Assembly: GCA_018266055.1 (NCBI GenBank)
Contig: JAFDYT010000008.1
Span: 481,357 to 545,356 of the forward strand
Direction of reading: 5' to 3'
Source: Bacteroidota bacterium
GTDB taxonomy: Bacteria; Bacteroidota; Bacteroidia; Cytophagales; Cyclobacteriaceae
DNA length: 64,000 bases
Shown: piece by piece, positions 1-64,000 of the stretch
How positions within the stretch are numbered: the first letter of the stretch is position 1
Layout: every line of letters begins with the position of its first letter
The notes under the pieces: generated by a model
Told to the model about the DNA's origin: nothing
The model's input: only the letters and a program-made list of their open reading frames with translations
Databases searched by the model: none
Translations under genes and position numbers: made by a program

Positions 1-1
1 T

Positions 2-658
2 ATTTCCAGGAGATATAACATTCCAGTCCTGGAAGATGCTGCGGAGGCCTTGGGCTCAAGGTTGGGCGATGTTTCGGTTGGAACTTTCGGAAAGGTTGGG
101 GTATTTTCGTTTAACAACAATAAACTCATCACCACCTATGGTGGGGGAGCCCTTGTGACTGATGACCAATCAGTCGCAGCCAATATTAACCTTTGGGCAA
201 GCCAGTCGCGCGACAACTTACCCTTTTACGAGCATAGGGAAATAGGATACAACTACAAAATGGGTCCAATAAATGCAGCCGTTGGGCTTTCCCAAATTGA
301 GGCGTTAGACTCAAAAATTAAACACAGAAGGGAAATCTTTACCTTGTATAAAGATCGATTTGGGCATGAAATGTTATGGCAGAGCGAAGGAAAGAACGTT
401 TTTACCAACAGGTGGATCACGGCTGGTCGTTTTGGCACGAATATGGACTGTAGAGCGCTTCAAAGAAAGTTGGCAGCTGCGGGAATAGAAACTCGCCTGC
501 TCTGGAAGCCTATGCATCTTCAACCGGTTTTTCAGGGGTTTCAAGCTCAGGAAAATGGCACCGGCGAAGGCCTTTTTTTGAATGGATTATCTTTTCCTTC
601 CGGGGATGATATGACACCTGAGAAAATTGACAGGATATATTCTCTGCTCAGGGGTTAA
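2..658 (+). CDS. DegT/DnrJ/EryC1/StrS-family sugar aminotransferase, C-terminal part (5' end outside window)
   Basis: The reading frame is open from the first bases, so the gene begins upstream and only about 218 C-terminal residues are here. The visible start resembles the family signature: an acidic EDAAEALGS stretch, then FSFNNNK followed by a Gly-rich GGGA turn. The Lys of NNNK (window residue 41) is the expected PLP Schiff-base lysine. The SFNxNK variant is the one found in PglE/LegC-like enzymes, which aminate C4 of UDP-4-keto sugars. A PglF/WbpM-type dehydratase lies 5.8 kb downstream on the same strand, so a UDP-bacillosamine-like pathway is a reasonable inference. Family assignment is firm; the exact substrate is not. 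Confidence 0.9.
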   Translation: MSRRYNIPVLEDAAEALGSRLGDVSVGTFGKVGVFSFNNNKLITTYGGGALVTDDQSVAANINLWASQSRDNLPFYEHREIGYNYKMGPINAAVGLSQIEALDSKIKHRREIFTLYKDRFGHEMLWQSEGKNVFTNRWITAGRFGTNMDCRALQRKLAAAGIETRLLWKPMHLQPVFQGFQAQENGTGEGLFLNGLSFPSGDDMTPEKIDRIYSLLRG

Positions 659-776
659 ACTCTGGTATAAAGAGGTGAATAATAGAGCATTCGGTCGGAT
701 GGCTAAACGATCAGTCAATCCGGTTACGAGTTAAGCTAAACAGGTATAAACTCTCTTAAAAACCATATATTGTTGT

Positions 777-784
777 TATTTTTG
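777..784 (+). promoter_or_regulatory. Bacteroidetes -7 promoter box before the giant T9SS protein
   Basis: TATTTTTG matches the TAnnTTTG consensus at all fixed positions. No clear TTG is seen at the expected -33 distance. The box ends 10 nt before the first ATG (795) and 28 nt before the second (813). Transcription starting just after it would leave almost no leader for 795, which favours 813 as the start codon. Confidence 0.5.
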
Positions 785-812
785 TGGATTAACTATGAGG
801 AAGACTAACGCT

Positions 813-3800
813 ATGAAGGATTTGAAGATTTATTTTATCAGCCTAATTGCGCTGATGGTGCAAACCACCGTGGTTGGTCAAACCGTTACCTCTACTAAAG
901 ATGGCAATTGGGATGATCCCACTGTTTGGAGCTGGAGCGCAAGCCCCCAATCGTATCCAACAAGTAGCAACTCTACCAGGATAAACGTCAATCATAAGAT
1001 TACTGTTAGTTCTACAGCCTTTCCGGTGGGTGGTGACTTGATAATAGACCAGACTACCATCGCCAACTCAGCTGCGGCAGATTTAATTATTAATTCAGGA
1101 GCAGGAGTCATTCTAAGTAATGGAACTGGCACCGATCTAACGTTTACAGGCACATCGGGAAAGATCGACGTCTCCGGGCAATTCGCTGCCAATACGGGTA
1201 CCACTTTCTCAGCAGGATACACCGCAGCTCAATTTAACTTCTTAGCAGGATCAACCTACGAACACAAAGCAGTTTCTCCCAATACAGCTTTGCCCGTAGC
1301 AAGCTATAACGCAACGAGTACAGTATTGATTGATGGTTACACGGGTGGAGGTACTTATACAGCTGCTTGGAATGTGGCTTTGGGAAATGTAACCTACAAT
1401 TGCCCGAGCCAAGCTGCAGGTATCACCAATTTCGCAGGGTTTCTTAGAAACATTCAAGGCGATCTTACTATTTTAAATACGGGTACAACGGGAAGAATAT
1501 ATTTCAACTCTACTGGTACTTCAACTGCGGCTTCCTCTTCTGCTATAAATATTGCTGGGAATTTTTCTGTATCAGGTGTTTCCAGGGTTTTTATGACAAC
1601 AACCGGAAATGTTGAAGTGTATGTGACAAAAGATTTCTTCTTCAATACCAGCACCGCTAATAATTCGGGCAGTGTGGCTGGAAGTGGCACCGGATTACTT
1701 CAGGTTACTGGCAATACTTCAATGGCAGGATCTTCCTCATGGAATTTTTCAAGTGGGGCCAATGGCAATGGTACGATAAAGATGTTGGGCAATCTTACCT
1801 GTGGTATTACTGCTACTGAAAGTGGTACGGGCTCGTCGCAAGGAAACTTTACCTTCTCAGGCGTTTCAGGTCAACAAAGTTTTGATCCAACCGGAGCAAC
1901 GTTTACCAATAATGTTAATGTAACAGTCAACAATGCATCGGGAGTAAATTTGGCTGCCGATCTTGTTCTTTCTGGTGGTCTTAACCTGACAAATGGGGCG
2001 TTATCATTACCTGGTATTAGCCTTACTTTAAATGGCGCTGTTAGCCAAACGTCTGGCTCCATTGCATCTCCCGCTAATTCGACGCTTATCATTGGTGGAT
2101 CAGGAACTCTTCCAGCCAACTTAACGATAGGGGCAGGATCTACCTTCGATACTTTTGAAATGAATCGGTCAGCTACCACACTGACCACTAATTCAACATT
2201 TACAGTTACTAACCTTCACCTTTATGCCGGAACCTTGGCCAACACGGCTAATGCCATTACGATGAACAGTGGTCTGGTAGACTTGCATGCCCTTTCTGCT
2301 GCTAACACAGGCGTTCTTTCCAATGTGTTAGCCGGAACATATGATCTTCAGTATACCAATAATGTTACTTTGAGCACAGGCGCTGAGCTACCTACATCCA
2401 CCACAGCATTAAATAATTTAACAAAGCTTGGAACGAGCACACTTACCGTGACCAAGAACATAACTATCAACGGAGATCTTACCGTTTCGGCGGGCACCAT
2501 TACAGATGGAGGTACTGCCCGAACTATCAATCTTGATGGAAATTACGTAAGTGGTGGCACGGCATCAACTTGGAGTGCTACGGGTACAACGTTTAATTTT
2601 TCCGGATTATCGGTGAGTACTTTTTCTGGTGCCATTTCTCCGGCCTTCAATGTGTTGAATTTTGCGAATGATGTAAATATCTCTTCAGGATTTAGCGTCA
2701 CTGGAAATCTTACTGTTTCGTCAGGGAAATCAGTTACTGCAACTGCAGGAACTTGTACTTTCAGTGGAACAACGACGCTTACCAATAACGGGACACTTAA
2801 TCTATTTGGAGTAACTATCCCTGCAGGAGGTACACTAAACTCTTCAGGCTCATTTAGTGTGGCAAGTACGTTCAATATCAATAGTACTGGAATTCTCAAC
2901 TCGACGGGGACGATCACTTTTAATGGAACAACCAGCCTTACAGGAACCAGTGCTAACAAGGCCTTTAAGAATATCACCGTGACCAGTGGAAGCACTTTTG
3001 GAGGCGCTGTAAATTGGATAATTAGCGGTACGCTTGACAATAGTGGTACTGTAAATTTCACCGCAGGGTCTTTGACTGTCAATGGAGCTGTTACTTTTCA
3101 AAACACCGGAGCTTTTGGGTTCAGCGGAATCTCAATTTTGGCAAGTCAATCACTTACCGCCAATTCTGATTTTGCGATGGCCGGTAGCTTGTCTGCCACT
3201 GGAAGTTTCCTTTCTTCAAAGAAAGTGACTATTACTGGTGCTAACACCATGACTGGAGCTGCTTCAAAAACATTTACAGATCTTACCATAAATGGAGGGG
3301 CTAGCTTTACACCAAATTCGATATACACGATTACAGGTAATATGGTAGTGAATGGTACCCTGAATGCTGGAAACAGCACCACCACATTCGGTGGCACTAC
3401 TGCCTTGTCGGGCTCTGGTGCGGCCACATTCAATAACCTTATAATTAGTGCCGGAAATTCGTTAAATGCTTCAATGCCTCTTACTGTTTCGGGAAGTACG
3501 TTCACCAATAACAATGTATTCTCAAACACTGCCCTCACAACATTTTCTCGTGCAGGAACTACCACCATTTCAGGTGCAGGAACTTCGTCCTTTGGGGCAC
3601 TGACTATCAATACCGGAACTACTTTAACGCCAAATCAGGCTTACTCCGTCGGCGGAAACTTGATTGTGAATGGAACGCTAAACGCAGGTGCTGCTACTTT
3701 TAACGGCACCACGACTATTAGCGGAACCCCTACAGCAATCAACTTCAGTAATGTGACTATTAGTGGCTCTTTGACCTCTTACTCAGGAAACATTACGGTG

Positions 3801-6254
3801 ACTGGAAATTTCACGAATAACGGCACCTTCGCAGGCAATGGTGGTACGGTGATTTTCTCAGCGCTTGCTGCCGGAACACATACTATCTCAGGATCAAGTC
3901 CCTCAACGTTCAGCAACATTAACGTATTGGGAGGAGCCACGGCCACCGATGTGACGCTGGCAAGTAGCCATAATTTGGCTGGAGTTTTAACATTGTCTGC
4001 CAACGGAGTGCTTAGCTCAGGTGGTTTTCTTACACTCCTTTCAACCGGCGATAACCCAACGGTGGATGCGAGTGTAGCGGCGATTCCAGCAGGAGCAAGT
4101 GTTACCGGAGATGTGATTGTACAACGCTATATGACAATCGAAGGGGCGAATAATACTCGCATTTATAGATATATTTCTTCGCCTGTCCAAAACGCTACTA
4201 TTGCTGACCTTCAGAATGAAATACCCGTCACGGGACCTTTTACCGGGTCAAGCGTTTGTTCCGGCTGTACTACCACCGCATCAATGTTCTGGTACGACGA
4301 AACAGTTGCAGGTGCGCAATCCAATGGGTACACAGCGTATCCCACGACTTCAAATGCTCAGACTTTTGTTGTTGGAAGGGGGTATGCAACCTTTGTAAGG
4401 GGTAATCTGCTTAGCGGTTCTGCGAAGTTCGATCTTCATGGCCCAATTAATTCAGGATTGATCAATTACGGAGTAACCTATACCTCAACATCGGGTGGTG
4501 CAGCAAACGACGGCTGGAATCTAGTGGGCAATCCTTATCCATCTACTATTGACTGGAATTCAGCTGCCGGTTGGACCAAGACCAATGTGGGAGGAACCAT
4601 ATACATGACCGACAATGGGTCAAATCCTAGTAAGGTAGCGACCTGGAATGGCTCTGTAAGTCAAAATGGAGGCTCACGGTACATATCTACTGGCCAGGCA
4701 TTCTTTATCCAGACAACGGCAGCTGCTCCAGTACTGACGTCTACTGAGAGCATAAAAGCCGCCGCGGGTACGCAAACCACATTTATCCGTGAAGCTGCCC
4801 CTTCGAATGTACTTAGGATTACGCTCAGCCAAGGATTAGTTCAGGATGAGGCCGTGATTCATTTCCGAGATAGTGCAACTGTCAATTTTGATTTTAAATA
4901 TGACGCTGTGAAACTTAAAAATCTTAAAAATGACAATAGCAGCACACCGTACATGAACCTATCTACGATTTCAGCTGATAATAATAAATTAGCAATCAAC
5001 TCAATGCCATTATCCGTATCAGAGTGTTCAACAGTTGTGTCTTTAGATGTATCTGATGTTCCGGTAGGGACCTACAATCTTAATTTCTCAAGCCAAAATA
5101 CTTTTAACGCGTTAGCCTCTTTTCAATTGAAAGATAATTTTACATCAACAGTGGTAGATTTGGGGAAGCAGTCAGATTATACTTTTCAAGTGACTTCAGA
5201 TGCAGCAAGTTACGGATCCGGTCGCTTCTCAATCACGGTTTCGTACCCTCAGGCACCAAGTCAGTTGGCATTAAAAACTGCTGATGTTTGTAAAGGCACC
5301 AATGCTAGTCTTACGGTATCCAATTCCATTCAAGGGTTGAATTACTTTGTAACTCTCGGAGGAAAATCGATGAGCACGGTGACGGCAGGCACGGGTGCGG
5401 ATCTTAATTTTTCAATTGCAAAAGATAGTCTGAAAGTAGGATTAGATACCTTGGTTGTGGTTGCAAAATCTCAATTCTGTTCGTCGTCATACTCCCAAAA
5501 AATTGCTCTTGCAGTTCAAGATATTTATGCGATAAGCAAAGTATCTTCAACTTCTGCTTGTCAGTCTGGAACAGTAATGTTATCTGCTAGTGGAGCCCCC
5601 GCAAACGGCTACTACAAATGGTATTTGAATTTGTCGGATACGGTTGCAATTGCCGGCGAGACTTCTGCTTCATATACGACCTCACAATTATCAAAGCCAC
5701 GCAGTTACTATGTTTCAACCGTCAATGCACTTGGGTGCGAGGGAACCAGATATGAAGTAAAAGCCAACATTATTAACTACGAGGATGCAACGGTGACCTT
5801 GTTGAACGACCTCAAGACTCTGCAATCAAACTACACTACAGGTAACCAATGGAATTTTGAAGGGCAACCAATTTCAGGGGCCATTACTGACGTGTACAAA
5901 CCGACAAAATCAGGGAACTACTCCGTCACTGTCTCCACCTTAGGTTGCTCCACGACTTCATCACCGGTTAGTTATTTGATCACTGGTGTAGAGAGTGAAT
6001 TCAATGTTGAAGGAAATCACATTTACCCGAACCCCACTTCGGGAGCGTTTACCATTCAAGCGAAGTTGTCAACCGAATCAACTGCTCAAATAATCGATGG
6101 TCAGGGAAAACAAATTGGAGTGACGCCAATGGTTTATACTGGCGGCGAATATTATAAGGGTAGTTATGATTTGACTTCCCAGCCTTCTGGTATTTATTTG
6201 ATCAGGATCGCTGATGGTAATGGTTGGATAACTCAAAAGGTGATCCGTAAGTAA
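813..6254 (+). CDS. Very large secreted repeat protein with T9SS type A sorting domain
   Basis: About 1,813 residues. The start at 813 gives a clean signal peptide (MKDLKIYF, hydrophobic core, then VVGQ); an upstream ATG at 795 would add six residues. Mature residues up to about 1100 are a Ser/Thr/Gly/Asn-rich beta-repeat region with recurring patterns such as GNLT, NGTL, TFSGTTTL and ISGAGT, resembling long beta-helix or adhesin stalks. A domain at about 1110-1320 contains the WNLVGNPYPSTIDW motif common in T9SS cargo. Ig-like segments with Cys pairs follow. The last ~80 residues hold YPNPTSG and a terminal GIYLIRI...K, the type A sorting tail that directs export by the gliding/T9SS machinery and surface anchoring. 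No enzymatic motif was recognised. It is probably a surface or extracellular matrix protein, and its placement between sugar-modification genes is suggestive only. Confidence 0.9.
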   Translation: MKDLKIYFISLIALMVQTTVVGQTVTSTKDGNWDDPTVWSWSASPQSYPTSSNSTRINVNHKITVSSTAFPVGGDLIIDQTTIANSAAADLIINSGAGVILSNGTGTDLTFTGTSGKIDVSGQFAANTGTTFSAGYTAAQFNFLAGSTYEHKAVSPNTALPVASYNATSTVLIDGYTGGGTYTAAWNVALGNVTYNCPSQAAGITNFAGFLRNIQGDLTILNTGTTGRIYFNSTGTSTAASSSAINIAGNFSVSGVSRVFMTTTGNVEVYVTKDFFFNTSTANNSGSVAGSGTGLLQVTGNTSMAGSSSWNFSSGANGNGTIKMLGNLTCGITATESGTGSSQGNFTFSGVSGQQSFDPTGATFTNNVNVTVNNASGVNLAADLVLSGGLNLTNGALSLPGISLTLNGAVSQTSGSIASPANSTLIIGGSGTLPANLTIGAGSTFDTFEMNRSATTLTTNSTFTVTNLHLYAGTLANTANAITMNSGLVDLHALSAANTGVLSNVLAGTYDLQYTNNVTLSTGAELPTSTTALNNLTKLGTSTLTVTKNITINGDLTVSAGTITDGGTARTINLDGNYVSGGTASTWSATGTTFNFSGLSVSTFSGAISPAFNVLNFANDVNISSGFSVTGNLTVSSGKSVTATAGTCTFSGTTTLTNNGTLNLFGVTIPAGGTLNSSGSFSVASTFNINSTGILNSTGTITFNGTTSLTGTSANKAFKNITVTSGSTFGGAVNWIISGTLDNSGTVNFTAGSLTVNGAVTFQNTGAFGFSGISILASQSLTANSDFAMAGSLSATGSFLSSKKVTITGANTMTGAASKTFTDLTINGGASFTPNSIYTITGNMVVNGTLNAGNSTTTFGGTTALSGSGAATFNNLIISAGNSLNASMPLTVSGSTFTNNNVFSNTALTTFSRAGTTTISGAGTSSFGALTINTGTTLTPNQAYSVGGNLIVNGTLNAGAATFNGTTTISGTPTAINFSNVTISGSLTSYSGNITVTGNFTNNGTFAGNGGTVIFSALAAGTHTISGSSPSTFSNINVLGGATATDVTLASSHNLAGVLTLSANGVLSSGGFLTLLSTGDNPTVDASVAAIPAGASVTGDVIVQRYMTIEGANNTRIYRYISSPVQNATIADLQNEIPVTGPFTGSSVCSGCTTTASMFWYDETVAGAQSNGYTAYPTTSNAQTFVVGRGYATFVRGNLLSGSAKFDLHGPINSGLINYGVTYTSTSGGAANDGWNLVGNPYPSTIDWNSAAGWTKTNVGGTIYMTDNGSNPSKVATWNGSVSQNGGSRYISTGQAFFIQTTAAAPVLTSTESIKAAAGTQTTFIREAAPSNVLRITLSQGLVQDEAVIHFRDSATVNFDFKYDAVKLKNLKNDNSSTPYMNLSTISADNNKLAINSMPLSVSECSTVVSLDVSDVPVGTYNLNFSSQNTFNALASFQLKDNFTSTVVDLGKQSDYTFQVTSDAASYGSGRFSITVSYPQAPSQLALKTADVCKGTNASLTVSNSIQGLNYFVTLGGKSMSTVTAGTGADLNFSIAKDSLKVGLDTLVVVAKSQFCSSSYSQKIALAVQDIYAISKVSSTSACQSGTVMLSASGAPANGYYKWYLNLSDTVAIAGETSASYTTSQLSKPRSYYVSTVNALGCEGTRYEVKANIINYEDATVTLLNDLKTLQSNYTTGNQWNFEGQPISGAITDVYKPTKSGNYSVTVSTLGCSTTSSPVSYLITGVESEFNVEGNHIYPNPTSGAFTIQAKLSTESTAQIIDGQGKQIGVTPMVYTGGEYYKGSYDLTSQPSGIYLIRIADGNGWITQKVIRK

Positions 6255-6264
6255 AATTGAACCT

Positions 6265-6456
6265 ATGAAAATTAGAAGCTTAGTATTTTTTTTATTTTTC
6301 ATCTTAGTCATTGGAACCATTGCAGTGAAGGCTCAACCTGGCGACCCTGGTGGTGGTGACCCGGATGTACCGATCACAGGTATTGAATACTTGGTTGGCG
6401 CAGGAGCACTTTTGGGGATTAGGAAATTCATTAAGAAAAATAGCAACAGGGCTTAA
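6265..6456 (+). CDS. Mini secreted protein with C-terminal sorting-like tail
   Basis: 63 residues in three parts. An N-terminal signal peptide (MKIRSLVFFLFF, ending KAQ) is followed by a short mature linker, PGDPGGGDPD. A C-terminal block then contains the motif VPITG, a hydrophobic helix (IEYLVGAGALLGI) and a basic end (RKFIKKN). This motif/helix/basic-cluster order resembles PEP-CTERM or PID-CTERM type sorting signals. Almost nothing remains as mature protein between the two signals. It starts 10 nt after the T9SS giant and ends 9 nt before the dehydratase gene, so co-transcription with both is likely. I recall similar mini-proteins next to polysaccharide genes in Bacteroidetes, but no function is known to me. 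Confidence 0.75.
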   Translation: MKIRSLVFFLFFILVIGTIAVKAQPGDPGGGDPDVPITGIEYLVGAGALLGIRKFIKKNSNRA

Positions 6457-6465
6457 TTTTACGAG

Positions 6466-8376
6466 GTGCTTCGAATATTCACAAAGTTTATCCGCAACCT
6501 TAGAATATTACCACGTTGGGTAATCATTTTTATTGATTTAGTTCTTATTTCCTTTTCTGCGTTACTAGGTTACCTTCTGCGGTTTAACTTTTCTTTGCGG
6601 GAGCTTGAGTATTATAGTTTTCAGAACGGCATATTATTATACACGATATGCGGATTGGTTTCTATCCTAATCACAAACAGCTATAAAGGGATTATCCGTT
6701 ACACCGGAATTCAGGATGGCGCGAGAATATTTATAATGACCATCTTGAACGTGGCGTTGGTTTGTGCTTCTAACTTAATTTTCTTTTATAACGACCGAGG
6801 GAATATAGTTCCTTACTCGGTTGTAATGATTAGCCTTCTGTCGTCTTTCCTGTTGCTGTTCAATTACAGGTTGCTGGTGAAGTACATTTTCTCCTATTAT
6901 AGAAACCTGATGATCAACAAAGCCCGTGTAATTATTTTTGGGGCAGGCCAGACAGGGATCATTACGCGTCATGTGCTTGAATCTACGCCACGGATGAAGG
7001 TAGCTGGATTCATTGAAGATGATCCTAACAAGGCGGGAAAAATCCTTGACGGTATAACAATCTATAAAGGAGATAAAGAAGAGCTGCCTCGCCTGTTGAA
7101 TGAACTGGATGTTGATGAACTTATTTTTACCGCAAAGGATATTTCGTTGGAACGAAAAAATGAAGTAGTCAATGCATGTATAAAAAATCAAATAAAGGTT
7201 AGAACAGTCCCGCCAGTCGAAAAGTGGGTAAAGGGCGAGTTAAGTTTTAACCAGATTAAAGAAATTAACATTGAAGACCTGTTAGGACGCGAAACAATTG
7301 TTCTAAACAATTCCAATGTGCAGTCGTCGTTGCGGGGAAAGAAAATTCTAATTACAGGAGCCGCTGGTTCGATTGGTTCCGAGTTATTCAGACAAGTGAT
7401 ATTAAACAGGCCATCGGTTGTTGTTCTGGTCGATCAATCCGAGTCAGCTCTTTATGAATTGGAAAGAGAGGCCTATAACGCTGACACCTCCGCGCGTTGT
7501 TTTTGTTACCTGGCCGATATCAATAACAAAGAGAGAATTCGTTTTTTATTTGAAGAGCATAAGCCGGACATAGTCTATCATGCGGCTGCCTATAAGCACG
7601 TACCCATGATGGAAAGCAATCCTTCAGAGGCTATTGTTTGCAATATTTTGGGAACAAAGATATTGGCTGATCTGGCGGTGGAATTTGGTGTGTCTAGATT
7701 TGTAATGATTTCTACTGACAAAGCCGTCAACCCTACGAACGTTATGGGTTGCTCGAAGCGAATCGCTGAGATATATGTTCAGTCGTACAATGACTATTTA
7801 GAATCGCGAGGTGTCGGCCATACCGCCTTTATTACCACCAGATTCGGAAACGTTCTTGGCTCAAATGGTTCTGTTATTCCTCTCTTTAAGAAGCAAATTC
7901 AGGAAGGCGGACCTATTACGGTTACACATCCTGAAATAACCCGCTATTTCATGACTATCCCGGAAGCTTGCCAGTTGGTGCTTGAGGCTGGTAGTATGGG
8001 CAAAGGAGGGGAGATCTTCATTTTTGATATGGGTAAGTCTGTGAAGATTCTTGACCTAGCTGAAAAAATGATATGGCTATCTGGCCTTGAGCCAGGAAAG
8101 GATATTGAAATTGTATTTACCGGACTTCGTGAAGGCGAAAAGCTTTATGAAGAATTATTGAACAATTCGGAAAATACCACGCGGACTCATAACCAGAAAA
8201 TAATGATCGCTAAGGTGAGTCATTATTCCTACGAGGAGGTAAACCGCTACGTCGAGCTATTCAATGATTTGATTAATGATCGCAATGAATTAAAAAGCGT
8301 AGCCTTGATGAAAGAACTGGTTCCTGAATACAAAAGCAACTATTCCCGCTACGAAGTTCTTGATAAAGAGAAGTAG
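6466..8376 (+). CDS. Membrane-bound nucleoside-diphosphate-sugar 4,6-dehydratase (WbpM/PglF/CapD family)
   Basis: 636 residues with a GTG start at 6466. The N-terminal ~150 residues carry about four transmembrane helices. A first Rossmann-like segment starts near residue 150 (VIIFGAGQTG). The catalytic SDR domain begins with TGAAGSIGSE at about 297-306. The active-site region has STDK (416-419), and Met427 with Lys431 (VMGCSK) replaces the usual YxxxK; this Met variant is characteristic of long WbpM/PglF enzymes. These convert UDP-GlcNAc to the UDP-4-keto-6-deoxy sugar at the inner membrane, starting synthesis of QuiNAc or bacillosamine-type sugars. The DegT aminotransferase at the left edge would act next. 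Length and motifs match the family well; the sugar substrate is inferred. Confidence 0.92.
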   Translation: MLRIFTKFIRNLRILPRWVIIFIDLVLISFSALLGYLLRFNFSLRELEYYSFQNGILLYTICGLVSILITNSYKGIIRYTGIQDGARIFIMTILNVALVCASNLIFFYNDRGNIVPYSVVMISLLSSFLLLFNYRLLVKYIFSYYRNLMINKARVIIFGAGQTGIITRHVLESTPRMKVAGFIEDDPNKAGKILDGITIYKGDKEELPRLLNELDVDELIFTAKDISLERKNEVVNACIKNQIKVRTVPPVEKWVKGELSFNQIKEINIEDLLGRETIVLNNSNVQSSLRGKKILITGAAGSIGSELFRQVILNRPSVVVLVDQSESALYELEREAYNADTSARCFCYLADINNKERIRFLFEEHKPDIVYHAAAYKHVPMMESNPSEAIVCNILGTKILADLAVEFGVSRFVMISTDKAVNPTNVMGCSKRIAEIYVQSYNDYLESRGVGHTAFITTRFGNVLGSNGSVIPLFKKQIQEGGPITVTHPEITRYFMTIPEACQLVLEAGSMGKGGEIFIFDMGKSVKILDLAEKMIWLSGLEPGKDIEIVFTGLREGEKLYEELLNNSENTTRTHNQKIMIAKVSHYSYEEVNRYVELFNDLINDRNELKSVALMKELVPEYKSNYSRYEVLDKEK

Positions 8377-8378
8377 GA

Positions 8379-9281
8379 CTATCTTCTCTTTAGGCCTCCA
8401 CGCTTGTTGTAGCGATACATAGATTTGTTACGACTTCTCTTAAGTAAGCCATTTCCGTTTCTTCCCTGAGTGAACGGTAAGTAGTATTCCACTTTTACGT
8501 TCAAAAGAAAATAGCTGTCGGTATTAGTGGGGTTTCCTCTTTTGGATCCTGCTTTGTAGTTATTTAAATCCGTAGTAGCAGCAGGGTTATAAAGCGGATT
8601 ATTAGGATTTTCAAAGTAGTTGGCAATGGGGTCGGTACCAGGAGCGATGTATTTAGAACTCACATCGTCAAGGTAATCGGTAAAGGTTTTTCTGTAACCT
8701 CCTTCAAACACAATATTTGTATTTGGTCCGGTTTTGATGCGTACTCCAAGTCCTACAGGAATTACAGGTACAACTCTGCTGTAACTCACACCTTCGGTAT
8801 GCAAAGGCTCTAAAGAATAGCTCTTTCCCTTATAATCAGCTTTAGGGTTAAAATACAGTAGGCCAATGCCGGTGAAGGCATAGACATCAAGTCCAGGTCT
8901 TCTATAATACCGATTTCCATTAGCATAGAGGTTAATGGCTCCTGTTGCACTAATTTCAAAACAACTCGAATGAAATGAAAGTCCACGTACTTTTCTGGAC
9001 GCGCTGTTGGCCTGAGCATCAGAACCTTCAAGAGAAAACCAGTTTAATTCTCCCCGAACGCTTATGCGTGGAGATACATAACGCTGAAGACCAACATTCA
9101 AATTGGGTTGAAACTTAATAGTGGTTCCTGGATTAGACAATTCTCCGTAATACGTGGAAGAACCTGTTCCAGCAGTTAAGATGAGCGTCCGCTCGCGCCG
9201 TACAGCAAAAAAGCTTTGTGCATTGGTCAGTTCGGGTAAAACCGAAATCGCAATCAACAATACGGGTAGTAAACCTCTCAT
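8379..9281 (-). CDS. Outer-membrane beta-barrel protein
   Basis: 300 residues. The N-terminus is a Sec signal peptide (MRGLLPVLLIAISVLPELTNA, cleavage likely before QSFF). The rest alternates polar and hydrophobic residues with aromatic girdle residues, as in Bacteroidetes OmpA-like/DUF6089-type barrels: GTGSSTYYGELSNPG near the start, YAFTGIGLLYFNPKADY in the middle, and the ending VKVEYYLPF followed by an unusually basic Arg/Lys/Asn-rich tail. It is convergent with the dehydratase gene, with two bases between the stop codons. The short cationic tail after the last strand is odd for a barrel and may be periplasmic. No specific function was recognised. Confidence 0.75.
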   Translation of the reverse strand: MRGLLPVLLIAISVLPELTNAQSFFAVRRERTLILTAGTGSSTYYGELSNPGTTIKFQPNLNVGLQRYVSPRISVRGELNWFSLEGSDAQANSASRKVRGLSFHSSCFEISATGAINLYANGNRYYRRPGLDVYAFTGIGLLYFNPKADYKGKSYSLEPLHTEGVSYSRVVPVIPVGLGVRIKTGPNTNIVFEGGYRKTFTDYLDDVSSKYIAPGTDPIANYFENPNNPLYNPAATTDLNNYKAGSKRGNPTNTDSYFLLNVKVEYYLPFTQGRNGNGLLKRSRNKSMYRYNKRGGLKRR

Positions 9282-9334
9282 TATGCAAAATTTGCTACTA
9301 ATTTATGCAAATAACCCCAATAAGGAAACCTCGG

Positions 9335-10546
9335 TTAAGCCAGAACCTCCTTAATTCGCTCGGCCGCTTCCTTCAACAAAATCGCAGAAAAGACTTTAAG
9401 TCCTGATTCTTTGATGATTTTGGCGCCTTCTTCCGCATTTGTGCCTTGTAAGCGCACGATGATCGGAACGGGGATATTGCCCACTTTCTTATACGCTTCC
9501 ACTACGCCATTGGCAACGCGGTCGCAACGCACAATTCCTCCAAAAATATTGATAAGAATGGCTTTTACGTTGGGGTCTTTTAGGATGATCCTGAATCCGG
9601 CCTCTACGGTTTCGGCATTCGCACCGCCGCCCACGTCCAGAAAGTTGGCAGGCTCACCGCCCGATAGCTTGATGATATCCATCGTAGCCATCGCCAATCC
9701 TGCTCCATTTACCATACAACCCACATTTCCATCAAGTTTTACATAGTTTAGACCAGATTTACCGGCTTCCACCTCGAGCGGATCTTCTTCGCTAATGTCT
9801 CTCAGTTCTTCCAGATCTTTGTGACGGTAAAGCGCGTTATCGTCTAGGTTTACCTTTCCGTCCACGGCGAGGATCTTGCTGTCGGAAGTTTTCAATACGG
9901 GATTAATTTCAAACATGGAAGCGTCAAGGCCTATATAAGCCGCATAGAGGGCATTAACGAATTTCACCATTTCCTTAAAGGCATTTCCTTCCAGACCGAG
10001 TGCAAAAGCGATTTTACGTGCCTGAAAGGGTTGAATTCCGATCGCAGGATCAATCCATTCTTTTACAATCTTGTCGGGATGAGTGGCCGCCACTTCTTCA
10101 ATATTCATTCCACCTTCAGTACTCGCCATGATCACGGGCTTACTTTTAGAGCGATCGAGGAGGATGCTCATGTAGTATTCTTTAGGCTCGGATTCTCCAG
10201 GATAGTAAACATCTTCTGCGATCAATACTTTATTCACCTTCTTACCGGCAGGTCCGGTTTGCAACGTCACCAATGTCCCACCTAGGATAGCTTTAGATTT
10301 ATCAAATACTTCATCCACACTTTTAGCAAGAACTACCCCTTTTGATCCGGATTCTTTCACGGTACCTTTACCACGACCACCGGCATGGATTTGCGATTTT
10401 ACCACAAACCACTTTGATCCAGTATCGGTTTGCAAGCTCTTGGCAGCTGCCACAGCTTTATCGGGGGTGTCAGCGACGATGCCGCGCTGAACAGCCACAC
10501 CATATTTTTTAAGGAGTTCTTTCGCTTGGTATTCGTGAATGTTCAT
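9335..10546 (-). CDS. sucC: Succinyl-CoA synthetase (ADP-forming), beta subunit
   Basis: 403 residues, close to the usual ~390-400. It begins [17 protein letters not shown], the conserved start of SucC. The N-terminal two thirds form the ATP-grasp domain ([10 protein letters not shown] near residue 55; EINPV near 220). The C-terminal CoA-ligase domain contains [18 protein letters not shown] and [10 protein letters not shown]. It pairs with SucD (not in this window) to interconvert succinyl-CoA and succinate in the TCA cycle, with formation of ATP. It is transcribed alone here, divergent from the LolD-like gene. Assignment is secure. Confidence 0.97.
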
Positions 10547-10638
10547 GAGAATTAAATTTTGGAAGCAAGCTACTTTTTTTAAACCTTTATTTCAAATTAC
10601 AAGCTCGAGAGTTCGCAATAATAGTTTAACAGAAATTT

Positions 10639-11292
10639 ATGCTGGTAGCCACCGATATAAGAAAGAACTACGGCAAATTACCCGTGTTGAAGGGAGTGAG
10701 TCTAGAGGTAGAAAAAGGAAGCATTGTAGCCATTGTAGGCGCCTCTGGCGCGGGTAAAAGTACCCTTCTGCACATTGTCAGTTCGCTGGATACGCCCGAT
10801 GCCGGTGAAGTGAAAATTAATGGTAAGAATCTATTTGCTCAATCGCCCAGGGAGTTGGCCGAATTCAGAAATAAGAACCTCGGTTTTGTATTTCAGTTTC
10901 ATAACCTTCTTCCGGAGTTTTCGGCCGTTGAAAATGTTATGATCCCCGGGCTGATTGGAAAAGTTGATGAAAAGAAGGTAAGAAACAGGGCGATGGAGTT
11001 GTTGACTTCATTAAATCTTGAAGCTCGTGTTGATCATAAACCAAGTGAGCTATCGGGTGGGGAGCAGCAGAGGGTGGCTGTGGCCAGGGCCTTGGTAAAT
11101 TCTCCGGTATTGATATTTGCCGATGAACCGAGTGGAAATCTTGATTCCAAAAACGCCTCAGAGTTACACCAGCTATTCTTTCAGTTAAGAAAGGATTTCG
11201 GACAGACTTTTGTGATCGTTACTCACAATCAGGAATTCGCAACCATGGCCGACCGTAAAGTGGAAATTAAAGACGGCGTGATTGTATCCTGA
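10639..11292 (+). CDS. lolD: ABC transporter ATP-binding protein, LolD/MacB type
   Basis: 217 residues, typical for LolD. Walker A GASGAGKST spans about 34-42, the signature LSGGEQQR about 138-145, and Walker B VLIFADEPSGNLD about 157-169. The short length, the AVENVMIPGL segment and the S-G-N-L-D sequence after Walker B fit the LolD/FtsE/MacB group, which powers membrane-extrusion reactions such as lipoprotein release from the inner membrane. Its LolC/E-type permease partner is not in the window, so the gene is solitary here. The LolD name is the usual annotation for such proteins but is not proven without the partner. Confidence 0.85.
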   Translation: MLVATDIRKNYGKLPVLKGVSLEVEKGSIVAIVGASGAGKSTLLHIVSSLDTPDAGEVKINGKNLFAQSPRELAEFRNKNLGFVFQFHNLLPEFSAVENVMIPGLIGKVDEKKVRNRAMELLTSLNLEARVDHKPSELSGGEQQRVAVARALVNSPVLIFADEPSGNLDSKNASELHQLFFQLRKDFGQTFVIVTHNQEFATMADRKVEIKDGVIVS

Positions 11293-11295
11293 TTA

Positions 11296-11457
11296 TCAGA
11301 ATAATGAGTGATGCGGCTTGTTGTGACGCGAATATTTTGACTGAGCTTTCTTACCGTGGCTGGTAGTCAGGTTAGTCTGTCCATACGAATGACAGCTGTA
11401 TTCAATAGAGCACGAGGTGAGTACCAATGCTGCGAGGAGAATCATTAAAGCCTTCAT
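11296..11457 (-). CDS. Small lipoprotein of unknown function
   Basis: 53 residues when started at the ATG at 11457. It reads MKALMILLAALVLTSC, an excellent lipoprotein signal with lipobox LTSC, followed by ~37 residues rich in Ser, His and Lys. The start is supported by a perfect -7 promoter box (11480-11487) 22 nt upstream. A longer frame beginning at 11499 would overlap that promoter and bury the signal peptide. It is convergent with the LolD-like gene, three bases apart. No domain recognised; probably a membrane-anchored small protein. Confidence 0.6.
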   Translation of the reverse strand: MKALMILLAALVLTSCSIEYSCHSYGQTNLTTSHGKKAQSKYSRHNKPHHSLF

Positions 11458-11479
11458 ATTTCTTTTGGTTTTGATAAGA

Positions 11480-11487
11480 CAAAGGTA
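11480..11487 (-). promoter_or_regulatory. Bacteroidetes -7 promoter box for the small lipoprotein
   Basis: On the minus strand this reads TACCTTTG, matching TAnnTTTG at every fixed position. No TTG was found at the usual -33 distance. The intergenic stretch upstream (11500-11656) otherwise holds only A/T-rich sequence with no recognisable gene. Confidence 0.45.
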
Positions 11488-11656
11488 CTCGTGCCCCACA
11501 GGGCAGGTTTAGCGTTGTCGATCTCAAAAAAATATGTGTATGGTGAAGGGGTAAAATCTGAAAAAAACTCTGTAGAAGGATTTTTTTGACTATTTGAAGA
11601 TCAAACCTTACGCCTTCCGCACGTCAAAAAGGTCGTTAAAGAAACACTTTAACCCG

Positions 11657-12976
11657 TTAATGTGCAGGCATTACAGTGGCCAAGTCTTCCACAGTAACTA
11701 ATCCTTTTTCGGAGAGACCGGAAAGATGCACTTTCTTCAGTTCATTAATCAGCACAGGGTCATACTTTGCAGTTACGCGAACATAGTTTTCGGTAAAGCC
11801 GTGCATATGCCCATCTTCAATATCATTTTCAAACAAAACTGTGAGTTCTCGCCCAAGGTTTGCCTCGTAAAAGGCGCGTCTTTTCTTCTCCGAAAGATTA
11901 TGCAACATTTTGGAGCGCAGGTTTCTATCCTTCATAGGAACAACCTCTTTCATGGAGATCGCCAGGGTGTTGTCTCTTTCCGAATAGGTGAAAACATGCA
12001 GGTAGGAAATATCCAGCCTATTAAGGAATTCGTAGGTTTCCAGAAAATCCTCATGCGTTTCGCCAGGAAATCCTACGATTACATCTACTCCAATGCAGGC
12101 AATGGGCATTTCCTTTTTAATCTTTTCCACTCTGGCGGCATACAATTCCCGCAGATAGCGCCTTCGCATCAGTTTGAGGACTTTGTTGGATCCGGATTGC
12201 AGCGGAACATGGAAATGAGGTACAAACCGGTTTGAACTGGCAACAAATTCGATTACCTCGTCGTGCAGGAGGTTAGGCTCAATTGATGAAATCCGGAAGC
12301 GGTCGATTCCTTCTACGTTATCCAATTCTTTGATGAGATCGATAAAACGCTCCTTCCTTTCGCCATTTTGCAAACCGAAATCTCCCGTATTTACTCCTGT
12401 GAGTACGATCTCTTTTACTTCGGTTTTTGCGATCTCGCGAGCTGTCTTCAGGATGTTTTCAACAGAGTCGCTGCGGCTTTTGCCACGGGCTAGGGGAATA
12501 GTGCAAAAGGAACACGAATAATCGCATCCATCCTGAACTTTCAGGAAAGTTCTCGTGCGATCGAAAATTGAATACGAGGTATTAAATCCGTTTACATGCT
12601 CTATTTCCGAACTAAGAACTTTGGCAGTTTTGGGTCGCTTAAAGCCATCAAGCAATTCAATAAGCCTGAATTTCTCGGATGCGCCTAAAACCGCGTCCAC
12701 TCCCGGAATTTCTGAAATCTCTTTAGGCTTTAGCTGAGCATAGCATCCGATAATCGCCACATAACCGTTGGGAGAAATGGCTCTGGCTTCACGAACCACT
12801 TTAGCGCACTTCTTGTCCGCATTTTCTGTTACCGAACAGGTGTTGATAATGAAGATGTCCGGAGTCTCGGTGAATTCAACCTTGCGATAGCCTTTCTCTT
12901 CAAATTTACGAGCAATCGTAGAAGTTTCGGAGTAGTTAAGCTTGCAGCCGAGCGTATAAAATGCAACTTTCTTCAT
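11657..12976 (-). CDS. mtaB: tRNA N6-threonylcarbamoyladenosine(37)-C2 methylthiotransferase
   Basis: 439 residues. The N-terminal UPF0004 domain has its three cluster cysteines at C11 (TLGCKLN), C47 (NTCSV) and C78 (GCYAQ). The radical-SAM domain has CxxxCxxC at C151, C155 and C158 (GCDYSCSFC). A C-terminal TRAM-like region covers roughly 375-439. The opening MKKVAFYTLGCKLNYSE is characteristic of MtaB (B. subtilis YqeV) rather than MiaB or RimO. It adds the 2-methylthio group to t6A37 of tRNAs reading ANN codons. It has its own promoter (12987-13020), leaving a leader of only a few bases. Confidence 0.93.
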   Translation of the reverse strand: MKKVAFYTLGCKLNYSETSTIARKFEEKGYRKVEFTETPDIFIINTCSVTENADKKCAKVVREARAISPNGYVAIIGCYAQLKPKEISEIPGVDAVLGASEKFRLIELLDGFKRPKTAKVLSSEIEHVNGFNTSYSIFDRTRTFLKVQDGCDYSCSFCTIPLARGKSRSDSVENILKTAREIAKTEVKEIVLTGVNTGDFGLQNGERKERFIDLIKELDNVEGIDRFRISSIEPNLLHDEVIEFVASSNRFVPHFHVPLQSGSNKVLKLMRRRYLRELYAARVEKIKKEMPIACIGVDVIVGFPGETHEDFLETYEFLNRLDISYLHVFTYSERDNTLAISMKEVVPMKDRNLRSKMLHNLSEKKRRAFYEANLGRELTVLFENDIEDGHMHGFTENYVRVTAKYDPVLINELKKVHLSGLSEKGLVTVEDLATVMPAH

Positions 12977-12986
12977 GCGGAAGCTG

Positions 12987-13020
12987 CAAAGATAATGGTT
13001 TGGCGGAAAATGAATGCCAA
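12987..13020 (-). promoter_or_regulatory. Bacteroidetes-type promoter for mtaB
   Basis: The minus strand reads TTG (13020-13018), 23 nt, then TATCTTTG (12994-12987). The -7 box is perfect and the spacing is at the upper limit of the reported range. The box ends 10 nt before the mtaB ATG at 12976. Confidence 0.55.
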
Positions 13021-13031
13021 CGCTTGTTCAG

Positions 13032-13718
13032 CTATTTGGCGTTGATATAATTAAGGAATTCGCGCTTAATGTTTTCGTCCTTAAATTTTCCGGAGAAATA
13101 CGCTGTACCAGTTTTGCTGTTGGTATCACTCACGCCACGTGAGGCTACACAAAGATGATTGGCATCGATTACTACGGCGACATCTTCAGTGTTAAGCACA
13201 CGCTCCAGTTCTTTGCCGATTTGTACGGTTAATCTTTCCTGCACTTGAGGACGCTTGGCGAAGAATTGCACGAAGCGATTGATCTTACTAAGACCTATCA
13301 CTTTGCCTGAAGAGAAATACGCCACGTGGGCTTTGCCATAAATGGGCACGAAGTGATGCTCACAATGCGAGTAGAACGTAATGTCTTTCTCCACCAGCAT
13401 CTGGTCGTACTTGTATTTGTTTTCGAAGAGACGGGTCACAGGGCGATTAGCCGGATTCAATCCACTGAAGGCTTCCTGTACAAACATTTTTGCTACTCTT
13501 CGCGGTGTGCCGTTGAGGCTGTCGTCGGTTAAGTCAAGACCAAGCGTGACCATGATTTCACGAAAGTGACTTTCAATTTTATCTATTTTCTCTTCGTCAG
13601 AAAGAAGGAACGCATCCTCACGTAAAGGCGTGTTATAAGAACCTACTGGATGCTCGTCGTCTTCGAGGTCAACGGGCTTAATGGGCCGGATATTCAACGC
13701 AATTTCTTTCTGTCTCAT
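13032..13718 (-). CDS. folE: GTP cyclohydrolase I
   Basis: 228 residues with a slightly long N-terminus. Zinc and catalytic residues are visible: C119 and H121-H122 in SHCEHH, and C190 in HLCVASRG. Other family motifs are NGTPRRVAKMF and GLSKINRFV. It converts GTP to 7,8-dihydroneopterin triphosphate, the entry point for folate, biopterin and queuosine. Its first 41 nt overlap the 3' end of the upstream queD-like gene in another frame, and no good later start exists before the conserved region, so the overlap looks real and implies translational coupling. The pair suggests shared use of dihydroneopterin triphosphate. Confidence 0.95.
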   Translation of the reverse strand: MRQKEIALNIRPIKPVDLEDDEHPVGSYNTPLREDAFLLSDEEKIDKIESHFREIMVTLGLDLTDDSLNGTPRRVAKMFVQEAFSGLNPANRPVTRLFENKYKYDQMLVEKDITFYSHCEHHFVPIYGKAHVAYFSSGKVIGLSKINRFVQFFAKRPQVQERLTVQIGKELERVLNTEDVAVVIDANHLCVASRGVSDTNSKTGTAYFSGKFKDENIKREFLNYINAK

Positions 13719-14088
13719 AGAGCTTAATTTTCAATTCTAACTTGTTGTCAATATGTTGCCGAAGTATTCTCCAAATCACTACCGCAATGTTTTCGGCCGT
13801 CGGATTCAAATTCTTAAAATAGGGAGTATCTAAATTAAGGTTTTTATGGTCAAATTGTTTTAAAATATTTTCTTCAACTAGGTCACTTAAAAGTTTGAGA
13901 TCATACACGTAACCAGTTTCCGGATCGGGGTCTCCAATTATGGTTACGATCACTTCGTAATTATGTCCATGAAAATTGGGGTTATTACACTTCCCAAAGA
14001 CAGCTGCATTCTTTTCGTCGCTCCAGTCAGGATTGTATAATCGATGGGCAGCATTAAAATGTTCTTTTCTGGAGACCGCTATTTTCAT
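13678..14088 (-). CDS. queD: 6-carboxytetrahydropterin synthase / 6-pyruvoyl-tetrahydropterin synthase family
   Basis: 136 residues, typical length. Zinc ligands are H15 (FNAAH) and H40/H42 (FHGHNYEV). The catalytic Cys is C34 (GKCNNPNFHGH), with a D80-H81 pair and ETE near the C-terminus. The enzyme acts on the FolE product, giving 6-carboxy-tetrahydropterin (preQ0/queuosine) or 6-pyruvoyl-tetrahydropterin (biopterin-type cofactor). The motif cannot separate the two with confidence; QueD is the commoner annotation in Bacteroidetes. It lies directly upstream of folE with a 41-nt overlap, so the two are an operon. The start at 14088 is the first ATG and gives the canonical N-terminus. Confidence 0.88.
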   Translation of the reverse strand: MKIAVSRKEHFNAAHRLYNPDWSDEKNAAVFGKCNNPNFHGHNYEVIVTIIGDPDPETGYVYDLKLLSDLVEENILKQFDHKNLNLDTPYFKNLNPTAENIAVVIWRILRQHIDNKLELKIKLYETERNCVEYPAH

Positions 14089-14204
14089 TTACAGCACTTT
14101 TAACATGAAAGTATCAAAAAAGTTCAATCAGAAATTATACTTTTCTTTTCGTGGCCATAAATCGTTGAATGATTTTTTACAAATTGGTGTTTGCTTTCCA
14201 CATT

Positions 14205-15788
14205 ATGGAGAATATTACCGTTGTATTGATCCTGCTCGCTGTTGTTACTGCCTTGGCTGAAATAGCAGACCGTGTCAAAATCCCTTATCCAATTTTGCTG
14301 GTGCTGGCTGGAATCGCGATTAGCGTCATGCCTGGTCTGCCTTCCGTTTCGCTCGATCCTGATCTTATCTTTTTGATTTTTCTTCCTCCCGTTCTTTATT
14401 CGGCCGCGTGGACTACCTCGTGGCCTGACTTCAAAGCCGCAAAGCGAGCGATCAGTTTGCTGGCCATCGGTTGTGTTTTGTTCACCACAGTATTAGTCGC
14501 CGTAGTTGCTCATTATTTTATTCCTGGGTTTAATTGGCCCGAAGCATTTGTATTGGGAGCCATTATCTCACCTCCGGATGCAGTAGCTGCGAGTGCAGCG
14601 ACAAAGGGTCTCGGTATTCCGCGACGAATTACAACCATTCTGGAAGGCGAGAGTCTTGTCAACGACGCTACCGGATTAATTGCTTACCGTTATGGAATTG
14701 CGGCGGCAGCATCAGGCTCGTTTATTTTTTGGTTGGCCGGAATGAATTTTTTCTACGTAGCCGGCGTGGGCATTGCCATTGGCCTTGTACTTGGACAAAT
14801 TTTCAAATGGATTCATAAAATCACGCCGGATAATCCAATTAATGACACCACGCTGACTTTCATTGCGCCTTACACGGCGTATCTTGTAGCCGAGCAGATT
14901 CATGTTTCGGGCGTGCTTTCAGTAGTCGCGTGCGGGCTCTTCCTTAGCTGGAATTCAGCCACAATCTTTAAGCATCAATCCAGACTGAATGCTGTTTCCG
15001 TTTGGAATACCGTCATATTTATTTTGAATGGATTGATTTTCATACTGATTGGTTTGCAACTGCCAATCATCTTCAAGAACATCCATGACCACTCGTTTGC
15101 CGAATTGCTTTTTTACGCCTCGATTATCAGTGTGGCCACTATTTTGTTGCGCCTCATCTGGGTTTATCCTGGCGCCTACCTTCCGAGATGGTTTAGTAAA
15201 CGCATTCGAAAAGCCGAGCCTCGCCCAGATCCACGATTGGTGACGATTGTTGCGTGGAGTGGTATGCGCGGAGTAGTGTCACTGGCGGCAGCATTGGCGT
15301 TACCTCTTACTGTAGGCAGTGCTCCATTTCCCCATCGAGATCTGATTATTTTTCTCACTTTCTCCGTAATTTTTGCTACGCTGGTGATCCAGGGAATTTC
15401 ACTTCCTCACTTAGTGAAATGGCTCGGAATAAAACCTAGCGACGAGGAGATGAAAGAAGAGCAAGAGGCGCGATTGAAGATCGTGTCGCATGTGATTGAA
15501 CACATCGAGGAGAACTACTCCATCGGATTGAGTGACGAGGTGCTCAATCAGATAAAAACCAAATACGAAATTCGGGTGCAGCGAATTCGCAAAACCGAAA
15601 GCACAGGAAAGCTAAGCCTGGATCAGGTGACTGACTTCCATCGCGTGCAGAAAGAAATTATTCAACTCGAACGATCGGTGCTGAACACGATGCGAAAGGA
15701 GGGAAGAATAAGTGAGGAGGCTTCGCGTAAGATCGAGTATGAACTTGATTTGGAAGAGACCAGACTTATTCTGGAAACACAAAACTAA
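14205..15788 (+). CDS. Na+/H+ antiporter, CPA1 family
   Basis: 527 residues from the ATG at 14205, which opens with MENITVVLILLAVVTALAEIA, the typical first helix. A TTG-started form beginning 36 nt earlier adds residues unlike the family. About twelve transmembrane helices fill residues 1-410, including the ion-binding region GAIISPPDAVAASA and EGESLVNDATGL. A cytoplasmic ~115-residue charged helical tail follows (EEMKEEQEARLKIVSHVIEHIEENY). It exchanges Na+ (or K+) for H+ at the inner membrane for pH and salt control. It is divergent from queD and ends in a bidirectional terminator. Confidence 0.9.
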   Translation: MENITVVLILLAVVTALAEIADRVKIPYPILLVLAGIAISVMPGLPSVSLDPDLIFLIFLPPVLYSAAWTTSWPDFKAAKRAISLLAIGCVLFTTVLVAVVAHYFIPGFNWPEAFVLGAIISPPDAVAASAATKGLGIPRRITTILEGESLVNDATGLIAYRYGIAAAASGSFIFWLAGMNFFYVAGVGIAIGLVLGQIFKWIHKITPDNPINDTTLTFIAPYTAYLVAEQIHVSGVLSVVACGLFLSWNSATIFKHQSRLNAVSVWNTVIFILNGLIFILIGLQLPIIFKNIHDHSFAELLFYASIISVATILLRLIWVYPGAYLPRWFSKRIRKAEPRPDPRLVTIVAWSGMRGVVSLAAALALPLTVGSAPFPHRDLIIFLTFSVIFATLVIQGISLPHLVKWLGIKPSDEEMKEEQEARLKIVSHVIEHIEENYSIGLSDEVLNQIKTKYEIRVQRIRKTESTGKLSLDQVTDFHRVQKEIIQLERSVLNTMRKEGRISEEASRKIEYELDLEETRLILETQN

Positions 15789-15791
15789 AAA

Positions 15792-15817
15792 AGGCCACTG
15801 TTACGTGGCCTCTTTCT
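15792..15817. terminator. Bidirectional intrinsic terminator between antiporter and bacilliredoxin genes
   Basis: Stem AGGCCAC / GTGGCCT (7 bp, 6-nt loop) between two convergent stop codons. Read on the minus strand it is followed by TTTTTAG, a good U-tract for the bacilliredoxin transcript; on the plus strand it is followed by CTTTCT, a weaker one. Confidence 0.8.
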
Positions 15818-15836
15818 ATAATTTGAGAATACGTTT

Positions 15837-16253
15837 TTAACAAAATTCGTCGAACACTTCGATCAAATGCTGACCAATCATTTGGGCATTACGACCCTCG
15901 ATGTGATGCCGCTCGATGAAGTGAACCAATTCGCCGTCTTTGAACAAAGCGATAGAAGGCGATGATGGAGGATACGGCAACGTATATTCACGAGCCTTGG
16001 CTACAGCTTCTTTGTCAACACCTGCAAACACAGTCGTGAGCTTTGCTGGTTTCTTGGATGAATTTTGAAGTGCCCATTTAATACCTGGCCTTGCTGCACC
16101 GGCAGCGCAACCGCACACGGAGTTGATCACCAAAAGATTGGTGCCCTTCTGATCTTTCAATTCCTGATCTACGTCGGAAGCTGATTTTAATTCTTTAAAG
16201 CCTGCTACCGTCAAATCGGTGCGCATGGGGGCTACTAATTGTTCGGGATACAT
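15837..16253 (-). CDS. brxB: Bacilliredoxin (BrxA/BrxB, YphP/YqiW family)
   Basis: 138 residues, normal for the family. The thioredoxin-like fold carries the hallmark Cys-Gly-Cys at 47-49 (NSVCGCAAGAARPG) and a C-terminal TLPYPPSSP...H segment. Bacilliredoxins remove bacillithiol from mixed disulfides on proteins under oxidative stress. The link is supported within the window by bshB1, a bacillithiol-biosynthesis gene, at 50419-51135. It lies just beyond the suf operon but has its own promoter (16273-16301). The symbol A or B is arbitrary here. Confidence 0.88.
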   Translation of the reverse strand: MYPEQLVAPMRTDLTVAGFKELKSASDVDQELKDQKGTNLLVINSVCGCAAGAARPGIKWALQNSSKKPAKLTTVFAGVDKEAVAKAREYTLPYPPSSPSIALFKDGELVHFIERHHIEGRNAQMIGQHLIEVFDEFC

Positions 16254-16272
16254 ATTTTCTATTTTAAGGATT

Positions 16273-16301
16273 CAAAATTATTAAATATCTGTCAAAACCA
16301 A
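16273..16301 (-). promoter_or_regulatory. Bacteroidetes-type promoter for the bacilliredoxin gene
   Basis: The minus strand reads TTG (16301-16299), 18 nt, then TAATTTTG (16280-16273). All fixed bases of both boxes are present and the spacing is in the normal range. The box ends 19 nt before the ATG at 16253, so this gene can be expressed independently of suf. Confidence 0.6.
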
Positions 16302-16322
16302 TCTTAGTTCGATTTAGTTCGG

Positions 16323-16673
16323 CTACATAAAACCGAGTTCCAGCTTCGCAGCTTCGCTCATCATGTCTTGCGAATAAGGTGGATCAAACGTCAATTCAAC
16401 TTTCACGTCATTCACCCCTTCAATTTCTTTCAGCTTTTGTTCCACCTCACCAGGAATTACCTCCGCCGACGGGCACGACGGCGAAGTAAGCGTCATCAGC
16501 ACATATACATTATTGATCGGGAAGACGTTGATTTCATAGATAAGGCCAAGCTCATAGATATCCACGGGGATTTCCGGATCGTACACCGTTTTAATGGCAG
16601 CAAGTACCTTCTCCCGAAGGTCGCTTTCCGCTGAGGGTGTGACTTGCTCTTCTTTTCGCTCTACGTCATTCAT
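16323..16673 (-). CDS. sufT: SUF-associated Fe-S assembly protein, MIP18/DUF59 family
   Basis: 116 residues. The DUF59 core begins near residue 20 with the motif DPEIPVDIYELGLIY (32-46), and the invariant Cys sits at C67 in TSPSCPSAE. SufT-type proteins help maturation of Fe-S proteins downstream of the SUF scaffold. It overlaps sufE by 4 nt (ATGA), the tight coupling seen through much of this operon, and is the last suf gene. Confidence 0.9.
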   Translation of the reverse strand: MNDVERKEEQVTPSAESDLREKVLAAIKTVYDPEIPVDIYELGLIYEINVFPINNVYVLMTLTSPSCPSAEVIPGEVEQKLKEIEGVNDVKVELTFDPPYSQDMMSEAAKLELGFM

Positions 16674-17104
16674 GCTTTTTCAGCCAATTGTGTTTTGAAA
16701 GCAAGGGCATACATTTTCATTTGCCTTATCATCGAAGCAAAACCGTTGGAACGTTGCGTACCAATAAAACGATCCATTCCGATTTTATTCATGAAATACA
16801 AATCCGTGTTCAAAATAGTTTCCGGACTTTGTCCGCTAAAAATACGAATCAATAAACTCACCAGGCCTTTCGTAATCGCTGTGTTGCTGTCGCCAGAGAA
16901 AAGAACCTTACCGTCATGCAGAGTGGCCGTAAGCCATACTTTGGATTGACAGCCTTTGACAATATTTTCTTCCGTCTTGTCACTTTCATTCATGGCTGGC
17001 AATTTTTGTCCTAATTCCATGATGTAAAAGACAGTCATTTCCATGTCGCCATCGAGCAACGAAAATTCATTGATTATTTCGTCTTGAGTTTCTGTGACAC
17101 TCAT
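16670..17104 (-). CDS. sufE: Cysteine desulfuration protein SufE
   Basis: 144 residues. The persulfide-accepting cysteine is C52 in NIVKGCQSKVWL, the family signature. SufE takes sulfane sulfur from SufS and passes it to the SufBCD scaffold, greatly stimulating SufS. It overlaps sufS by 4 nt upstream and sufT by 4 nt downstream, so the three are translationally linked. Confidence 0.95.
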   Translation of the reverse strand: MSVTETQDEIINEFSLLDGDMEMTVFYIMELGQKLPAMNESDKTEENIVKGCQSKVWLTATLHDGKVLFSGDSNTAITKGLVSLLIRIFSGQSPETILNTDLYFMNKIGMDRFIGTQRSNGFASMIRQMKMYALAFKTQLAEKA

Positions 17105-18336
17105 GGTTTCATGAAGTTTACCACCCGGTTAAGCGCATCGACCATACTGTCGATTTCTTCTTTGGTATTGTAGATCGAAAAAGAAGCACGTACTGTTCCT
17201 TCAATCCCAAACCGATCCATAAGGGGTTGGGTGCAATGATGGCCCGTTCGTACGGCCACGCCTCGTGCATCGAGCATCTGCCCGATATCGAAATGATGAA
17301 TTCCTTCTATCACAAAAGATTGAACCGCAACTTTGCTCGCCGATGTGCCGATCCATTTAATGCCGGGAATGCCGGCTGCTTTCTCCACAAAATAGGAGAG
17401 AAGCTCATGCTCGTGCGCAGCGATTACGTCTTTGCCGAGATCGTTAATAAAATTCACCGCCTCGTTCAGTGCAATCACGTCGGCGATGTTAGGTGTGCCA
17501 GCTTCAAATTTGTAGGGCAGATCGTTGTACGTCGTTTTTGCAAACGTCACCTCTTTGATCATCTCACCGCCACCCATGTATGGGGGCATTGTCTGGAGAA
17601 TTTCTTTTTTACCGTATAAAATTCCAGCGCCGGTTGGGCCGTACATTTTGTGAGATGAAATACAATAGAAATCGCAATCCAACTCCTGCACATCGATAGT
17701 AAGATGGGCTGCTGCCTGTGCGCCGTCGATTAAGACAACTGCACCAAAAGCATGAGCTTCTGAAATAATTTCCTTGACGGGATTAATGGTTCCCAAACTG
17801 TTCGACGCATGGTTAATGGCGACCAGTTTTGTTTTTGGAGAAAGTAATTTTTTGAACGCGTCGAAATCAATCTCACCATTATTGAAAACGGGGATAACTT
17901 TCAGTGTGGCCTTTTTTTCATCGCAGATCATCTGCCAGGGCACAATGTTCGAATGATGTTCCAACCCGGAAATAATCACCTCATCACCGGCATTGAAAAA
18001 TGCGCGGCCATAGGTTGCCGCAACAAGGTTGATACTTTCGGTAACGCCTCGTGTGAAAATGATTTCTTCTTCCGACGCCGCGTTTACAAATTTCTGCATC
18101 GACCGGCGTGTGGTTTCAAAAGCTTTCGTAGCCCGTTCGGCGAGCGTGTGGATGCCACGATGAATGTTGGCGTTGTATCCCGAGTAATAATTCACCAACG
18201 CGTCGATCACCTGCTGCGGCTTTTGGTTGGTGGCGGCATTGTCAAAATAGATGAGCGGCTTACCGTTAACCTTTTGATGAAGTACGGGAAACTTCGCTCT
18301 TATTTTTTCAATATCAGGTGCCGTGGTTGCCGTCAT
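17101..18336 (-). CDS. sufS: Cysteine desulfurase SufS
   Basis: 411 residues, class V aminotransferase fold. The PLP lysine is K230 (ISSHKMYGPTGAG) and the catalytic persulfide cysteine is C368 (VRTGHHCTQPLM). The RTGHHC context marks group II (SufS) rather than IscS. It releases sulfur from L-cysteine as a persulfide for Fe-S cluster assembly with SufE. The start overlaps the sufD stop by 4 nt. A complete, ordinary family member. Confidence 0.97.
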   Translation of the reverse strand: MTATTAPDIEKIRAKFPVLHQKVNGKPLIYFDNAATNQKPQQVIDALVNYYSGYNANIHRGIHTLAERATKAFETTRRSMQKFVNAASEEEIIFTRGVTESINLVAATYGRAFFNAGDEVIISGLEHHSNIVPWQMICDEKKATLKVIPVFNNGEIDFDAFKKLLSPKTKLVAINHASNSLGTINPVKEIISEAHAFGAVVLIDGAQAAAHLTIDVQELDCDFYCISSHKMYGPTGAGILYGKKEILQTMPPYMGGGEMIKEVTFAKTTYNDLPYKFEAGTPNIADVIALNEAVNFINDLGKDVIAAHEHELLSYFVEKAAGIPGIKWIGTSASKVAVQSFVIEGIHHFDIGQMLDARGVAVRTGHHCTQPLMDRFGIEGTVRASFSIYNTKEEIDSMVDALNRVVNFMKP

Positions 18337-19619
18337 TTTGTTGCGTCAAGCCGATTGAGACGTTTTGAAATTAAAGTGTCGAGGTAATTTTTTATTGTTT
18401 CGTTTTTGATCGGCGCCAGCGTCTCCATCGCAAAAGCGTAAAGCAGCATGGCTTTGGCTTCACCCATTGGAATGCCACGCGACTGAAGATAGAAGAGCGC
18501 TTCTTCATCCAGTTGACCGGTGGTACATCCGTGCGAACATTTCACGTCATCGGCCCAGATCTCAAGCTGAGGCTTTGTATTGATCGTAGCAGTGTCAGTC
18601 ATCAGGATGTTCCGGTTAGACTGAAACGCATTGGTTAATTGTGCGTGAGGTCTAACGAAGATTTTTCCATTGAACACACCTTTCGCATATTCATCCATCA
18701 CACCTTTGTACAATTCATTGCTATGTGAATTGGGTTTCAGGTGATCAACCACCGTGTGATTGTCGGCAATGGTATTACCATTCAATAAATACAAACCGTA
18801 AAAATGCGATTCACAATTTTCGCCATCGACAGCGATGTTAAAATTATTTCGGATTAGCGTTCCGCTCAGCGTCAGGGTAAATGTGTTGAGAATGCTGTTG
18901 TCGGCCTGACGAATCAGAGAGGTAGCAACCTGATGAAGTTTTCCTTCGTCGTTCTGTATCTTGATGTAGTCGAGTGAAGCCTTTTCGGCGATTTTAATTT
19001 CTTCCACGAAAGTGTGAAAGATTGGATTCTCGCCGATGGACGCACTTCGTTCAATCAGTGTGAGCGAACTATCATTTTCTACCGTTACCTGAAGCCGTGT
19101 GTGGTTGACGGATTGATTACTTGACGCATCGCTGACATGAAGAATGAACACGGGCAGCTCAACATTGGTATTGGCTGGAACGCGGATCGAAAGGCCGTCG
19201 TGCCAAAGTGCGGAGTTCAACAAAACAAAACTGTCCGTCGAAGTTGTTAGTGTCTTAGCATCTGACGCTGAAAGTGGCGTAATCTGAATTTCCTTTGCGG
19301 AACTAACAACTGTAGATAAACTTTTTGAATATCGGCCGTTTACAAAAACCAACACATTAGCTTCTAGGCCGGGAATTAAAAACGAATCAATTGAGGTAAG
19401 ATTGGACTCAGCCGGACTTACTTTATCAAAATCGAAATTCTTTTCCAGCAATCGCGCAACAGGAGTGAAGCGGTATTCCTCTGATTTGTTGGTGGGCAAA
19501 CCCATTTTCAAAAAACCAGCGAGCGCATTTTTACGATCCGCATTCTGATGATCAGGATGCGCCTCAAAAGCCTTTGCTATTTTACTTTTCAGATCAATAT
19601 CGGAAGTAGTGGTACTCAT
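18333..19619 (-). CDS. sufD: Fe-S cluster scaffold protein SufD
   Basis: 428 residues. The right-handed beta-helix core occupies the middle. Conserved C-terminal motifs include NGKIFVRPHAQLTNAFQSN and EIWADDVKCSHGCTTGQLDEEALFYLQSRG, the SufB/SufD family signature. It forms the SufBC2D scaffold with SufB and the ATPase SufC. It lies 3 nt after sufC and overlaps sufS by 4 nt. It is distinguished from SufB by lower conservation of the N-terminal half and by its position after sufC. Confidence 0.95.
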   Translation of the reverse strand: MSTTTSDIDLKSKIAKAFEAHPDHQNADRKNALAGFLKMGLPTNKSEEYRFTPVARLLEKNFDFDKVSPAESNLTSIDSFLIPGLEANVLVFVNGRYSKSLSTVVSSAKEIQITPLSASDAKTLTTSTDSFVLLNSALWHDGLSIRVPANTNVELPVFILHVSDASSNQSVNHTRLQVTVENDSSLTLIERSASIGENPIFHTFVEEIKIAEKASLDYIKIQNDEGKLHQVATSLIRQADNSILNTFTLTLSGTLIRNNFNIAVDGENCESHFYGLYLLNGNTIADNHTVVDHLKPNSHSNELYKGVMDEYAKGVFNGKIFVRPHAQLTNAFQSNRNILMTDTATINTKPQLEIWADDVKCSHGCTTGQLDEEALFYLQSRGIPMGEAKAMLLYAFAMETLAPIKNETIKNYLDTLISKRLNRLDATK

Positions 19620-19622
19620 CGT

Positions 19623-20378
19623 TTACGCTAGCGCAAGGTCATTTTTAATCCAATCGTATCCTTTGGCTTCCAGTTCAAGAGCCAATTCCTTACCACCCGA
19701 TTTCACAATTTTTCCTTTGTAAAGCACGTGTACAAAATCCGGTACGATATACTCAAGCAGACGCTGATAGTGAGTGACTACTATGGTTGCGTTTTCTTTA
19801 GACCGCAGTTTAGTTACACCATTCGAAACGATACGCAGCGCATCGATATCAAGGCCTGAATCAGTTTCATCGAGAATAGCCAGCTTAGGTTCAAGCATGG
19901 CCATTTGAAAAATTTCATTGCGTTTCTTTTCACCGCCGGAGAAACCTTCGTTAAGTGCGCGACTTAAAAGTGATTGGTCTATTTCCACCAGCTTCATTTT
20001 CTCTTTCATCAGTTGCAGAAAAGCCACTGCATCAAGCGCAGGCTGGCCTCGGTATTCCCTGATTTTGTTGAGCGCCGTCTTCATGAAGTTCACGGTGCTT
20101 ACTCCCGGAATTTCTACCGGATATTGAAAGGCCAGAAATATTCCTTCACAAGCGCGTTCGTTCGGTTCAAGTTCAAGGAGATTCTTTCCGAAAAAACTTA
20201 CTTCGCCTTCCGTCACTTCGTATTCTTCGCGTCCTGCCAACACAGAAGCGAGCGTACTTTTGCCGGATCCGTTGGGTCCCATGATGGCATGCACCTCACC
20301 GGCTTTTACTTCCAGGTTGATTCCGTTAAGAATCTGCTTGTCGCCTATTTTCGCTTTTAGATTTTTTACACGTAACAT
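19623..20378 (-). CDS. sufC: Fe-S cluster assembly ATPase SufC
   Basis: 251 residues, ABC-type ATPase. Walker A GPNGSGKST is at 34-42, the signature reads FSGGEKKRNEI, and Walker B LAILDETDSGLD has D-S-G-L-D typical of SufC, where transporters usually have EPTSALD. ATP hydrolysis drives conformational change in the SufB-SufD scaffold. It sits between sufB (63 nt gap) and sufD (3 nt gap). Assignment is secure. Confidence 0.97.
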   Translation of the reverse strand: MLRVKNLKAKIGDKQILNGINLEVKAGEVHAIMGPNGSGKSTLASVLAGREEYEVTEGEVSFFGKNLLELEPNERACEGIFLAFQYPVEIPGVSTVNFMKTALNKIREYRGQPALDAVAFLQLMKEKMKLVEIDQSLLSRALNEGFSGGEKKRNEIFQMAMLEPKLAILDETDSGLDIDALRIVSNGVTKLRSKENATIVVTHYQRLLEYIVPDFVHVLYKGKIVKSGGKELALELEAKGYDWIKNDLALA

Positions 20379-20441
20379 ATCTGACTTTAACTCTTCTTAA
20401 AACAATCCCTTATTCAGTCAACTTTAATTTTCATCTATCTT

Positions 20442-21887
20442 TTATCCGACACTTCCTTCCAGCGTCAGCGCTAATAATTTCTGCGCTTCTACGGCAAATT
20501 CCATCGGCAACTGATTCAATACTTCTTTTGCATATCCATTGACGATCAAAGCCACTGCAGCTTCTTCGTCAATGCCGCGCTGAAGGCAATAGAAGATCTG
20601 GTCTTCGCCAATTTTTGAAGTGGTGGCTTCGTGCTCTATTCTTGCTGAACTGTTTTCTACATCAATGTAAGGGAACGTATGTGCGCCGCACTGATCTCCC
20701 ATTAATAAGGAATCGCATTGCGAAAAATTCCTCGCATTGGTGGCGCGCTTCATTACCTGCACCTGGCCACGATAACTATTCTGCGATTTGCCGGCTGAGA
20801 TTCCTTTGGAAACAATGCGCGAACGTGTGTTCTTTCCGATGTGAATCATCTTGGTGCCAGTGTCGGCTTGCTGATAGTTGTTGGTGACCGCCACAGAGTA
20901 AAACTCGCCCATGGAGTAATCACCTTTGAGCACGCACGAAGGATATTTCCACGTGATAGCTGAACCGGTTTCCACCTGTGTCCATGAAATCTTAGAATGG
21001 TCGCCGGCACACAGGCCGCGCTTGGTCACAAAATTGTAAATGCCGCCTTTGCCTTCCTTGTCGCCGGGATACCAGTTTTGCACCGTGCTGTACTTTATTT
21101 CGGCGTCCTTCATCGCGTAAAGTTCTACTACTGCGGCGTGCAGCTGGTTTTCGTCGCGCATCGGCGCAGTACAACCTTCAAGGTAACTTACGTACGATCC
21201 TTCTTCCGCCACAATCAACGTGCGCTCAAACTGTCCGGTGTTGGCGGCGTTGATTCGGAAATACGTTGACAACTCCATCGGGCAACGAACGCCTTTCGGA
21301 ATGTAACAGAATGAGCCATCGCTGAATACTGCAGAATTGAGCGCAGCAAAATAATTATCGGTCATGGGCACCACACTACCCAGGTATTTTTTAATAAGTT
21401 CGGGATGCTCGCGTACAGCTTCGCTGAAAGAACAGAAAATAACACCAAGTTTGCTGAGTGTGTCTTTGAACGTGGTAGCCACCGAAACACTGTCGATAAC
21501 CGCGTCAACTGCAATTCCAGACAATCGCTTTTGCTCTGTTAATGAGATGCCCAACTTTTCAAAGGTTTTGATCAGTTCGGGATCAACTTCATCCAAACTG
21601 TTGGGAGCGACTTTCTTCTTAGGTGCTGAATAATATATAATGTCCTGATAATTGATCTGCGGATAGTGGACGTTAGGCCATTTAGGCTCTTCCAATTTCA
21701 GCCAATGACGAAATGCCTTCAGCCTCCACTCCAACAGCCATTCCGGCTCCTGCTTCTTTTTTGAAATGAATCGAACCGTATCTTCCGTCAGGCCTTTGGG
21801 AGATTCATCGGCCTCCAAATCCACAGACCAGCCATGCTCATATTCTTTGGAGGTAATCTCTTCTAAGACTTGATTATCCTTGGCCAT
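20442..21887 (-). CDS. sufB: Fe-S cluster scaffold protein SufB
   Basis: 481 residues, normal length. Motifs include [42 protein letters not shown], the [10 protein letters not shown] strand, and the C-terminal [27 protein letters not shown]. SufB is the main site of cluster build-up in the SufBC2D complex. It is the first gene of the suf operon, preceded by a perfect -7 box (21923-21930) and, 86 nt upstream, by an Lrp-type regulator gene on the same strand. Confidence 0.97.
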
Positions 21888-21922
21888 CCTAATCTATTTA
21901 GACTAATTTTAAATAAAACCCT

Positions 21923-21930
21923 CAAATTTA
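21923..21930 (-). promoter_or_regulatory. Bacteroidetes -7 promoter box before the suf operon
   Basis: The minus strand reads TAAATTTG, a perfect TAnnTTTG. It lies 35 nt before the sufB ATG. No TTG at the standard -33 distance was found, so the operon may need an activator or may read through from the lrp gene. Confidence 0.45.
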
Positions 21931-21973
21931 AAACAAAATCCCATCCATAAGGTTCTGCGGCCTCTAGTTTTAT

Positions 21974-22447
21974 TTAATTGGAGAGCTTCAGTGTTCTATT
22001 CAGGCTTTCCTCCAGGGATATCATCGTTTCGGTGCGTTCTATGCCTTCTACTTGCTGCATTTTGTCGTGCAGTACTTCTTTCAGGTGGTTGGTGTCGCGG
22101 CAGTGGATTTTGAGGAACATGGAGTAGTTGCCGGTTGTATAGTGGATGTTCACGATCTCGGGAATATCCTTGAGTTTGGCCAGCACTTTTTCGTACAAAG
22201 CGCTTTTTTCGAGGTAAATTCCAATAAATGCGGTGATGTCAAAACCCAATTTATTGTAATTGATGCGCAGGGTGGTTTTATCCAGCACACCGGTTTCCTC
22301 CATTTTATTCATTCGAACATGGACCGTGCCTGGTGAAACATTTACCTTTTTGGCCACTTCAGTATAGGGGCGTTTGGCATCGTCAGTGAGCAATTCCAGG
22401 ATTTTGAGGTCGGTATTATCGAATTGGTAATTTTGGGCCATAATCAT
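21974..22447 (-). CDS. Lrp/AsnC family transcriptional regulator
   Basis: 157 residues; an alternative ATG two codons later (22441) gives MAQNYQFDNTDLKIL, the more typical family start. The N-terminal winged HTH (about 8-65) contains NTDLKILELLTDDAKRPYTEVAKKVNVSPGTVHVRM. The C-terminal RAM domain (about 70-150) has the beta-alpha-beta pattern (IVNIHYTTGNYSMFLKIHC) that binds amino acids and oligomerises. Such regulators respond to leucine, alanine, asparagine or other amino acids. Its targets cannot be read from the sequence; it sits just upstream of suf and next to the tRNA-like island. Confidence 0.92.
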   Translation of the reverse strand: MIMAQNYQFDNTDLKILELLTDDAKRPYTEVAKKVNVSPGTVHVRMNKMEETGVLDKTTLRINYNKLGFDITAFIGIYLEKSALYEKVLAKLKDIPEIVNIHYTTGNYSMFLKIHCRDTNHLKEVLHDKMQQVEGIERTETMISLEESLNRTLKLSN

Positions 22448-22564
22448 GACTTTATATTGATGATATTTTAATATAATGGCTAATGTATTAAATATATTGT
22501 AAATTTTGTGACGTATTATTGATTTAAAATCAAAATCAGTATTCCTTTGCTAAAGAATTTACAA

Positions 22565-22586
22565 TGTAGGTGCTGATCAGATCAGC
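22565..22586 (+). repeat. Degraded tRNA-like 5' fragment ending in a palindrome
   Basis: The sequence TGTAGGTGCTGA resembles the first bases of the tRNA-like gene at 22697 (TGTAGGGTGTTGA). It runs into a perfect inverted repeat GCTGATC-A-GATCAGC at 22572-22586. The similarity is short, so this copy is the least certain of the three. The stretch between the Lrp gene and this point (22448-22564) shows only A/T-rich sequence and no perfect -7 box on either strand. Confidence 0.35.
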
Positions 22587-22603
22587 GAAAAGCACTAAAA
22601 ATT

Positions 22604-22665
22604 GAAATGTTCTTAAAATATACTGTAGGGTGTTGATCCCGATAGCCATCGGGATGGCAGACATG
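22604..22665 (+). repeat. Truncated tRNA-like 5' half with a palindromic insert in the D-loop
   Basis: Positions 22604-22636 are identical over 33 nt to 22677-22709. That block covers the upstream flank, the 5' acceptor strand and the start of the D-arm of the tRNA-like gene. In this copy the D-loop then contains the hairpin ATCCCGAT-AGCC-ATCGGGAT (22636-22655), after which TGGCAGACATG (22655-22665) again matches the full copy. The sequence then diverges and has no anticodon arm, T-arm or 3' acceptor strand. It is a partial duplicate, not a functional tRNA. Confidence 0.7.
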
Positions 22666-22676
22666 AAAACGGTATA

Positions 22677-22709
22677 GAAATGTTCTTAAAATATACTGTA
22701 GGGTGTTGA
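22677..22709 (+). repeat. Second copy of the 33-nt direct repeat, leading into the full tRNA-like gene
   Basis: Identical to 22604-22636. It supplies the flank and the first 13 bases of the tRNA-like gene that starts at 22697. The repeat-to-repeat distance is 73 nt, about one tRNA length. Confidence 0.75.
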
Positions 22710-22842
22710 AACTGGCAGACATGCCCTCCTGTCTCGGGGGTGAGGAGTCAAGGATAAACGCAGGATAAAGGGTTGACCACTAAAGTTTTCTTTGTGTCCT
22801 GTAGCTAACTTCCTCGTGGAGGTTCGAACCCTCCCTCTACAG
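22697..22842 (+). tRNA. Atypical class II tRNA-like gene with anticodon GTC and a 64-nt insertion in the variable arm
   Basis: It folds as a tRNA. The acceptor is TGTAGGG (22697-22703) with CTCTACA (22835-22841), 7 bp with one G-T pair, and G is the discriminator. T8 is present. The D-arm is leucine-like (TTG AAACTGGCAGA CAT). The anticodon stem is CCCTC/GGGGG with loop CTGTCTC, so the anticodon is GTC. The T-arm is GGAGG-TTCGAAC-CCTCC. The invariant T8, A14, G18-G19, T33, G53, T54-T55-C56, A58 and C61 are all there. The variable arm closes with AGGA/TCCT but carries 64 extra nucleotides, making 146 nt in total. G73, GTC, C38 and G2-C71 are known aspartate identity elements, yet the body is class II like Leu/Ser. 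T37 is unusual, and no CCA is encoded. A strong terminator follows. It could be a functional odd tRNA, a regulatory tRNA-like RNA or a decaying gene. Confidence 0.6.
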
Positions 22843-22864
22843 CAAGTGGATTAAGTTAAGAATT

Positions 22865-22897
22865 GAAAGCCTGAAGAAATTCAGGCTTTCTTTTTTT
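22865..22897 (+). terminator. Strong intrinsic terminator after the tRNA-like gene
   Basis: Perfect 11-bp stem GAAAGCCTGAA / TTCAGGCTTTC with a GAAA tetraloop, followed by seven T. It sits 22 nt beyond the tRNA-like 3' end and before fadD, which implies the island is transcribed on the plus strand and that the RNA ends here. Confidence 0.9.
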
Positions 22898-22985
22898 GCG
22901 CCACGTCAAATCCAAGTTCCATATACTTACAAACGATTGCTATTGCCTGTTTTTTTTAGCTATTTGGGCTTTTGATTGTTCTTTT

Positions 22986-24665
22986 ATGAAAGACTTCCCT
23001 TGGTTTAAGAAATATCCGGCTGGTATTCCCCATGAAATAGGCAAACTTCCTTTCAACTCCTTAGTAGAATTGTATGAAGCAGCCTCAAAAAAATACCATC
23101 CCTTGGTGGCATTCGAAAACCTGGGTGGAAGCCTCACTTTTGGAGAAGTCGATAAGCTTTCCACTGACTTTGCCGCTTATCTTCAGAAAGACCTGGGACT
23201 GAAAAAAGGGGAGAGGATCGCCATACAAATGCCCAACCTGCTACAGTTTCCTGTAGCCTTTATGGGAGCCCTCAAGGCCGGATTAATCGTAGTAAATACC
23301 AATCCGTTGTACACTGCTCGCGAAATGGAGCATCAGTTTAAAGATGCCGGTATCTCGGCCATCGTGATCGTGGCCAATTTTGCTCAGACCCTTCAAACTA
23401 TTGTCGATAAAATTCCAGCCAAGCATATTATCGTTACCGAAATGGGCGATCTGGTTGGCGGCTTCAAAGGTTGGATGATCAATTTCGTAGTGAAGAAAGT
23501 AAAGAAGCTGGTGCCGGAGTACAACATTCCGAAGGCCGTGGCATTCAAGGATGCCATGAAGAAAGGCGCACAACTCACTCTTGATAAGCCGAAAATTGAT
23601 GTGGAAGACCTGGCGGTACTGCAATATACCGGTGGCACTACGGGCATTTCGAAAGGAGCTCAATTATCACATCGCAACTTGATTGCGCACAATGAAATGA
23701 TTGCCTTGTGGTTTAAGCCATTACTCACCGAGAAGCAGCAGGAGATCGTCATCACGGCATTGCCGATGTATCACATCTTTGCCTTGTCGGTAAATCTTAC
23801 CCTGATGTATCATAGCGGGTTGAAGAACATTCTGATTACCAACCCCCGCGATATGGAGGGTTTCATGAAAGAACTCAAGAAGCACAAGTTCTCTATCATC
23901 CTTGGCGTAAATACCTTGTTTAATGGAATGTTGCATCATCCCAAATTCGCGACGCTTGATTTCTCTCATCTGAAAGGAGCTGTTGGCGGAGGTATGGCGG
24001 TGCAAGATGCGGTGGCCATCAAGTGGCAGGAAATGACGAAGAGCCCGCTGGTGGAAGGTTATGGGTTGAGCGAGACATCGCCCGTATTGTGTTGCAACCC
24101 GCTGGATGGAAATCAGAAACGTGGTACCATTGGGTTGCCCATGCCAAGCACCGAGGTGGCAATCTTCGACGACGATGGAAATATGCTCGTCCAAGGCGAA
24201 ACCGGCGAAATATGTGCGCGTGGCCCGCAAGTAATGCGAGGCTATTGGGAGAAAGACAACGCTGGTGTTTTCTTTAACAACGAATGGTTTCGCACCGGCG
24301 ACATTGGCTTTCAGGATGCTGAAGGATTCTTCAAGATTGTTGATCGCAAGAAAGATATGATTAAAGTGTCGGGCTTCAATGTGTTCCCGAATGAAATCGA
24401 AAATGTAATTGCATCGCATCCCAAAGTTCTGGAAGTGGCCGCCATCGGTGTGCCCGATGCCAAATCGGGTGAAGTAATTAAAGTGTTTATCGTAAAAAAG
24501 GATGCAAGCCTTACAGAAGAAGAATTAAAAAAATTCTGCCACGAAAACATGACCAATTACAAAGTGCCGCGGCATTTTGAGTTCCGTACAGACCTGCCCA
24601 AGACCAACGTCGGTAAAATTCTACGAAGAGTGCTCAAAGACGAAGAGTCGGCAAAAGCAGCGTAA
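22986..24665 (+). CDS. fadD: Long-chain fatty-acid--CoA ligase (AMP-forming)
   Basis: 559 residues from the ATG at 22986 (MKDFPWFKKYPAGIPHEI); an in-frame TTG at 22896 lies inside the terminator T-run and is not credible. ANL-superfamily motifs are in order: the phosphate-binding loop YTGGTTGISKG near residues 213-223, the adenylate motif GYGLSETSP, FRTGDIG, and the hinge DRKKDMIKVSGFNVFPNEIE. The catalytic Lys is in TNVGKILRR near the C-terminus. It activates long-chain fatty acids to acyl-CoA with ATP for beta-oxidation or lipid synthesis, at the cytoplasmic face of the membrane. Confidence 0.92.
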   Translation: MKDFPWFKKYPAGIPHEIGKLPFNSLVELYEAASKKYHPLVAFENLGGSLTFGEVDKLSTDFAAYLQKDLGLKKGERIAIQMPNLLQFPVAFMGALKAGLIVVNTNPLYTAREMEHQFKDAGISAIVIVANFAQTLQTIVDKIPAKHIIVTEMGDLVGGFKGWMINFVVKKVKKLVPEYNIPKAVAFKDAMKKGAQLTLDKPKIDVEDLAVLQYTGGTTGISKGAQLSHRNLIAHNEMIALWFKPLLTEKQQEIVITALPMYHIFALSVNLTLMYHSGLKNILITNPRDMEGFMKELKKHKFSIILGVNTLFNGMLHHPKFATLDFSHLKGAVGGGMAVQDAVAIKWQEMTKSPLVEGYGLSETSPVLCCNPLDGNQKRGTIGLPMPSTEVAIFDDDGNMLVQGETGEICARGPQVMRGYWEKDNAGVFFNNEWFRTGDIGFQDAEGFFKIVDRKKDMIKVSGFNVFPNEIENVIASHPKVLEVAAIGVPDAKSGEVIKVFIVKKDASLTEEELKKFCHENMTNYKVPRHFEFRTDLPKTNVGKILRRVLKDEESAKAA

Positions 24666-24693
24666 CTTTTTTTAACCACTAATTATACCCTCA

Positions 24694-25788
24694 ATGAAGA
24701 AGTATTTTTTTATCTGTCTCTTATTCGTTCCTGTGTTGTTTTCTTTTGACAAAAAAGAAAAGAGGAGCGTCAATGTGCCCGAAGATTCTGTGCTGTACGG
24801 ACGGGAAAAACACTTTAAGAACATCAAGCAACTAACCTTTGGCGCCGATAACGCCGAAGCCTATTGGAGTTTTGACGGGAAGTATTTTTCATTTCAATCC
24901 AATAATAAGGAGTGGGGAAGCAACTGCGATCAGATTTTCTATATGTCGGCCAATGGAATGGATCTGAGTAACGGTAAGAAGCCTCAGCGGATCAGTACAG
25001 GTATGGGGCGAACCACATGCTCATTCTTCATGCCTAACGGCAAATCTGTGTTGTATGCATCCACTCACCTTGGTGGGAAAGATTGTCCGCAGGATGTGGA
25101 GCGCAAACCCGGCGCCAAGTATTTGTGGCCAGTGTATGATACCTACGACATCTTTGTGGCTGACCTGAAAGGCAACATCATCAAGCAGCTTACCAACACA
25201 CCCGGCTATGATGCCGAAGCCACCATTTCTCCTAAAAAAGACAAGATCGTTTTCACCTCCACACGCAATGGCGACCTGGATTTGTACACCATGGATATTG
25301 ATGGTAAAAATGTAAAACAGATTACCCACGAAATCGGCTATGACGGTGGTGCATTCTTTTCGCCTGATGGAAAGAAAATAGTTTTCAGAGCATCGCGGTT
25401 CAAAACAGAAGAGGAGAAAAAGGAATACCTCGATTATCTGAAACAAGGCTTGGTAGCACCCACGGCCATGGAGATTTTTACGTCCAACGTCGATGGCTCT
25501 GACCTCAAACAATTAACTCATTTAGGCAAAGCCAACTGGGCGCCATTCTATCATCCTTCCGGCAAGAAAATTATTTTCAGCTCTAATCATAAAGGCAAGC
25601 GTGGTTTTGAATTCAACCTTTTCATGATGAATGAAGATGGCTCAGGGTTAGAACAAATCAGCTACGACAAGGTATTTGATTCATTTCCGATGTTTTCACC
25701 CGACGGAAAGAAGATTATTTTTTCATCGAATCGAAACAATGGAGGCACACACAATACCAACCTATTTGTAGCGGATTGGGTGGATTGA
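24694..25788 (+). CDS. TolB-like beta-propeller (PD40/WD40-like) exported protein
   Basis: 364 residues with a signal peptide (MKKYFFICLLFVPVLFSF). The mature protein consists of repeated blades with the PD40 signature: FSPDGKKIVFRA, ISPKKDKIVFTST, YHPSGKKIIFSSN, FSPDGKKIIFSSN, each followed by a residue pattern like DLYTMDIDGKNVKQIT. This builds a TolB-type six-bladed propeller, a periplasmic or surface protein-binding or glycan-binding platform. No enzymatic residues or Tol genes are nearby. It starts 28 nt after fadD, but joint function is not evident. Confidence 0.82.
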   Translation: MKKYFFICLLFVPVLFSFDKKEKRSVNVPEDSVLYGREKHFKNIKQLTFGADNAEAYWSFDGKYFSFQSNNKEWGSNCDQIFYMSANGMDLSNGKKPQRISTGMGRTTCSFFMPNGKSVLYASTHLGGKDCPQDVERKPGAKYLWPVYDTYDIFVADLKGNIIKQLTNTPGYDAEATISPKKDKIVFTSTRNGDLDLYTMDIDGKNVKQITHEIGYDGGAFFSPDGKKIVFRASRFKTEEEKKEYLDYLKQGLVAPTAMEIFTSNVDGSDLKQLTHLGKANWAPFYHPSGKKIIFSSNHKGKRGFEFNLFMMNEDGSGLEQISYDKVFDSFPMFSPDGKKIIFSSNRNNGGTHNTNLFVADWVD

Positions 25789-25841
25789 AGTGATGCTGAA
25801 ACAAACTTTGTCTGAACGGGGAAATTTTTAAAAGCCCAGGC

Positions 25842-27329
25842 ATGAAAACTATTTTTAGAGCTGCGCTCTGCTTCATACTGGCCTGTTCTCCTGCTGCTGT
25901 TAAAGGTCAGCTCAGCAAGGTCTATGATGTTGTGTTGAGCGGAGGCCGTGTTATCGATCCTGAGACCAAGCTCGATGGAATACGCAACATCGGAATAGTC
26001 GGAAATAGAATAGCAGCCATATCTGTTGAACCGCTTCGCGGGAAAGAAATTATAGACGTGACTGGATTAGTGGTAGCTCCTGGTTTTATAGATCTCCACG
26101 TGCACGGACGAAGTAATAAAGAGCAAGAGTATCAGCTGCACGACGGAATTACTACTGCCCTCGAACTTGAATGGGGAATTGAGCACCTGAAAGAGTGGTA
26201 TGCTTCCCGAACGTCCAAGGCGCTGATAAACTATGGTGCCAGTGTATGCTGGCCGTTTGAGCGATTTCGCTCGATGGACAAGTATAAAAATGGAGTAGAG
26301 CATCTAAGGCAGGTTACACTGAAAGGTGAGTCAAAGCTCGAGACACTATTCAATGTTATTGGTCCATCGTATGCAGATACACCAACTTCCGAGGAAAACA
26401 GTATTACGCTTAGTAATATCCGTAAGTCATTGGAAGACGGAGGAATAGGCATCGGAGTACCAATTGGCTATTTGCCTAAAACTAACCCAGAGGAAACATT
26501 CAGAGTCTATCAATTGGCCGGCGAACTTAATGCGCTGATCTTTTCGCACGTAAGGGAGCCAGGACTGATCAGCATTCATGAGGCTATTGCAAATGCTGCG
26601 GTTACCGGCGCACCACTGCATCTTGTTCACATCAACTCTATGTCACTCGGCAAAATTCGTGTAGCACTCGAGTTGATCCAGGCGGCTAACAAAAAGGGCA
26701 TTGACGTGAGCACAGAATTGTATCCTTACACGGCAGCCTCAACCTTGATTCAAAGCGCCGTATTCAACGAAGGATGGCAGGAAAAGCTCGGCATGACGTA
26801 CGGTGATCTGCAATGGGTTGCTACCGGCGAACGACTTACCAAAGAAACTTTTGATAAATATCGTGTGTCAGGCGGAGCAGCCATTATGCACATGATGAAA
26901 CCTGAATGGATCAACACAGGCGTTTCGGCTCCAGGTGTAATGATTGCCTCGGATGGAATGCCATTTTCCGCACTGGCTCACCCACGAACAGCCGGAACTT
27001 TTTGCCGCGTACTAGGTAAATACGTGAGGGAAGACAAAGTGATTGATCTGCCCACAGCCATTGAGAAGATGACACTTTTACCAGCGAAACGATTGGAGGG
27101 AATATCGCCGCCGATGCATCGCAAAGGAAGGATACAGGTTGGAGCTGATGCCGATATTACTATTTTTAACGCTTCAACAGTCATCGACAAAGCAACTTTT
27201 GAGAAAGGACTTGAGTTTTCTCAGGGAATTGAATTTGTTATGGTGAATGGTGTATTTGTGCTGAGGAAAGGAAAAACTGTGAATGAAGTGTTTCCCGGTC
27301 AGCCTGTTTTTGGAAAGTTTAAGAAATAG
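25842..27329 (+). CDS. Exported amidohydrolase, N-acyl-D-amino-acid deacylase-like
   Basis: 495 residues with a signal peptide (MKTIFRAALCFILACSPAAVKGQ). The dihydroorotase/D-aminoacylase fold shows the N-terminal beta sandwich (VVLSGGRVIDPETKLDGI), metal-binding HVH at H86/H88 (GFIDLHVHG), later histidines in IFSHVREPG and HLVHINSMS, and the catalytic Asp in MIASDGMPF. The C-terminal strand ends in DADITIFNASTV. Relatives deacylate N-acyl-D-amino acids or act on D-glutamate derivatives. Export implies action on periplasmic substrates such as peptidoglycan-derived D-amino acids (inference). A cupin gene follows 14 nt later, probably co-transcribed. Confidence 0.83.
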   Translation: MKTIFRAALCFILACSPAAVKGQLSKVYDVVLSGGRVIDPETKLDGIRNIGIVGNRIAAISVEPLRGKEIIDVTGLVVAPGFIDLHVHGRSNKEQEYQLHDGITTALELEWGIEHLKEWYASRTSKALINYGASVCWPFERFRSMDKYKNGVEHLRQVTLKGESKLETLFNVIGPSYADTPTSEENSITLSNIRKSLEDGGIGIGVPIGYLPKTNPEETFRVYQLAGELNALIFSHVREPGLISIHEAIANAAVTGAPLHLVHINSMSLGKIRVALELIQAANKKGIDVSTELYPYTAASTLIQSAVFNEGWQEKLGMTYGDLQWVATGERLTKETFDKYRVSGGAAIMHMMKPEWINTGVSAPGVMIASDGMPFSALAHPRTAGTFCRVLGKYVREDKVIDLPTAIEKMTLLPAKRLEGISPPMHRKGRIQVGADADITIFNASTVIDKATFEKGLEFSQGIEFVMVNGVFVLRKGKTVNEVFPGQPVFGKFKK

Positions 27330-27343
27330 AAAAAATAATAATC

Positions 27344-27865
27344 ATGATTAATATCGATTTTTCGTTGAAGGCCTCAAAAGCTCAAGTGATGAAAGCTGTA
27401 GAGAGTTACCTGTCAGAAGTGGAGCTTTCAGTTGCATCACACGATTTCTCCCGCCCTTGGGGAGGTTTTTTCGTAATCGACGAAACTCAGGCCGACCGAT
27501 TTATCAAATTGTATTTTCCACATCTTCAGGCTAAGGACCTGACCATTTCAGGAAAACTCAGCCCGAAGATCTTAATTGTGGAGCCTGGCCAGCGTTTATC
27601 GTGGCAGTACCATCACCGTCGCGCTGAGATATGGAAGCTGGTGGGCGGTGTAGCCGGTGTTGTCACCAGCCATACAGATGTGCAAGGAGAAGTAAAGAAA
27701 CTCTCCATCGGAGAAATAATTCAACTGAAGCAAGGTCAACGGCATCGGCTTATAGGCTTGGCTGAGGGTTGGGGCATGATTGCCGAAATTTGGCAGCACA
27801 CAGACGCCAACAAACCATCTGACGAAGATGACATCGTCAGAGTTCAGGATGATTTTGGAAGGTAA
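27344..27865 (+). CDS. Cupin-domain protein, mannose-6-phosphate isomerase-like
   Basis: 173 residues. A single cupin barrel is visible: LSWQYHHRRAEIWKLVGG supplies the metal-binding His-His...Glu set, and RHRLIGLAEGWGMIAEIWQH supplies the second motif, resembling the C-terminal domain of type II phosphomannose isomerase/GDP-mannose pyrophosphorylase. The N-terminal ~70 residues (WGGFFVIDETQADRFIKLYFP) are typical of a Bacteroidetes cupin often labelled phosphoheptose isomerase. The substrate is unknown. No signal peptide, so cytoplasmic. Confidence 0.7.
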   Translation: MINIDFSLKASKAQVMKAVESYLSEVELSVASHDFSRPWGGFFVIDETQADRFIKLYFPHLQAKDLTISGKLSPKILIVEPGQRLSWQYHHRRAEIWKLVGGVAGVVTSHTDVQGEVKKLSIGEIIQLKQGQRHRLIGLAEGWGMIAEIWQHTDANKPSDEDDIVRVQDDFGR

Positions 27866-28012
27866 TTCATCCTTACACTTGACAAAGGACAATTTTATCG
27901 CTTAATTCTGTTCAAGAATTCTATTAAAATAACCTCCCGCTATTCTGGTGTTAGCTATTTTCGTTTTATATCGTCATTCGATTTACGATTAATCGTAGAA
28001 TTAAGGCTTCCC

Positions 28013-28020
28013 TATTTTTG
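28013..28020 (+). promoter_or_regulatory. Bacteroidetes -7 promoter box upstream of the porin-like gene
   Basis: TATTTTTG, a perfect match, 94 nt before the ATG at 28115. No clear -33 TTG. The ~90-nt leader contains a small GCGT-AAGG-ACGC hairpin and is A/T-rich near the start codon, as is usual in this phylum. The rest of 27866-28012 shows no gene. Confidence 0.5.
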
Positions 28021-28114
28021 AAAATGCGTAAGGACGCCTTTTTAAACACTTTTTGAATTGGCACAGTAAATGCCAAGCCATTTGTAGATTTTTTAAACCT
28101 AAATAATTTACAAA

Positions 28115-28708
28115 ATGAAAAAAGTGTTAGTAGTTCTCAGTCTCGTTCTTGTGATCGCGTTGAATGTCAATGCACAGGATTACAAAAAATTCAAAGTAGG
28201 CGTTGGCCTTGGGTATGGCGCAGCGTCTGGAAGTGGTTCTAAGGGTGGATTAATTTTTACTATTGAACCAGCCTACCGTCTCAGCGATAATTTTTCGTTG
28301 GGTCTGCGCATGGAGAGTGCTCTCCTTACGCGTGGGTATTCAGAGAGTATATCCGGAGGCTCTTTTGATGTAGCAGCCATTGGATCTTATACCTTGAATG
28401 GTCAGTACTACCTGAGTAAGAGTGGCTTTCGTCCGTTCGTTGGTGCTGGCTTAGGGATTTATTCCTTGGCGGCCGTTTCGGCTACAGCAAGCGGTGGCGG
28501 TGTTTCTGTTACAGCGGATGTAGCTGCTGCAGAATCGAAGATTGGTTTTTATCCTCGCGTTGGCTTTGATGCCGGCCACTTCACCATGTCGCTCGATTAT
28601 AACTTAGTGTCGGCTACTAAGGTTGATGCTCAGCTTGGGGGAGGTGAGTTTAAAAACAATTATCTCGGCGTGCGCCTTGGATTCTTCCTTGGCGGAGGGA
28701 AGAAATAA
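28115..28708 (+). CDS. Outer-membrane beta-barrel (OmpX-like/porin family) protein
   Basis: 197 residues. The signal peptide MKKVLVVLSLVLVIALNVNA is cleaved before QDYKKF. The mature part has about eight amphipathic strands separated by Gly/Ser-rich turns (VGVGLGYGAASGSGS, NFSLGLRMESALL, FRPFVGAGLGIYSLAA, MSLDYNLVS), ending in YLGVRLGFFLGG, a barrel-closing strand. This is the common small PorT/OmpX-like barrel of Bacteroidota. It is monocistronic: its own promoter box precedes it and a strong terminator follows. Specific function unknown. Confidence 0.82.
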   Translation: MKKVLVVLSLVLVIALNVNAQDYKKFKVGVGLGYGAASGSGSKGGLIFTIEPAYRLSDNFSLGLRMESALLTRGYSESISGGSFDVAAIGSYTLNGQYYLSKSGFRPFVGAGLGIYSLAAVSATASGGGVSVTADVAAAESKIGFYPRVGFDAGHFTMSLDYNLVSATKVDAQLGGGEFKNNYLGVRLGFFLGGGKK

Positions 28709-28730
28709 CCTGTCGTTTGTTTAAGTGTTG

Positions 28731-28756
28731 GGGGCTTCGCAAGGAGCCCCTTTTTT
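28731..28756 (+). terminator. Intrinsic terminator of the OmpX-like gene
   Basis: Stem GGGGCT / AGCCCC with an 8-nt loop, followed by six T. It lies 23 nt after the stop codon. Confidence 0.85.
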
Positions 28757-28830
28757 ATTCTATTTATGATCCAAACCAGCTGGTCACATTTTCATTATTA
28801 TAGCTCGTATTTTTCTTTTAATTTGTGGCG

Positions 28831-29883
28831 ATGAAAACTATCAAAGGACCGGCCATTTTCCTCGCTCAGTTTTTAGGCGACGAAGCGCCATTCAATAACC
28901 TAAAATCAATTTGCAAGTGGGCAGCTTCTCATGGTTTTGTTGGCGTGCAGATTCCATCGTGGGACGCTCGCGCGATTGATCTTAAAAAAGCAGCAGAGAG
29001 TAAGGACTACGCCGATGAGATCAAAGGTATAGTAGAATCTTGCGGACTACAGATCACAGAACTTTCCACTCACTTGCAGGGACAATTGGTAGCGGTTCAT
29101 CCGGCTTACGATATTATGTTCGATGGGTTTGCTCCTAAAAGTGTGCATGGCAAGCCGAAGGAAAGAACTGCTTGGGCGGTTGATCAATTGAAGCTGGCGG
29201 CTAAGGCAAGTAAAAATCTTGGCTTAAATGCTCACGCAACTTTTTCTGGTGCGCTGATGTGGCATACGGTGTATCCATGGCCTCAACGGCCCGCTGGCTT
29301 GGTGGAAGATGGATTTAAAGAATTGGCCAAACGATGGCTACCGATTCTCAACGCCTTTGATAAAGTAGGTGTAGATGTTTGCTATGAAATTCACCCTGGT
29401 GAGGATCTTCATGATGGGATCACCTTCGAGCGTTTTTGGGAAGCTACCGGCAAGCACACTCGTGCCAATATTCTTTACGACCCTAGCCATTTTGTACTCC
29501 AGCAACTCGACTACCTTCAATACATTGATTTCTATCATTCTTTCATTAAGATGTTTCACGTAAAGGATGCCGAGTTTAATCCCACAGGTAAGAGCGGCGT
29601 GTACGGAGGTTTTCAGGATTGGGTAAATCGCCCGGGACGTTTCCGCTCGGTTGGAGATGGACAAGTAGATTTTAAATCCATTTTTTCTAAGCTCGCACAA
29701 TACGGCTACGATGGTTGGGCCGTGCTCGAGTGGGAGTGCTGCATCAAACACCCTGAGCAAGGCGCTAAAGAAGGCGCTGAAAGAATCAAAGAGTATATAA
29801 TTAAGGTAACTGAAAAAGCTTTCGATGACTTTGCTTCTACTGGAAAGAATCCCAAACTCAATAAACAGATTTTAGGCATTTAA
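28831..29883 (+). CDS. Sugar phosphate isomerase/epimerase (xylose-isomerase-like TIM barrel)
   Basis: 350 residues from the ATG at 28831; a GTG two codons upstream is possible. The AP-endonuclease-2/xylose isomerase-like barrel shows metal-ligand segments near strand ends: CYEIHPGEDLHDG, LYDPSHFVLQQLDY, KMFHVKDAEFNP and the terminal AVLEWECC. Such enzymes isomerise or epimerise sugars, inositols or hydroxypyruvate. The cytochrome c lipoprotein gene begins 18 nt later; this pairing with a small c-type cytochrome also occurs with sugar dehydrogenase clusters in Bacteroidota (recalled, not checked). Substrate not predictable. Confidence 0.85.
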   Translation: MKTIKGPAIFLAQFLGDEAPFNNLKSICKWAASHGFVGVQIPSWDARAIDLKKAAESKDYADEIKGIVESCGLQITELSTHLQGQLVAVHPAYDIMFDGFAPKSVHGKPKERTAWAVDQLKLAAKASKNLGLNAHATFSGALMWHTVYPWPQRPAGLVEDGFKELAKRWLPILNAFDKVGVDVCYEIHPGEDLHDGITFERFWEATGKHTRANILYDPSHFVLQQLDYLQYIDFYHSFIKMFHVKDAEFNPTGKSGVYGGFQDWVNRPGRFRSVGDGQVDFKSIFSKLAQYGYDGWAVLEWECCIKHPEQGAKEGAERIKEYIIKVTEKAFDDFASTGKNPKLNKQILGI

Positions 29884-29888
29884 CTTTG
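29881..29888 (+). promoter_or_regulatory. Bacteroidetes -7 promoter box for the cytochrome c gene
   Basis: TAACTTTG, perfect match, overlapping the stop codon of the preceding isomerase gene and 13 nt before the ATG at 29902. No -33 TTG at normal spacing. Confidence 0.4.
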
Positions 29889-29901
29889 TAACAATTAAAC
29901 T

Positions 29902-30312
29902 ATGAAAAAAATATACACTATTGCTCTGGCTGCATCGCTCACCTTTTTGATTTTCTCTTGTGGTTCGAAAAAAGAGAAAACCAATGTTGAAGATTATGGA
30001 ACTCCAAAGGAAGAAGTCGCGGTTCCAAGCAACAGCGAAGCAATTGCACAAGGTGAATCGCTGGTGAAAGCCAATGATTGCAAGACCTGTCATCATCCTA
30101 CCAACAAGATTATTGGTCCTGCTCATACCGATGTGGCCAAAAAGTATGAATTCACTGAGGCTAATGTAAAAATGCTCGCCGAAAAAATTATCAAAGGAGG
30201 TTCAGGGGTATGGGGCCAAATTCCAATGACGCCGCATCCGGACATCACCGAGGCTGACGCTGAAAAAATGGCTCGCTATGTTCTCTCTCTCGATGGAGAA
30301 AAAGAACATTGA
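29902..30312 (+). CDS. Monoheme c-type cytochrome lipoprotein
   Basis: 136 residues. The lipoprotein signal has lipobox LIFSCG with the lipid-bearing Cys at 20, followed by a charged linker. The class I cytochrome c domain has the heme site C60-K-T-C63-H64 and the axial Met at about 109 (QIPMTPHP), with helix FTEANVKMLAEKIIKGG between. It carries electrons at the periplasmic or outer-membrane surface. The neighbouring sugar isomerase could belong to a pathway with a periplasmic oxidoreductase, but none is in the window. Confidence 0.92.
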   Translation: MKKIYTIALAASLTFLIFSCGSKKEKTNVEDYGTPKEEVAVPSNSEAIAQGESLVKANDCKTCHHPTNKIIGPAHTDVAKKYEFTEANVKMLAEKIIKGGSGVWGQIPMTPHPDITEADAEKMARYVLSLDGEKEH

Positions 30313-30427
30313 GATTGATCAAAGTAGGAGGAGTAAAAGGTTTTGAATACCGTACTCGGTTGCATAAATAAACTTTCCGGGGTGGTATCGATTTGTGATG
30401 TCAAGTTTGTATTTTGGGCATCACAGC

Positions 30428-31876
30428 ATGAATTCATCACTTTTATTCGAAAACTACCCTCTGCCGGAAGGCATTTGGGATGAAATGTATGCCAGCGGAG
30501 ATGTAAGGGCTCCATATAGATCCATCTATGAGTTCTTACAATCTATTCCGCCGGATGAATTAAACAAAAAGGAGGAACTGGCCCGAAGGCTTTTCATGAG
30601 TCAGGGAATCACTTTCACCGTCTATTCAAGCGGCGAGGGGATTGAAAAGATTTTTCCTTTTGATATTATTCCGCGAATTGTCACTGCTGCTGAGTGGGAC
30701 TTTATCGAGCGCGGCATTAAGCAACGCCTCAAAGCCCTCAACCTTTTTCTTAAAGACGTCTATCACGATCAGTTCATCATCAAAGACGGTGTTGTTCCTG
30801 CCGATTTGATTTACTCTTGCCCTCATTACATCCGCGAAATGATGGGCGTGAATGTGCCGCACGACATTTACGTGCATATTGCAGGCATCGATTTAATTCG
30901 CGATCACGACGGAACTTTTTATATTCTTGAAGATAACCTGCGTACACCGTCGGGAGTGTCGTACATGATCGAAAACAGGGAAATCACCAAGCGAATTTTC
31001 CCCGATTTGATTCCGCAAAATCATGTGCGCCCGGTGAATCAATACCCCACTATCCTGCATAAAAACCTGGTGGCTCTTTCTCCCCGGCCGGTGGCTAACC
31101 CCACGGTAGTGTTGCTTACGCCAGGCATGTACAATTCTGCTTATTTTGAACATACCACGTTGGCCCGTTTGATGGGAGTGGAGTTGGTGGAGGGGCGCGA
31201 TCTAGTGGTGGAGAATCATATTGTTTATATGAAGACAACCAACGGTCTTCAACAGGTGGATGTGATTTATCGCCGGGTGGACGACGATTATTTGGATCCT
31301 TTGGTTTTTAATCCTGCCAGTGAATTGGGAGTGTCTGGAATTTTATCAGCGTACCGCAAAGGGAATGTGGCGATTGTGAATGCCATAGGCAATGGTGTGG
31401 CCGACGACAAGGCCATCTATGTTTACGTTCCTGAAATGATAAAGTATTACCTCAATGAAGAGCCGCTGCTGAAAAACGTGCCCACGTATCAGCTGAAAAA
31501 CCCTGATGAAAGCAAGCATGTGCTTGATAACATTACCAAAATGGTAGTGAAAAAGACAAATGGCTCAGGTGGCTATGGAATGCTTATGGGGCATGAAGCA
31601 AGTGATCAGGAAATTGCCGATTATAAAAAAGAGATTTTGAAAGATCCGCGCCAATTCATTGCGCAGCCAGTAATCAGTTTATCATCCGCACCGTGTTATA
31701 TCAACGGCAAAGCAAGACCGCGCCGCCTCGACTTGCGTCCTTTTGCTTTGTGCGGACCTTCTGGAATTGAAATTGTACCCGGCGGCCTGACACGTGTGGC
31801 ACTCAAGGAAGGATCGCTCGTGGTAAATTCTTCGCAGGGCGGTGGAAGTAAAGACACCTGGGTCTTGTCGGTTTGA
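30428..31876 (+). CDS. Circularly permuted ATP-grasp protein
   Basis: 482 residues from the ATG at 30428; upstream in-frame starts at 30395/30398 would add about 10 residues lacking family character. The N-terminal helical region (WDEMYASGDVRAPYRSIYEFLQ) and YEHTTL-type motifs match the CP_ATPgrasp_1/2 (DUF404/407) family. Segments FYILEDNLRTPSGVSYMIENR, YRRVDDDYLDPL and KKTNGSGGYGMLMG contain the nucleotide- and Mg-binding residues. Known biology predicts peptide- or amide-ligase activity on an unknown substrate. It is first in a three-gene operon with alpha-E (23 nt) and transglutaminase (7 nt) genes, an association conserved across many bacteria. Confidence 0.9.
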   Translation: MNSSLLFENYPLPEGIWDEMYASGDVRAPYRSIYEFLQSIPPDELNKKEELARRLFMSQGITFTVYSSGEGIEKIFPFDIIPRIVTAAEWDFIERGIKQRLKALNLFLKDVYHDQFIIKDGVVPADLIYSCPHYIREMMGVNVPHDIYVHIAGIDLIRDHDGTFYILEDNLRTPSGVSYMIENREITKRIFPDLIPQNHVRPVNQYPTILHKNLVALSPRPVANPTVVLLTPGMYNSAYFEHTTLARLMGVELVEGRDLVVENHIVYMKTTNGLQQVDVIYRRVDDDYLDPLVFNPASELGVSGILSAYRKGNVAIVNAIGNGVADDKAIYVYVPEMIKYYLNEEPLLKNVPTYQLKNPDESKHVLDNITKMVVKKTNGSGGYGMLMGHEASDQEIADYKKEILKDPRQFIAQPVISLSSAPCYINGKARPRRLDLRPFALCGPSGIEIVPGGLTRVALKEGSLVVNSSQGGGSKDTWVLSV

Positions 31877-31898
31877 ATTGAATAAAAATAATTGAATA

Positions 31899-32834
31899 AT
31901 GCTGAGTAGAGTTGCCGATTCTTTGTTTTGGATGTCGCGCTACATCGAGCGTACGGATGGCATTATGCGTATGCTGAAAATTCATTATGCCTCATCGCAA
32001 GACGATACGCATGATTTTGCATGGAGGCCTGTGCTGAAGATATTCAGTTTTCTGGACGAGGCTGAGATGGCCCGGCTGGAAGGCAACAGCCGCGAGGTGC
32101 TTCGCTTCATGGTTGTTGACCGCGAAAATCCTAACTCAGTCTTAAACATGGTAACCAAGTCGCGCGAAAATGCACGCGCTGTGCAAGACCACATCACCAA
32201 AGAAGTTTGGCAATGCCTGAATGAATTTTATCACATCGTGCGCGATGAAAAATTGGAACGAGCCCTTAAGTACGAAGACCCCATTACCGTGCTTGATTCT
32301 CTGATCAGGCAGGGGATGCTGTATTACGGTACTACGGAAATCACCATGGCACGGGGTGAGGGGATGTGCTTTATGAACATCGGCAAATATCTTGAGCGTG
32401 CTATTCAATCGGCCGATATTCTGCAGGTAAATTTCAGCGACCTGCATCTTGAAGCAGATAAAATGACGGATCCATCATACTGGAAATATTTCCTGATGTC
32501 GATTTCAGGGTATGAATTGTATCTGAAGAATTACAGGTCAGGTTTTGAAACAAAAAATATTCTCGATCAGATCATTTTTAATATTAATTTTCCGCGGTCG
32601 ATTCATTATTCCATACAGCAGATGCACCGCTATTTTGAGCGCTTGAAAAACGAACGTAACCTTGACCAGTTTGAAAAAATACATTTTCAAATCGGTAAGC
32701 TGCGCAGCGCTGTTCAGTTTTCAAACGTTGACATGACACTCAACGAAGGGTTGCCGAATTACCTGGGTCGAATCCATAATGATTTGTACTCCATTGGCAA
32801 CGCGCTCAACAAGCAATATTTTGCATACACGTAA
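31899..32834 (+). CDS. Alpha-E domain protein (DUF403)
   Basis: 311 residues, all-helical. It opens with MLSRVADSLFWMSRYIERTDG, the family hallmark, and contains ARGEGMCFMNIGKYLERAIQSADIL. Alpha-E proteins always travel with the circularly permuted ATP-grasp and transglutaminase-like proteins and may recruit or present the substrate. No catalytic residues are known. Here it lies between those two partners with very short gaps, so all three should be translated from one mRNA. Confidence 0.92.
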   Translation: MLSRVADSLFWMSRYIERTDGIMRMLKIHYASSQDDTHDFAWRPVLKIFSFLDEAEMARLEGNSREVLRFMVVDRENPNSVLNMVTKSRENARAVQDHITKEVWQCLNEFYHIVRDEKLERALKYEDPITVLDSLIRQGMLYYGTTEITMARGEGMCFMNIGKYLERAIQSADILQVNFSDLHLEADKMTDPSYWKYFLMSISGYELYLKNYRSGFETKNILDQIIFNINFPRSIHYSIQQMHRYFERLKNERNLDQFEKIHFQIGKLRSAVQFSNVDMTLNEGLPNYLGRIHNDLYSIGNALNKQYFAYT

Positions 32835-32841
32835 GCCTTCT

Positions 32842-33789
32842 ATGTCAAAGTTTAAAATCAGGCACATTACCAAATATTCATACCAGGTTCCTGTTCGCGA
32901 CAGCGCCAATCAGATTATCTTATATCCCATTAAAGATAATTTTCAGGATGTGTTGCACCATCATATTTTGGTGAGCGGCGATGTACCTGTTGAAACGCAC
33001 TTTGATTATTTTGGAAACAAAGTCGGAACCTTTACGCACTCGAAGCCACACACCGATTTAGTGATCGACTCGCAGGTAGTGGTGGTCACCAAGCCCAGAG
33101 ATTTGCCAGATGATTCTTTGCCCGCTGACACACAATGGGAAGAAATAAAAAAGATCAGCTCGCAATATCAATTCATTGATTTTCTCCGACACGAAGCGGT
33201 AGCGAAGTCAGATGAGATCGAGGCCGTCATTGATCCCAAGCACCAGAAGACTCAGACTCCGCTGGCAATAGCTCAGCAGCTTTGTTTGTACGTGTACAAA
33301 AATTTTACTTACAAGAAGGGAATCACCACCGTTGAGTCAACCTTTGATGAGGTTTGGAAAATCAAGACGGGTGTATGTCAGGATTTTGCGCATGTATTGC
33401 TATCCTTGTTGCGGCTCAGCGATATACCGGCGCGCTACGTCAGCGGATATATTTGCCCGAACAAAAGTGGCATGCGAGGCGAAGGAGCGACGCATGCGTG
33501 GGTGGAAGCCTACATTCCATTCTATGGTTGGCTTGGATTTGATCCCACCAACAACTGTGTGGTCAATGAGACTCACGTTCGGCTGGCTGTGGGGAGAAAT
33601 TTTTCCGATTGTTCACCCGTGAAGGGAACCTATCGAGGTACTTCTGAACATACCCTCGAGGTGGCCGTCTCTGTTTCGTACGAAGACGGACATATTCATG
33701 ATAGCGCCAACGAAGTTGTGGAGCAAGAACCTGTTGCATTTTCACGTAATTCATACCGAAGACACCAGGAGATTCAGATGCAGCAGTAA
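32842..33789 (+). CDS. Transglutaminase-like cysteine peptidase family protein
   Basis: 315 residues from the ATG at 32842, which opens with MSKFKIRHITKYSYQVPV, the standard N-terminal transglutaminase beta domain. The catalytic triad is visible: C179 (KTGVCQDFAHV), H218 (GATHAWVEAY) and D234 (LGFDPTNN). The fold cleaves or transfers acyl groups of amide bonds. In this module it is predicted to make or break isopeptide bonds related to the ATP-grasp product. A longer in-frame extension to 32779 overlaps the alpha-E gene and is unlikely. Cytoplasmic: no signal peptide. Confidence 0.92.
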   Translation: MSKFKIRHITKYSYQVPVRDSANQIILYPIKDNFQDVLHHHILVSGDVPVETHFDYFGNKVGTFTHSKPHTDLVIDSQVVVVTKPRDLPDDSLPADTQWEEIKKISSQYQFIDFLRHEAVAKSDEIEAVIDPKHQKTQTPLAIAQQLCLYVYKNFTYKKGITTVESTFDEVWKIKTGVCQDFAHVLLSLLRLSDIPARYVSGYICPNKSGMRGEGATHAWVEAYIPFYGWLGFDPTNNCVVNETHVRLAVGRNFSDCSPVKGTYRGTSEHTLEVAVSVSYEDGHIHDSANEVVEQEPVAFSRNSYRRHQEIQMQQ

Positions 33790-33876
33790 CGCGAAGCTTT
33801 GAATATTACTTTCAACGAGTGGAATGACACGGGCTCGGTTTTTTTTCCTATTTTGAGTCCGATTCAGTGAAGTTAA

Positions 33877-36800
33877 ATGAGTGAAGAACTACTAAAAGCA
33901 ATAATTCAGTTTTTTGCCATCGTGGCGAAGGAGCGCATCACCGAAGATGAGCGCACGATCATCAAAGAATTTCTTTCCCTCCATCTCAACCAGGATGGCC
34001 TGCGGTATTACCTCACGCTCTTCGACGATTTTTGCAAAATAAATAAAAGAGCGAATTCACAACTGGCCAATGTGGATGAAGCCACTCAGGAGTTTGTTGA
34101 CGACTGGGCGCAGATCATTCAAATAGCACGCAAAGTAAATCAAGCACTCACCATGCAGCAGAAGGCGGTGCTGGTGATCAAGATTATTGAACTCGTCTTT
34201 GCTGGCGAAGAATTGTCAGAGCGTCAAAGCAATTTGATCTTTTACATTGGAGAAGCGCTGAAAATTCCACCGAAAGATTTTCGCGCCATGCGGGCATTCG
34301 TACTCGGCCACGACGCCGACGAACTTGACTCCAAGAATATTCTGATCATCGACGAAGGGCCTAGTCCTGAAAAGCACCAGGGGCCGCATCTGGTGGCAAA
34401 GAATATTTCCGGAATGATCGCCATTCTCCGGCTTACCGACATTGAAACCTATTTCATTAAATACCTGGGGATAACCCCACTATATCTCAACAGCCTACCG
34501 CTGAAGTCGCGCCGTGTGGATGTGTTCCCTACAGGAAGTACAATCCGCGGTTCTAAGATCGAGCCAATTTATTACAGCGATGTAGTCGGTAAGTTTCTAT
34601 TTGAGATGAGCGACACCAAGATCAGTTTTGAAGCCGATCACGTCTTTTATCATTTCAAAAGCGGCCGCGCCGGTCTGCAAAACATCAGCCTCGCCGAGAC
34701 TGGCGGGAAGCTGATCGGTATTATGGGCGGCAGCGGCTCAGGCAAATCTACGCTTCTCAGCGTCATGAATGGCTCTGAGAAACCATCGAGTGGGAGAGTG
34801 CTCATCAATGGCATTAACATTCACGAACGCCCACACGATGTGGAAGGCGTTATCGGCTTTATCCCTCAGGATGACTTGCTGATGGAAGATCTCACCGTGT
34901 ACGAGAACTTGTATTATTCAGCGCGGCTATGCTTCGGGCATTACTCGCACGAGGAGATTGTGAAGACCGTAGATCGCGTACTCACTAATCTTGGACTCGC
35001 TGAAATAAAAGATTTGCGTGTGGGTTCGCCGTTACTCAAAACCATCAGCGGTGGTCAACGCAAGCGGCTCAATATTGGCCTCGAACTTTTGCGCGAGCCT
35101 ACCATTCTCTTTGTCGATGAACCAACGTCCGGATTGTCGTCGCGCGATTCTGAAAACATCATGGATTTGCTGAAGGAGTTGACGCTTCGAGGCAAGATGA
35201 TTTTTGTGGTGATTCACCAACCTTCGTCCGATATCTTCAAGATGTTTGATGCCCTCTTGATTTTGGATGTCGGTGGATTCCAAATTTATTACGGCAATCC
35301 GGTTGAGTCGGTCAATTATTTTCAGGAGATCATCAACGCCGCCAATAAAACTCCGGGTGCATGCCCCGAATGCGGAAATATCAATCCGGAACAGATTTTT
35401 AATATCATCGAGACGCGAGTCGTCAATGAATACGGCCGCTTCACGCATACGCGAAAGGTGTCGCCGGGTCAATGGTATCAGTTCTTCAAAAAGAAAATTA
35501 AGATACCGAAGATTCAGGAAGTAACTGAGTCGCTGCCGGCGGTACAGAAAATACCGAACTGGTTTCAACAATTGTTGGTATTCATTCAACGCGACGTGAA
35601 GTCGAAGTTTGCCAATCGCCAGTACATCAAAGTGAACTTAATTCTAACACCGCTGCTCGCTTTGTTTATCGGATACTTTGTGAAATACTACGATGCCATT
35701 GGTGTTGAAAATCCGAAGTACACCTTTTTCGACAATGCGAATATCCCTGTTTACTTTTTCATGAGTATTGTGGTAGCACTGTTTGTCGGACTGATTGTAA
35801 GCGCAGAAGAAATTTTCAGAGACAGGAAAATTCTGAAGCGAGAAAAATTTCTTCACCTGAGCCGCAGCAGTTATTTCGTTTCTAAGATTGTCATCCTGTT
35901 TGCCCTTTCCGCATTGCAAACGATCAGTTTTGTATTGGTAGGCAATGCGCTCCTCGAAATTCCGCCCGGCGAAGTGCGCTATTGGCTGATTTTATTTTCG
36001 TGTTCGTGTTTTGCCAATTTATTGGGATTGAATATTTCGTCGGCATTTGACTCCGCAGTGACAATTTATGTGTTGATTCCTATTCTCATCATCCCTCAAT
36101 TGTTGCTGAGCGGTGTGGTAATCAGCTTCGACAAATTCAATCCCGGCGTGGGCCGCCCGAACGGCATCCCATTACTTGGTGAGATGATGGCGTCGCGCTG
36201 GGCGTTTGAGGCCTACATGGTCACGCAGTTCAAAGACAACCCGCTCGAAAAGCAATTTTATCACCTCGATCAGAAAAAAGCGATCGCCGAATACAAACGC
36301 GGGTATTACATTCCCACGCTTGAGTCGAAGCTGTCTTTTGTGATCCATCATCCGGAAGGCTGGCGCAATACCAGCGACGAAAATAAAGTGAAGAAGGCAT
36401 TGGACTTGCTGCGCGGCGAACTCGGGCATGAAGCAAGTATTGTAAACAAAACAATTCCCGAAATTGAACAATTGGCCGCAGGAAAATTCGACTCGTCGGT
36501 GTACAAAAAGACGAATCAATTCATCAAAGTGCTAAAAGACTATTACAACCTTCGCAGCCGCCATGCACAGGAAGACAAGGATAAACTCATGCTCAGCCTT
36601 ACCGACGGGGATGAAAAGAAAGCCGCCTTTGAAAAACTGAAGTTGAAATACCAGAATGATGCGGTCACTAAGATGGTAGAGAATACGCAAAGTGCGATGC
36701 GCATTGTAGAGTGGGATGGAGAACTCGTTCAAAAGATTTATCCCATTTACTTCAATGAGCATCGGCCAGATCACTTGCTTGATTTTCGCGACAATTTTTA

Positions 36801-36972
36801 CATTCCGCAAAAGTACTTCCTCAACCAGAAGTTCGACACGCTTTATTTCAACCTGGCGGTCATCTGGTTGATGTGTGGGCTGCTGTACATAACCTTGTAC
36901 TATGAATTGCTGAAAAAAGCCGTTCATGGCTTTGCCATGCGCCGCAAGTACGGCAAGAAGGGACACGGTTAA
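33877..36972 (+). CDS. Large ABC transporter fusion: TerB-like N-terminus, ABCG-type ATPase, membrane domain
   Basis: 1031 residues. Residues ~1-145 form an acidic helical domain (ERITEDERTIIKEFLSLHL) resembling TerB-like domains. The ATPase has Walker A GGSGSGKST (284-292), signature SGGQRKRLN (391-399) and Walker B ILFVDEPTSGL (410-420), of the ABCG/White type. A CPEC pair (C496, C499) lies just after it. Membrane helices begin near 585 (LILTPLLALFIGYFV), and about five more follow, with a ~200-residue soluble stretch inserted before the last helix (near residues 1000-1015). The single-chain layout resembles half-transporters that dimerise. It lies 87 nt after the transglutaminase module on the same strand; a weak stem followed by eight T at 33839-33847 may separate them. 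Substrate unknown. Confidence 0.85.
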   Translation: MSEELLKAIIQFFAIVAKERITEDERTIIKEFLSLHLNQDGLRYYLTLFDDFCKINKRANSQLANVDEATQEFVDDWAQIIQIARKVNQALTMQQKAVLVIKIIELVFAGEELSERQSNLIFYIGEALKIPPKDFRAMRAFVLGHDADELDSKNILIIDEGPSPEKHQGPHLVAKNISGMIAILRLTDIETYFIKYLGITPLYLNSLPLKSRRVDVFPTGSTIRGSKIEPIYYSDVVGKFLFEMSDTKISFEADHVFYHFKSGRAGLQNISLAETGGKLIGIMGGSGSGKSTLLSVMNGSEKPSSGRVLINGINIHERPHDVEGVIGFIPQDDLLMEDLTVYENLYYSARLCFGHYSHEEIVKTVDRVLTNLGLAEIKDLRVGSPLLKTISGGQRKRLNIGLELLREPTILFVDEPTSGLSSRDSENIMDLLKELTLRGKMIFVVIHQPSSDIFKMFDALLILDVGGFQIYYGNPVESVNYFQEIINAANKTPGACPECGNINPEQIFNIIETRVVNEYGRFTHTRKVSPGQWYQFFKKKIKIPKIQEVTESLPAVQKIPNWFQQLLVFIQRDVKSKFANRQYIKVNLILTPLLALFIGYFVKYYDAIGVENPKYTFFDNANIPVYFFMSIVVALFVGLIVSAEEIFRDRKILKREKFLHLSRSSYFVSKIVILFALSALQTISFVLVGNALLEIPPGEVRYWLILFSCSCFANLLGLNISSAFDSAVTIYVLIPILIIPQLLLSGVVISFDKFNPGVGRPNGIPLLGEMMASRWAFEAYMVTQFKDNPLEKQFYHLDQKKAIAEYKRGYYIPTLESKLSFVIHHPEGWRNTSDENKVKKALDLLRGELGHEASIVNKTIPEIEQLAAGKFDSSVYKKTNQFIKVLKDYYNLRSRHAQEDKDKLMLSLTDGDEKKAAFEKLKLKYQNDAVTKMVENTQSAMRIVEWDGELVQKIYPIYFNEHRPDHLLDFRDNFYIPQKYFLNQKFDTLYFNLAVIWLMCGLLYITLYYELLKKAVHGFAMRRKYGKKGHG

Positions 36973-37043
36973 GAATCTCGGGGCGATAATGCCAACTTAT
37001 TCCTACCTTGCAGAATTGTTTTACCTAATAACGACTCTCTGAC

Positions 37044-38276
37044 TTGACGTTTGAAGATTTTCATTTCGATACGAAGTTGCAGGATGGACTTTCGTCGATG
37101 GGGTATGAAAAGCCAACCCCAATTCAAGAACAAGCTATCCCCTTGATTCTTGAGAAGCATGACCTCATCGCCTGCGCACAGACCGGCACAGGAAAGACTG
37201 CGGCGTATCTTCTTCCCATACTTAATAACATTATTCATTCGGATCACCGCCACCTCAATACGCTGATCATCGCACCCACCCGCGAGTTGGTGCAGCAGAT
37301 TGATCAGCAAGTGGAAGGCTTTGCCTACTTCACCGGTGTCAGCTCTATTCCGATATACGGTGGCGGCGACGGCGCTACATGGGATCAGCAGAAGAAGGCG
37401 CTCGAAGCAGGGGTAGATATGATTATCGCTACGCCAGGTCGCCTCATCGCTCAACTGGCTTCCGGTGTCATCGATCTGAAGTATGTGCAGCACCTGGTGC
37501 TCGACGAAGCAGACCGTATGCTCGACATGGGTTTTCATGACGATATCATGCGCATTATTAAAAACCTTCCCGAACACAAACAGACGCTGTTCTTTTCGGC
37601 AACTATGCCGCCGCGCATCCGCTCCCTCGCCAACAAGATTTTGCGTCACCCGAAAGAAGTAAATATCTCGATCTCCAAACCGGCGGAAGGGATCTTGCAG
37701 GAGGCTTACCTTGTGCGCGACGAGCAAAAGGAAAAACTCATCATGCACCTACTGAAGGAAACGAGCTATTCCAGCGTATTGATTTTCGCATCTACTAAAG
37801 ACAATGTAAAGCACCTCGCACGTTTGCTGCCCAAGCTTGGCCTTCCGTCAAAGGCAATTCATTCAGACCTGGAACAAAACGAACGCGAGGAGATTCTCCG
37901 CGAGTTTAAGAACAAACAACTGCGCTTCCTTATCGGAACGGATGTTCTCTCTCGTGGTATCGATGTGGATGGTATTGGGCTGGTCATCAACTATGATGTG
38001 CCGCCCGATCCGGAAGATTACATTCACCGCATCGGCCGCACCGCGCGGGCCGAAAGCACTGGTCATGCGATTACCTTTATTAATGAACGAGACCAACGCC
38101 GCTTTTATCAGATTGAAAAACTGATGGAAAGGGAGGTGACTAAAATGCCGTTGCCGGAGGGCATTGGACCGTCGTTTGAATACCAGCCTGAAGGCCACCG
38201 CCACGGAGGAGGAAAAGGCGCAAGACCTACGTCGGGAGGTAAGCGTAAATTCTTTAAGAGAAGGTCGCCGCGCTAG
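37044..38276 (+). CDS. DEAD-box ATP-dependent RNA helicase, RhlE-like
   Basis: 410 residues with a TTG start (37044), the only start giving the full Q motif (FEDFHFDTKLQDGLSSMGYEKPTPIQEQ). Motif I AQTGTGKT is at 45-52, DEAD at 154-157, SAT near 184, and motif VI HRIGRTAR near 331-338. The C-terminal tail is short, basic and Gly-rich (GGGKGARPTSGGKRKFFKRR), typical of RNA-binding RhlE/CsdA-like helicases that unwind RNA during ribosome assembly or cold adaptation. It overlaps the convergent ceramidase-like gene by 4 nt at the stop codons. Confidence 0.93.
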   Translation: MTFEDFHFDTKLQDGLSSMGYEKPTPIQEQAIPLILEKHDLIACAQTGTGKTAAYLLPILNNIIHSDHRHLNTLIIAPTRELVQQIDQQVEGFAYFTGVSSIPIYGGGDGATWDQQKKALEAGVDMIIATPGRLIAQLASGVIDLKYVQHLVLDEADRMLDMGFHDDIMRIIKNLPEHKQTLFFSATMPPRIRSLANKILRHPKEVNISISKPAEGILQEAYLVRDEQKEKLIMHLLKETSYSSVLIFASTKDNVKHLARLLPKLGLPSKAIHSDLEQNEREEILREFKNKQLRFLIGTDVLSRGIDVDGIGLVINYDVPPDPEDYIHRIGRTARAESTGHAITFINERDQRRFYQIEKLMEREVTKMPLPEGIGPSFEYQPEGHRHGGGKGARPTSGGKRKFFKRRSPR

Positions 38277-39604
38277 TGCCGCTCTTTTTCTATGATCTTC
38301 TGCACAATCGTTGAAAAGTAATTTCCATAGTGTGGCCCAACCCAGTTCATGGCCATGATTTCTTCCTGCTCTGAGTGGCCAAAGTGATCGTCGTAGGTGA
38401 TGTAGCCTACATAGTCGCCGTTGAAGCTGGTGATGACAAGCTTATTCCCGGATTTTTCGGCGAGCGCTCCGAGGTGGTCGCGCACAAAAATTTCTCCTGA
38501 GAAATCGCAGGGTGCTCCAATGAAAATCAGATTGCCAATTTTCATGTAACGGATATCGCCTTTTAGTTTTCTGAACAACCCCCGGAAAACCCAGTCGCGC
38601 ACTTTGTACTCTTGCAGCACATGCAATTGCGAAGGGCCAAAATCAATGGGGAGGACGCCGGTAGCAATGGTGGAATCCTTTACGGGATTAGCTGGCGCCA
38701 ATCTGATTTTCTGATAGAGCCTGGCACCAAGACTGTCGCACATGGCAAACTGTGTGTCGGGAATTCCTTTTACGCGGTGACTTCCCATCATGCCTCCGGC
38801 AAACATAGCAAAGCGATAGTCGTGAAGTTCTGCACTGCGGATAAGCGCACCGGGATAATCGCCTGAGAGCGCGCGACTCAAGTGACTGATGTTGGTAGGA
38901 TGGGCGCTGTAGGTGGCAAACAATCCACGCGACCCGTCGGCGAGATGGATTTGTAGTCCGCGGATTATTCCATCCGTCTGTCCGTGCTCTGGATCGAGCC
39001 GATTTTCCACCCACTCGCCTGCATCGGCTTCAAAGTAGTTGAGCGTAGCAGCTTGCAGGTGATTCGTCAGTGAATCCATCGAGGCGGTAACCCGATGCGC
39101 AAGACTGTCGAGCCATTCTTCCTGATAGCTTCCCAGAATTACATTTCCCAGCGTACTGTTATCCCAGCCACCAAGGCTACTATGAGCATGCGAGGCGGTA
39201 AAATAAAGGAAGCGGTTGGCAGAGGAATGTGCGGTAAGTTTTTCTTTCAGCAAAGGAGGGAAGATGAGCAAGTCGGCTGAAATGATAAAGCATGTAATCC
39301 CGCCGTTGTCGATGGCTAAAATTCTTATGAACAGGGAATCATGTACACTTTCAAACTGATAGCGGGGGGCATATCCGGCCATAGGCATGGCCGACCGCGG
39401 GGTGATATTTAGTGTAGCCCAGGCGGCTCTGAGCGGTCCCTTGGCGGGATGAATTTGCGCATGAAAGGTATCTAGCCGGTGAAGTGTAGTTGAGTAGAAT
39501 TGCTTTTCCGTAAGGGGAGTGTTGTCGATGGGGCCAATGAGGGCAATGCCCAGAATGGCTACCGCTACTACTATACCCACAAACCAAACGAAGAGCTTTT
39601 TCAA
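38273..39604 (-). CDS. Neutral/alkaline ceramidase-like hydrolase, membrane-anchored or exported
   Basis: 443 residues. The N-terminus is a single hydrophobic segment (LFVWFVGIVVAVAILGIALIG) that may be a signal anchor. The N-terminal domain of neutral/non-lysosomal ceramidase follows: AWATLNITPRSAMPMAGY, the zinc-site segment YFTASHAHSSLGGWDN, ATYSAHPTNIS and LSGDYPGAL. Full ceramidases are longer (about 650-700) and have a C-terminal Ig-like domain; that part is absent, as is common in Bacteroidota paralogs. Likely an amidase acting on lipids or other amide-linked substrates outside the cytoplasm. A -7 box lies 10 nt upstream of the ATG. Confidence 0.82.
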   Translation of the reverse strand: MKKLFVWFVGIVVAVAILGIALIGPIDNTPLTEKQFYSTTLHRLDTFHAQIHPAKGPLRAAWATLNITPRSAMPMAGYAPRYQFESVHDSLFIRILAIDNGGITCFIISADLLIFPPLLKEKLTAHSSANRFLYFTASHAHSSLGGWDNSTLGNVILGSYQEEWLDSLAHRVTASMDSLTNHLQAATLNYFEADAGEWVENRLDPEHGQTDGIIRGLQIHLADGSRGLFATYSAHPTNISHLSRALSGDYPGALIRSAELHDYRFAMFAGGMMGSHRVKGIPDTQFAMCDSLGARLYQKIRLAPANPVKDSTIATGVLPIDFGPSQLHVLQEYKVRDWVFRGLFRKLKGDIRYMKIGNLIFIGAPCDFSGEIFVRDHLGALAEKSGNKLVITSFNGDYVGYITYDDHFGHSEQEEIMAMNWVGPHYGNYFSTIVQKIIEKERH

Positions 39605-39614
39605 TTTTTTTGCG

Positions 39615-39622
39615 CAAAGATA
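39615..39622 (-). promoter_or_regulatory. Bacteroidetes -7 promoter box for the ceramidase-like gene
   Basis: The minus strand reads TATCTTTG, perfect match, ending 10 nt before the ATG at 39604. No -33 TTG at normal spacing. The stretch 39623-39797 beyond it holds no gene or element I can recognise. Confidence 0.4.
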
Positions 39623-39797
39623 GCAGGATTGGCAATTTCAGTGCCAGTTCCGGAGCCTGCCGGTGTGGCCTGCCAGCCGATCGTGTCTTGCCCGGTATTC
39701 CATTGACTAAATTCTACCCGTCCTTAAAACCAGACCATTGGTTTAGGCTTAAAGCGTTGTTTTTAGCCTTTTTTCTGCGTTTTTGAGGTGCAATCAT

Positions 39798-40345
39798 TCT
39801 CTGGTGCTCACCGACAGATGCTTTGAGCGTTTGCACGGATGTCCGGTGAGGGCTGACGGACGATCCGGGAGCGCGTACCGATGCCAGGGGGCGTTGTCCG
39901 GAACCCTCGTTTGGTTGCACGCGACCCTCAGCCGGTTGGACGAAAGGCCGGGTCGGGTAAACGAATGCCTCGTGAAACCGCCTTGATGGTTTTTGCCTCT
40001 TGCCAGGACACCCGTTTAGCCGCACTGATCCCAAGGCGCCCTACACGGAATACCCGTGCGGTCATACGCATGCCCGTTCAAGCTCCCCACTGATTTTACA
40101 TGCTTTCCGCAAGACCCGTTTAGCCGCACACGGCTTCTGTAAAGCTGATCGCGAAAGCGGGGCAGCCGATCGCAATACCCTGAAGTGTTCCTGAGTGCCA
40201 GGATAGGCCCGCGGTTAGTTTCGTTTAACCGCACACGGCATATGGCGGAACAAAGGAATAGTTCAAACCCACCGGATACACAGGAATGCTCCCGCACGAC
40301 CTCGGGCATTTACAGAATGAATTGGATAGCCGCCCCGGCCTTTCT
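39798..40345 (-). repeat. Strongly diverged 21-bp tandem repeat array in a GC-rich gene-free island
   Basis: On the minus strand, from about 39970 down to 39798, the sequence divides without gaps into 21-nt units. Most begin TCCGT, TTCGT, TCGGT, CGCGT or TCTGT; examples are CGCGTGCAACCAAACGAGG, TTCGTCCAACCGGCTGAGG and TCCGTGCAAACGCTCAAAG (first bases shown). Further up, the same core recurs as GTGCGGCTAAACG at 40013-40025 and 40117-40129, GTGCGGTTAAACG at 40222-40234, and GTGCAACCAAACG at 39908-39920, spaced 104-105 nt (five units). Translated on the minus strand the units give a heptad pattern with Ser/Arg/Phe-Val at the start. One 1-nt length change between 40025 and 40117 breaks the frame. 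The span 39605-40461 contains no convincing gene; this is a decayed repeat gene or a non-coding minisatellite. Confidence 0.65.
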
Positions 40346-40461
40346 AAAGCTCTTCCTCATGAATGTGTGAATCGCGCGGCGGAAGGGTGTGCGATCTTGT
40401 TGCAAATTTTGCTCATAGTTTTTTACTTATTGTTACCTTGCGGCGGCAATAATCTTTCTCC

Positions 40462-40875
40462 ATGGAAAAGTTGGTATTTATCATCGAAGACGATCTCGCG
40501 CAGCAGAAGATGCTGCAGTTTCATTTTGAGCAAATGTTAGGTTCGTACGTAGTGCGTTGCTTCGTTCATCCCGAAGAGATGATGACGCACTTGAATGAAA
40601 AACCCTACGCCGTAGTGCTTGATCACTTCTTTGCCGACAGCACGAAGACCGGCCTTGACTACCTTAAATTGTTGAAGAAGAAGCACCCGTCCATTCCAGT
40701 AATCTATTACACCTCACTCAACGACGAAGAGACAAAAGCAAATGCGCTGGCCAATCACGCGGAGCATTTTATTGTCAAAGATCCAGCCTCCCTGGTAAGG
40801 CTTCGTACGGCGCTTGACTCCATTGAGCAGGAGAAAACTAAGAAAGGTTTTTTCGGAAAGTTGTTTGGTAAGTAA
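40462..40875 (+). CDS. Stand-alone response regulator receiver protein
   Basis: 137 residues, essentially only a REC domain. The acidic pocket is E9-D10-D11, the phosphoacceptor is D54 (AVVLDHFF), the conserved Thr/Ser is T84-S85 (YYTS) and the Lys is K106 (FIVKD). The C-terminal tail is short and basic (KKGFFGKLFGK), perhaps a membrane- or nucleic-acid-contacting patch. With no output domain it may work as a CheY-like or phosphorelay intermediate. No histidine kinase is nearby. A possible weak promoter precedes it (TTTG, 22 nt, TACCTTG near 40410-40441), but it misses the -7 consensus. Confidence 0.88.
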   Translation: MEKLVFIIEDDLAQQKMLQFHFEQMLGSYVVRCFVHPEEMMTHLNEKPYAVVLDHFFADSTKTGLDYLKLLKKKHPSIPVIYYTSLNDEETKANALANHAEHFIVKDPASLVRLRTALDSIEQEKTKKGFFGKLFGK

Positions 40876-40896
40876 AACACAGCACAAGTAAGCCGG

Positions 40897-42099
40897 CTAT
40901 TTACAGACCCTGTGAAATAGCTCATCCTCTGTTTTAATATTTAGAGATTTCGCTTTTCTCAGGTCCTGACACGCAGCGTTGGCATCGCCACTCTTTTCGT
41001 AAGCGAGTGCCCTCAGAAAGTAGGCGAGGCCATACTCTGGAGTATGGGTGATGGCGATGGTGTAATCTTCAATGGCTTCTTTCACGCGGTTCATCTCCAT
41101 CATCAGGTCACCACGCTGCACCCAAGTTTTGTCATTATCGTCCTTCAGTTTTATGGATTGGGTGTAATCAGCCAGCGCTCCGTTGAAGTCTTTGAGTTTG
41201 CATTTCAGCATTCCACGGCGTAGCCACAAATCAGCGTCCGATGGATCGTAATGCAGGGCTGATGCATAATCGGCAAGGGCCTTGGTCATATCGCCCTGGG
41301 CGGTGTAGTTGATCGCTCTCGCCGTATAGTAATGAGCGTCGTCAGGGCTTCGCTCAATGGCTTCGGTGAGCAGTCGCTCTACTTCTTTCAGATTTCCCTT
41401 CTTTGCCGAAAGCACTGCAATGTTGTGCCGTGCCAGGCTACCTTCTGCATTGAGTAGTAATGCCTGTTGATAATCCGAAAGCGCACGTGGCGTATCCAGC
41501 ATCGATTGGCGCGCCCAACCCCGGTTGATCCAAAACTCTGCATTCTTGGGGTCCAGATGCACGGCCGAGTCAAGGTACGTTACGGCGCGCGCATAGTTTT
41601 TCATCTTTGTGTCAATTAATCCAAGGTAGTTTAAAATTGATGATGAGATGTTGCTTTGAGTGGACATCACCGGTGTGCCGCCTTCTTTGTCCACCGCAAA
41701 GAAAATCGATTTTGTTTCGGACGGCGGCGTGACCAGTAGTTTCAGAAAATCCTCACGTGCCATCGCCCATTGCTTGTATTGGTAACGGAGCAGCGCGCGC
41801 GAAAACAACGCATCGGTATCGCGGGGGCGGGCCTCCAAGTAAATGTTAAAATCAGTAAGCGCTCCTTTGGAGTCGCCAAGGCTTTCGCGTACCTGCGCTC
41901 GCAGGTAATACGCATCCATAAAGTAGGGATTGAGCCGAAGGCATTCGTTGAGATGCGCCAGCGCTGTCTTGTCCGATTGGGCGTCCATCGCTTCTTCGCC
42001 CTTCTGGAAATAATAATAGGCATCTTTTTTCTGCGAAAGCGCCATTGCAGGCAGCAAAACAAAGACACTAAAAAGAAGGTTGGTGGTAAACCTCTTCAT
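40897..42099 (-). CDS. Exported tetratricopeptide-repeat protein
   Basis: 400 residues. A signal peptide (FTTNLLFSVFVLLPAMALS) is followed by about ten TPR units that start near residue 25 (YYYFQKGEEAMDAQSDKTALAHLNECLRL) and recur as DAYYLRAQVRESLGDSKGALTDF, EFWINRGWARQSMLDTPRALSDY, DLWLRRGMLKCKLKDFNGALADY and GLAYFLRALAYEKSGDANAACQDL. TPR arrays are protein-interaction scaffolds. Export suggests a periplasmic role. It is convergent with the response regulator (21 nt apart) and divergent from the TetR gene. Partner unknown. Confidence 0.88.
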   Translation of the reverse strand: MKRFTTNLLFSVFVLLPAMALSQKKDAYYYFQKGEEAMDAQSDKTALAHLNECLRLNPYFMDAYYLRAQVRESLGDSKGALTDFNIYLEARPRDTDALFSRALLRYQYKQWAMAREDFLKLLVTPPSETKSIFFAVDKEGGTPVMSTQSNISSSILNYLGLIDTKMKNYARAVTYLDSAVHLDPKNAEFWINRGWARQSMLDTPRALSDYQQALLLNAEGSLARHNIAVLSAKKGNLKEVERLLTEAIERSPDDAHYYTARAINYTAQGDMTKALADYASALHYDPSDADLWLRRGMLKCKLKDFNGALADYTQSIKLKDDNDKTWVQRGDLMMEMNRVKEAIEDYTIAITHTPEYGLAYFLRALAYEKSGDANAACQDLRKAKSLNIKTEDELFHRVCK

Positions 42100-42158
42100 A
42101 GGTGGTTAAAAACAGTAGTGAAATGTAACTTAAATAAAAAAAATGTGTTAAGAGATGT

Positions 42159-42833
42159 ATGGAAACTTTAAAAAAGTCAAAATCAGGAAAGAAGTCGGCA
42201 GTAAATGCCGAAGCTATTGAAAATGCCTACCGCGACGCCCTGCTCTCCGAAGGCAAAAGCCCTTCGTCTGTGTTTTCGTTTTGTAAGCACATAGGAATCA
42301 AAGAATCAGAGTTTTATAACTTTTATGCTTCCTTTCAATCCATTGAGAATACCATTTGGCAGCGGTATATCGACAATGTGAAATCCAGGCTTACCGCCGA
42401 TCGCGACTACGCCGGATTTACAGCCCGCGAAAAAATTCTCACCTTTTACTATTCGTTAGTTGAATCGCTTAAATCCGACAGAAGCTTTGTGTTGTTTCTT
42501 CTTAAAACCTGGAAGAATCCAACCATTCAACCCTCGTACCTAAAAGGATTTCACGCTTCTTTCGAAGAATGGGCTAATCGCGTTATTGCCGAAGGCAAAG
42601 CCTCGGGAGAAATTGCGAAACGCCCCTTCGTAGATGAACGCTATCACCACTTGCTGTGGCTGCATTTGCTTTTTGTGTTGCAGTTCTGGAGCCACGACGA
42701 TAGCGCGGATTTTGCCAAGACTGATGCAGCGATTGAGAAATCGGTGAACCTGGCTTTCGACTTGATCGGGAAAGGGATTCTTGACAATGCCCTCGACTTT
42801 GGAAAGTTCCTCTATCAAAATTCCAAAAACTGA
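42159..42833 (+). CDS. TetR-family-like transcriptional regulator
   Basis: 224 residues. The N-terminal ~70 residues show a TetR-type HTH (AIENAYRDALLSEGKSPSSVFSFCKHIGIKESEFYNFYASFQSIENTIWQRY), in which F-Y-N-F-Y replaces the usual LYxHF. The remainder is an all-helical ligand/dimer domain (FTAREKILTFYYSLVESLKSDRSFVLFLLKTW). The basic N-terminal extension (KKSKSGKKS) is notable. It lies 10 nt upstream of an ABC1/AarF kinase gene, an arrangement I recall from other Bacteroidetes. It may control that gene and lipid or quinone metabolism, but this is inference. Confidence 0.8.
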   Translation: METLKKSKSGKKSAVNAEAIENAYRDALLSEGKSPSSVFSFCKHIGIKESEFYNFYASFQSIENTIWQRYIDNVKSRLTADRDYAGFTAREKILTFYYSLVESLKSDRSFVLFLLKTWKNPTIQPSYLKGFHASFEEWANRVIAEGKASGEIAKRPFVDERYHHLLWLHLLFVLQFWSHDDSADFAKTDAAIEKSVNLAFDLIGKGILDNALDFGKFLYQNSKN

Positions 42834-42843
42834 TTTCACGCCG

Positions 42844-44160
42844 ATGGCAAAGATTAAAGAACAAGACCGCATCCCGGTCACCAAAGTGCAACGCGCTACG
42901 AAGTTCATTGTGACGGGCGCCAAAATAGGCGGCAATTACCTGAAGCATTACAGCAAAAAAATTGTGAACCCTGATCTTACCAAAGACCAGCTTCATGAAG
43001 ACAATGCCGCTGACATCTATAATTCATTGAGTCAATTGAAAGGCAGCGCCCTTAAGGTGGCGCAAATGCTGAGTATGGATAAGAACATGCTGCCCACGGC
43101 CTATCAGCAGCAGTTTGCGATGGCGCAATACAGCGCTCCGCCGCTTTCATACCCGCTGGTGGTAAAGTCCTTTGAGCAGGCCTTTAAGAAAAGACCTTCA
43201 GAAATCTTCGAATCCTTTACTACATCCGCGATGAATGCCGCTTCCATGGGGCAAGTGCATCAGGCGGTACTCAATGGAAAAAAGCTTGCGGTGAAGATTC
43301 AATATCCGGGTGTTTCCGATACGATAAAGAGCGACCTGGCGATGGTGAAGCCAATCGCGCTGAGCATGTTTAAATTGAACCCGGTAGAGTACGACGAATT
43401 CATCGGCGAAGTGCAATCGCGCTTGCTGGAGGAAGCCAACTATTCCCTTGAACTAGAACGTTCCCTTTTGCTTTCGAAGAAATGCGCAAATATTCCTAAT
43501 CTGGTTTTCCCTAAGTATTATCAGGAATATTCATCTCCCCGGATTTTAACCATGGATTGGATAGAAGGGGAGCCGCTGGGCGAGTATCTTAAAACCAAAC
43601 GCAAGCCGGGAGCTACAGCCGACAAGCTAGGCCAGGCCATGTGGGACTTCTACCATTTCCAGATTCATACGCTCAAAACGCTGCACGCCGATCCGCATCC
43701 GGGCAACTTTATCATCACACCCGATCATAAACTCGGCGTTATCGATTTTGGCTGTGTGAAGGTGATCCCGCCTGAATTTTATAAAGTCTATTTTCAGCTC
43801 TTGGATAAAAACACGCTCACCAACAAAGCCCAGCAGCAACGGGTATTTGAGCAACTTCGGTTTGTCTATCCCGACGATTCCGAAAAGGATAAGAAATTCT
43901 TCACAGAAGTGTTTGCCACTCTAGTAGAGTTATTGGGCCGTCCCTTTCGCACGCCTTCGTTCGACTTTTCGGATAAATCCTATTTTGAATCGCTCTTTAA
44001 GTTCGGCGAAGAAATTTCAAATATGAAGGAGTTTAGGGAGTCGAAGCGAGCGCGTGGCGTTAAGGATGCCGTCTATATTAACAGAACCTACTACGGTTTA
44101 TACAATATCCTTCATGACCTGAATGCAAAAATAGACACCACCTCGTACGCCAGCGCCTAG
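42844..44160 (+). CDS. ABC1/AarF/UbiB-family atypical kinase
   Basis: 438 residues from the ATG at 42844; an earlier in-frame start would overlap the TetR gene. The family's N-terminal KxGQ signature appears as LKVAQMLSMD, with Ala in place of Gly. The Ala-rich loop is NAASMGQVHQAV, the ATP-binding lysine is in LAVKIQYPG, and the catalytic and metal sites are in HADPHPGNF (D283-N288) and GVIDFGCVK. UbiB/COQ8 proteins are atypical kinases/ATPases supporting isoprenoid quinone or lipid metabolism at membranes. This version lacks the C-terminal membrane helices of E. coli UbiB. Confidence 0.9.
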   Translation: MAKIKEQDRIPVTKVQRATKFIVTGAKIGGNYLKHYSKKIVNPDLTKDQLHEDNAADIYNSLSQLKGSALKVAQMLSMDKNMLPTAYQQQFAMAQYSAPPLSYPLVVKSFEQAFKKRPSEIFESFTTSAMNAASMGQVHQAVLNGKKLAVKIQYPGVSDTIKSDLAMVKPIALSMFKLNPVEYDEFIGEVQSRLLEEANYSLELERSLLLSKKCANIPNLVFPKYYQEYSSPRILTMDWIEGEPLGEYLKTKRKPGATADKLGQAMWDFYHFQIHTLKTLHADPHPGNFIITPDHKLGVIDFGCVKVIPPEFYKVYFQLLDKNTLTNKAQQQRVFEQLRFVYPDDSEKDKKFFTEVFATLVELLGRPFRTPSFDFSDKSYFESLFKFGEEISNMKEFRESKRARGVKDAVYINRTYYGLYNILHDLNAKIDTTSYASA

Positions 44161-44209
44161 GAATTGAGGGGGTAGATTGCACTTTTCTTTTTTGGCCTCG
44201 TTTTTGCCT

Positions 44210-44217
44210 TAACTTTG
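44210..44217 (+). promoter_or_regulatory. Bacteroidetes -7 promoter box abutting the lptF/G-like gene
   Basis: TAACTTTG, a perfect match, ending 6 nt before the ATG at 44224. A TTTG at 44191-44194 could be the -33 element, but the 15-nt spacing is short. If the box is used, the transcript would start at or very close to the ATG. Confidence 0.45.
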
Positions 44218-44223
44218 CCCGCC

Positions 44224-45825
44224 ATGAAGAAAATTGACAAACTGATCCTCTCTTCGTTTATCGGGCCTTTCATTCTCACCCTTTTTGTGGTTGTATTCAT
44301 CCTTCTTTTGGTGAATATGATCAAGTACTTCGACGATATTATCGGCAAAGACTTGGGGTGGGATGTGGTGGGTACGTTGCTTTTCTATTTTGCTGTCTCC
44401 GTAACGCCGCAGGCGCTGCCGCTTTCGATTCTGCTCTCGTCGCTCATTACGTATGGAAACCTGGGCGAGCATTTTGAACTCACTGCCGTGAAAAGCCTAG
44501 GCATCTCAATGGTGCGGAGCCTGGCACCGATATTTGCGTTTACGCTGGTCATTACTTTCCTGGCCTTTCTCTCCAATAATTATATGGTGCCGAAAGCGGC
44601 CCTGGAAACCTATAGTTTACTTTATGACATCAAACAGAAAAAGCCGGCCCTCGATTTGAAGGAAGGCGAGTTTTACAGCGGCATACCCGATATAAGCATT
44701 AAAGTAGCCAAACGGTTTAAAGACGGAATAACGCTCCAGGACGTAATCATTTACGATCATCGTGGCCGCAACGGCAACAAGCAAGTGACGATTGCCGACT
44801 CGGGCAAGATGTACACAATTCTCAATGATCAGTATTTAAAGTTGGAGTTGTTCAAGGGCTATAATTACGACGAGGGTGGAGGTCAGGATGTAACCGGCCG
44901 GACCCCTAACGACGAAACCTTCAGTAAAACCAAGTTCGGCAAAACTGAAATGGTTTTTGACTTGTCGTCCTTTGGACTTCAGCGCACGGAAAAGAAATGG
45001 TTTGCCAGCAACCGGATCATGCGCAACCTGAAAGAACTTGATCAGGACATGGACTCTGTTCACCGCGACATTCAGTCGCAACAAATGGGGATTCACAGCA
45101 TGCAGGTGTCGATGTTCAACTATCATTTTAAAAAGGATTCGGTTCCACTTACTCCAGAACTCAAGGCGTTCAAGCATTTCCGCGACTCGCTCATGGCGGA
45201 GCGCAGAAAAGACACTACGAAGCGCAACCAACCCTTGCGTTTTGACATGCCGCCGAGTGCGGGTTTTGCCCTCATTCCCCGCAAGGGCATTCCGGTTAAG
45301 ATCAATAGCAAATTCATCGCCAAGTCGGATAGTTTGTTTAGCAAACCGGCTACAGCTACTGAAATTACAAGTGCACTCAACCGCACACGCATGGCGAAAA
45401 GTCAATTGCAGAATTTTAATGCAATGATTGACAATCAGCGCTATGAGTACCGCGTGTTCAATATTCAGTGGCATAAAATCCTGGCTAATTCTATTGCCTG
45501 TATTGCCATGTTTTTGATTGGGGCGCCGTTGGGAGCGATCATTAAAAAAGGTGGGTTGGGTGTACCGGTTATCGCTTCCATCTTCTTCTTTATTATCTTT
45601 TACGTGCTGAGCCTGATGGGCGAAAAGTGGGCCCGGTCAGAGGCGGTTTCTATGATTTTCGGAATGTGGATGCCCAACGCCATCCTGTTTGCCATTGGCT
45701 TCCTGTTCCTGCGGCAGGCCCGCGCCGATGCCCGACTGTTTGATGCCGACTTCTATAATGTGGTTATCGACCGGTTTAGGCAGCGATTAAGCAGATTCAG
45801 GAAAATAAAAACACAAGGGGCATAA
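44224..45825 (+). CDS. LptF/LptG family permease (LPS export)
   Basis: 533 residues from the ATG at 44224 (MKKIDKLILSSFIGPFILTLFVVVF), the typical first helix. Three N-terminal membrane helices, a large periplasmic beta-jellyroll region (about 120-420, including a charged insert with a DSVHRDIQSQQMG segment) and three C-terminal helices (IACIAMFLIGAPLGAIIKKGGLGVP) match the YjgP/YjgQ family. LptF and LptG form the inner-membrane channel that, with LptB, extracts LPS. It is longer than E. coli LptF/G (~360), as Bacteroidota versions usually are. Whether it is F or G cannot be told; no second copy or LptB is in the window. Confidence 0.9.
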   Translation: MKKIDKLILSSFIGPFILTLFVVVFILLLVNMIKYFDDIIGKDLGWDVVGTLLFYFAVSVTPQALPLSILLSSLITYGNLGEHFELTAVKSLGISMVRSLAPIFAFTLVITFLAFLSNNYMVPKAALETYSLLYDIKQKKPALDLKEGEFYSGIPDISIKVAKRFKDGITLQDVIIYDHRGRNGNKQVTIADSGKMYTILNDQYLKLELFKGYNYDEGGGQDVTGRTPNDETFSKTKFGKTEMVFDLSSFGLQRTEKKWFASNRIMRNLKELDQDMDSVHRDIQSQQMGIHSMQVSMFNYHFKKDSVPLTPELKAFKHFRDSLMAERRKDTTKRNQPLRFDMPPSAGFALIPRKGIPVKINSKFIAKSDSLFSKPATATEITSALNRTRMAKSQLQNFNAMIDNQRYEYRVFNIQWHKILANSIACIAMFLIGAPLGAIIKKGGLGVPVIASIFFFIIFYVLSLMGEKWARSEAVSMIFGMWMPNAILFAIGFLFLRQARADARLFDADFYNVVIDRFRQRLSRFRKIKTQGA

Positions 45826-45857
45826 TTTGGATATTCTGTCAGATTACCCTAGTTTTG
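45826..45857 (+). promoter_or_regulatory. Consensus Bacteroidetes promoter for rpsO
   Basis: TTTG (45826-45829), 20 nt, then TAGTTTTG (45850-45857): both boxes are perfect at normal spacing. It begins directly after the stop codon of the lptF/G-like gene and leaves a leader of about 35 nt before rpsO. This is one of the two best promoters in the window. Confidence 0.75.
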
Positions 45858-45897
45858 CGCGATTAAAAAAGAATAAAAAGCAAAAAATCGAAAGCAG

Positions 45898-46173
45898 ATG
45901 TACCTTACAGCAACAGTAAAGCAAGATTTGTTCAGCAAACATGGATTTGCCAAGAAGAAGACTGATACGGGTTCGGCAGAGTCGCAAATCGCCCTCTTTA
46001 CCCACAGAATCAATCATTTGACAGATCACCTCAAAACGAACAAGAAGGATTATTCTACCCAAACCGGGTTGTTAAGATTGGTTGGCCAGCGCAAAAAATT
46101 GCTCAACTATCTTCAGCGCAACAACATCGAGCGTTATCGCGCCGTTCTCACAGACTTAGATCTTAGAAAATAA
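45898..46173 (+). CDS. rpsO: 30S ribosomal protein S15
   Basis: 91 residues, normal length. Conserved segments are KHGFAKKKTDTGSAESQIALFTHRINHLTDHLKTNKKDYSTQTGLLRLVGQRKKLLNYL (read in pieces at residues 14-72), with the rRNA-binding GSxE-Q-I and the H-L-K-x-H/N-K-K-D motif. S15 binds 16S rRNA early in 30S assembly. It is followed by a terminator and then pnp, the same rpsO-pnp order as in E. coli and many other bacteria. Confidence 0.98.
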   Translation: MYLTATVKQDLFSKHGFAKKKTDTGSAESQIALFTHRINHLTDHLKTNKKDYSTQTGLLRLVGQRKKLLNYLQRNNIERYRAVLTDLDLRK

Positions 46174-46192
46174 ATTATTGAATAGCAGGACA

Positions 46193-46217
46193 GGGAACCC
46201 ATCAAAGGTTCCCTTTT
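46193..46217 (+). terminator. Intrinsic terminator between rpsO and pnp
   Basis: Stem GGGAACC / GGTTCCC (7 bp, 7-nt loop) followed by TTTTCGCTTTT. It probably attenuates rather than abolishes read-through, since no perfect promoter box was seen between it and pnp. Confidence 0.8.
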
Positions 46218-46265
46218 CGCTTTTATTAACCATGGGCTGATTCGTCGGCTCTATCCCATTCATTT

Positions 46266-48413
46266 ATGAAACCTACTGTTATTACCAAGACATGCAAGTT
46301 GCCCGACGGGCGTGAAATTACTATTGAAACCGGCAAGCTGGCTCGCCAGGCCGATGGCTCCGTTGTGCTGCGCATGGGCAACACCATGTTGCTGGCTACT
46401 GTGGTGGCCAACCAGGAAGCCAAAGAGGGCGCTGATTTTTTACCCTTGTCTGTTGACTACCAGGAAAAATTCGCTTCTACCGGAAAAATCCCTGGTGGAT
46501 TTCTAAAACGCGAAGGCCGGCTTTCGGATTATGAGATCCTGATCAGCCGTTTGATTGACCGGGCCATTCGTCCTTTGTTCCCAGATGATTATCATGCAGA
46601 AACGCAGGTGAACATTCAATTGATCTCCGGCGACTTCAACGCTTTGCCCGATTCTTTGGCTGCATTTGCAGCATCAGCAGCCCTTTCTGTTTCTGATATT
46701 CCTTTTCAAGGTCCGATTTCAGAAGTAAGGGTGGCACGTGTTGACGGTCAATACGTTATCAATCCTACGTTAGAGCAAAAAGAGAAGGCAGATCTCGACT
46801 TTATCGTGGCTGCATCCATTGAAAATATCCTGATGGTGGAAGGCGAGTGCAAGGAGATCTCTGAAGCAGATATGCTCCAAGCATTGAAGCTGGCGCACGA
46901 AGCCATCAAAACACAGTGTCAGCTTCAGATCGAATTATCAGAAGCTGTTGGCAAGACAGTAAAGCGTACTTATGATCACGAGGCAAAAGACGAAGCTCTG
47001 CGCGACGAATTGCATAAACTTCTTTACGACAAGGTATATGCTGTGGCTCAAAAGCAACTGAAAAGCAAACACGATCGTGCTGAGCTTTTTAGTCAGATTG
47101 TGGACGAGTACCTCGCCTCATTGCCAGAAGACACGACAATTAATAAAGACCTTGTAAAGAAATATTACCACGACATTCACAAAAAAGCATGCCGCGATCT
47201 GGTGTTGAATGAAAAGGTGCGTTTGGATGGTCGTAAAACCACTGAGATTCGCCCGATCTGGTCGGAGGTTGATTACCTTCCTTCCGCTCACGGCTCGGCG
47301 ATTTTTACCCGCGGTGAAACTCAATCATTGACTACTGCTACACTGGGAACCAAACTGGACGAGCAGATGATCGATGGTGCCATGTTTGATGGCAACAACA
47401 AATTCATTTTACATTACAACTTCCCTGGATTTTCTACCGGCGAGGTGAAGCCTAACCGCGGACCTGGTCGTCGCGAAGTAGGTCACGGTAACCTGGCGAT
47501 GCGCTCGCTCAAGCAAGTGCTCCCCAACCTGGCCGAAAGCCCGTACACTATCCGCGTAGTTTCTGATATCCTTGAATCAAACGGTTCATCGTCAATGGCT
47601 ACGGTTTGTGCCGGATCATTGGCTTTGATGGACGCCGGCATTCAAATTTCATCGCCTGTGTCTGGTATTGCCATGGGAATGATTTCTGATAGCAAAACCG
47701 GAAAATATGCAATCCTGTCGGACATCCTTGGCGATGAAGATCACCTTGGTGATATGGACTTCAAAGTAACTGGTACCGAGAAGGGGATCACGGCTTGCCA
47801 GATGGATTTAAAAGTGGATGGATTGACCTACGAAGTATTGAGCGAAGCATTGCATCAGGCAAAAGAAGGCCGTCTGCATATTCTCAACGAAATGAAGAAG
47901 ACGCTGGCAATGCCTAAGCCTGATCTTAAGCCTCATGCTCCACGTGCCGTGACCATCACCATCGACAAAGAGTTGATCGGTGCGGTAATCGGGCCTGGTG
48001 GTAAAGTGGTGCAAGACATTCAGAAAACCACAGGCGCTACCGTAGTAATTGAAGAAGTAGGCAACAAAGGCCTCGTTAATATTTTTGCAACCGATCAAGC
48101 CATCATGGATGCTGCTGTGAAGCGTGTGAAGGCGATTGTAGCCGTACCTGAAGTAGGCGAAGTGTATTCAGGCGTGGTGAAGTCGATCATGCCTTTTGGC
48201 GCCTTCGTAGAATTTATGCCGGGTAAAGACGGATTGCTCCACATCTCAGAAATCAAATGGGAGCGCCTGGAAACCATGGATGGCGTACTCGAAGTAGGTG
48301 AGGAGGTAAAAGTGAAACTTATTGAAATCGATAAGAAAACCGGTAAATTCAGACTTTCACGTAAGGTTTTATTACCAAAGGCTCCTAAAAAAGAAGAAAC
48401 TCCTTCAGCATAG
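46266..48413 (+). CDS. pnp: Polyribonucleotide nucleotidyltransferase (PNPase)
   Basis: 715 residues, full length. Two RNase PH domains are visible: the first with [23 protein letters not shown] and RPLFPDDY, the second with [27 protein letters not shown] and [17 protein letters not shown] domain ([19 protein letters not shown]) and an S1 domain ([28 protein letters not shown]) follow. It degrades RNA 3'-5' by phosphorolysis and can add tails. Located after rpsO as is usual. Confidence 0.98.
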
Positions 48414-48438
48414 TTTTTCCCTTCAATAATTAGTTAAT

Positions 48439-48446
48439 TATTTTTG
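48439..48446 (+). promoter_or_regulatory. Bacteroidetes -7 promoter box upstream of rpoD
   Basis: TATTTTTG, perfect match, 80 nt before the rpoD ATG. It overlaps an A/T-only palindrome AATAATTA-GT-TAATTATT (48425-48442), which could be a weak pnp terminator or an operator. No -33 TTG at standard spacing. Confidence 0.45.
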
Positions 48447-48526
48447 GGAATTGGGAGTGCATCCTGATTTTTTTGGGAACTTATTTCTAAATTTCACGTG
48501 TTTGATAAACGACTGTAAAATATCCG

Positions 48527-49390
48527 ATGAGACAGCTTAAAATCAGTAAACAGATTACCAACCGCGAAAGCCAGTCGCTGGATAAGTACCTCCAGGAGAT
48601 TGGTAAAGTGGACCTGCTTACTCCCGATGAAGAAGTGGAGCTAGCTAAGCGAATTAAGGAAGGAGATCAGATTGCTTTGGAGAAATTAACGAAAGCGAAT
48701 CTGCGATTTGTGGTGTCGGTAGCTAAACAATATCAAAATCAAGGGTTGTCGTTAGGAGATTTGATCAACGAAGGAAACCTTGGCTTGATTAAGGCCGCGC
48801 AGCGGTTTGATGAAACCCGTGGTTTTAAATTTATCTCTTACGCAGTATGGTGGATCCGCCAGTCTATTCTACAGGCTTTGGCCGAGCAGTCGCGGATTGT
48901 TCGCTTGCCGCTCAACCGTGTAGGATCATTGAATAAAATCTCAAAGACTTTTTCAGAACTTGAGCAAAAGTACGAGCGCGAACCTTCACCTGAAGAATTG
49001 GCCGAAGTACTTGAAGTGACAACCGCTGAAGTAGTGGATACCATGAAGATTTCTGGTCGTCACGTTTCGATGGACGCTCCTTTTGTGCAGGGCGAAGAAA
49101 ACAGCTTGCTTGACGTACTTGAAAACGACAGCGAAGAAACGCCGGATTCTGGTTTGATGACCGATTCGTTGCGTCGTGAAGTACAGCGTGCATTATCTAC
49201 ATTGACTCAGCGTGAGGCCGATGTAATCACTTTGTACTTTGGCTTGAATGGAGAGCATGCCATGACACTGGAAGAAATTGGCGAGAAGTTCAGCCTTACA
49301 CGCGAACGCGTTCGCCAGATCAAAGAGAAGGCCATTCGCAGGCTTCGCCACACTAGCCGAAGCAAAGCGCTGAAGCCCTATCTTGGTTAA
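48527..49390 (+). CDS. rpoD: Primary RNA polymerase sigma factor (sigma-70 / SigA)
   Basis: 287 residues, the short form usual in Bacteroidota: region 1.1 and the long non-conserved insert are missing. Region 1.2 reads [24 protein letters not shown]. Regions 2.1-2.4 contain [30 protein letters not shown] and [10 protein letters not shown]. Region 3 starts at [14 protein letters not shown]. Region 4 contains [15 protein letters not shown] and the [32 protein letters not shown]. It directs RNA polymerase to the TTG/TAnnTTTG promoters that recur in this window. A terminator follows. Confidence 0.97.
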
Positions 49391-49418
49391 CATGGTTTTT
49401 AAATCAAAATGAAATTTG

Positions 49419-49447
49419 AAAGGTCTCAAACGATGAGGCCTTTTTTT
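49419..49447 (+). terminator. Intrinsic terminator of rpoD
   Basis: Stem AAAGGTCTCA / TGAGGCCTTT (10 bp including one G-T pair, 5-nt loop) merging into seven T. Confidence 0.85.
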
Positions 49448-49463
49448 ATCTAAATGAATTACT

Positions 49464-50414
49464 ATGGATGCTATTGAAAAAGTGAAGGTGTTGATTATTG
49501 GATCTGGCCCGGCAGGCTATACCGCGGCAATATATGCAGCCCGCGCAGGACTCAAACCCGTGTTGTACACCGGCGGTCAGCCTGGCGGCCAGCTCACCAC
49601 GACTAACGATGTAGAGAATTTCCCCGGATACCCGGAAGGAATTAACGGTCCGCAAATGATGATGGACCTTCAAAAGCAAGCGGAGCGCTTTGGTACAAAG
49701 GTGAATTTTGGATTAGTCACTTCCGTCGATTTTTCATCCTATCCCTTAAAGGTAGTCGTTGACGAAACGCATACTGTGCAGGCTGAAGCTGTTATCGTAG
49801 CTACTGGGGCATCCGCCAAATATTTGGGAATTCCCTCAGAGCAAACCTACGCCAATAACGGTGTCTCGGCGTGTGCCGTGTGCGATGGATATTTCTACAG
49901 AGGCAAGGAAGTTGCGGTAGTGGGAGCCGGGGATTCGGCGGCTGAAGAGTCTACCTATCTGGCCAACCTTTGCACCAAGGTTCATTTGATTGTACGAAGA
50001 AATGAAATGCGTGCTTCTAAGATTATGCAACAGCGCGTAATGAACACACCGAATATTGAAATTCATTGGAACACCCAAACCGAGGAAATCCTCGGCGATG
50101 CCAGCGGTGTGAATGCTGTCCGACTGATTTCTAATGGCGAACGAAAAACGATTTCCGTTCAAGGTTTCTTTCTCGCCATTGGTCATAAACCAAACACCGA
50201 TGTATTCAAAGGCCAACTCGATATGGATGAAGCGGGATACGTGAAGGTAATTCCTGGCACCACCAAGACAAATGTGGAAGGTGTGTTTGCGGTAGGCGAT
50301 GTGGCTGACCGTGTGTATCGTCAGGCGATCACTGCGGCGGGCACAGGCTGCATGGGAGCCCTTGATGCAGAGAAATTTTTGGTTGCCAAGGAAATGGAAC
50401 TCGCTCATTCCTGA
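49464..50414 (+). CDS. trxB: Thioredoxin-disulfide reductase
   Basis: 316 residues. The FAD-binding motif GSGPAGYTA starts at 13, the redox-active C137-A-V-C140 lies in the NADPH domain (SACAVCDGYF), and the NADPH-binding GAGDSAAEE follows. The C-terminal FAD motif is GVFAVGDVADRVYRQ. It reduces thioredoxin with NADPH. The CxxC separates it from the related but CxxC-lacking bacillithiol-disulfide reductases. It is 4 nt upstream of bshB1, so thioredoxin and bacillithiol functions are co-expressed. Confidence 0.95.
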   Translation: MDAIEKVKVLIIGSGPAGYTAAIYAARAGLKPVLYTGGQPGGQLTTTNDVENFPGYPEGINGPQMMMDLQKQAERFGTKVNFGLVTSVDFSSYPLKVVVDETHTVQAEAVIVATGASAKYLGIPSEQTYANNGVSACAVCDGYFYRGKEVAVVGAGDSAAEESTYLANLCTKVHLIVRRNEMRASKIMQQRVMNTPNIEIHWNTQTEEILGDASGVNAVRLISNGERKTISVQGFFLAIGHKPNTDVFKGQLDMDEAGYVKVIPGTTKTNVEGVFAVGDVADRVYRQAITAAGTGCMGALDAEKFLVAKEMELAHS

Positions 50415-50418
50415 TGTT

Positions 50419-51135
50419 ATGAAATTAGATGTTCTAGTAATCGGAGCCCATCCGGACGACGCGGAGATTAGTTGTGGCGGAACCATTGCCAAGCATATTT
50501 CACTGGGCTATAAAGTGGGTATAGTTGATCTTACGCGCGGCGAATTGGGTACTCGGGGTACCGCTGAAATTCGAGACAAAGAAGCCGCAGACGCCGCAGC
50601 GATTTTAAAGGTTGAAGTTCGTGAAAACCTCGGACTGCGCGATGGATTTTTCAAGAATGCAGAAGAGGAGCAAATAAAAGTGATTCGTGCCATCCGAAAG
50701 TATAAGCCTGAAATACTATTGGCCAATGCCGTGTATGACCGTCATCCGGATCATGGCCGCGCGGCTTCCCTGATTTACGATTCTTGTTTTCTATCGGGGC
50801 TACCCAAAGTGGACACAACCGAGGGGGGGAAACCTCAGCAGGCATGGCGCCCCAAAGCGATCTACCATTTCATTCAAAGTGAATACATCAAGCCTGATTT
50901 TGTAGTTGATGTGTCCGCTTTCTGGGACAAAAAGATGGAAGCACTTAAAGCCTTCAAATCGCAGTTTTATGATCCCTCAAGCAATGAGCCTGAGACTTTT
51001 ATTTCTAATCCAGGGTTTATGAAACTGATTGAAACCCGTGGCCACGAGTTAGGATATACGATCGGCGCGAAATACGGTGAGGGTTTTACCGTAAGAAAAT
51101 TAATGGGAGTAGATAATCTATTTCAGCTAAAGTAA
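50419..51135 (+). CDS. bshB1: N-acetyl-alpha-D-glucosaminyl-L-malate deacetylase 1 (bacillithiol biosynthesis)
   Basis: 238 residues from the ATG at 50419, which gives MKLDVLVIGAHPDDAEI; an upstream frame extending to 50299 overlaps trxB and is not used. The LmbE/PIG-L zinc site is H11-P-D13-D14, with the downstream motif NAVYDRHPDHGRAA. The DLTRGELGTRGTAEIRDKEA stretch (residues 37-56) matches BshB1. It removes acetate from GlcNAc-malate, the second step of bacillithiol synthesis. BshA and BshC are not in the window. The bacilliredoxin at 15837-16253 is the expected partner system. Confidence 0.93.
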   Translation: MKLDVLVIGAHPDDAEISCGGTIAKHISLGYKVGIVDLTRGELGTRGTAEIRDKEAADAAAILKVEVRENLGLRDGFFKNAEEEQIKVIRAIRKYKPEILLANAVYDRHPDHGRAASLIYDSCFLSGLPKVDTTEGGKPQQAWRPKAIYHFIQSEYIKPDFVVDVSAFWDKKMEALKAFKSQFYDPSSNEPETFISNPGFMKLIETRGHELGYTIGAKYGEGFTVRKLMGVDNLFQLK

Positions 51136-51137
51136 GA

Positions 51138-51779
51138 TCAAGGCGCCAGCCGGTTAATCGCCCAGCCGGCATCTGATTTGGTAAACACAATTCGATCATG
51201 CAGGCGACTTGGTCTGCCTTGCCAGAATTCAATTCGAATAGGGTCAACCGCGTAGCCTCCCCATTGATTTGGCTTTGGGAGTTTGTCTGCGCCCTCAAAT
51301 TTTTTCTGCATTTCTACTACACGCTTCTCAAGTATTTCTCTTGACGCGATGACTGTGCTCTGGGGGGACGCCCAGGCGCCGATCTGGCTTTCGCGCGGAC
51401 GACTTTGAAAGTAGTTTTCTGAAACAGATTGATCAAGGCGAGAGGCTATTCCATCCACGCGCACCTGACGCTCTAGTTCGGGCCAGAAAAATGTTAACGC
51501 ACAGGCAGGGTTTGTTTCCAATTCCTTTCCTTTTTGACTTTGATAGTTGGTATAGAATTGAAATTTTTCATTTTCAATTCCTTTCAATAAAACAATTCTA
51601 CCCGAAGGGAATCCGTTTTCAGATACCGTAGAAAGCGTGAGTGCATTGGGCTCGACAACGTGTGCGGCAATTGCTTCGTCAAACCATCTTTTGAATTGCT
51701 GCAACGGATTTTTATCAATACTCTCAATATCTAACGAATATTTTGAATATTCTTGGCGAATGTCAGCGATTGGTTTCAA
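51138..51779 (-). CDS. pdxH: Pyridoxamine/pyridoxine 5'-phosphate oxidase
   Basis: 213 residues. FMN/PLP-binding signatures are SGRIVLLKGIENEKFQFYTNY, ALTFFWPELERQVRVDG and the C-terminal IEFWQGRPSRLHDRIVF, ending in the conserved R-L-A-P. It makes pyridoxal 5'-phosphate, the cofactor of several enzymes here (IlvE, SufS, DegT). The start is a TTG at 51779, the only usable start between an in-frame stop and the conserved region. A perfect -7 box (51777-51784) overlaps that codon, so either the box is chance or translation begins otherwise. Convergent with bshB1, 2 nt apart. Confidence 0.94.
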   Translation of the reverse strand: MKPIADIRQEYSKYSLDIESIDKNPLQQFKRWFDEAIAAHVVEPNALTLSTVSENGFPSGRIVLLKGIENEKFQFYTNYQSQKGKELETNPACALTFFWPELERQVRVDGIASRLDQSVSENYFQSRPRESQIGAWASPQSTVIASREILEKRVVEMQKKFEGADKLPKPNQWGGYAVDPIRIEFWQGRPSRLHDRIVFTKSDAGWAINRLAP

Positions 51780-51885
51780 ATGTAGTTGCGGTTAATGTAA
51801 AAAAAAGTTTGATTTGTTATTATAAAGCCGGTACTCGATTGGTGTAATAAACCTTTGGCAATTTACAGACGTTTTAGGAAAAGGC

Positions 51886-52461
51886 ATGGATTTCTTTGAT
51901 TATTCGAATAAGCTTAAGCCCGAAGCAGGACGCTTGTTAATATCAGAGCCTTACTTGTCGGATCCTAACTTTGAGCGCACCATCATTTTACTTTGTGAGC
52001 ACAATGAAGAAGGGTCAGTGGGGTTTGTCTTAAATAAACCATCGTTGTCAAAACTAAATGAACTGATAAACGATCTGAGTGATTTAGAGAATGTACTTTG
52101 TATTGGTGGACCGGTGCAGCAAGACACACTTCATTTTTTGCATCAGTGCGGAGATATTGAAGGTGCAATCGAAGTAGGTGACAATATTTATTGGGGCGGC
52201 GAATTTGAGCAATTGATCGGTAAGATCGAAACGCAACAAATTGAGTCGTCCGAAATTAAGTTCTTTGTTGGCTATAGCGGATGGTCGCCAGGGCAGTTGG
52301 AGGAAGAGATAAAGTTAAATTCGTGGATTGTAAGTAACCTGGCATCCTCAGAATTGATATTTGAAACTCCGGTAGAAGAAATGTGGCGGTTGACATTAAG
52401 GAAGATGGGAGGAAGGTTCTCCATGTACTCCAATTACCCGGTTGACCCCTCCATGAATTGA
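51886..52461 (+). CDS. YqgE/AlgH family protein (UPF0301)
   Basis: 191 residues, usual length. Family motifs: AGRLLISEPYLSDPNFERTIILLCEHNEEGSVGFVLNKP (residues 14-52, in pieces), LCIGGPVQQDTLHFLH, and FFVGYSGWSPGQLEEEI. Biochemical role is unresolved across the family; some members influence alginate regulation. Located upstream of the DUF349 gene with a 36-nt gap. Confidence 0.92.
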   Translation: MDFFDYSNKLKPEAGRLLISEPYLSDPNFERTIILLCEHNEEGSVGFVLNKPSLSKLNELINDLSDLENVLCIGGPVQQDTLHFLHQCGDIEGAIEVGDNIYWGGEFEQLIGKIETQQIESSEIKFFVGYSGWSPGQLEEEIKLNSWIVSNLASSELIFETPVEEMWRLTLRKMGGRFSMYSNYPVDPSMN

Positions 52462-52497
52462 ATGATTTTCGTATTTTTACAATTTACATAACGCGTA

Positions 52498-54369
52498 ATG
52501 GAAAACGGGACCGAGTTGAGGGATGAAAAAGAAGTAGTGATCGCACCGGCGGGCATGCCAGTAGCGGAAGATGCTTCCATCTTGTCGGAGGAAAGCACTG
52601 CTTCAGCCGAATGGATTGATGATAAAATCCTAGATGCCGAACTGCCTTCGGAGACAAAGCCAATTGATTATGCTTCGCTAGATAAGAAAGATTTTGTCGG
52701 CTTGCTGAAGGAAGCAGCCGCCCATGATGACTTTAGAAAAGCCGATCAACTGATCCGCGATATTAAGCCACTCTTTGACGAAATCAGAAATACTGAAAGA
52801 ACAGAAGCGCTTATCCGTTTCAAACAAAATGGAGGGATTGACGAAGACTTTGAATACAAGGGAGACGAATGGGATCAGGCATTTGATATTTATGTTCGGT
52901 CGATCCGGGAAAACCGCCAGCGCCATATCAAAGAATTAGAAGAACAGAAAAACGCTAATCTCCAAACCAAAACCAATTTGCTGGAAAGCTTGCGTCAATT
53001 GGTGGATGGCGAAGACAACGAGCACTCCCTGCGCCAATTCAAAGACATTCAGCGTGACTGGAAAAAAGTAGGTCCTGTACCTCAAAGTCACATCAAGACA
53101 TTGTGGGCAAATTACAATGCGCTCGTTGACCGATTCTATGATCAGCGCAGTATTCATTTCGAATTAAAGGAGCTTGACCGCAAAAGGAATCTTGAGCAGA
53201 AACTTGAGCTCATCACTCGTGCCGAGCGCTTGCTGGAGGTGGAGAAAATAAGCGAGGCTGTTCGTGAACTTAACGAATTGCATAATGAATACCGTCACAT
53301 TGGCCCGGTGCCAATGGAGGAAAAGGAAGCCCTTTGGCAAAAGTTCAAAGCGGCATCTGATGCGGTATACGCCAAACGTGATGCAGCTGTAGCAGTGCTT
53401 CAGGTTGAGTTGCAGAAGAATTTAGAAGAGAAAGAAAAGATCAACGAAGAGGTAGCCGTATTCGCTTCCTATCAAACGGATCGGATTAAAGAATGGAATG
53501 AGAAGACCAAAGAGATTGTAGAGATACAAAAACGATGGGAGGCTATTGGCGGAGTGCCTCATGCCAAGACCAAGGATGTTAACAAGAAATTCTGGAACTC
53601 GTTTAAAGCTTTCTTCCACAACAAGAATGTGTTCTTTAAGAAACTAGACGAAGAAAGAAACAATAACCTTCAACTGAAATCGGAGATCTTAAAGAAGGCC
53701 ATTGAACTAAAAGACAGTGATCATTGGGATGCGGCTGCCAATGAATTGAAGGCGCTTCAGGCGCAGTGGAAGGAGATTGGGCCTGTACCTGAAAAGCAAC
53801 GCGAAAAGATATTCAAGCAATTTAAAGAGGCGTGCGATTTCTTCTTCGAAAAGAAGAGGTCTTCAATGAATGAAGAGGAGAAAGAGCAACATGAAAACCT
53901 GATTAAGAAAGAAGCGATCATCACCGAGTTGGAGAAGATTGCGGAGGAAAAAAATGGATCACTTTCTCAGGTGAAAGAGTTACAGCATCAGTTTATGGCC
54001 ATCGGTTTTGTGCCTAAACGGTCAGTAGCTTCTGTTAAGAGCAGATTTACGGAGGTGTTGAATAGCGCCATTGCTTCATTGCCTTTGGAGGCCGGAGAAA
54101 AGGAAAATGCTGCTTTTGAGGTGCAATTGACCACCATGCGCCAGGGTCCTCAGGGTGACAAAAAAATCCATAATAAAGAATACAGCCTGCGTAAGCAGAT
54201 TGCCAAAGCCGAAAACGACATTGCGACTTTACGGAATAACCTTGAGTTCTTCGGGAGGTCTAAGAATGCGGAGAAGCTGAAGGAAGAATTCAACGAGAAG
54301 ATAAGGCTGGCTGACGAGGATTTGGCTCATTTAAAAAAGCAGCTACAAATGTTGCATACGGCGAGCTAA
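52498..54369 (+). CDS. DUF349-repeat coiled-coil protein
   Basis: 623 residues with an acidic N-terminus (1-70). At least five DUF349 units are seen, each with the core W-K-x-I/V-G-P-V-P: DWKKVGPVPQSH, EYRHIGPVPMEE, RWEAIGGVPHAK, QWKEIGPVPEKQ and QFMAIGFVPKRS, at roughly 75-residue spacing. Between them and at the C-terminus (LRKQIAKAENDIATLRNNLEFFGRSKNAEKLKEEF) are long charged helices. No signal peptide, so cytoplasmic. DUF349 proteins are common in Bacteroidota and Actinobacteria and have no well-established function. The next gene downstream is tRNA-Thr with its own promoter. Confidence 0.9.
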   Translation: MENGTELRDEKEVVIAPAGMPVAEDASILSEESTASAEWIDDKILDAELPSETKPIDYASLDKKDFVGLLKEAAAHDDFRKADQLIRDIKPLFDEIRNTERTEALIRFKQNGGIDEDFEYKGDEWDQAFDIYVRSIRENRQRHIKELEEQKNANLQTKTNLLESLRQLVDGEDNEHSLRQFKDIQRDWKKVGPVPQSHIKTLWANYNALVDRFYDQRSIHFELKELDRKRNLEQKLELITRAERLLEVEKISEAVRELNELHNEYRHIGPVPMEEKEALWQKFKAASDAVYAKRDAAVAVLQVELQKNLEEKEKINEEVAVFASYQTDRIKEWNEKTKEIVEIQKRWEAIGGVPHAKTKDVNKKFWNSFKAFFHNKNVFFKKLDEERNNNLQLKSEILKKAIELKDSDHWDAAANELKALQAQWKEIGPVPEKQREKIFKQFKEACDFFFEKKRSSMNEEEKEQHENLIKKEAIITELEKIAEEKNGSLSQVKELQHQFMAIGFVPKRSVASVKSRFTEVLNSAIASLPLEAGEKENAAFEVQLTTMRQGPQGDKKIHNKEYSLRKQIAKAENDIATLRNNLEFFGRSKNAEKLKEEFNEKIRLADEDLAHLKKQLQMLHTAS

Positions 54370-54373
54370 TCGC

Positions 54374-54403
54374 TTGCAATACCGATTTCTTCCATTATTT
54401 TTG
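54374..54403 (+). promoter_or_regulatory. Consensus Bacteroidetes promoter for tRNA-Thr
   Basis: TTG (54374-54376), 19 nt, then TATTTTTG (54396-54403). Both boxes match and the spacing is standard. The -7 box ends 12 nt before the mature tRNA 5' end, which fixes the transcription start within that interval and calibrates how close to the box transcripts begin. Confidence 0.75.
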
Positions 54404-54415
54404 CACCTCTTTTAC

Positions 54416-54488
<73 letters not shown>

Positions 54489-54498
54489 CTTGAATTCC

Positions 54499-54523
54499 GG
54501 GCAGCCAAAAAGCTGCCCTTTTT
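54499..54523 (+). terminator. Intrinsic terminator of tRNA-Thr
   Basis: Stem GGGCAGC / GCTGCCC with a CAAAAA loop, followed by TTTTTATTTT. Confidence 0.9.
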
Positions 54524-54603
54524 ATTTTCCGGTATTTTACTGGTTTATTACGAAGTTGTAGCGCTTTTCCCGTCGCAAATGCATCCTTAAAGTATGCTAT
54601 TCA

Positions 54604-54632
54604 TTGATTACTTTTAACCGCTAATAGCTTTG
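54604..54632 (+). promoter_or_regulatory. Bacteroidetes promoter abutting a lipoprotein gene
   Basis: TTG (54604-54606), 18 nt, then TAGCTTTG (54625-54632). Both boxes match at standard spacing. The box ends only 3 nt before the ATG at 54636, so a transcript starting 4 or more nt downstream would begin at or inside the start codon. Confidence 0.5.
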
Positions 54633-54635
54633 AAA

Positions 54636-55229
54636 ATGAAGAAACTAATTTCGTTCCTACTATCGATTCTATTTCTGGTAGCGATTTCCTGCAGTTCAGA
54701 TCGAAAAAAAGAGACCGTAACTAATTATTTGCGCATCATTTTGAATGCGAAGACTGACGATAAGTTCGAGCTTGTTAAGCTTGAGCAGTTAGACACAATC
54801 ACAGCCAAGGATTCATTGGAGATTCTGATTAAAGAATATTCGCAAGGGGCAAAAACGGTGCCTACTCCGGATTCGATGATTGCAACCTATGAAAAAGACG
54901 ATGCCTATAATGCGAATTTGTTAGCCAAGACAATCGCAAAAATTGATTCTTTCAAGATGATTAAGCCGGATGCTGCCGATAATGGTTTTTATCTGGAATA
55001 TGTGAAAAGCCTGGAGCGGTTGCGCGACTTTACGAAGAGCGAACTTGCAGACTTGAGAGGAGAGAAAGCATTGCTGAAAAGGTACAATAGCAATCCTGCT
55101 GAAGTACTGAGTCACAAATTGATATGTCAATACAAAGTCAGGAATCATTTGCCGGACACTGTTTCTAAAAAGGTTATTCAGACGTTTTATCTTTCGAAGG
55201 ATACCCGAAAAATTCTGGCTGTAAAATAA
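54636..55229 (+). CDS. Lipoprotein of unknown function
   Basis: 197 residues. MKKLISFLLSILFLVAISC is a lipoprotein signal with the lipid-bearing Cys at about 19. The rest is mainly helical and charged (LEQLDTITAKDSLEILIKEY, NLLAKTIAKIDSF, YVKSLERLRDFTKSELADLRGEKALLKRY) and ends with a beta-like stretch (HLPDTVSKKVIQTFYL). I recognise no domain. An in-frame TTG two codons upstream overlaps the promoter box. Likely anchored in a membrane facing the periplasm. Confidence 0.75.
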   Translation: MKKLISFLLSILFLVAISCSSDRKKETVTNYLRIILNAKTDDKFELVKLEQLDTITAKDSLEILIKEYSQGAKTVPTPDSMIATYEKDDAYNANLLAKTIAKIDSFKMIKPDAADNGFYLEYVKSLERLRDFTKSELADLRGEKALLKRYNSNPAEVLSHKLICQYKVRNHLPDTVSKKVIQTFYLSKDTRKILAVK

Positions 55230-55260
55230 AAAGTCCGGATCGATTGACGACCCGGACTTT
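55230..55260. terminator. Bidirectional intrinsic terminator between lipoprotein and ilvC
   Basis: Stem AAAGTCCGG / CCGGACTTT with inner TCG/CGA pairing. Read on the minus strand it is followed by TTATTTTAC, a fair U-tract ending the ilv operon; on the plus strand it is followed by ATGATC, a poor one. Confidence 0.75.
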
Positions 55261-55280
55261 ATGATCAATTCACGTTACGC

Positions 55281-56351
55281 TTAGTTAATCATACTAGCTT
55301 CTACTTTTTCTTTTTCAGGACGCAGGGCACGCACAGCTGCACCTGCTTGCCAGAGCTCGCTTTCACGAACTTCTTTGAGTTCGGCGGCGAGTTTCTCACG
55401 ATAATCAGGTTTGCTGCAGGTGTCGATCGTGCGTTTTGCTTCGGCGCCGCTGGCTACGCTCTCGTAAAGTTCTTTAAATACGGGTAATGTAGCCGCCTTG
55501 AATTTCTTCTTCCAATCCAAAGCGCCGCGCTGCGCCGTGGTAGAGCAGTTGGCGTACATCCAATCCATTCCGTTTTCAGCCACGAGTGGCATGAGGCTTT
55601 GTGTAAGCTCTTCAACTGTTTCATTGAAGGCTTCAGAAGGAGAATGGCCTTTCGAGCGGAGTACTTCGTACTGCGCTTCAAAGATTCCTGCGATGGCTCC
55701 CATCAGCGTTCCGCGCTCGCCGGTCAGGTCAGAATACACTTCTTTTTTGAAGTCGGTTTCAAACAAGTAACCAGATCCTACACCGATGCCCAGCGCGATG
55801 GCGCGTGTTTTGGCGTTACCGGTGGCATCTTGGAATACAGCGTAGCTTGAGTTTATTCCTTTGCCTTGTAGGAACAAACGACGTACAGAAGTGCCTGAGC
55901 CTTTAGGAGCTGCAAGGATGACGTCGATATCGGCAGGAGGTACGATACCTGTTTGTTCTTTGAAGGTCACACCAAAACCGTGAGAGAAGTAAAGGGCTTT
56001 TCCTTTGGTAAGGTAGGGTTTCAAGGTAGGCCATGTTTCAATCTGGCCAGCGTCTGAAAGCAAGTATTGGATGATCGTTCCACGCTTAGCAGCTTCTTCG
56101 ATGTCGAATAGGGTTTCGCCGGGAACCCAGCCGTGTTGCACCGCTTTATCCCAGGTTTTGCCGCCTTTGCGCTGACCGATGATCACATTAAAACCATTAT
56201 CGCGCAGGTTAAGCGCCTGAGCAGGTCCCTGAACACCATAACCGATAATTGCAATGGTCTCGTTTTTCAACACAGCCAATGCTTTCTCCATCGGAAATTC
56301 TTCGCGGGTTACTACTTCTTCAATTGTTCCACCGAAATTAATCTTTGCCAT
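55281..56351 (-). CDS. ilvC: Ketol-acid reductoisomerase (NADP+)
   Basis: 356 residues, between the class I (~330) and class II (~490) lengths, as in other Bacteroidota. The Rossmann motif is IIGYGVQGPAQALNLRDNG, with the cofactor loop GQRKGGKTW. Catalytic Asp/Glu segments are DLTGERGTLMGAIAGIFEAQYE and the C-terminal SEAFNETVEELTQSLMPL. It isomerises and reduces acetolactate or acetohydroxybutyrate in valine/leucine and isoleucine synthesis. It is the last gene of the ilvE-D-B-N-C operon; 48 nt separate it from ilvN. Confidence 0.96.
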   Translation of the reverse strand: MAKINFGGTIEEVVTREEFPMEKALAVLKNETIAIIGYGVQGPAQALNLRDNGFNVIIGQRKGGKTWDKAVQHGWVPGETLFDIEEAAKRGTIIQYLLSDAGQIETWPTLKPYLTKGKALYFSHGFGVTFKEQTGIVPPADIDVILAAPKGSGTSVRRLFLQGKGINSSYAVFQDATGNAKTRAIALGIGVGSGYLFETDFKKEVYSDLTGERGTLMGAIAGIFEAQYEVLRSKGHSPSEAFNETVEELTQSLMPLVAENGMDWMYANCSTTAQRGALDWKKKFKAATLPVFKELYESVASGAEAKRTIDTCSKPDYREKLAAELKEVRESELWQAGAAVRALRPEKEKVEASMIN

Positions 56352-56399
56352 AATAAAGTGAGTTGTTAGTTAAAAGGGTTAATCGTTTTAGGTTATTAT

Positions 56400-56696
56400 C
56401 TAATCTACATCTACAATGCGTTCGCTTAGTTCGAGGTAGGCGTTGCTGCCATCATGCACCCGCACCTCATCCACCTCGATGAGCTTTTCGAGTTGATGCT
56501 TGCATTTTTCAGTAAGGTCGGCGGTGGTGTGCACCAGCAAAATTACGCCGCCGCGACGGAAGTCGTTTTCATCTTCAAAGCCCATCAGTTTTTTGATGCG
56601 CACGCGCCTGCGATTGAGAATATTAATGATTCGGTTGAGCACTGAAAAATTATTATCCGCTGAGAGTTCGATCGTGAAGTCTTGTTTCATTGACAT
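56400..56696 (-). CDS. ilvN: Acetolactate synthase, small (regulatory) subunit
   Basis: 98 residues from the ATG at 56696 (MSMKQDFTIELSADNNFSVL); a longer in-frame start overlaps ilvB and adds residues without family character. It is essentially one ACT domain (residues 4-80: FSVLNRIINILNRRRVRIKKL, VILLVHTT). It is shorter than enterobacterial IlvH (~163) and nearer IlvM/IlvN in length. It binds valine or another effector and stimulates the large subunit. It starts 4 nt after ilvB. Confidence 0.88.
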   Translation of the reverse strand: MSMKQDFTIELSADNNFSVLNRIINILNRRRVRIKKLMGFEDENDFRRGGVILLVHTTADLTEKCKHQLEKLIEVDEVRVHDGSNAYLELSERIVDVD

Positions 56697-56700
56697 AAGG

Positions 56701-58470
56701 TCACTTGTTAATTTTATTGGGGGCTTCCAGCAGTACATCGCTTACCGAAGCACCGGCAGGAACCATCGGAAATACATTGTCTTCTTTGCCCACAACCGCT
56801 TCCAGAAAATAAGGACCATCGGAGGCGAGCATTTCGCGCAACGCGTCGACAAGGTTTACTCTGCTATCCACTTTCTTTGCAGGGATGTTATAGGCCGAAG
56901 CGATCTTCACAAAATCCGGATTTTGCATCTCGGTAAATGAGTATCGCTTCTCGTGAAAGAGCTCTTGCCACTGGCGCACCATGCCGAGGAAGTTGTTATT
57001 CAGAATAAGAATCTTCACCGGAATTTTATATTGCATGATGGTGCCCAGTTCCTGAAGTGTCATTTGGAAACCTCCGTCACCAATGACCGCTACTACCTGC
57101 TTGGAGGCGGCTCCGTATTTGGCACCAATGGCGGCGGGCAGAGAGAATCCCATCGTGCCTGCACCACCTGAAGTAATGCTGGTACGCGGATTTTTGTATT
57201 CGTAATAGCGCGAGGTGGTCATTTGATGCTGACCTACGTCGGTCACGATCACGGCTTCTCCTTTGGTGAGGCCTGACAGGTGGTGAATCACTTCGCCCAT
57301 CATCAATGCACCAGTAGGATGAAATTCTTTTTGAATGATTTTTTCGTTTTCGATTTCGTTCAGCGCCTTAAATTTCTGAAGCCAGTCGGTATGCTTTGCT
57401 CCGTTGCATTTTTCAACAAGGGCGGTGAGCGCTTCTTTGGCATCAGCGTGAACAGCCACTGTGGTTTGGATGATCTTATTGATTTCGGCTTTGTCGATGT
57501 CGATGTGTATTACCTTCGCTTGTTTGGCGTACTTGCTTACATTGCCCGTGACGCGATCGTCGAAGCGCATGCCGATGCCAATCAATACATCGCATTCGTT
57601 GGTCAGCACGTTAGGGCCATAGTTGCCGTGCATGCCAAGATAGCCCACATAGTTGGGATGATTCGTTGGAAATCCTCCGAGCCCGAGTAACGTACACGCC
57701 ACCGGAATCCCTGTCTTTTCTGAAAACGCAATTAACTCTTTCGTAGCTCCCGAAAGGATGATTCCCTGACCAGCAAGGATGTATGGCTTCCTGGCGGAGT
57801 TAATCAGTTGAGCGGCGTCTTCAATTTGTGTAGGCTGAAGAACCGGCTTTGGCTTATAGGTACGGATGCCTTCGCATTTTTTGTATTGCGGTGCATCGAT
57901 GATTTCATTTTGAGCATTCTTGGTAATGTCAACCAATACAGGCCCTGGCCGGCCGGTCCGCGCGATGTAGAATGCTCTGGCTATAGCAGGCGCTATATCC
58001 TTAGCTTCGGTCACCTGCACATTCCATTTGGTGACTGGAATAGTTGTATTCACCACATCTGTTTCCTGAAAGGCATCAGTGCCCAGCAGATGAGCAAATA
58101 CCTGCCCGGTAACGCACACGACAGGAGTGGAGTCGATCAACGCATCGGCTAAGCCGGTGATAAGATTAGTAGCGCCAGGGCCTGAAGTAGCAAGCGCTAC
58201 GCCTACCTTGCCGCTGACGCGGGCAAATCCTTGTGCGGCGTGAATGGCTCCCTGCTCGTGACGCACCAGAATATGGTTGATTTTATCCGCGTAATGGTAA
58301 AGCGCATCGTACACAGGCATGATAGCTCCGCCCGGGTAACCAAAAATCGTGTCTACATTTTCTGCCACAAGACTGCGTAGCAGAATTTCTGATCCGGATA
58401 TTTTTTCAGCCACGCTTTTTTCGCTGGCTATCTTTTGCAACGGCTCAACTTTCGTCTGTAACGCATCCAT
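56701..58470 (-). CDS. ilvB: Acetolactate synthase, large (catalytic) subunit
   Basis: 589 residues. The ThDP enzyme layout is clear: N-terminal Pyr domain with the catalytic Glu ([32 protein letters not shown]), the central FAD domain ([18 protein letters not shown]), and the C-terminal PP domain with the ThDP motif [29 protein letters not shown]. It condenses pyruvate with pyruvate or 2-ketobutyrate, the first common step of branched-chain amino acid synthesis. Its first 26 nt overlap the 3' end of ilvD in a different frame. Confidence 0.97.
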
Positions 58471-60124
58471 CGGCAGCAGTTTTTACTTGTTTTGCATATT
58501 TATAGAGAACCCCGCTAGTCACCTTCAACTCGGGCTGCTTGTAATGCGACCGGCGTATAGCCAGGGTCTTTTCTTCTACCAGCAAATTCAGTTGACGTTT
58601 TTTAATATCGATTTCAATCCAGTCGCCATCTTCTACAAGAGCGAGCAGTCCGCCTTCATGCGCCTCAGGAGTGATGTGGCCTACAACAAATCCGTGTGTG
58701 CCGCCTGAGAACCTGCCGTCGGTAATCAGCGCTACTGATTTTCCCAATCCTGATCCCATGATGAGCGACGTAGGCTTCAACATTTCGGGCATGCCGGGAG
58801 CGCCTTTTGGTCCGACGTGGCGAATCACCACTACGTCGCCTTCCTTAATCTTTTTCGAACGAATGCCTTCGGTCACTTCTTTTTCTCCATTGAATACGCG
58901 GGCTGTTCCTTTGAAGCGATCGCCTTCTTTGCCGGAGATTTTTGCTACCGATCCTTTCTCGGCGAGGTTGCCGTAAAGGACCTGAATGAATCCTGACTTC
59001 TTCAACGGCTTTTCGAGTGGAAACAGAATATCCTGATTTTCGAAATTCAAAGCTGGAATGTCTTTGAGGTTTTCGGCCAGCGTTTTCCCGGTCACGGTAA
59101 TGCAATCGCCATGAAGGTATCCCTTGTCGAGAAGATATTTCATCACGATAGGAGTGCCTCCGATTTTGTGAAGATCTTCCATCAGGTATTTGCCGCTGGG
59201 CTTGAGGTCGGCAATCATCGGGGTCTTGTCAGAAAAGCGTTGAAAGTCTTCCTGTGTGATTTTGATGCCCACCGACTTGGCCATGGCAATCAAATGAATG
59301 ACGGCATTGGTTGATCCTCCGAGCGCCATTACTACCGTCAACGCATTTTCAAATGCTTTTAGCGTCATGATATCGCGCGGCTTCAAATCTTTTTCGAGAA
59401 GTCCGTAGATGGCTTTGGCTGCGTCGATACACTCGTTGGATTTTTCTTTGCTTAACGCAGGATTAGATGAAGTGTAGGGGAGCGCCATGCCGAGTGCTTC
59501 AATGGCCGAGGCCATGGTATTGGCTGTGTACATTCCTCCACACGCTCCGGCACCTGGACATGAATTTTGGATGATGCCTTTGTAATCTTCGTCAGAGAGT
59601 TTGTCGGCCAGTTTCTCTCCAAGCGCTTCAAAGGCCGAAACGATGTTCAACGATTTTCCTTTGTAATGCCCGGCGGCGATTGTTCCTCCGTACATCATCA
59701 ACGCAGGGCGGTTGAGCCGGCCCATGGCGATGATTGATGCGGGCATATTTTTATCGCAGCCCACCACCGCGATGAGGCCGTCATAATATTGGCCGCCACA
59801 GATTGTTTCGATGGAGTCAGCGATCACTTCGCGACTTACTAAAGAGTAGCGCATGCCGTCGGTACCGTTGCTCATGCCGTCGCTTACACCGATGGTGTTG
59901 AAGTTCAGTCCTACGAGGCCCTGGCTCCACACCGCTTGCTTCACTTCGTTGGCAAGGGCGTTGAGGTGCATGTTGCACGAGTTACCGTCGAAGCCGGTGC
60001 TGCCTATTCCTACCTGCGCTTTTTTCAGATCTTCTTCAGTCAATCCAATCGCATAAAACATGGCCTGTGCGCCAGGCAATGTCATGTCTTGTGTGAGTGT
60101 TTTGCTGTACTTATTTAATTCCAT
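58445..60124 (-). CDS. ilvD: Dihydroxy-acid dehydratase
   Basis: 559 residues, normal length. Fe-S and active-site motifs: [58 protein letters not shown] and VGHITPEA. It dehydrates dihydroxyisovalerate or dihydroxymethylvalerate to the 2-keto acids and needs an Fe-S cluster, so it depends on systems such as the SUF proteins in this window. It overlaps ilvB by 26 nt and follows ilvE by 22 nt. Confidence 0.97.
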
Positions 60125-60146
60125 GTATGTTGTATTCTCAATAGTT

Positions 60147-61037
60147 CTACACGATTACATAGGCGTGGCTCTTTTCCAACACCATATTTTTAAAAGCTTC
60201 CTGCACGATTGAGCAAAGCGATCCTTTCCAGGGTCTGTTTAACTTTTGCCCTTCAATGGAATCAATGGCTGTGATTTCCGTAGCCGTACCACAGAAGAAG
60301 GCGTTATCAGCTTCGAATAATTCTTCCGGACGGAAAAGTTTTTCTTTCACAGGAATTTCTATCTCTCTACAAATCTCAAGCACCGTCTGACGAGTGATGC
60401 CGGGAAGAATGTTGGCGGCCGGTGGTGTGTAAAGCACGCCATCTTTTTCATAAAAGAAATTAGCGCCGGGACCTTCGGCTACAAAACCATTAGCGTCAAG
60501 CATAATGGCTTCATCAAAACCGCGTTGGTGCGCTTCGTTGGAGGCGAGAATAGAGTTCACGTAGTGGCCGCATGTTTTCGCCTCGAGTTTGGTGCTTTTG
60601 GGGTTAGGGCGCTGATAGGAAGAGATGCATACGGCCACTTCGCGATGATTAAAATATTTGTCCCACTCCCAGGCACAAATCATCAGCGACGATTCCTGCG
60701 GTGTCGACAAAGTCATGTTTTCTCCGGCCATCACCAGCGGACGGATGTACGCATGCGTGAGGTTATTTTTTTCAAGGATCTGATAGCTGATCTGAGTGAG
60801 CTCTTCAAGACTATAGTCGAAGGGGATGTTGAGAAGTCGGCAGCTGTTGATCAGGCGGCCGAAGTGCTCGTAAGGTTTGAAAATTTTAGTACCGTTGATG
60901 GTGTAGTAGGAGCGAATGCCTTCAAAAGCTCCATAGCCATAGTGAACGGTTTGACTGAACAGATTGGCTGAAGCTTCTTTTGCAGAGACAAACTTGCCAT
61001 CCAAAAAAATGATCGAGTCTTCCTTGTGATAATCCAT
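60147..61037 (-). CDS. ilvE: Branched-chain amino acid aminotransferase
   Basis: 296 residues from the ATG at 61037 ([17 protein letters not shown]); the longer frame to 61082 runs into the attenuator and is not used. Fold type IV PLP enzyme: [18 protein letters not shown] near the start, PLP lysine K154 ([12 protein letters not shown]), and the phosphate-binding [10 protein letters not shown] and [10 protein letters not shown]. It interconverts leucine, isoleucine and valine with their 2-keto acids. First structural gene of the ilv operon, 46 nt after the attenuator stem. Confidence 0.95.
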
Positions 61038-61073
61038 GTATTTTAAAACAATCGTTAGTTTGCGGCCTACTCT

Positions 61074-61109
61074 ATAAAACAAAACCGTCCCGCTTGAGGC
61101 GGGACGGTT
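61074..61109 (-). terminator. Attenuator terminator upstream of ilvE
   Basis: On the minus strand an 11-bp GC-rich stem AACCGTCCCGC / GCGGGACGGTT with a 5-nt loop is followed by TTGTTTTATAG, a U-rich tail. It lies 22 nt after the stop codon of the leader ORF and before ilvE, so it must be bypassed for the operon to be expressed. Confidence 0.88.
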
Positions 61110-61131
61110 AGTATAACTAAACTTTAAAAAC

Positions 61132-61227
61132 TCACCTCTTGCGTTTATGACAAAGTAGAATAATGACGCTGACCAGACTCGTTAGTCGAGTCTCGCTGAG
61201 CAGAACATTATTGATGTGATTTGTCAT
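61132..61227 (-). CDS. ilv operon leader peptide (31 aa)
   Basis: An ATG at 61227 opens a 31-codon ORF ending in TGA (61134-61132). The peptide starts MTNHINNVLL, has LTSLVSVIILL in the second half and ends HKRKR. Leucine, valine and isoleucine make up 12 of the 31 residues, including five in a row (V-I-I-L-L at 21-25). This, plus a strong terminator 22 nt downstream and a branched-chain amino acid operon after it, is the classic layout of a transcription-attenuation leader: ribosome stalling at scarce Leu/Val/Ile codons would prevent terminator formation. The peptide itself need have no other function. Inferred from sequence only. Confidence 0.85.
   Translation of the reverse strand: MTNHINNVLLSETRLTSLVSVIILLCHKRKR
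61147..61227 (-). promoter_or_regulatory. Leader RNA fold covering the ilv leader ORF
   Basis: In the minus-strand RNA, AUGACAAA (61227-61220) can pair with UUUGUCAU (61154-61147), and AAUAAUG (61212-61206) with CAUUAUU (61165-61159). An inner perfect hairpin AGACUCG-ACUAA-CGAGUCU covers 61193-61175. The leader start codon and the V-I-I-L-L codons therefore lie on opposite arms of one long stem-loop, so translation and stalling would remodel it. I could not find an obvious antiterminator partner for the GC-rich terminator arm. Confidence 0.6.
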
Positions 61228-61257
61228 AGGTTGTTCCTTCATTGTTGAAGTACACTA

Positions 61258-61291
61258 CAAGATTAGAAAAAAATTGCGAGTGCATCTCAAA
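61258..61291 (-). promoter_or_regulatory. Probable promoter of the ilv leader transcript
   Basis: The minus strand reads TTTG (61291-61288), 22 nt, then TAATCTTG (61265-61258), which differs from TAnnTTTG at one position. It sits 30 nt before the leader ATG. The stretch 61292-61432 between this and the leuC hairpin holds no gene or further element that I can recognise. Confidence 0.45.
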
Positions 61292-61432
61292 TTCCCAAAG
61301 AAAAATTTCTTTGATGAATATCAAAACAAGTGTTAGGTAGTAAGCGTGATGTAAACCATTGAATATTTTTTTACTTCATTTTATATCTGTGTTCAAGAAA
61401 AATATTCCATCTTCGTGCCTAATACCAAAAGT

Positions 61433-61477
61433 ACAATCGCCTTGCTCAAACAGTTTTTGTTTCGGCAGGGCGATTGT
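61433..61477 (+). promoter_or_regulatory. Long hairpin just upstream of leuC
   Basis: ACAATCGCCTTGC (61433-61445) pairs with GCAGGGCGATTGT (61465-61477), 13 bp with one G-T pair, around a 19-nt T-rich loop. It is followed by CGTTTAAAAG rather than a U-tract, so it is not a normal terminator. It lies 35 nt before the leuC start and could be an operator or an mRNA control structure. No Leu-rich leader ORF was found on this strand. Confidence 0.55.
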
Positions 61478-61512
61478 CGTTTAAAAGTAGTGCTTACAAA
61501 CTAACGATTGTT

Positions 61513-62922
61513 GTGAATTCGAAACCAAAAACAATTTTTGAAAAACTGTGGGATTCCCATGTGGTAAAACGTGCGGAGGGTTATCCCGATGCTTTATTTA
61601 TCGACCGTCATTTTATTCACGAGGTGACCAGCCCTCAGGCCTTTGACGGCTTGCGCAAGCGTGGTATCCAGGTGTTTAACACATCGCGCACCACGGCGAC
61701 TGCCGACCACAATGTACCGACCAAAGACCAGCATCTTCCGATCAAAGAAGAATTGTCTCGTCATCAGGTAGAAACGCTGCGAAAGAATTGCAAAGAGTTT
61801 GGCGTTGACCTCTATGACCTTGGCCACCCGTATCAAGGCATTGTACACATCATCGGGCCGGAGTTGGGTTTAACCTTGCCGGGAATGACTATCGTGTGCG
61901 GCGACAGCCACACTTCTACACACGGCGCGTTTGGAAACATCGCGTTTGGAATTGGTACCAGCGAAGTTGAGCAGGTGATGGCTACGCAATGTATTTTGCA
62001 ATACAAGCCTAAGACTATGCGCATTGAGATCAACGGTAAGTTGGGCAAGGGCGTCGTCAGCAAGGACATTATCTTATATATCATTTCTAAAATTTCTGCC
62101 AGTGGAGCCACTGGCTTTTTTGTTGAATACGCCGGCGATTGCATCCGCAATCTTTCGATGGAAGCGCGTATGACCATTTGCAACATGAGCATTGAAATGG
62201 GTGCACGCGGCGGACTGATTGCGCCTGACGAAACGACGTTCAACTATATCAAAGGAAGAAAATTCGCTCCGCAGGGAGAAGCGTTTGAACACGCTGTTCA
62301 AGAGTGGAAGAAATTGAAAACCGATGAAGGTGCTACATACGACCAGGTGCTGGTGTACGATGCAGCCGACATCGCCCCGATGATCACCTACGGCACTAAC
62401 CCCGGCATGGGTATGAAAGTGACCGACCGGATTCCGACAGCAGAAGAACTGAAGAACATCAGCGAGCAAACTTCTTTCAAGAAGTCATTGGAATACATGG
62501 GGCTTGAACCTGGCTCGCAGCTGCTCGGAAAAAATGTAGACTATGTGTTCATCGGAAGTTGTACCAACGCGCGTATCGAAGACTTGCGTTTGGTGGCCGA
62601 CATTGTGAAAGGAAAAAAGAAAGCATCTAATGTGGAGGTGTGGGTAATCCCCGGCTCCAAGCAAGTGGAAGCGCAAGCCAAAGCCGAAGGGTTGGACAAG
62701 ATTTTTGAAGCAGCTGGTTTTGAATTGCGAAGCCCTGGCTGTTCGGCATGTTTGGGAATGAACGAAGACAAAGTGCCTGCCGGTAAATATTGCATCAGCA
62801 CCAGCAACCGCAATTTTGAAGGACGCCAGGGACCGAAGTCACGCACCTTCCTGGCTAGTCCGCTCAGTGCCGCGGCTGCAGCCATCACCGGCAAAGTAAC
62901 AGATGTAAGAGAGGTTTTATAG
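61513..62922 (+). CDS. leuC: 3-isopropylmalate dehydratase, large subunit
   Basis: 469 residues when started at the GTG at 61513 ([18 protein letters not shown]), which matches the usual LeuC N-terminus. A TTG at 61474 would add 13 residues but lies inside the upstream hairpin. Aconitase-fold motifs: [14 protein letters not shown], and the 4Fe-4S ligands C350 ([12 protein letters not shown]), C410 and C413 (GCSACLGMN). With LeuD it isomerises 2-isopropylmalate to 3-isopropylmalate. First gene of a leuC-D-B operon divergent from ilv. Confidence 0.95.
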
Positions 62923-62999
62923 TTGGGAGTTTCTAAGTTAATAGTTCATGAAAAGTGCACTAACAACTAACTACTAACCACCAGTAACTAATTTAAGGA

Positions 63000-63584
63000 A
63001 TGAAAGAAAAATTCACCACATTAAAATCAACGGGAGTTCCCATTCAGGTTGAAAATATCGATACCGATCAGATCATACCGGCGCGCTTTCTGAAAGCCAC
63101 CACGCGCGAAGGCTTTGGCGATAACTTGTTTTGCGATTGGCGCTACGACGGCAACCGTCAGCCGATCAAAGACTTTGTGTTAAACCAATCAACGTATTCG
63201 GGCAAGATTCTGGTAGCCGGCAAAAACTTTGGCTGTGGAAGCAGTCGCGAGCACGCAGCCTGGGCCATTTACGATTTTGGTTTTCGTGTTGTAGTGTCAA
63301 GTTTCTTTGCCGACATCTTTAAAAACAATGCACTCAACAATGGCTTGTTGCCGGTAGTGGTGTCAGACGATTTTCTGAAGAAGACCTTTGACGCATTGGC
63401 TAAGAATCCAAAAACGGAAATCACTGTTGATCTTGAGAACCAAACTATTTCATGTGGAGATGTAAAAGAGAAGTTCGAGATCAACGCGTATAAAAAAACA
63501 TGTTTGATGAACGGATACGACGACATCGACTATTTGCTGAGTTTGAATAACGAGATCAGAGCTTTTGACGCTGCCCATTCATGA
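63000..63584 (+). CDS. leuD: 3-isopropylmalate dehydratase, small subunit
   Basis: 194 residues, normal. Motifs: [16 protein letters not shown] near the start, and [22 protein letters not shown], the swivel-domain active-site loop. Partner of LeuC. It lies 77 nt after leuC and overlaps leuB by 4 nt (ATGA). Confidence 0.96.
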
Positions 63585-64000
63585 AGAAGAAGATAGTAAT
63601 ATTGCCCGGCGATGGCATCGGTAAGGAAGTAACGACCGAAGGAAAAAAAGTACTCGAAAAGATTGCTGAAAAATTCAATCATCAGTTTGAATTTGATTAT
63701 GCTGTGATCGGCCATGATGCCATTGAAGCTACCGGCAATTCACTGCCCGACGAAACATTGACCAAGCTGAAAAACTGCGATGCGATTTTGTTCGGCGCAG
63801 TGGGTCACCCGAAATACGATAACGACCCCACGCTGAAAGTACGGCCCGAACAAGGCCTTCTGAAAATGCGCAAGGAACTTGGCTTGTATGCCAACCTTCG
63901 CCCGATCAAATTGTTTGATGAGTTGCTTGGCGCTTCCAGCATCAAACCTGAAATATTAAAAGGATCGGATATTCTTTTCTTCCGCGAACTCACCGGCGAC
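63581..64000 (+). CDS. leuB: 3-isopropylmalate dehydrogenase, N-terminal part (runs off window)
   Basis: 140 residues are visible and the frame is open at the right edge. It starts [17 protein letters not shown], the NAD-binding/catalytic beginning of the family, and continues with [15 protein letters not shown] and [18 protein letters not shown], the substrate-binding arginine region. The ending FRELTGD matches the family. It oxidatively decarboxylates 3-isopropylmalate in leucine synthesis. It overlaps the leuD stop by 4 nt, so it is translationally coupled. Confidence 0.95.

What the first reader, a model, noticed from the sequence alone, without database searches (positions are those of the whole stretch)
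22697..22842. A 146-nt class II tRNA-like gene with aspartate-type identity on a leucine-type body
The sequence keeps a paired 7-bp acceptor, D-arm, 5-bp anticodon stem, T-arm and all the invariant tRNA bases I checked. Its D-arm is Leu-like, but the anticodon is GTC inside CTGTCTC (the canonical Asp loop is CTGTCAC), the discriminator is G, and C38 and G2-C71 are also present, which are known AspRS identity elements. The variable arm closes with AGGA/TCCT but has 64 extra nucleotides at its tip. I know of no standard tRNA class with this combination. It could be a tRNA that mischarges or decodes unusually, a regulatory tRNA mimic, or a decaying gene. The strong terminator just downstream suggests it is expressed.
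Basis: partly seen in the sequence, partly recalled or inferred. Interest (0 to 1): 0.75.

Follow-up and report, generated by a model that had tools for sequence, protein, structure and literature searches.

The report
Asparagine-linked tRNA-like RNA of Bacteroidota
The odd tRNA belongs to a conserved RNA family, missed by the standard RNA and tRNA finders used here, that sits beside an asparagine-type regulator in many Bacteroidota and looks built to carry aspartate that is turned into asparagine rather than to read the genetic code.

Summary
The 146-nt gene belongs to a structured RNA family (24 of 33 pairs change on both sides), strong in 292 of 390 order genomes (my count at E<=1e-19) and found in 44 of 392 phylum genomes. 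Rfam and ARAGORN miss it. In 140 distinct copies U1-A72, G2-C71, G73, U35 and C36 are invariant, C38 holds in 139, G34 in 129; U33 only in 93, and 37 is never a purine: AspRS determinants plus the pair GatCAB requires, on a loop unfit for decoding. An AsnC-type regulator lies divergently beside it in 103 of 134 loci and groups with E. coli AsnC. In 9 of 15 RNA-free genomes with this regulator asparagine synthetase A takes the RNA's place; in G014, AsnB. AsnB is in 0 of 51 RNA+ and 9 of 29 RNA- genomes, GatB in 51 of 51 and 22 of 29. Best explanation: a dedicated non-decoding carrier for RNA-dependent asparagine synthesis. Charging, amidation and release are inferred; AsnA was not searched.

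The parts
22697..22842 (+). tRNA-like RNA, full copy: U1-A72, G2-C71, G73, anticodon loop CTGTCTC
22742..22815 (+). extended variable arm: stem 22742-22745/22812-22815, second stem 22750-22752/22809-22811, conserved internal loop GATAAA 22753-22758 opposite CTAA 22805-22808, distal helix 22759,22761-22765/22797-22801,22804
   Evidence: covariation; columns mapped to the window by my reading of A1
22843..22843 (+). encoded C74, as in the 44 tRNA sequences ARAGORN found in the fetched stretches of this genome
22858..22897 (+). terminator-like hairpin with T run
   Evidence: inverted repeat I2; sequence
22542..22549 (+). TTCCTTTG, resembling the Bacteroidota -7 element TAnnTTTG (recalled consensus, one mismatch), 23 bases before the first remnant copy
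   Evidence: in relatives the pattern T[AT]n2-3TTTG occurs in 78 of 105 upstream regions, shuffled mean 23, maximum 37 (the window was not among the 105)
22565..22596 (+). degenerate remnant of an upstream copy (starts TGTAGG)
   Evidence: my reading
22624..22665 (+). truncated 5' copy with a CCCGATAGCCATCGGG palindrome in the D-loop
   Evidence: direct repeat D1; 10 copies with such a D-loop insert in 6 of 80 AsnC-anchored relatives
21974..22447 (-). divergent AsnC-type regulator (157 aa)

Best explanation
A dedicated, non-decoding tRNA-like carrier for RNA-dependent asparagine synthesis, next to and probably controlled by a divergent AsnC-type regulator. Proposed path: the transcript is trimmed and CCA-tailed like a tRNA; AspRS charges it with aspartate through G34 U35 C36 C38 G73 and G2-C71; GatCAB recognises U1-A72 and amidates Asp-RNA to Asn-RNA; asparagine is then released and supplies AsnRS. 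Loss of U33, a pyrimidine at 37 and the long variable arm would keep the charged RNA out of translation, where it would otherwise put Asn at Asp codons. Shown: the RNA family, its conserved determinants, its link to the regulator, GatB in each of 51 RNA+ genomes tested and AsnB in none of them. Inferred: expression, control, charging, amidation, release, and the role of the variable arm.
For: Determinants in 140 distinct copies: U1-A72 140, G2-C71 140, G73 140, U35 140, C36 140, C38 139, G34 129; the neighbours 32, 33 and 37 vary. PMC9976931 (passages) names G73, G34, U35, C36, C38 as the Asp determinants, G2-C71 as minor, and says amidation of Asp-tRNAAsn is conferred by U1-A72 and prevented in tRNAAsp by G1-C72 and U20a; the RNA reads GGCA or GGTA from G18 on in 139 of 140 copies, so no U20a. 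In this genome U1-A72 occurs in 3 of 44 tRNA sequences read (Asn, Gln, one Lys of an odd cluster), and tRNA-Asp has G1-C72. Regulator linkage: 103 of 134 loci, divergent in all (102, 116-339 bases apart; L205); by genome 92 of 107 with the full RNA (my count), including another class (L257-L259). The regulator lies in one clade (100/98) with E. coli AsnC, 42% identical to it, against 23-32% for the ten rows outside the clade; in E. coli asnC is divergent to asnA. Of 26 regulator loci, 6 adjoin the RNA and 11 an asparagine synthetase A gene. G014, of the window's genus, has AsnB there, no full RNA and no GatB. AsnB: 0 of 51 RNA+, 9 of 29 RNA-. GatB: 51 of 51, 22 of 29; the 7 genomes without GatB all lack the RNA. 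Fisher p 4e-5 and 5e-4; by genus 2e-4 each, not corrected for relatedness.
Against: No RNA, charging or growth data. G34 is replaced in 11 of 140 copies (C34 in regulator-linked f13 copies L309, L310, L311, L316; A34 or T34 elsewhere). G195 and G231 are RNA+ and also have asparagine synthetase A beside the regulator. In 15 of 107 RNA+ genomes no regulator was found in the stretch held (two are contig ends). AsnA (PF03590), asparagine synthetase A away from the regulator, AsnRS, GlnRS, GatA and GatC were not searched, so 'no asparagine synthetase' is shown only for AsnB. 22 RNA- genomes keep GatB and 20 lack AsnB, so other solutions exist and GatB alone does not predict the RNA. Bacterial tRNAAsp relies also on G1-C72, which this RNA lacks. 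A long variable arm may hinder AspRS (recalled: class II synthetases face the variable loop). No releasing enzyme was identified. The 51/29 set was chosen by me.
Confidence: 0.6

Rival explanations
1. A regulatory tRNA mimic of an AsnC regulon: it binds or is charged by AspRS (and perhaps GatCAB) as a sensor or decoy and adjusts asparagine or aspartate use, without being a biosynthetic carrier.
For: Regulator linkage and AspRS determinants fit a sensor as well; by my reading an A/U-rich tail that follows the RNA elsewhere survives without the RNA at two AsnC loci, L285 and L279 (compared).
Against: Does not by itself explain GatB in 51 of 51 RNA+ genomes, invariant U1-A72 or the exclusion of AsnB.
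Confidence: 0.22
2. A carrier of asparaginyl (or aspartyl) residues for another transfer reaction, such as modification of lipid, peptide or cell wall.
For: Charging and amidation determinants as above; a non-decoding loop suits a transfer substrate.
Against: No common transferase gene seen beside the RNA among the neighbours read by eye; the MprF-type family PF09924 is absent from this genome; exchange with asparagine synthetase genes at the AsnC locus points to free asparagine.
Confidence: 0.09
3. A serine-charged class II tRNA: SerRS recognises the long arm and G73 (PMC7609411, passages).
For: G73 and G2-C71 are invariant and the long forms have a long variable arm.
Against: SerRS does not read the anticodon (recalled), so conserved U35, C36 and C38 stay unexplained; by my reading two unpaired bases lie between variable stem and T-stem, one in the tRNA-Ser(gct) of this genome.
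Confidence: 0.05
4. A decoding tRNA, decaying gene or pseudogene.
For: Window copy keeps U33; a truncated copy and a remnant lie upstream.
Against: Order-wide conservation and covariation; position 37 is a pyrimidine in 140 of 140, U33 in only 93 of 140; ordinary Asp, Asn and Leu tRNAs exist.
Confidence: 0.02

Closest known systems
tRNA-dependent asparagine synthesis (AspRS + GatCAB on tRNAAsn; Bdellovibrio, Deinococcus; PMC4206432)
   Same: Aspartyl determinants plus U1-A72 on one RNA; GatB in all 51 RNA+ genomes tested; that survey reports Bacteroidetes among 18 genera with AsnRS, GlnRS and GatCAB and no AsnA/AsnB (passages; which genera was not seen).
   Different: The carrier here is not tRNAAsn: Asp-type GUC loop, no decoding features, 107-195 nt in the long copies read, with a structured variable arm and an AsnC-type regulator of its own beside it.
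Non-translational tRNAs such as staphylococcal tRNA-Gly for cell-wall synthesis (recalled)
   Same: A tRNA-shaped amino-acid carrier kept apart from translation.
   Different: Different amino acid, amidation step, architecture and lineage; function here is inferred.
tRNA-Sec and allo-tRNAs (PMC7609411, passages)
   Same: Long variable arm, G73; GUC is among the anticodons reported for allo-tRNAs.
   Different: Acceptor and T stems are 7 and 5 bp here, the loop is non-decoding, and nothing links it to selenocysteine.
E. coli asnC-asnA divergent pair
   Same: AsnC-type regulator divergent to an asparagine gene.
   Different: What lies beside the regulator is an RNA gene instead of an enzyme gene.
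tmRNA
   Same: tRNA-like ends with an inserted domain.
   Different: This RNA keeps an anticodon arm, and a separate tmRNA exists in the genome; a tag frame was not looked for.

Membership tests
Elongator tRNA | cloverleaf with G18-G19 and T-loop TTCGA | tested here: met
   (G18-G19 context found in 139 of 140)
Elongator tRNA | U33 and purine 37 conserved | tested here: not met
   U33 in 93 of 140, purine 37 in 0 of 140
tRNA-Asp | G34 U35 C36 C38 G73 | tested here: met
   129, 140, 140, 139 and 140 of 140; 11 copies fail at G34
tRNA-Asp | G1-C72 | tested here: not met
   U1-A72 in 140 of 140
GatCAB amidation substrate | U1-A72, no U20a | tested here: met
   criterion from PMC9976931 (passages)
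GatCAB amidation substrate | amidotransferase in the same genome | tested here: met
   GatB in 51 of 51 RNA+ genomes; GatA and GatC not searched
GatCAB amidation substrate | actual aspartylation and amidation | not testable with these tools
   needs biochemistry
tRNA-Leu | A73 discriminator | tested here: not met
   G73 in 140 of 140
tRNA-Sec / allo-tRNA | 8-bp or longer acceptor stem | tested here: not met
   7 bp; the base before position 1 varies
tmRNA | no anticodon arm | tested here: not met
   anticodon arm conserved; tmRNA found elsewhere
tmRNA | tag reading frame | not tested
   not looked for
Any Rfam 15 family | match at gathering score | tested here: not met
   (window copy); below gathering shows only scattered weak matches
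AsnC regulator (NF008384) | score over curated cut-off 227 | tested here: not met
   171 bits, still the best of 11 families
AsnC regulator | groups with E. coli AsnC apart from other Lrp-type paralogs | tested here: met
   clade 100/98 of 23 of 33 rows; two more distant f26 and f27 paralogs also fall inside it
Replacement of asparagine synthetase | RNA+ genomes lack AsnB, AsnA and asparagine synthetase A | tested here: inconclusive
   AsnB 0 of 51; AsnA not tested; G195 and G231 have asparagine synthetase A

The most novel reading that the evidence does not exclude
Many Bacteroidota make free asparagine on a dedicated RNA: a non-decoding tRNA derivative that AspRS charges and GatCAB amidates stands in for asparagine synthetase, sits in the genomic slot beside an AsnC-type regulator that an asparagine synthetase gene holds elsewhere, and is exchanged for such genes in evolution.
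Probability: 0.5. Interest if true: 0.95.

Novelty: new variant of a known kind. Interest (0 to 1): 0.88.

Why it matters
If true, an RNA replaces a metabolic enzyme gene as the specific component of amino-acid biosynthesis in most genomes of one bacterial order and in scattered families of its phylum. It could explain why some Bacteroidota with AsnRS, GlnRS and GatCAB lack the known asparagine synthetases, would correct pathway predictions, give a clean case of a tRNA that left translation, and open the question of what its conserved variable-arm domain binds. Even without the mechanism it is a large structured RNA family that Rfam and ARAGORN did not report here.

Tried and rejected
Intron or insertion in an ordinary tRNA: ARAGORN with introns up to 400 nt calls a tRNA in only 4 of 80 relatives, with four different readings. 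tmRNA: separate gene. Lipid aminoacylation by an MprF-type enzyme: PF09924 absent in this genome. Cis-regulation of fadD: the gene after the RNA differs between families while the regulator stays (by eye). ArfB as release factor: only one locus, L267. Dispersed copies showed no common partner gene by eye. The plasmid search found nothing. Literature searches (open-licence PMC only) listed no paper that I recognised as describing this RNA; apart from passages of three papers (PMC4206432, PMC7609411, PMC9976931) I saw listings only.

Weak model hits (E above 1e-19) were set aside: ordinary class II tRNAs of this genome score up to 36 bits, and two weak hits read by eye in relatives (L220, 53 bits; L221, 45 bits) are ordinary Leu-type tRNAs. 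Some f13 hits near 1e-13 may be a 76-nt short form (L263). Row L113_3152 was dropped from A1 because my pattern had cut it at a wrong T-arm; 50 of the remaining rows were used after removing near-duplicates. The first D-stem register was off by one and corrected; model R1 was built with the wrong register.

Full report
What is there. The window carries one full tRNA-like gene at 22697-22842, preceded by a truncated copy at 22624-22665 and a short remnant at 22565 (my reading), and followed by a terminator-like hairpin. ARAGORN finds only a tRNA-Thr in the window; Rfam reports nothing here at gathering score and no tRNA match at E<=10. Folding energy alone is ordinary (z -0.35).

It is conserved. 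In the genus 53 of 62 genomes match by blastn, most over nearly the whole length including the extra 64 nt, two only weakly. From loci anchored on the neighbouring regulator I extracted 83 copies in all, the window's included; 50 diverse ones gave alignment A1. Pair counting (on A1; on 71 distinct order-wide rows) shows 24 of 33 pairs with changes on both sides and 316 compensated cells against 91 in shuffles and 29-67 for slid partners. Helices: acceptor, D, anticodon, T, and three in the variable arm, the latter enclosing a conserved internal loop (GATAAA-type strand opposite CTAA). The distal part varies; total lengths are 107-195 nt in the long copies read.

Distribution. With model R1, 357 of 390 order genomes have some match; 65 of these are above E 1e-19, and those I read are ordinary class II tRNAs or a short form, leaving 292 strong ones by my count. 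With R2, 44 of 392 genomes drawn from the phylum match at 1e-12: 15 of the window's order, 25 of other families of its class, 4 of other classes. Of these, G792 is an ordinary-looking tRNA and G073 a short form; the other three of another class (f67) are real. Over 40 genomes the filters are stricter, so these are lower bounds. Copies stand in tandem in many genomes, up to six in one array.

It is not a decoding tRNA. In 140 distinct copies position 33 is T 93, G 30, A 10, C 7; position 37 is T 133, C 7. Positions 35 and 36 are U and C in all, 38 is C in 139, 34 is G in 129. G73, U1-A72 and G2-C71 are invariant. The 44 tRNA sequences read in this genome encode C74 after the discriminator, and so do the 82 kept RNA copies, which suggests ordinary 3' maturation. 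[quoted passage not shown]

What those positions mean. PMC9976931 (passages) gives G73, G34, U35, C36 and C38 as aspartate determinants, G2-C71 as minor, G1-C72 as helping in E. coli, and states that amidation of Asp-tRNAAsn depends on U1-A72 and is prevented in tRNAAsp by G1-C72 and U20a. PMC4206432 (passages) says bacterial GatCAB recognises U1-A72. The RNA thus joins aspartate loop determinants to the amidation pair. In this genome U1-A72 is otherwise in tRNA-Asn, tRNA-Gln and one tRNA-Lys of an odd cluster only.

The neighbour. Of 134 loci brought in by RNA or DNA similarity or fetched around such hits, 103 contain an AsnC/Lrp-type gene, divergent in all of them (102, 116-339 bases from the RNA; L205). 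The 134 loci come from 116 genomes; leaving out 8 genomes with only tRNA-like weak hits and one with the short form, 92 of 107 genomes have the pair (my count). The 15 others include two contig ends and members of f1, f2, f6, f19, f24 and f27; in G095 and G599 the regulator lies elsewhere. The window protein scores best against NCBIfam AsnC (171 bits, below the cut-off of 227; Lrp 51 bits). A tree puts RNA-linked regulators, synthetase-linked regulators and E. coli AsnC in one clade (100/98) apart from ten paralogs, which are 24-31% identical to the window protein against 53-64% for the regulators in question; f25 and f26 relatives at about 40% also fall in that clade. In E. coli, asnC is divergent to asnA.

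The exchange. In 31 order genomes chosen for or against the RNA, 26 have the regulator; the 5 without it all lack the RNA. Of the 26 loci, 6 adjoin the RNA, 11 asparagine synthetase A (one of these proteins was checked with NCBIfam, 320 bits over a cut-off of 309; the others are 69-84% identical to it), 9 neither. By genome: 9 of 15 RNA-free ones have asparagine synthetase A there; so do 2 of 10 RNA+ ones (G195, G231), whose RNA lies elsewhere; one has the short form only. Two of the four g118 loci were checked and lie near a beta-aspartyl-peptidase-like gene (below cut-off). In G014, of the window's own genus, the regulator adjoins AsnB (793 bits on the cut locus, cut-off 499), and full RNA and GatB are absent. 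Its regulator is 56% identical to the window's and falls with f13 and f23 regulators (98/95), while 27 other genus genomes have 76-91%, which suggests replacement of the whole unit.

Co-occurrence. In 80 genomes picked by me (51 RNA+, 29 RNA-), AsnB is in 0 and 9, GatB in 51 and 22. Fisher p 4e-5 and 5e-4, by genus 2e-4 each (41 and 16 genera, 5 in both sets); relatedness is not corrected for. AsnA, asparagine synthetase A away from the regulator, AsnRS and GlnRS were not tested.

Reading. The simplest account is a carrier for RNA-dependent asparagine synthesis: AspRS charges it, GatCAB amidates it, and the loop and long arm keep Asn-RNA from misreading Asp codons. A discriminating AspRS could then serve a cell that has AsnRS but no asparagine synthetase. 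Release of asparagine is unexplained. Against it stand the 11 copies without G34, the lack of G1-C72, a possible clash of the long arm with AspRS, and the untested enzymes. Two RNA copies of G195, which has asparagine synthetase A, carry A34, as relaxed selection would predict, but two cases prove nothing.

Expression. A T[AT]n2-3TTTG pattern lies within 80 nt upstream in 78 of 105 first copies, against a shuffled mean of 23 and maximum of 37 (block shuffle, related sequences). No RNA data were available.

Noticed in passing
window 22565-22665: Remnant and truncated copies upstream; 5' copies with a CCCGATAG-type palindrome in the D-loop recur, 10 in 6 of 80 relatives, most of them truncated.
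   Followed up: partly
L285 and L279, upstream of the AsnC-type gene: By my reading the A/U-rich tail that follows the RNA elsewhere survives although the RNA is gone (compared with 38, 48).
   Followed up: no
L263:2339-2414 (-): A 76-nt short form with the same kind of acceptor, G73 and loop CTATCTC but a short variable loop; weak hits of similar E recur in genus g36 and were not read.
   Followed up: no
L267:5628-6050 (+): An ArfB-type aminoacyl-tRNA hydrolase gene between two RNA copies; no other case in the loci held.
   Followed up: partly
L050 (own contig C18, 373-380 kb): A cluster of odd, mostly low-scoring tRNAs, possibly mobile.
   Followed up: no
L312 and L315: A beta-aspartyl-peptidase-like gene near the regulator in genus g118, where the RNA is not adjacent.
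   Followed up: partly
L268:3425-4135 (+): tRNA m7G46 methyltransferase TrmB gene right after the RNA in an f24 genome.
   Followed up: no
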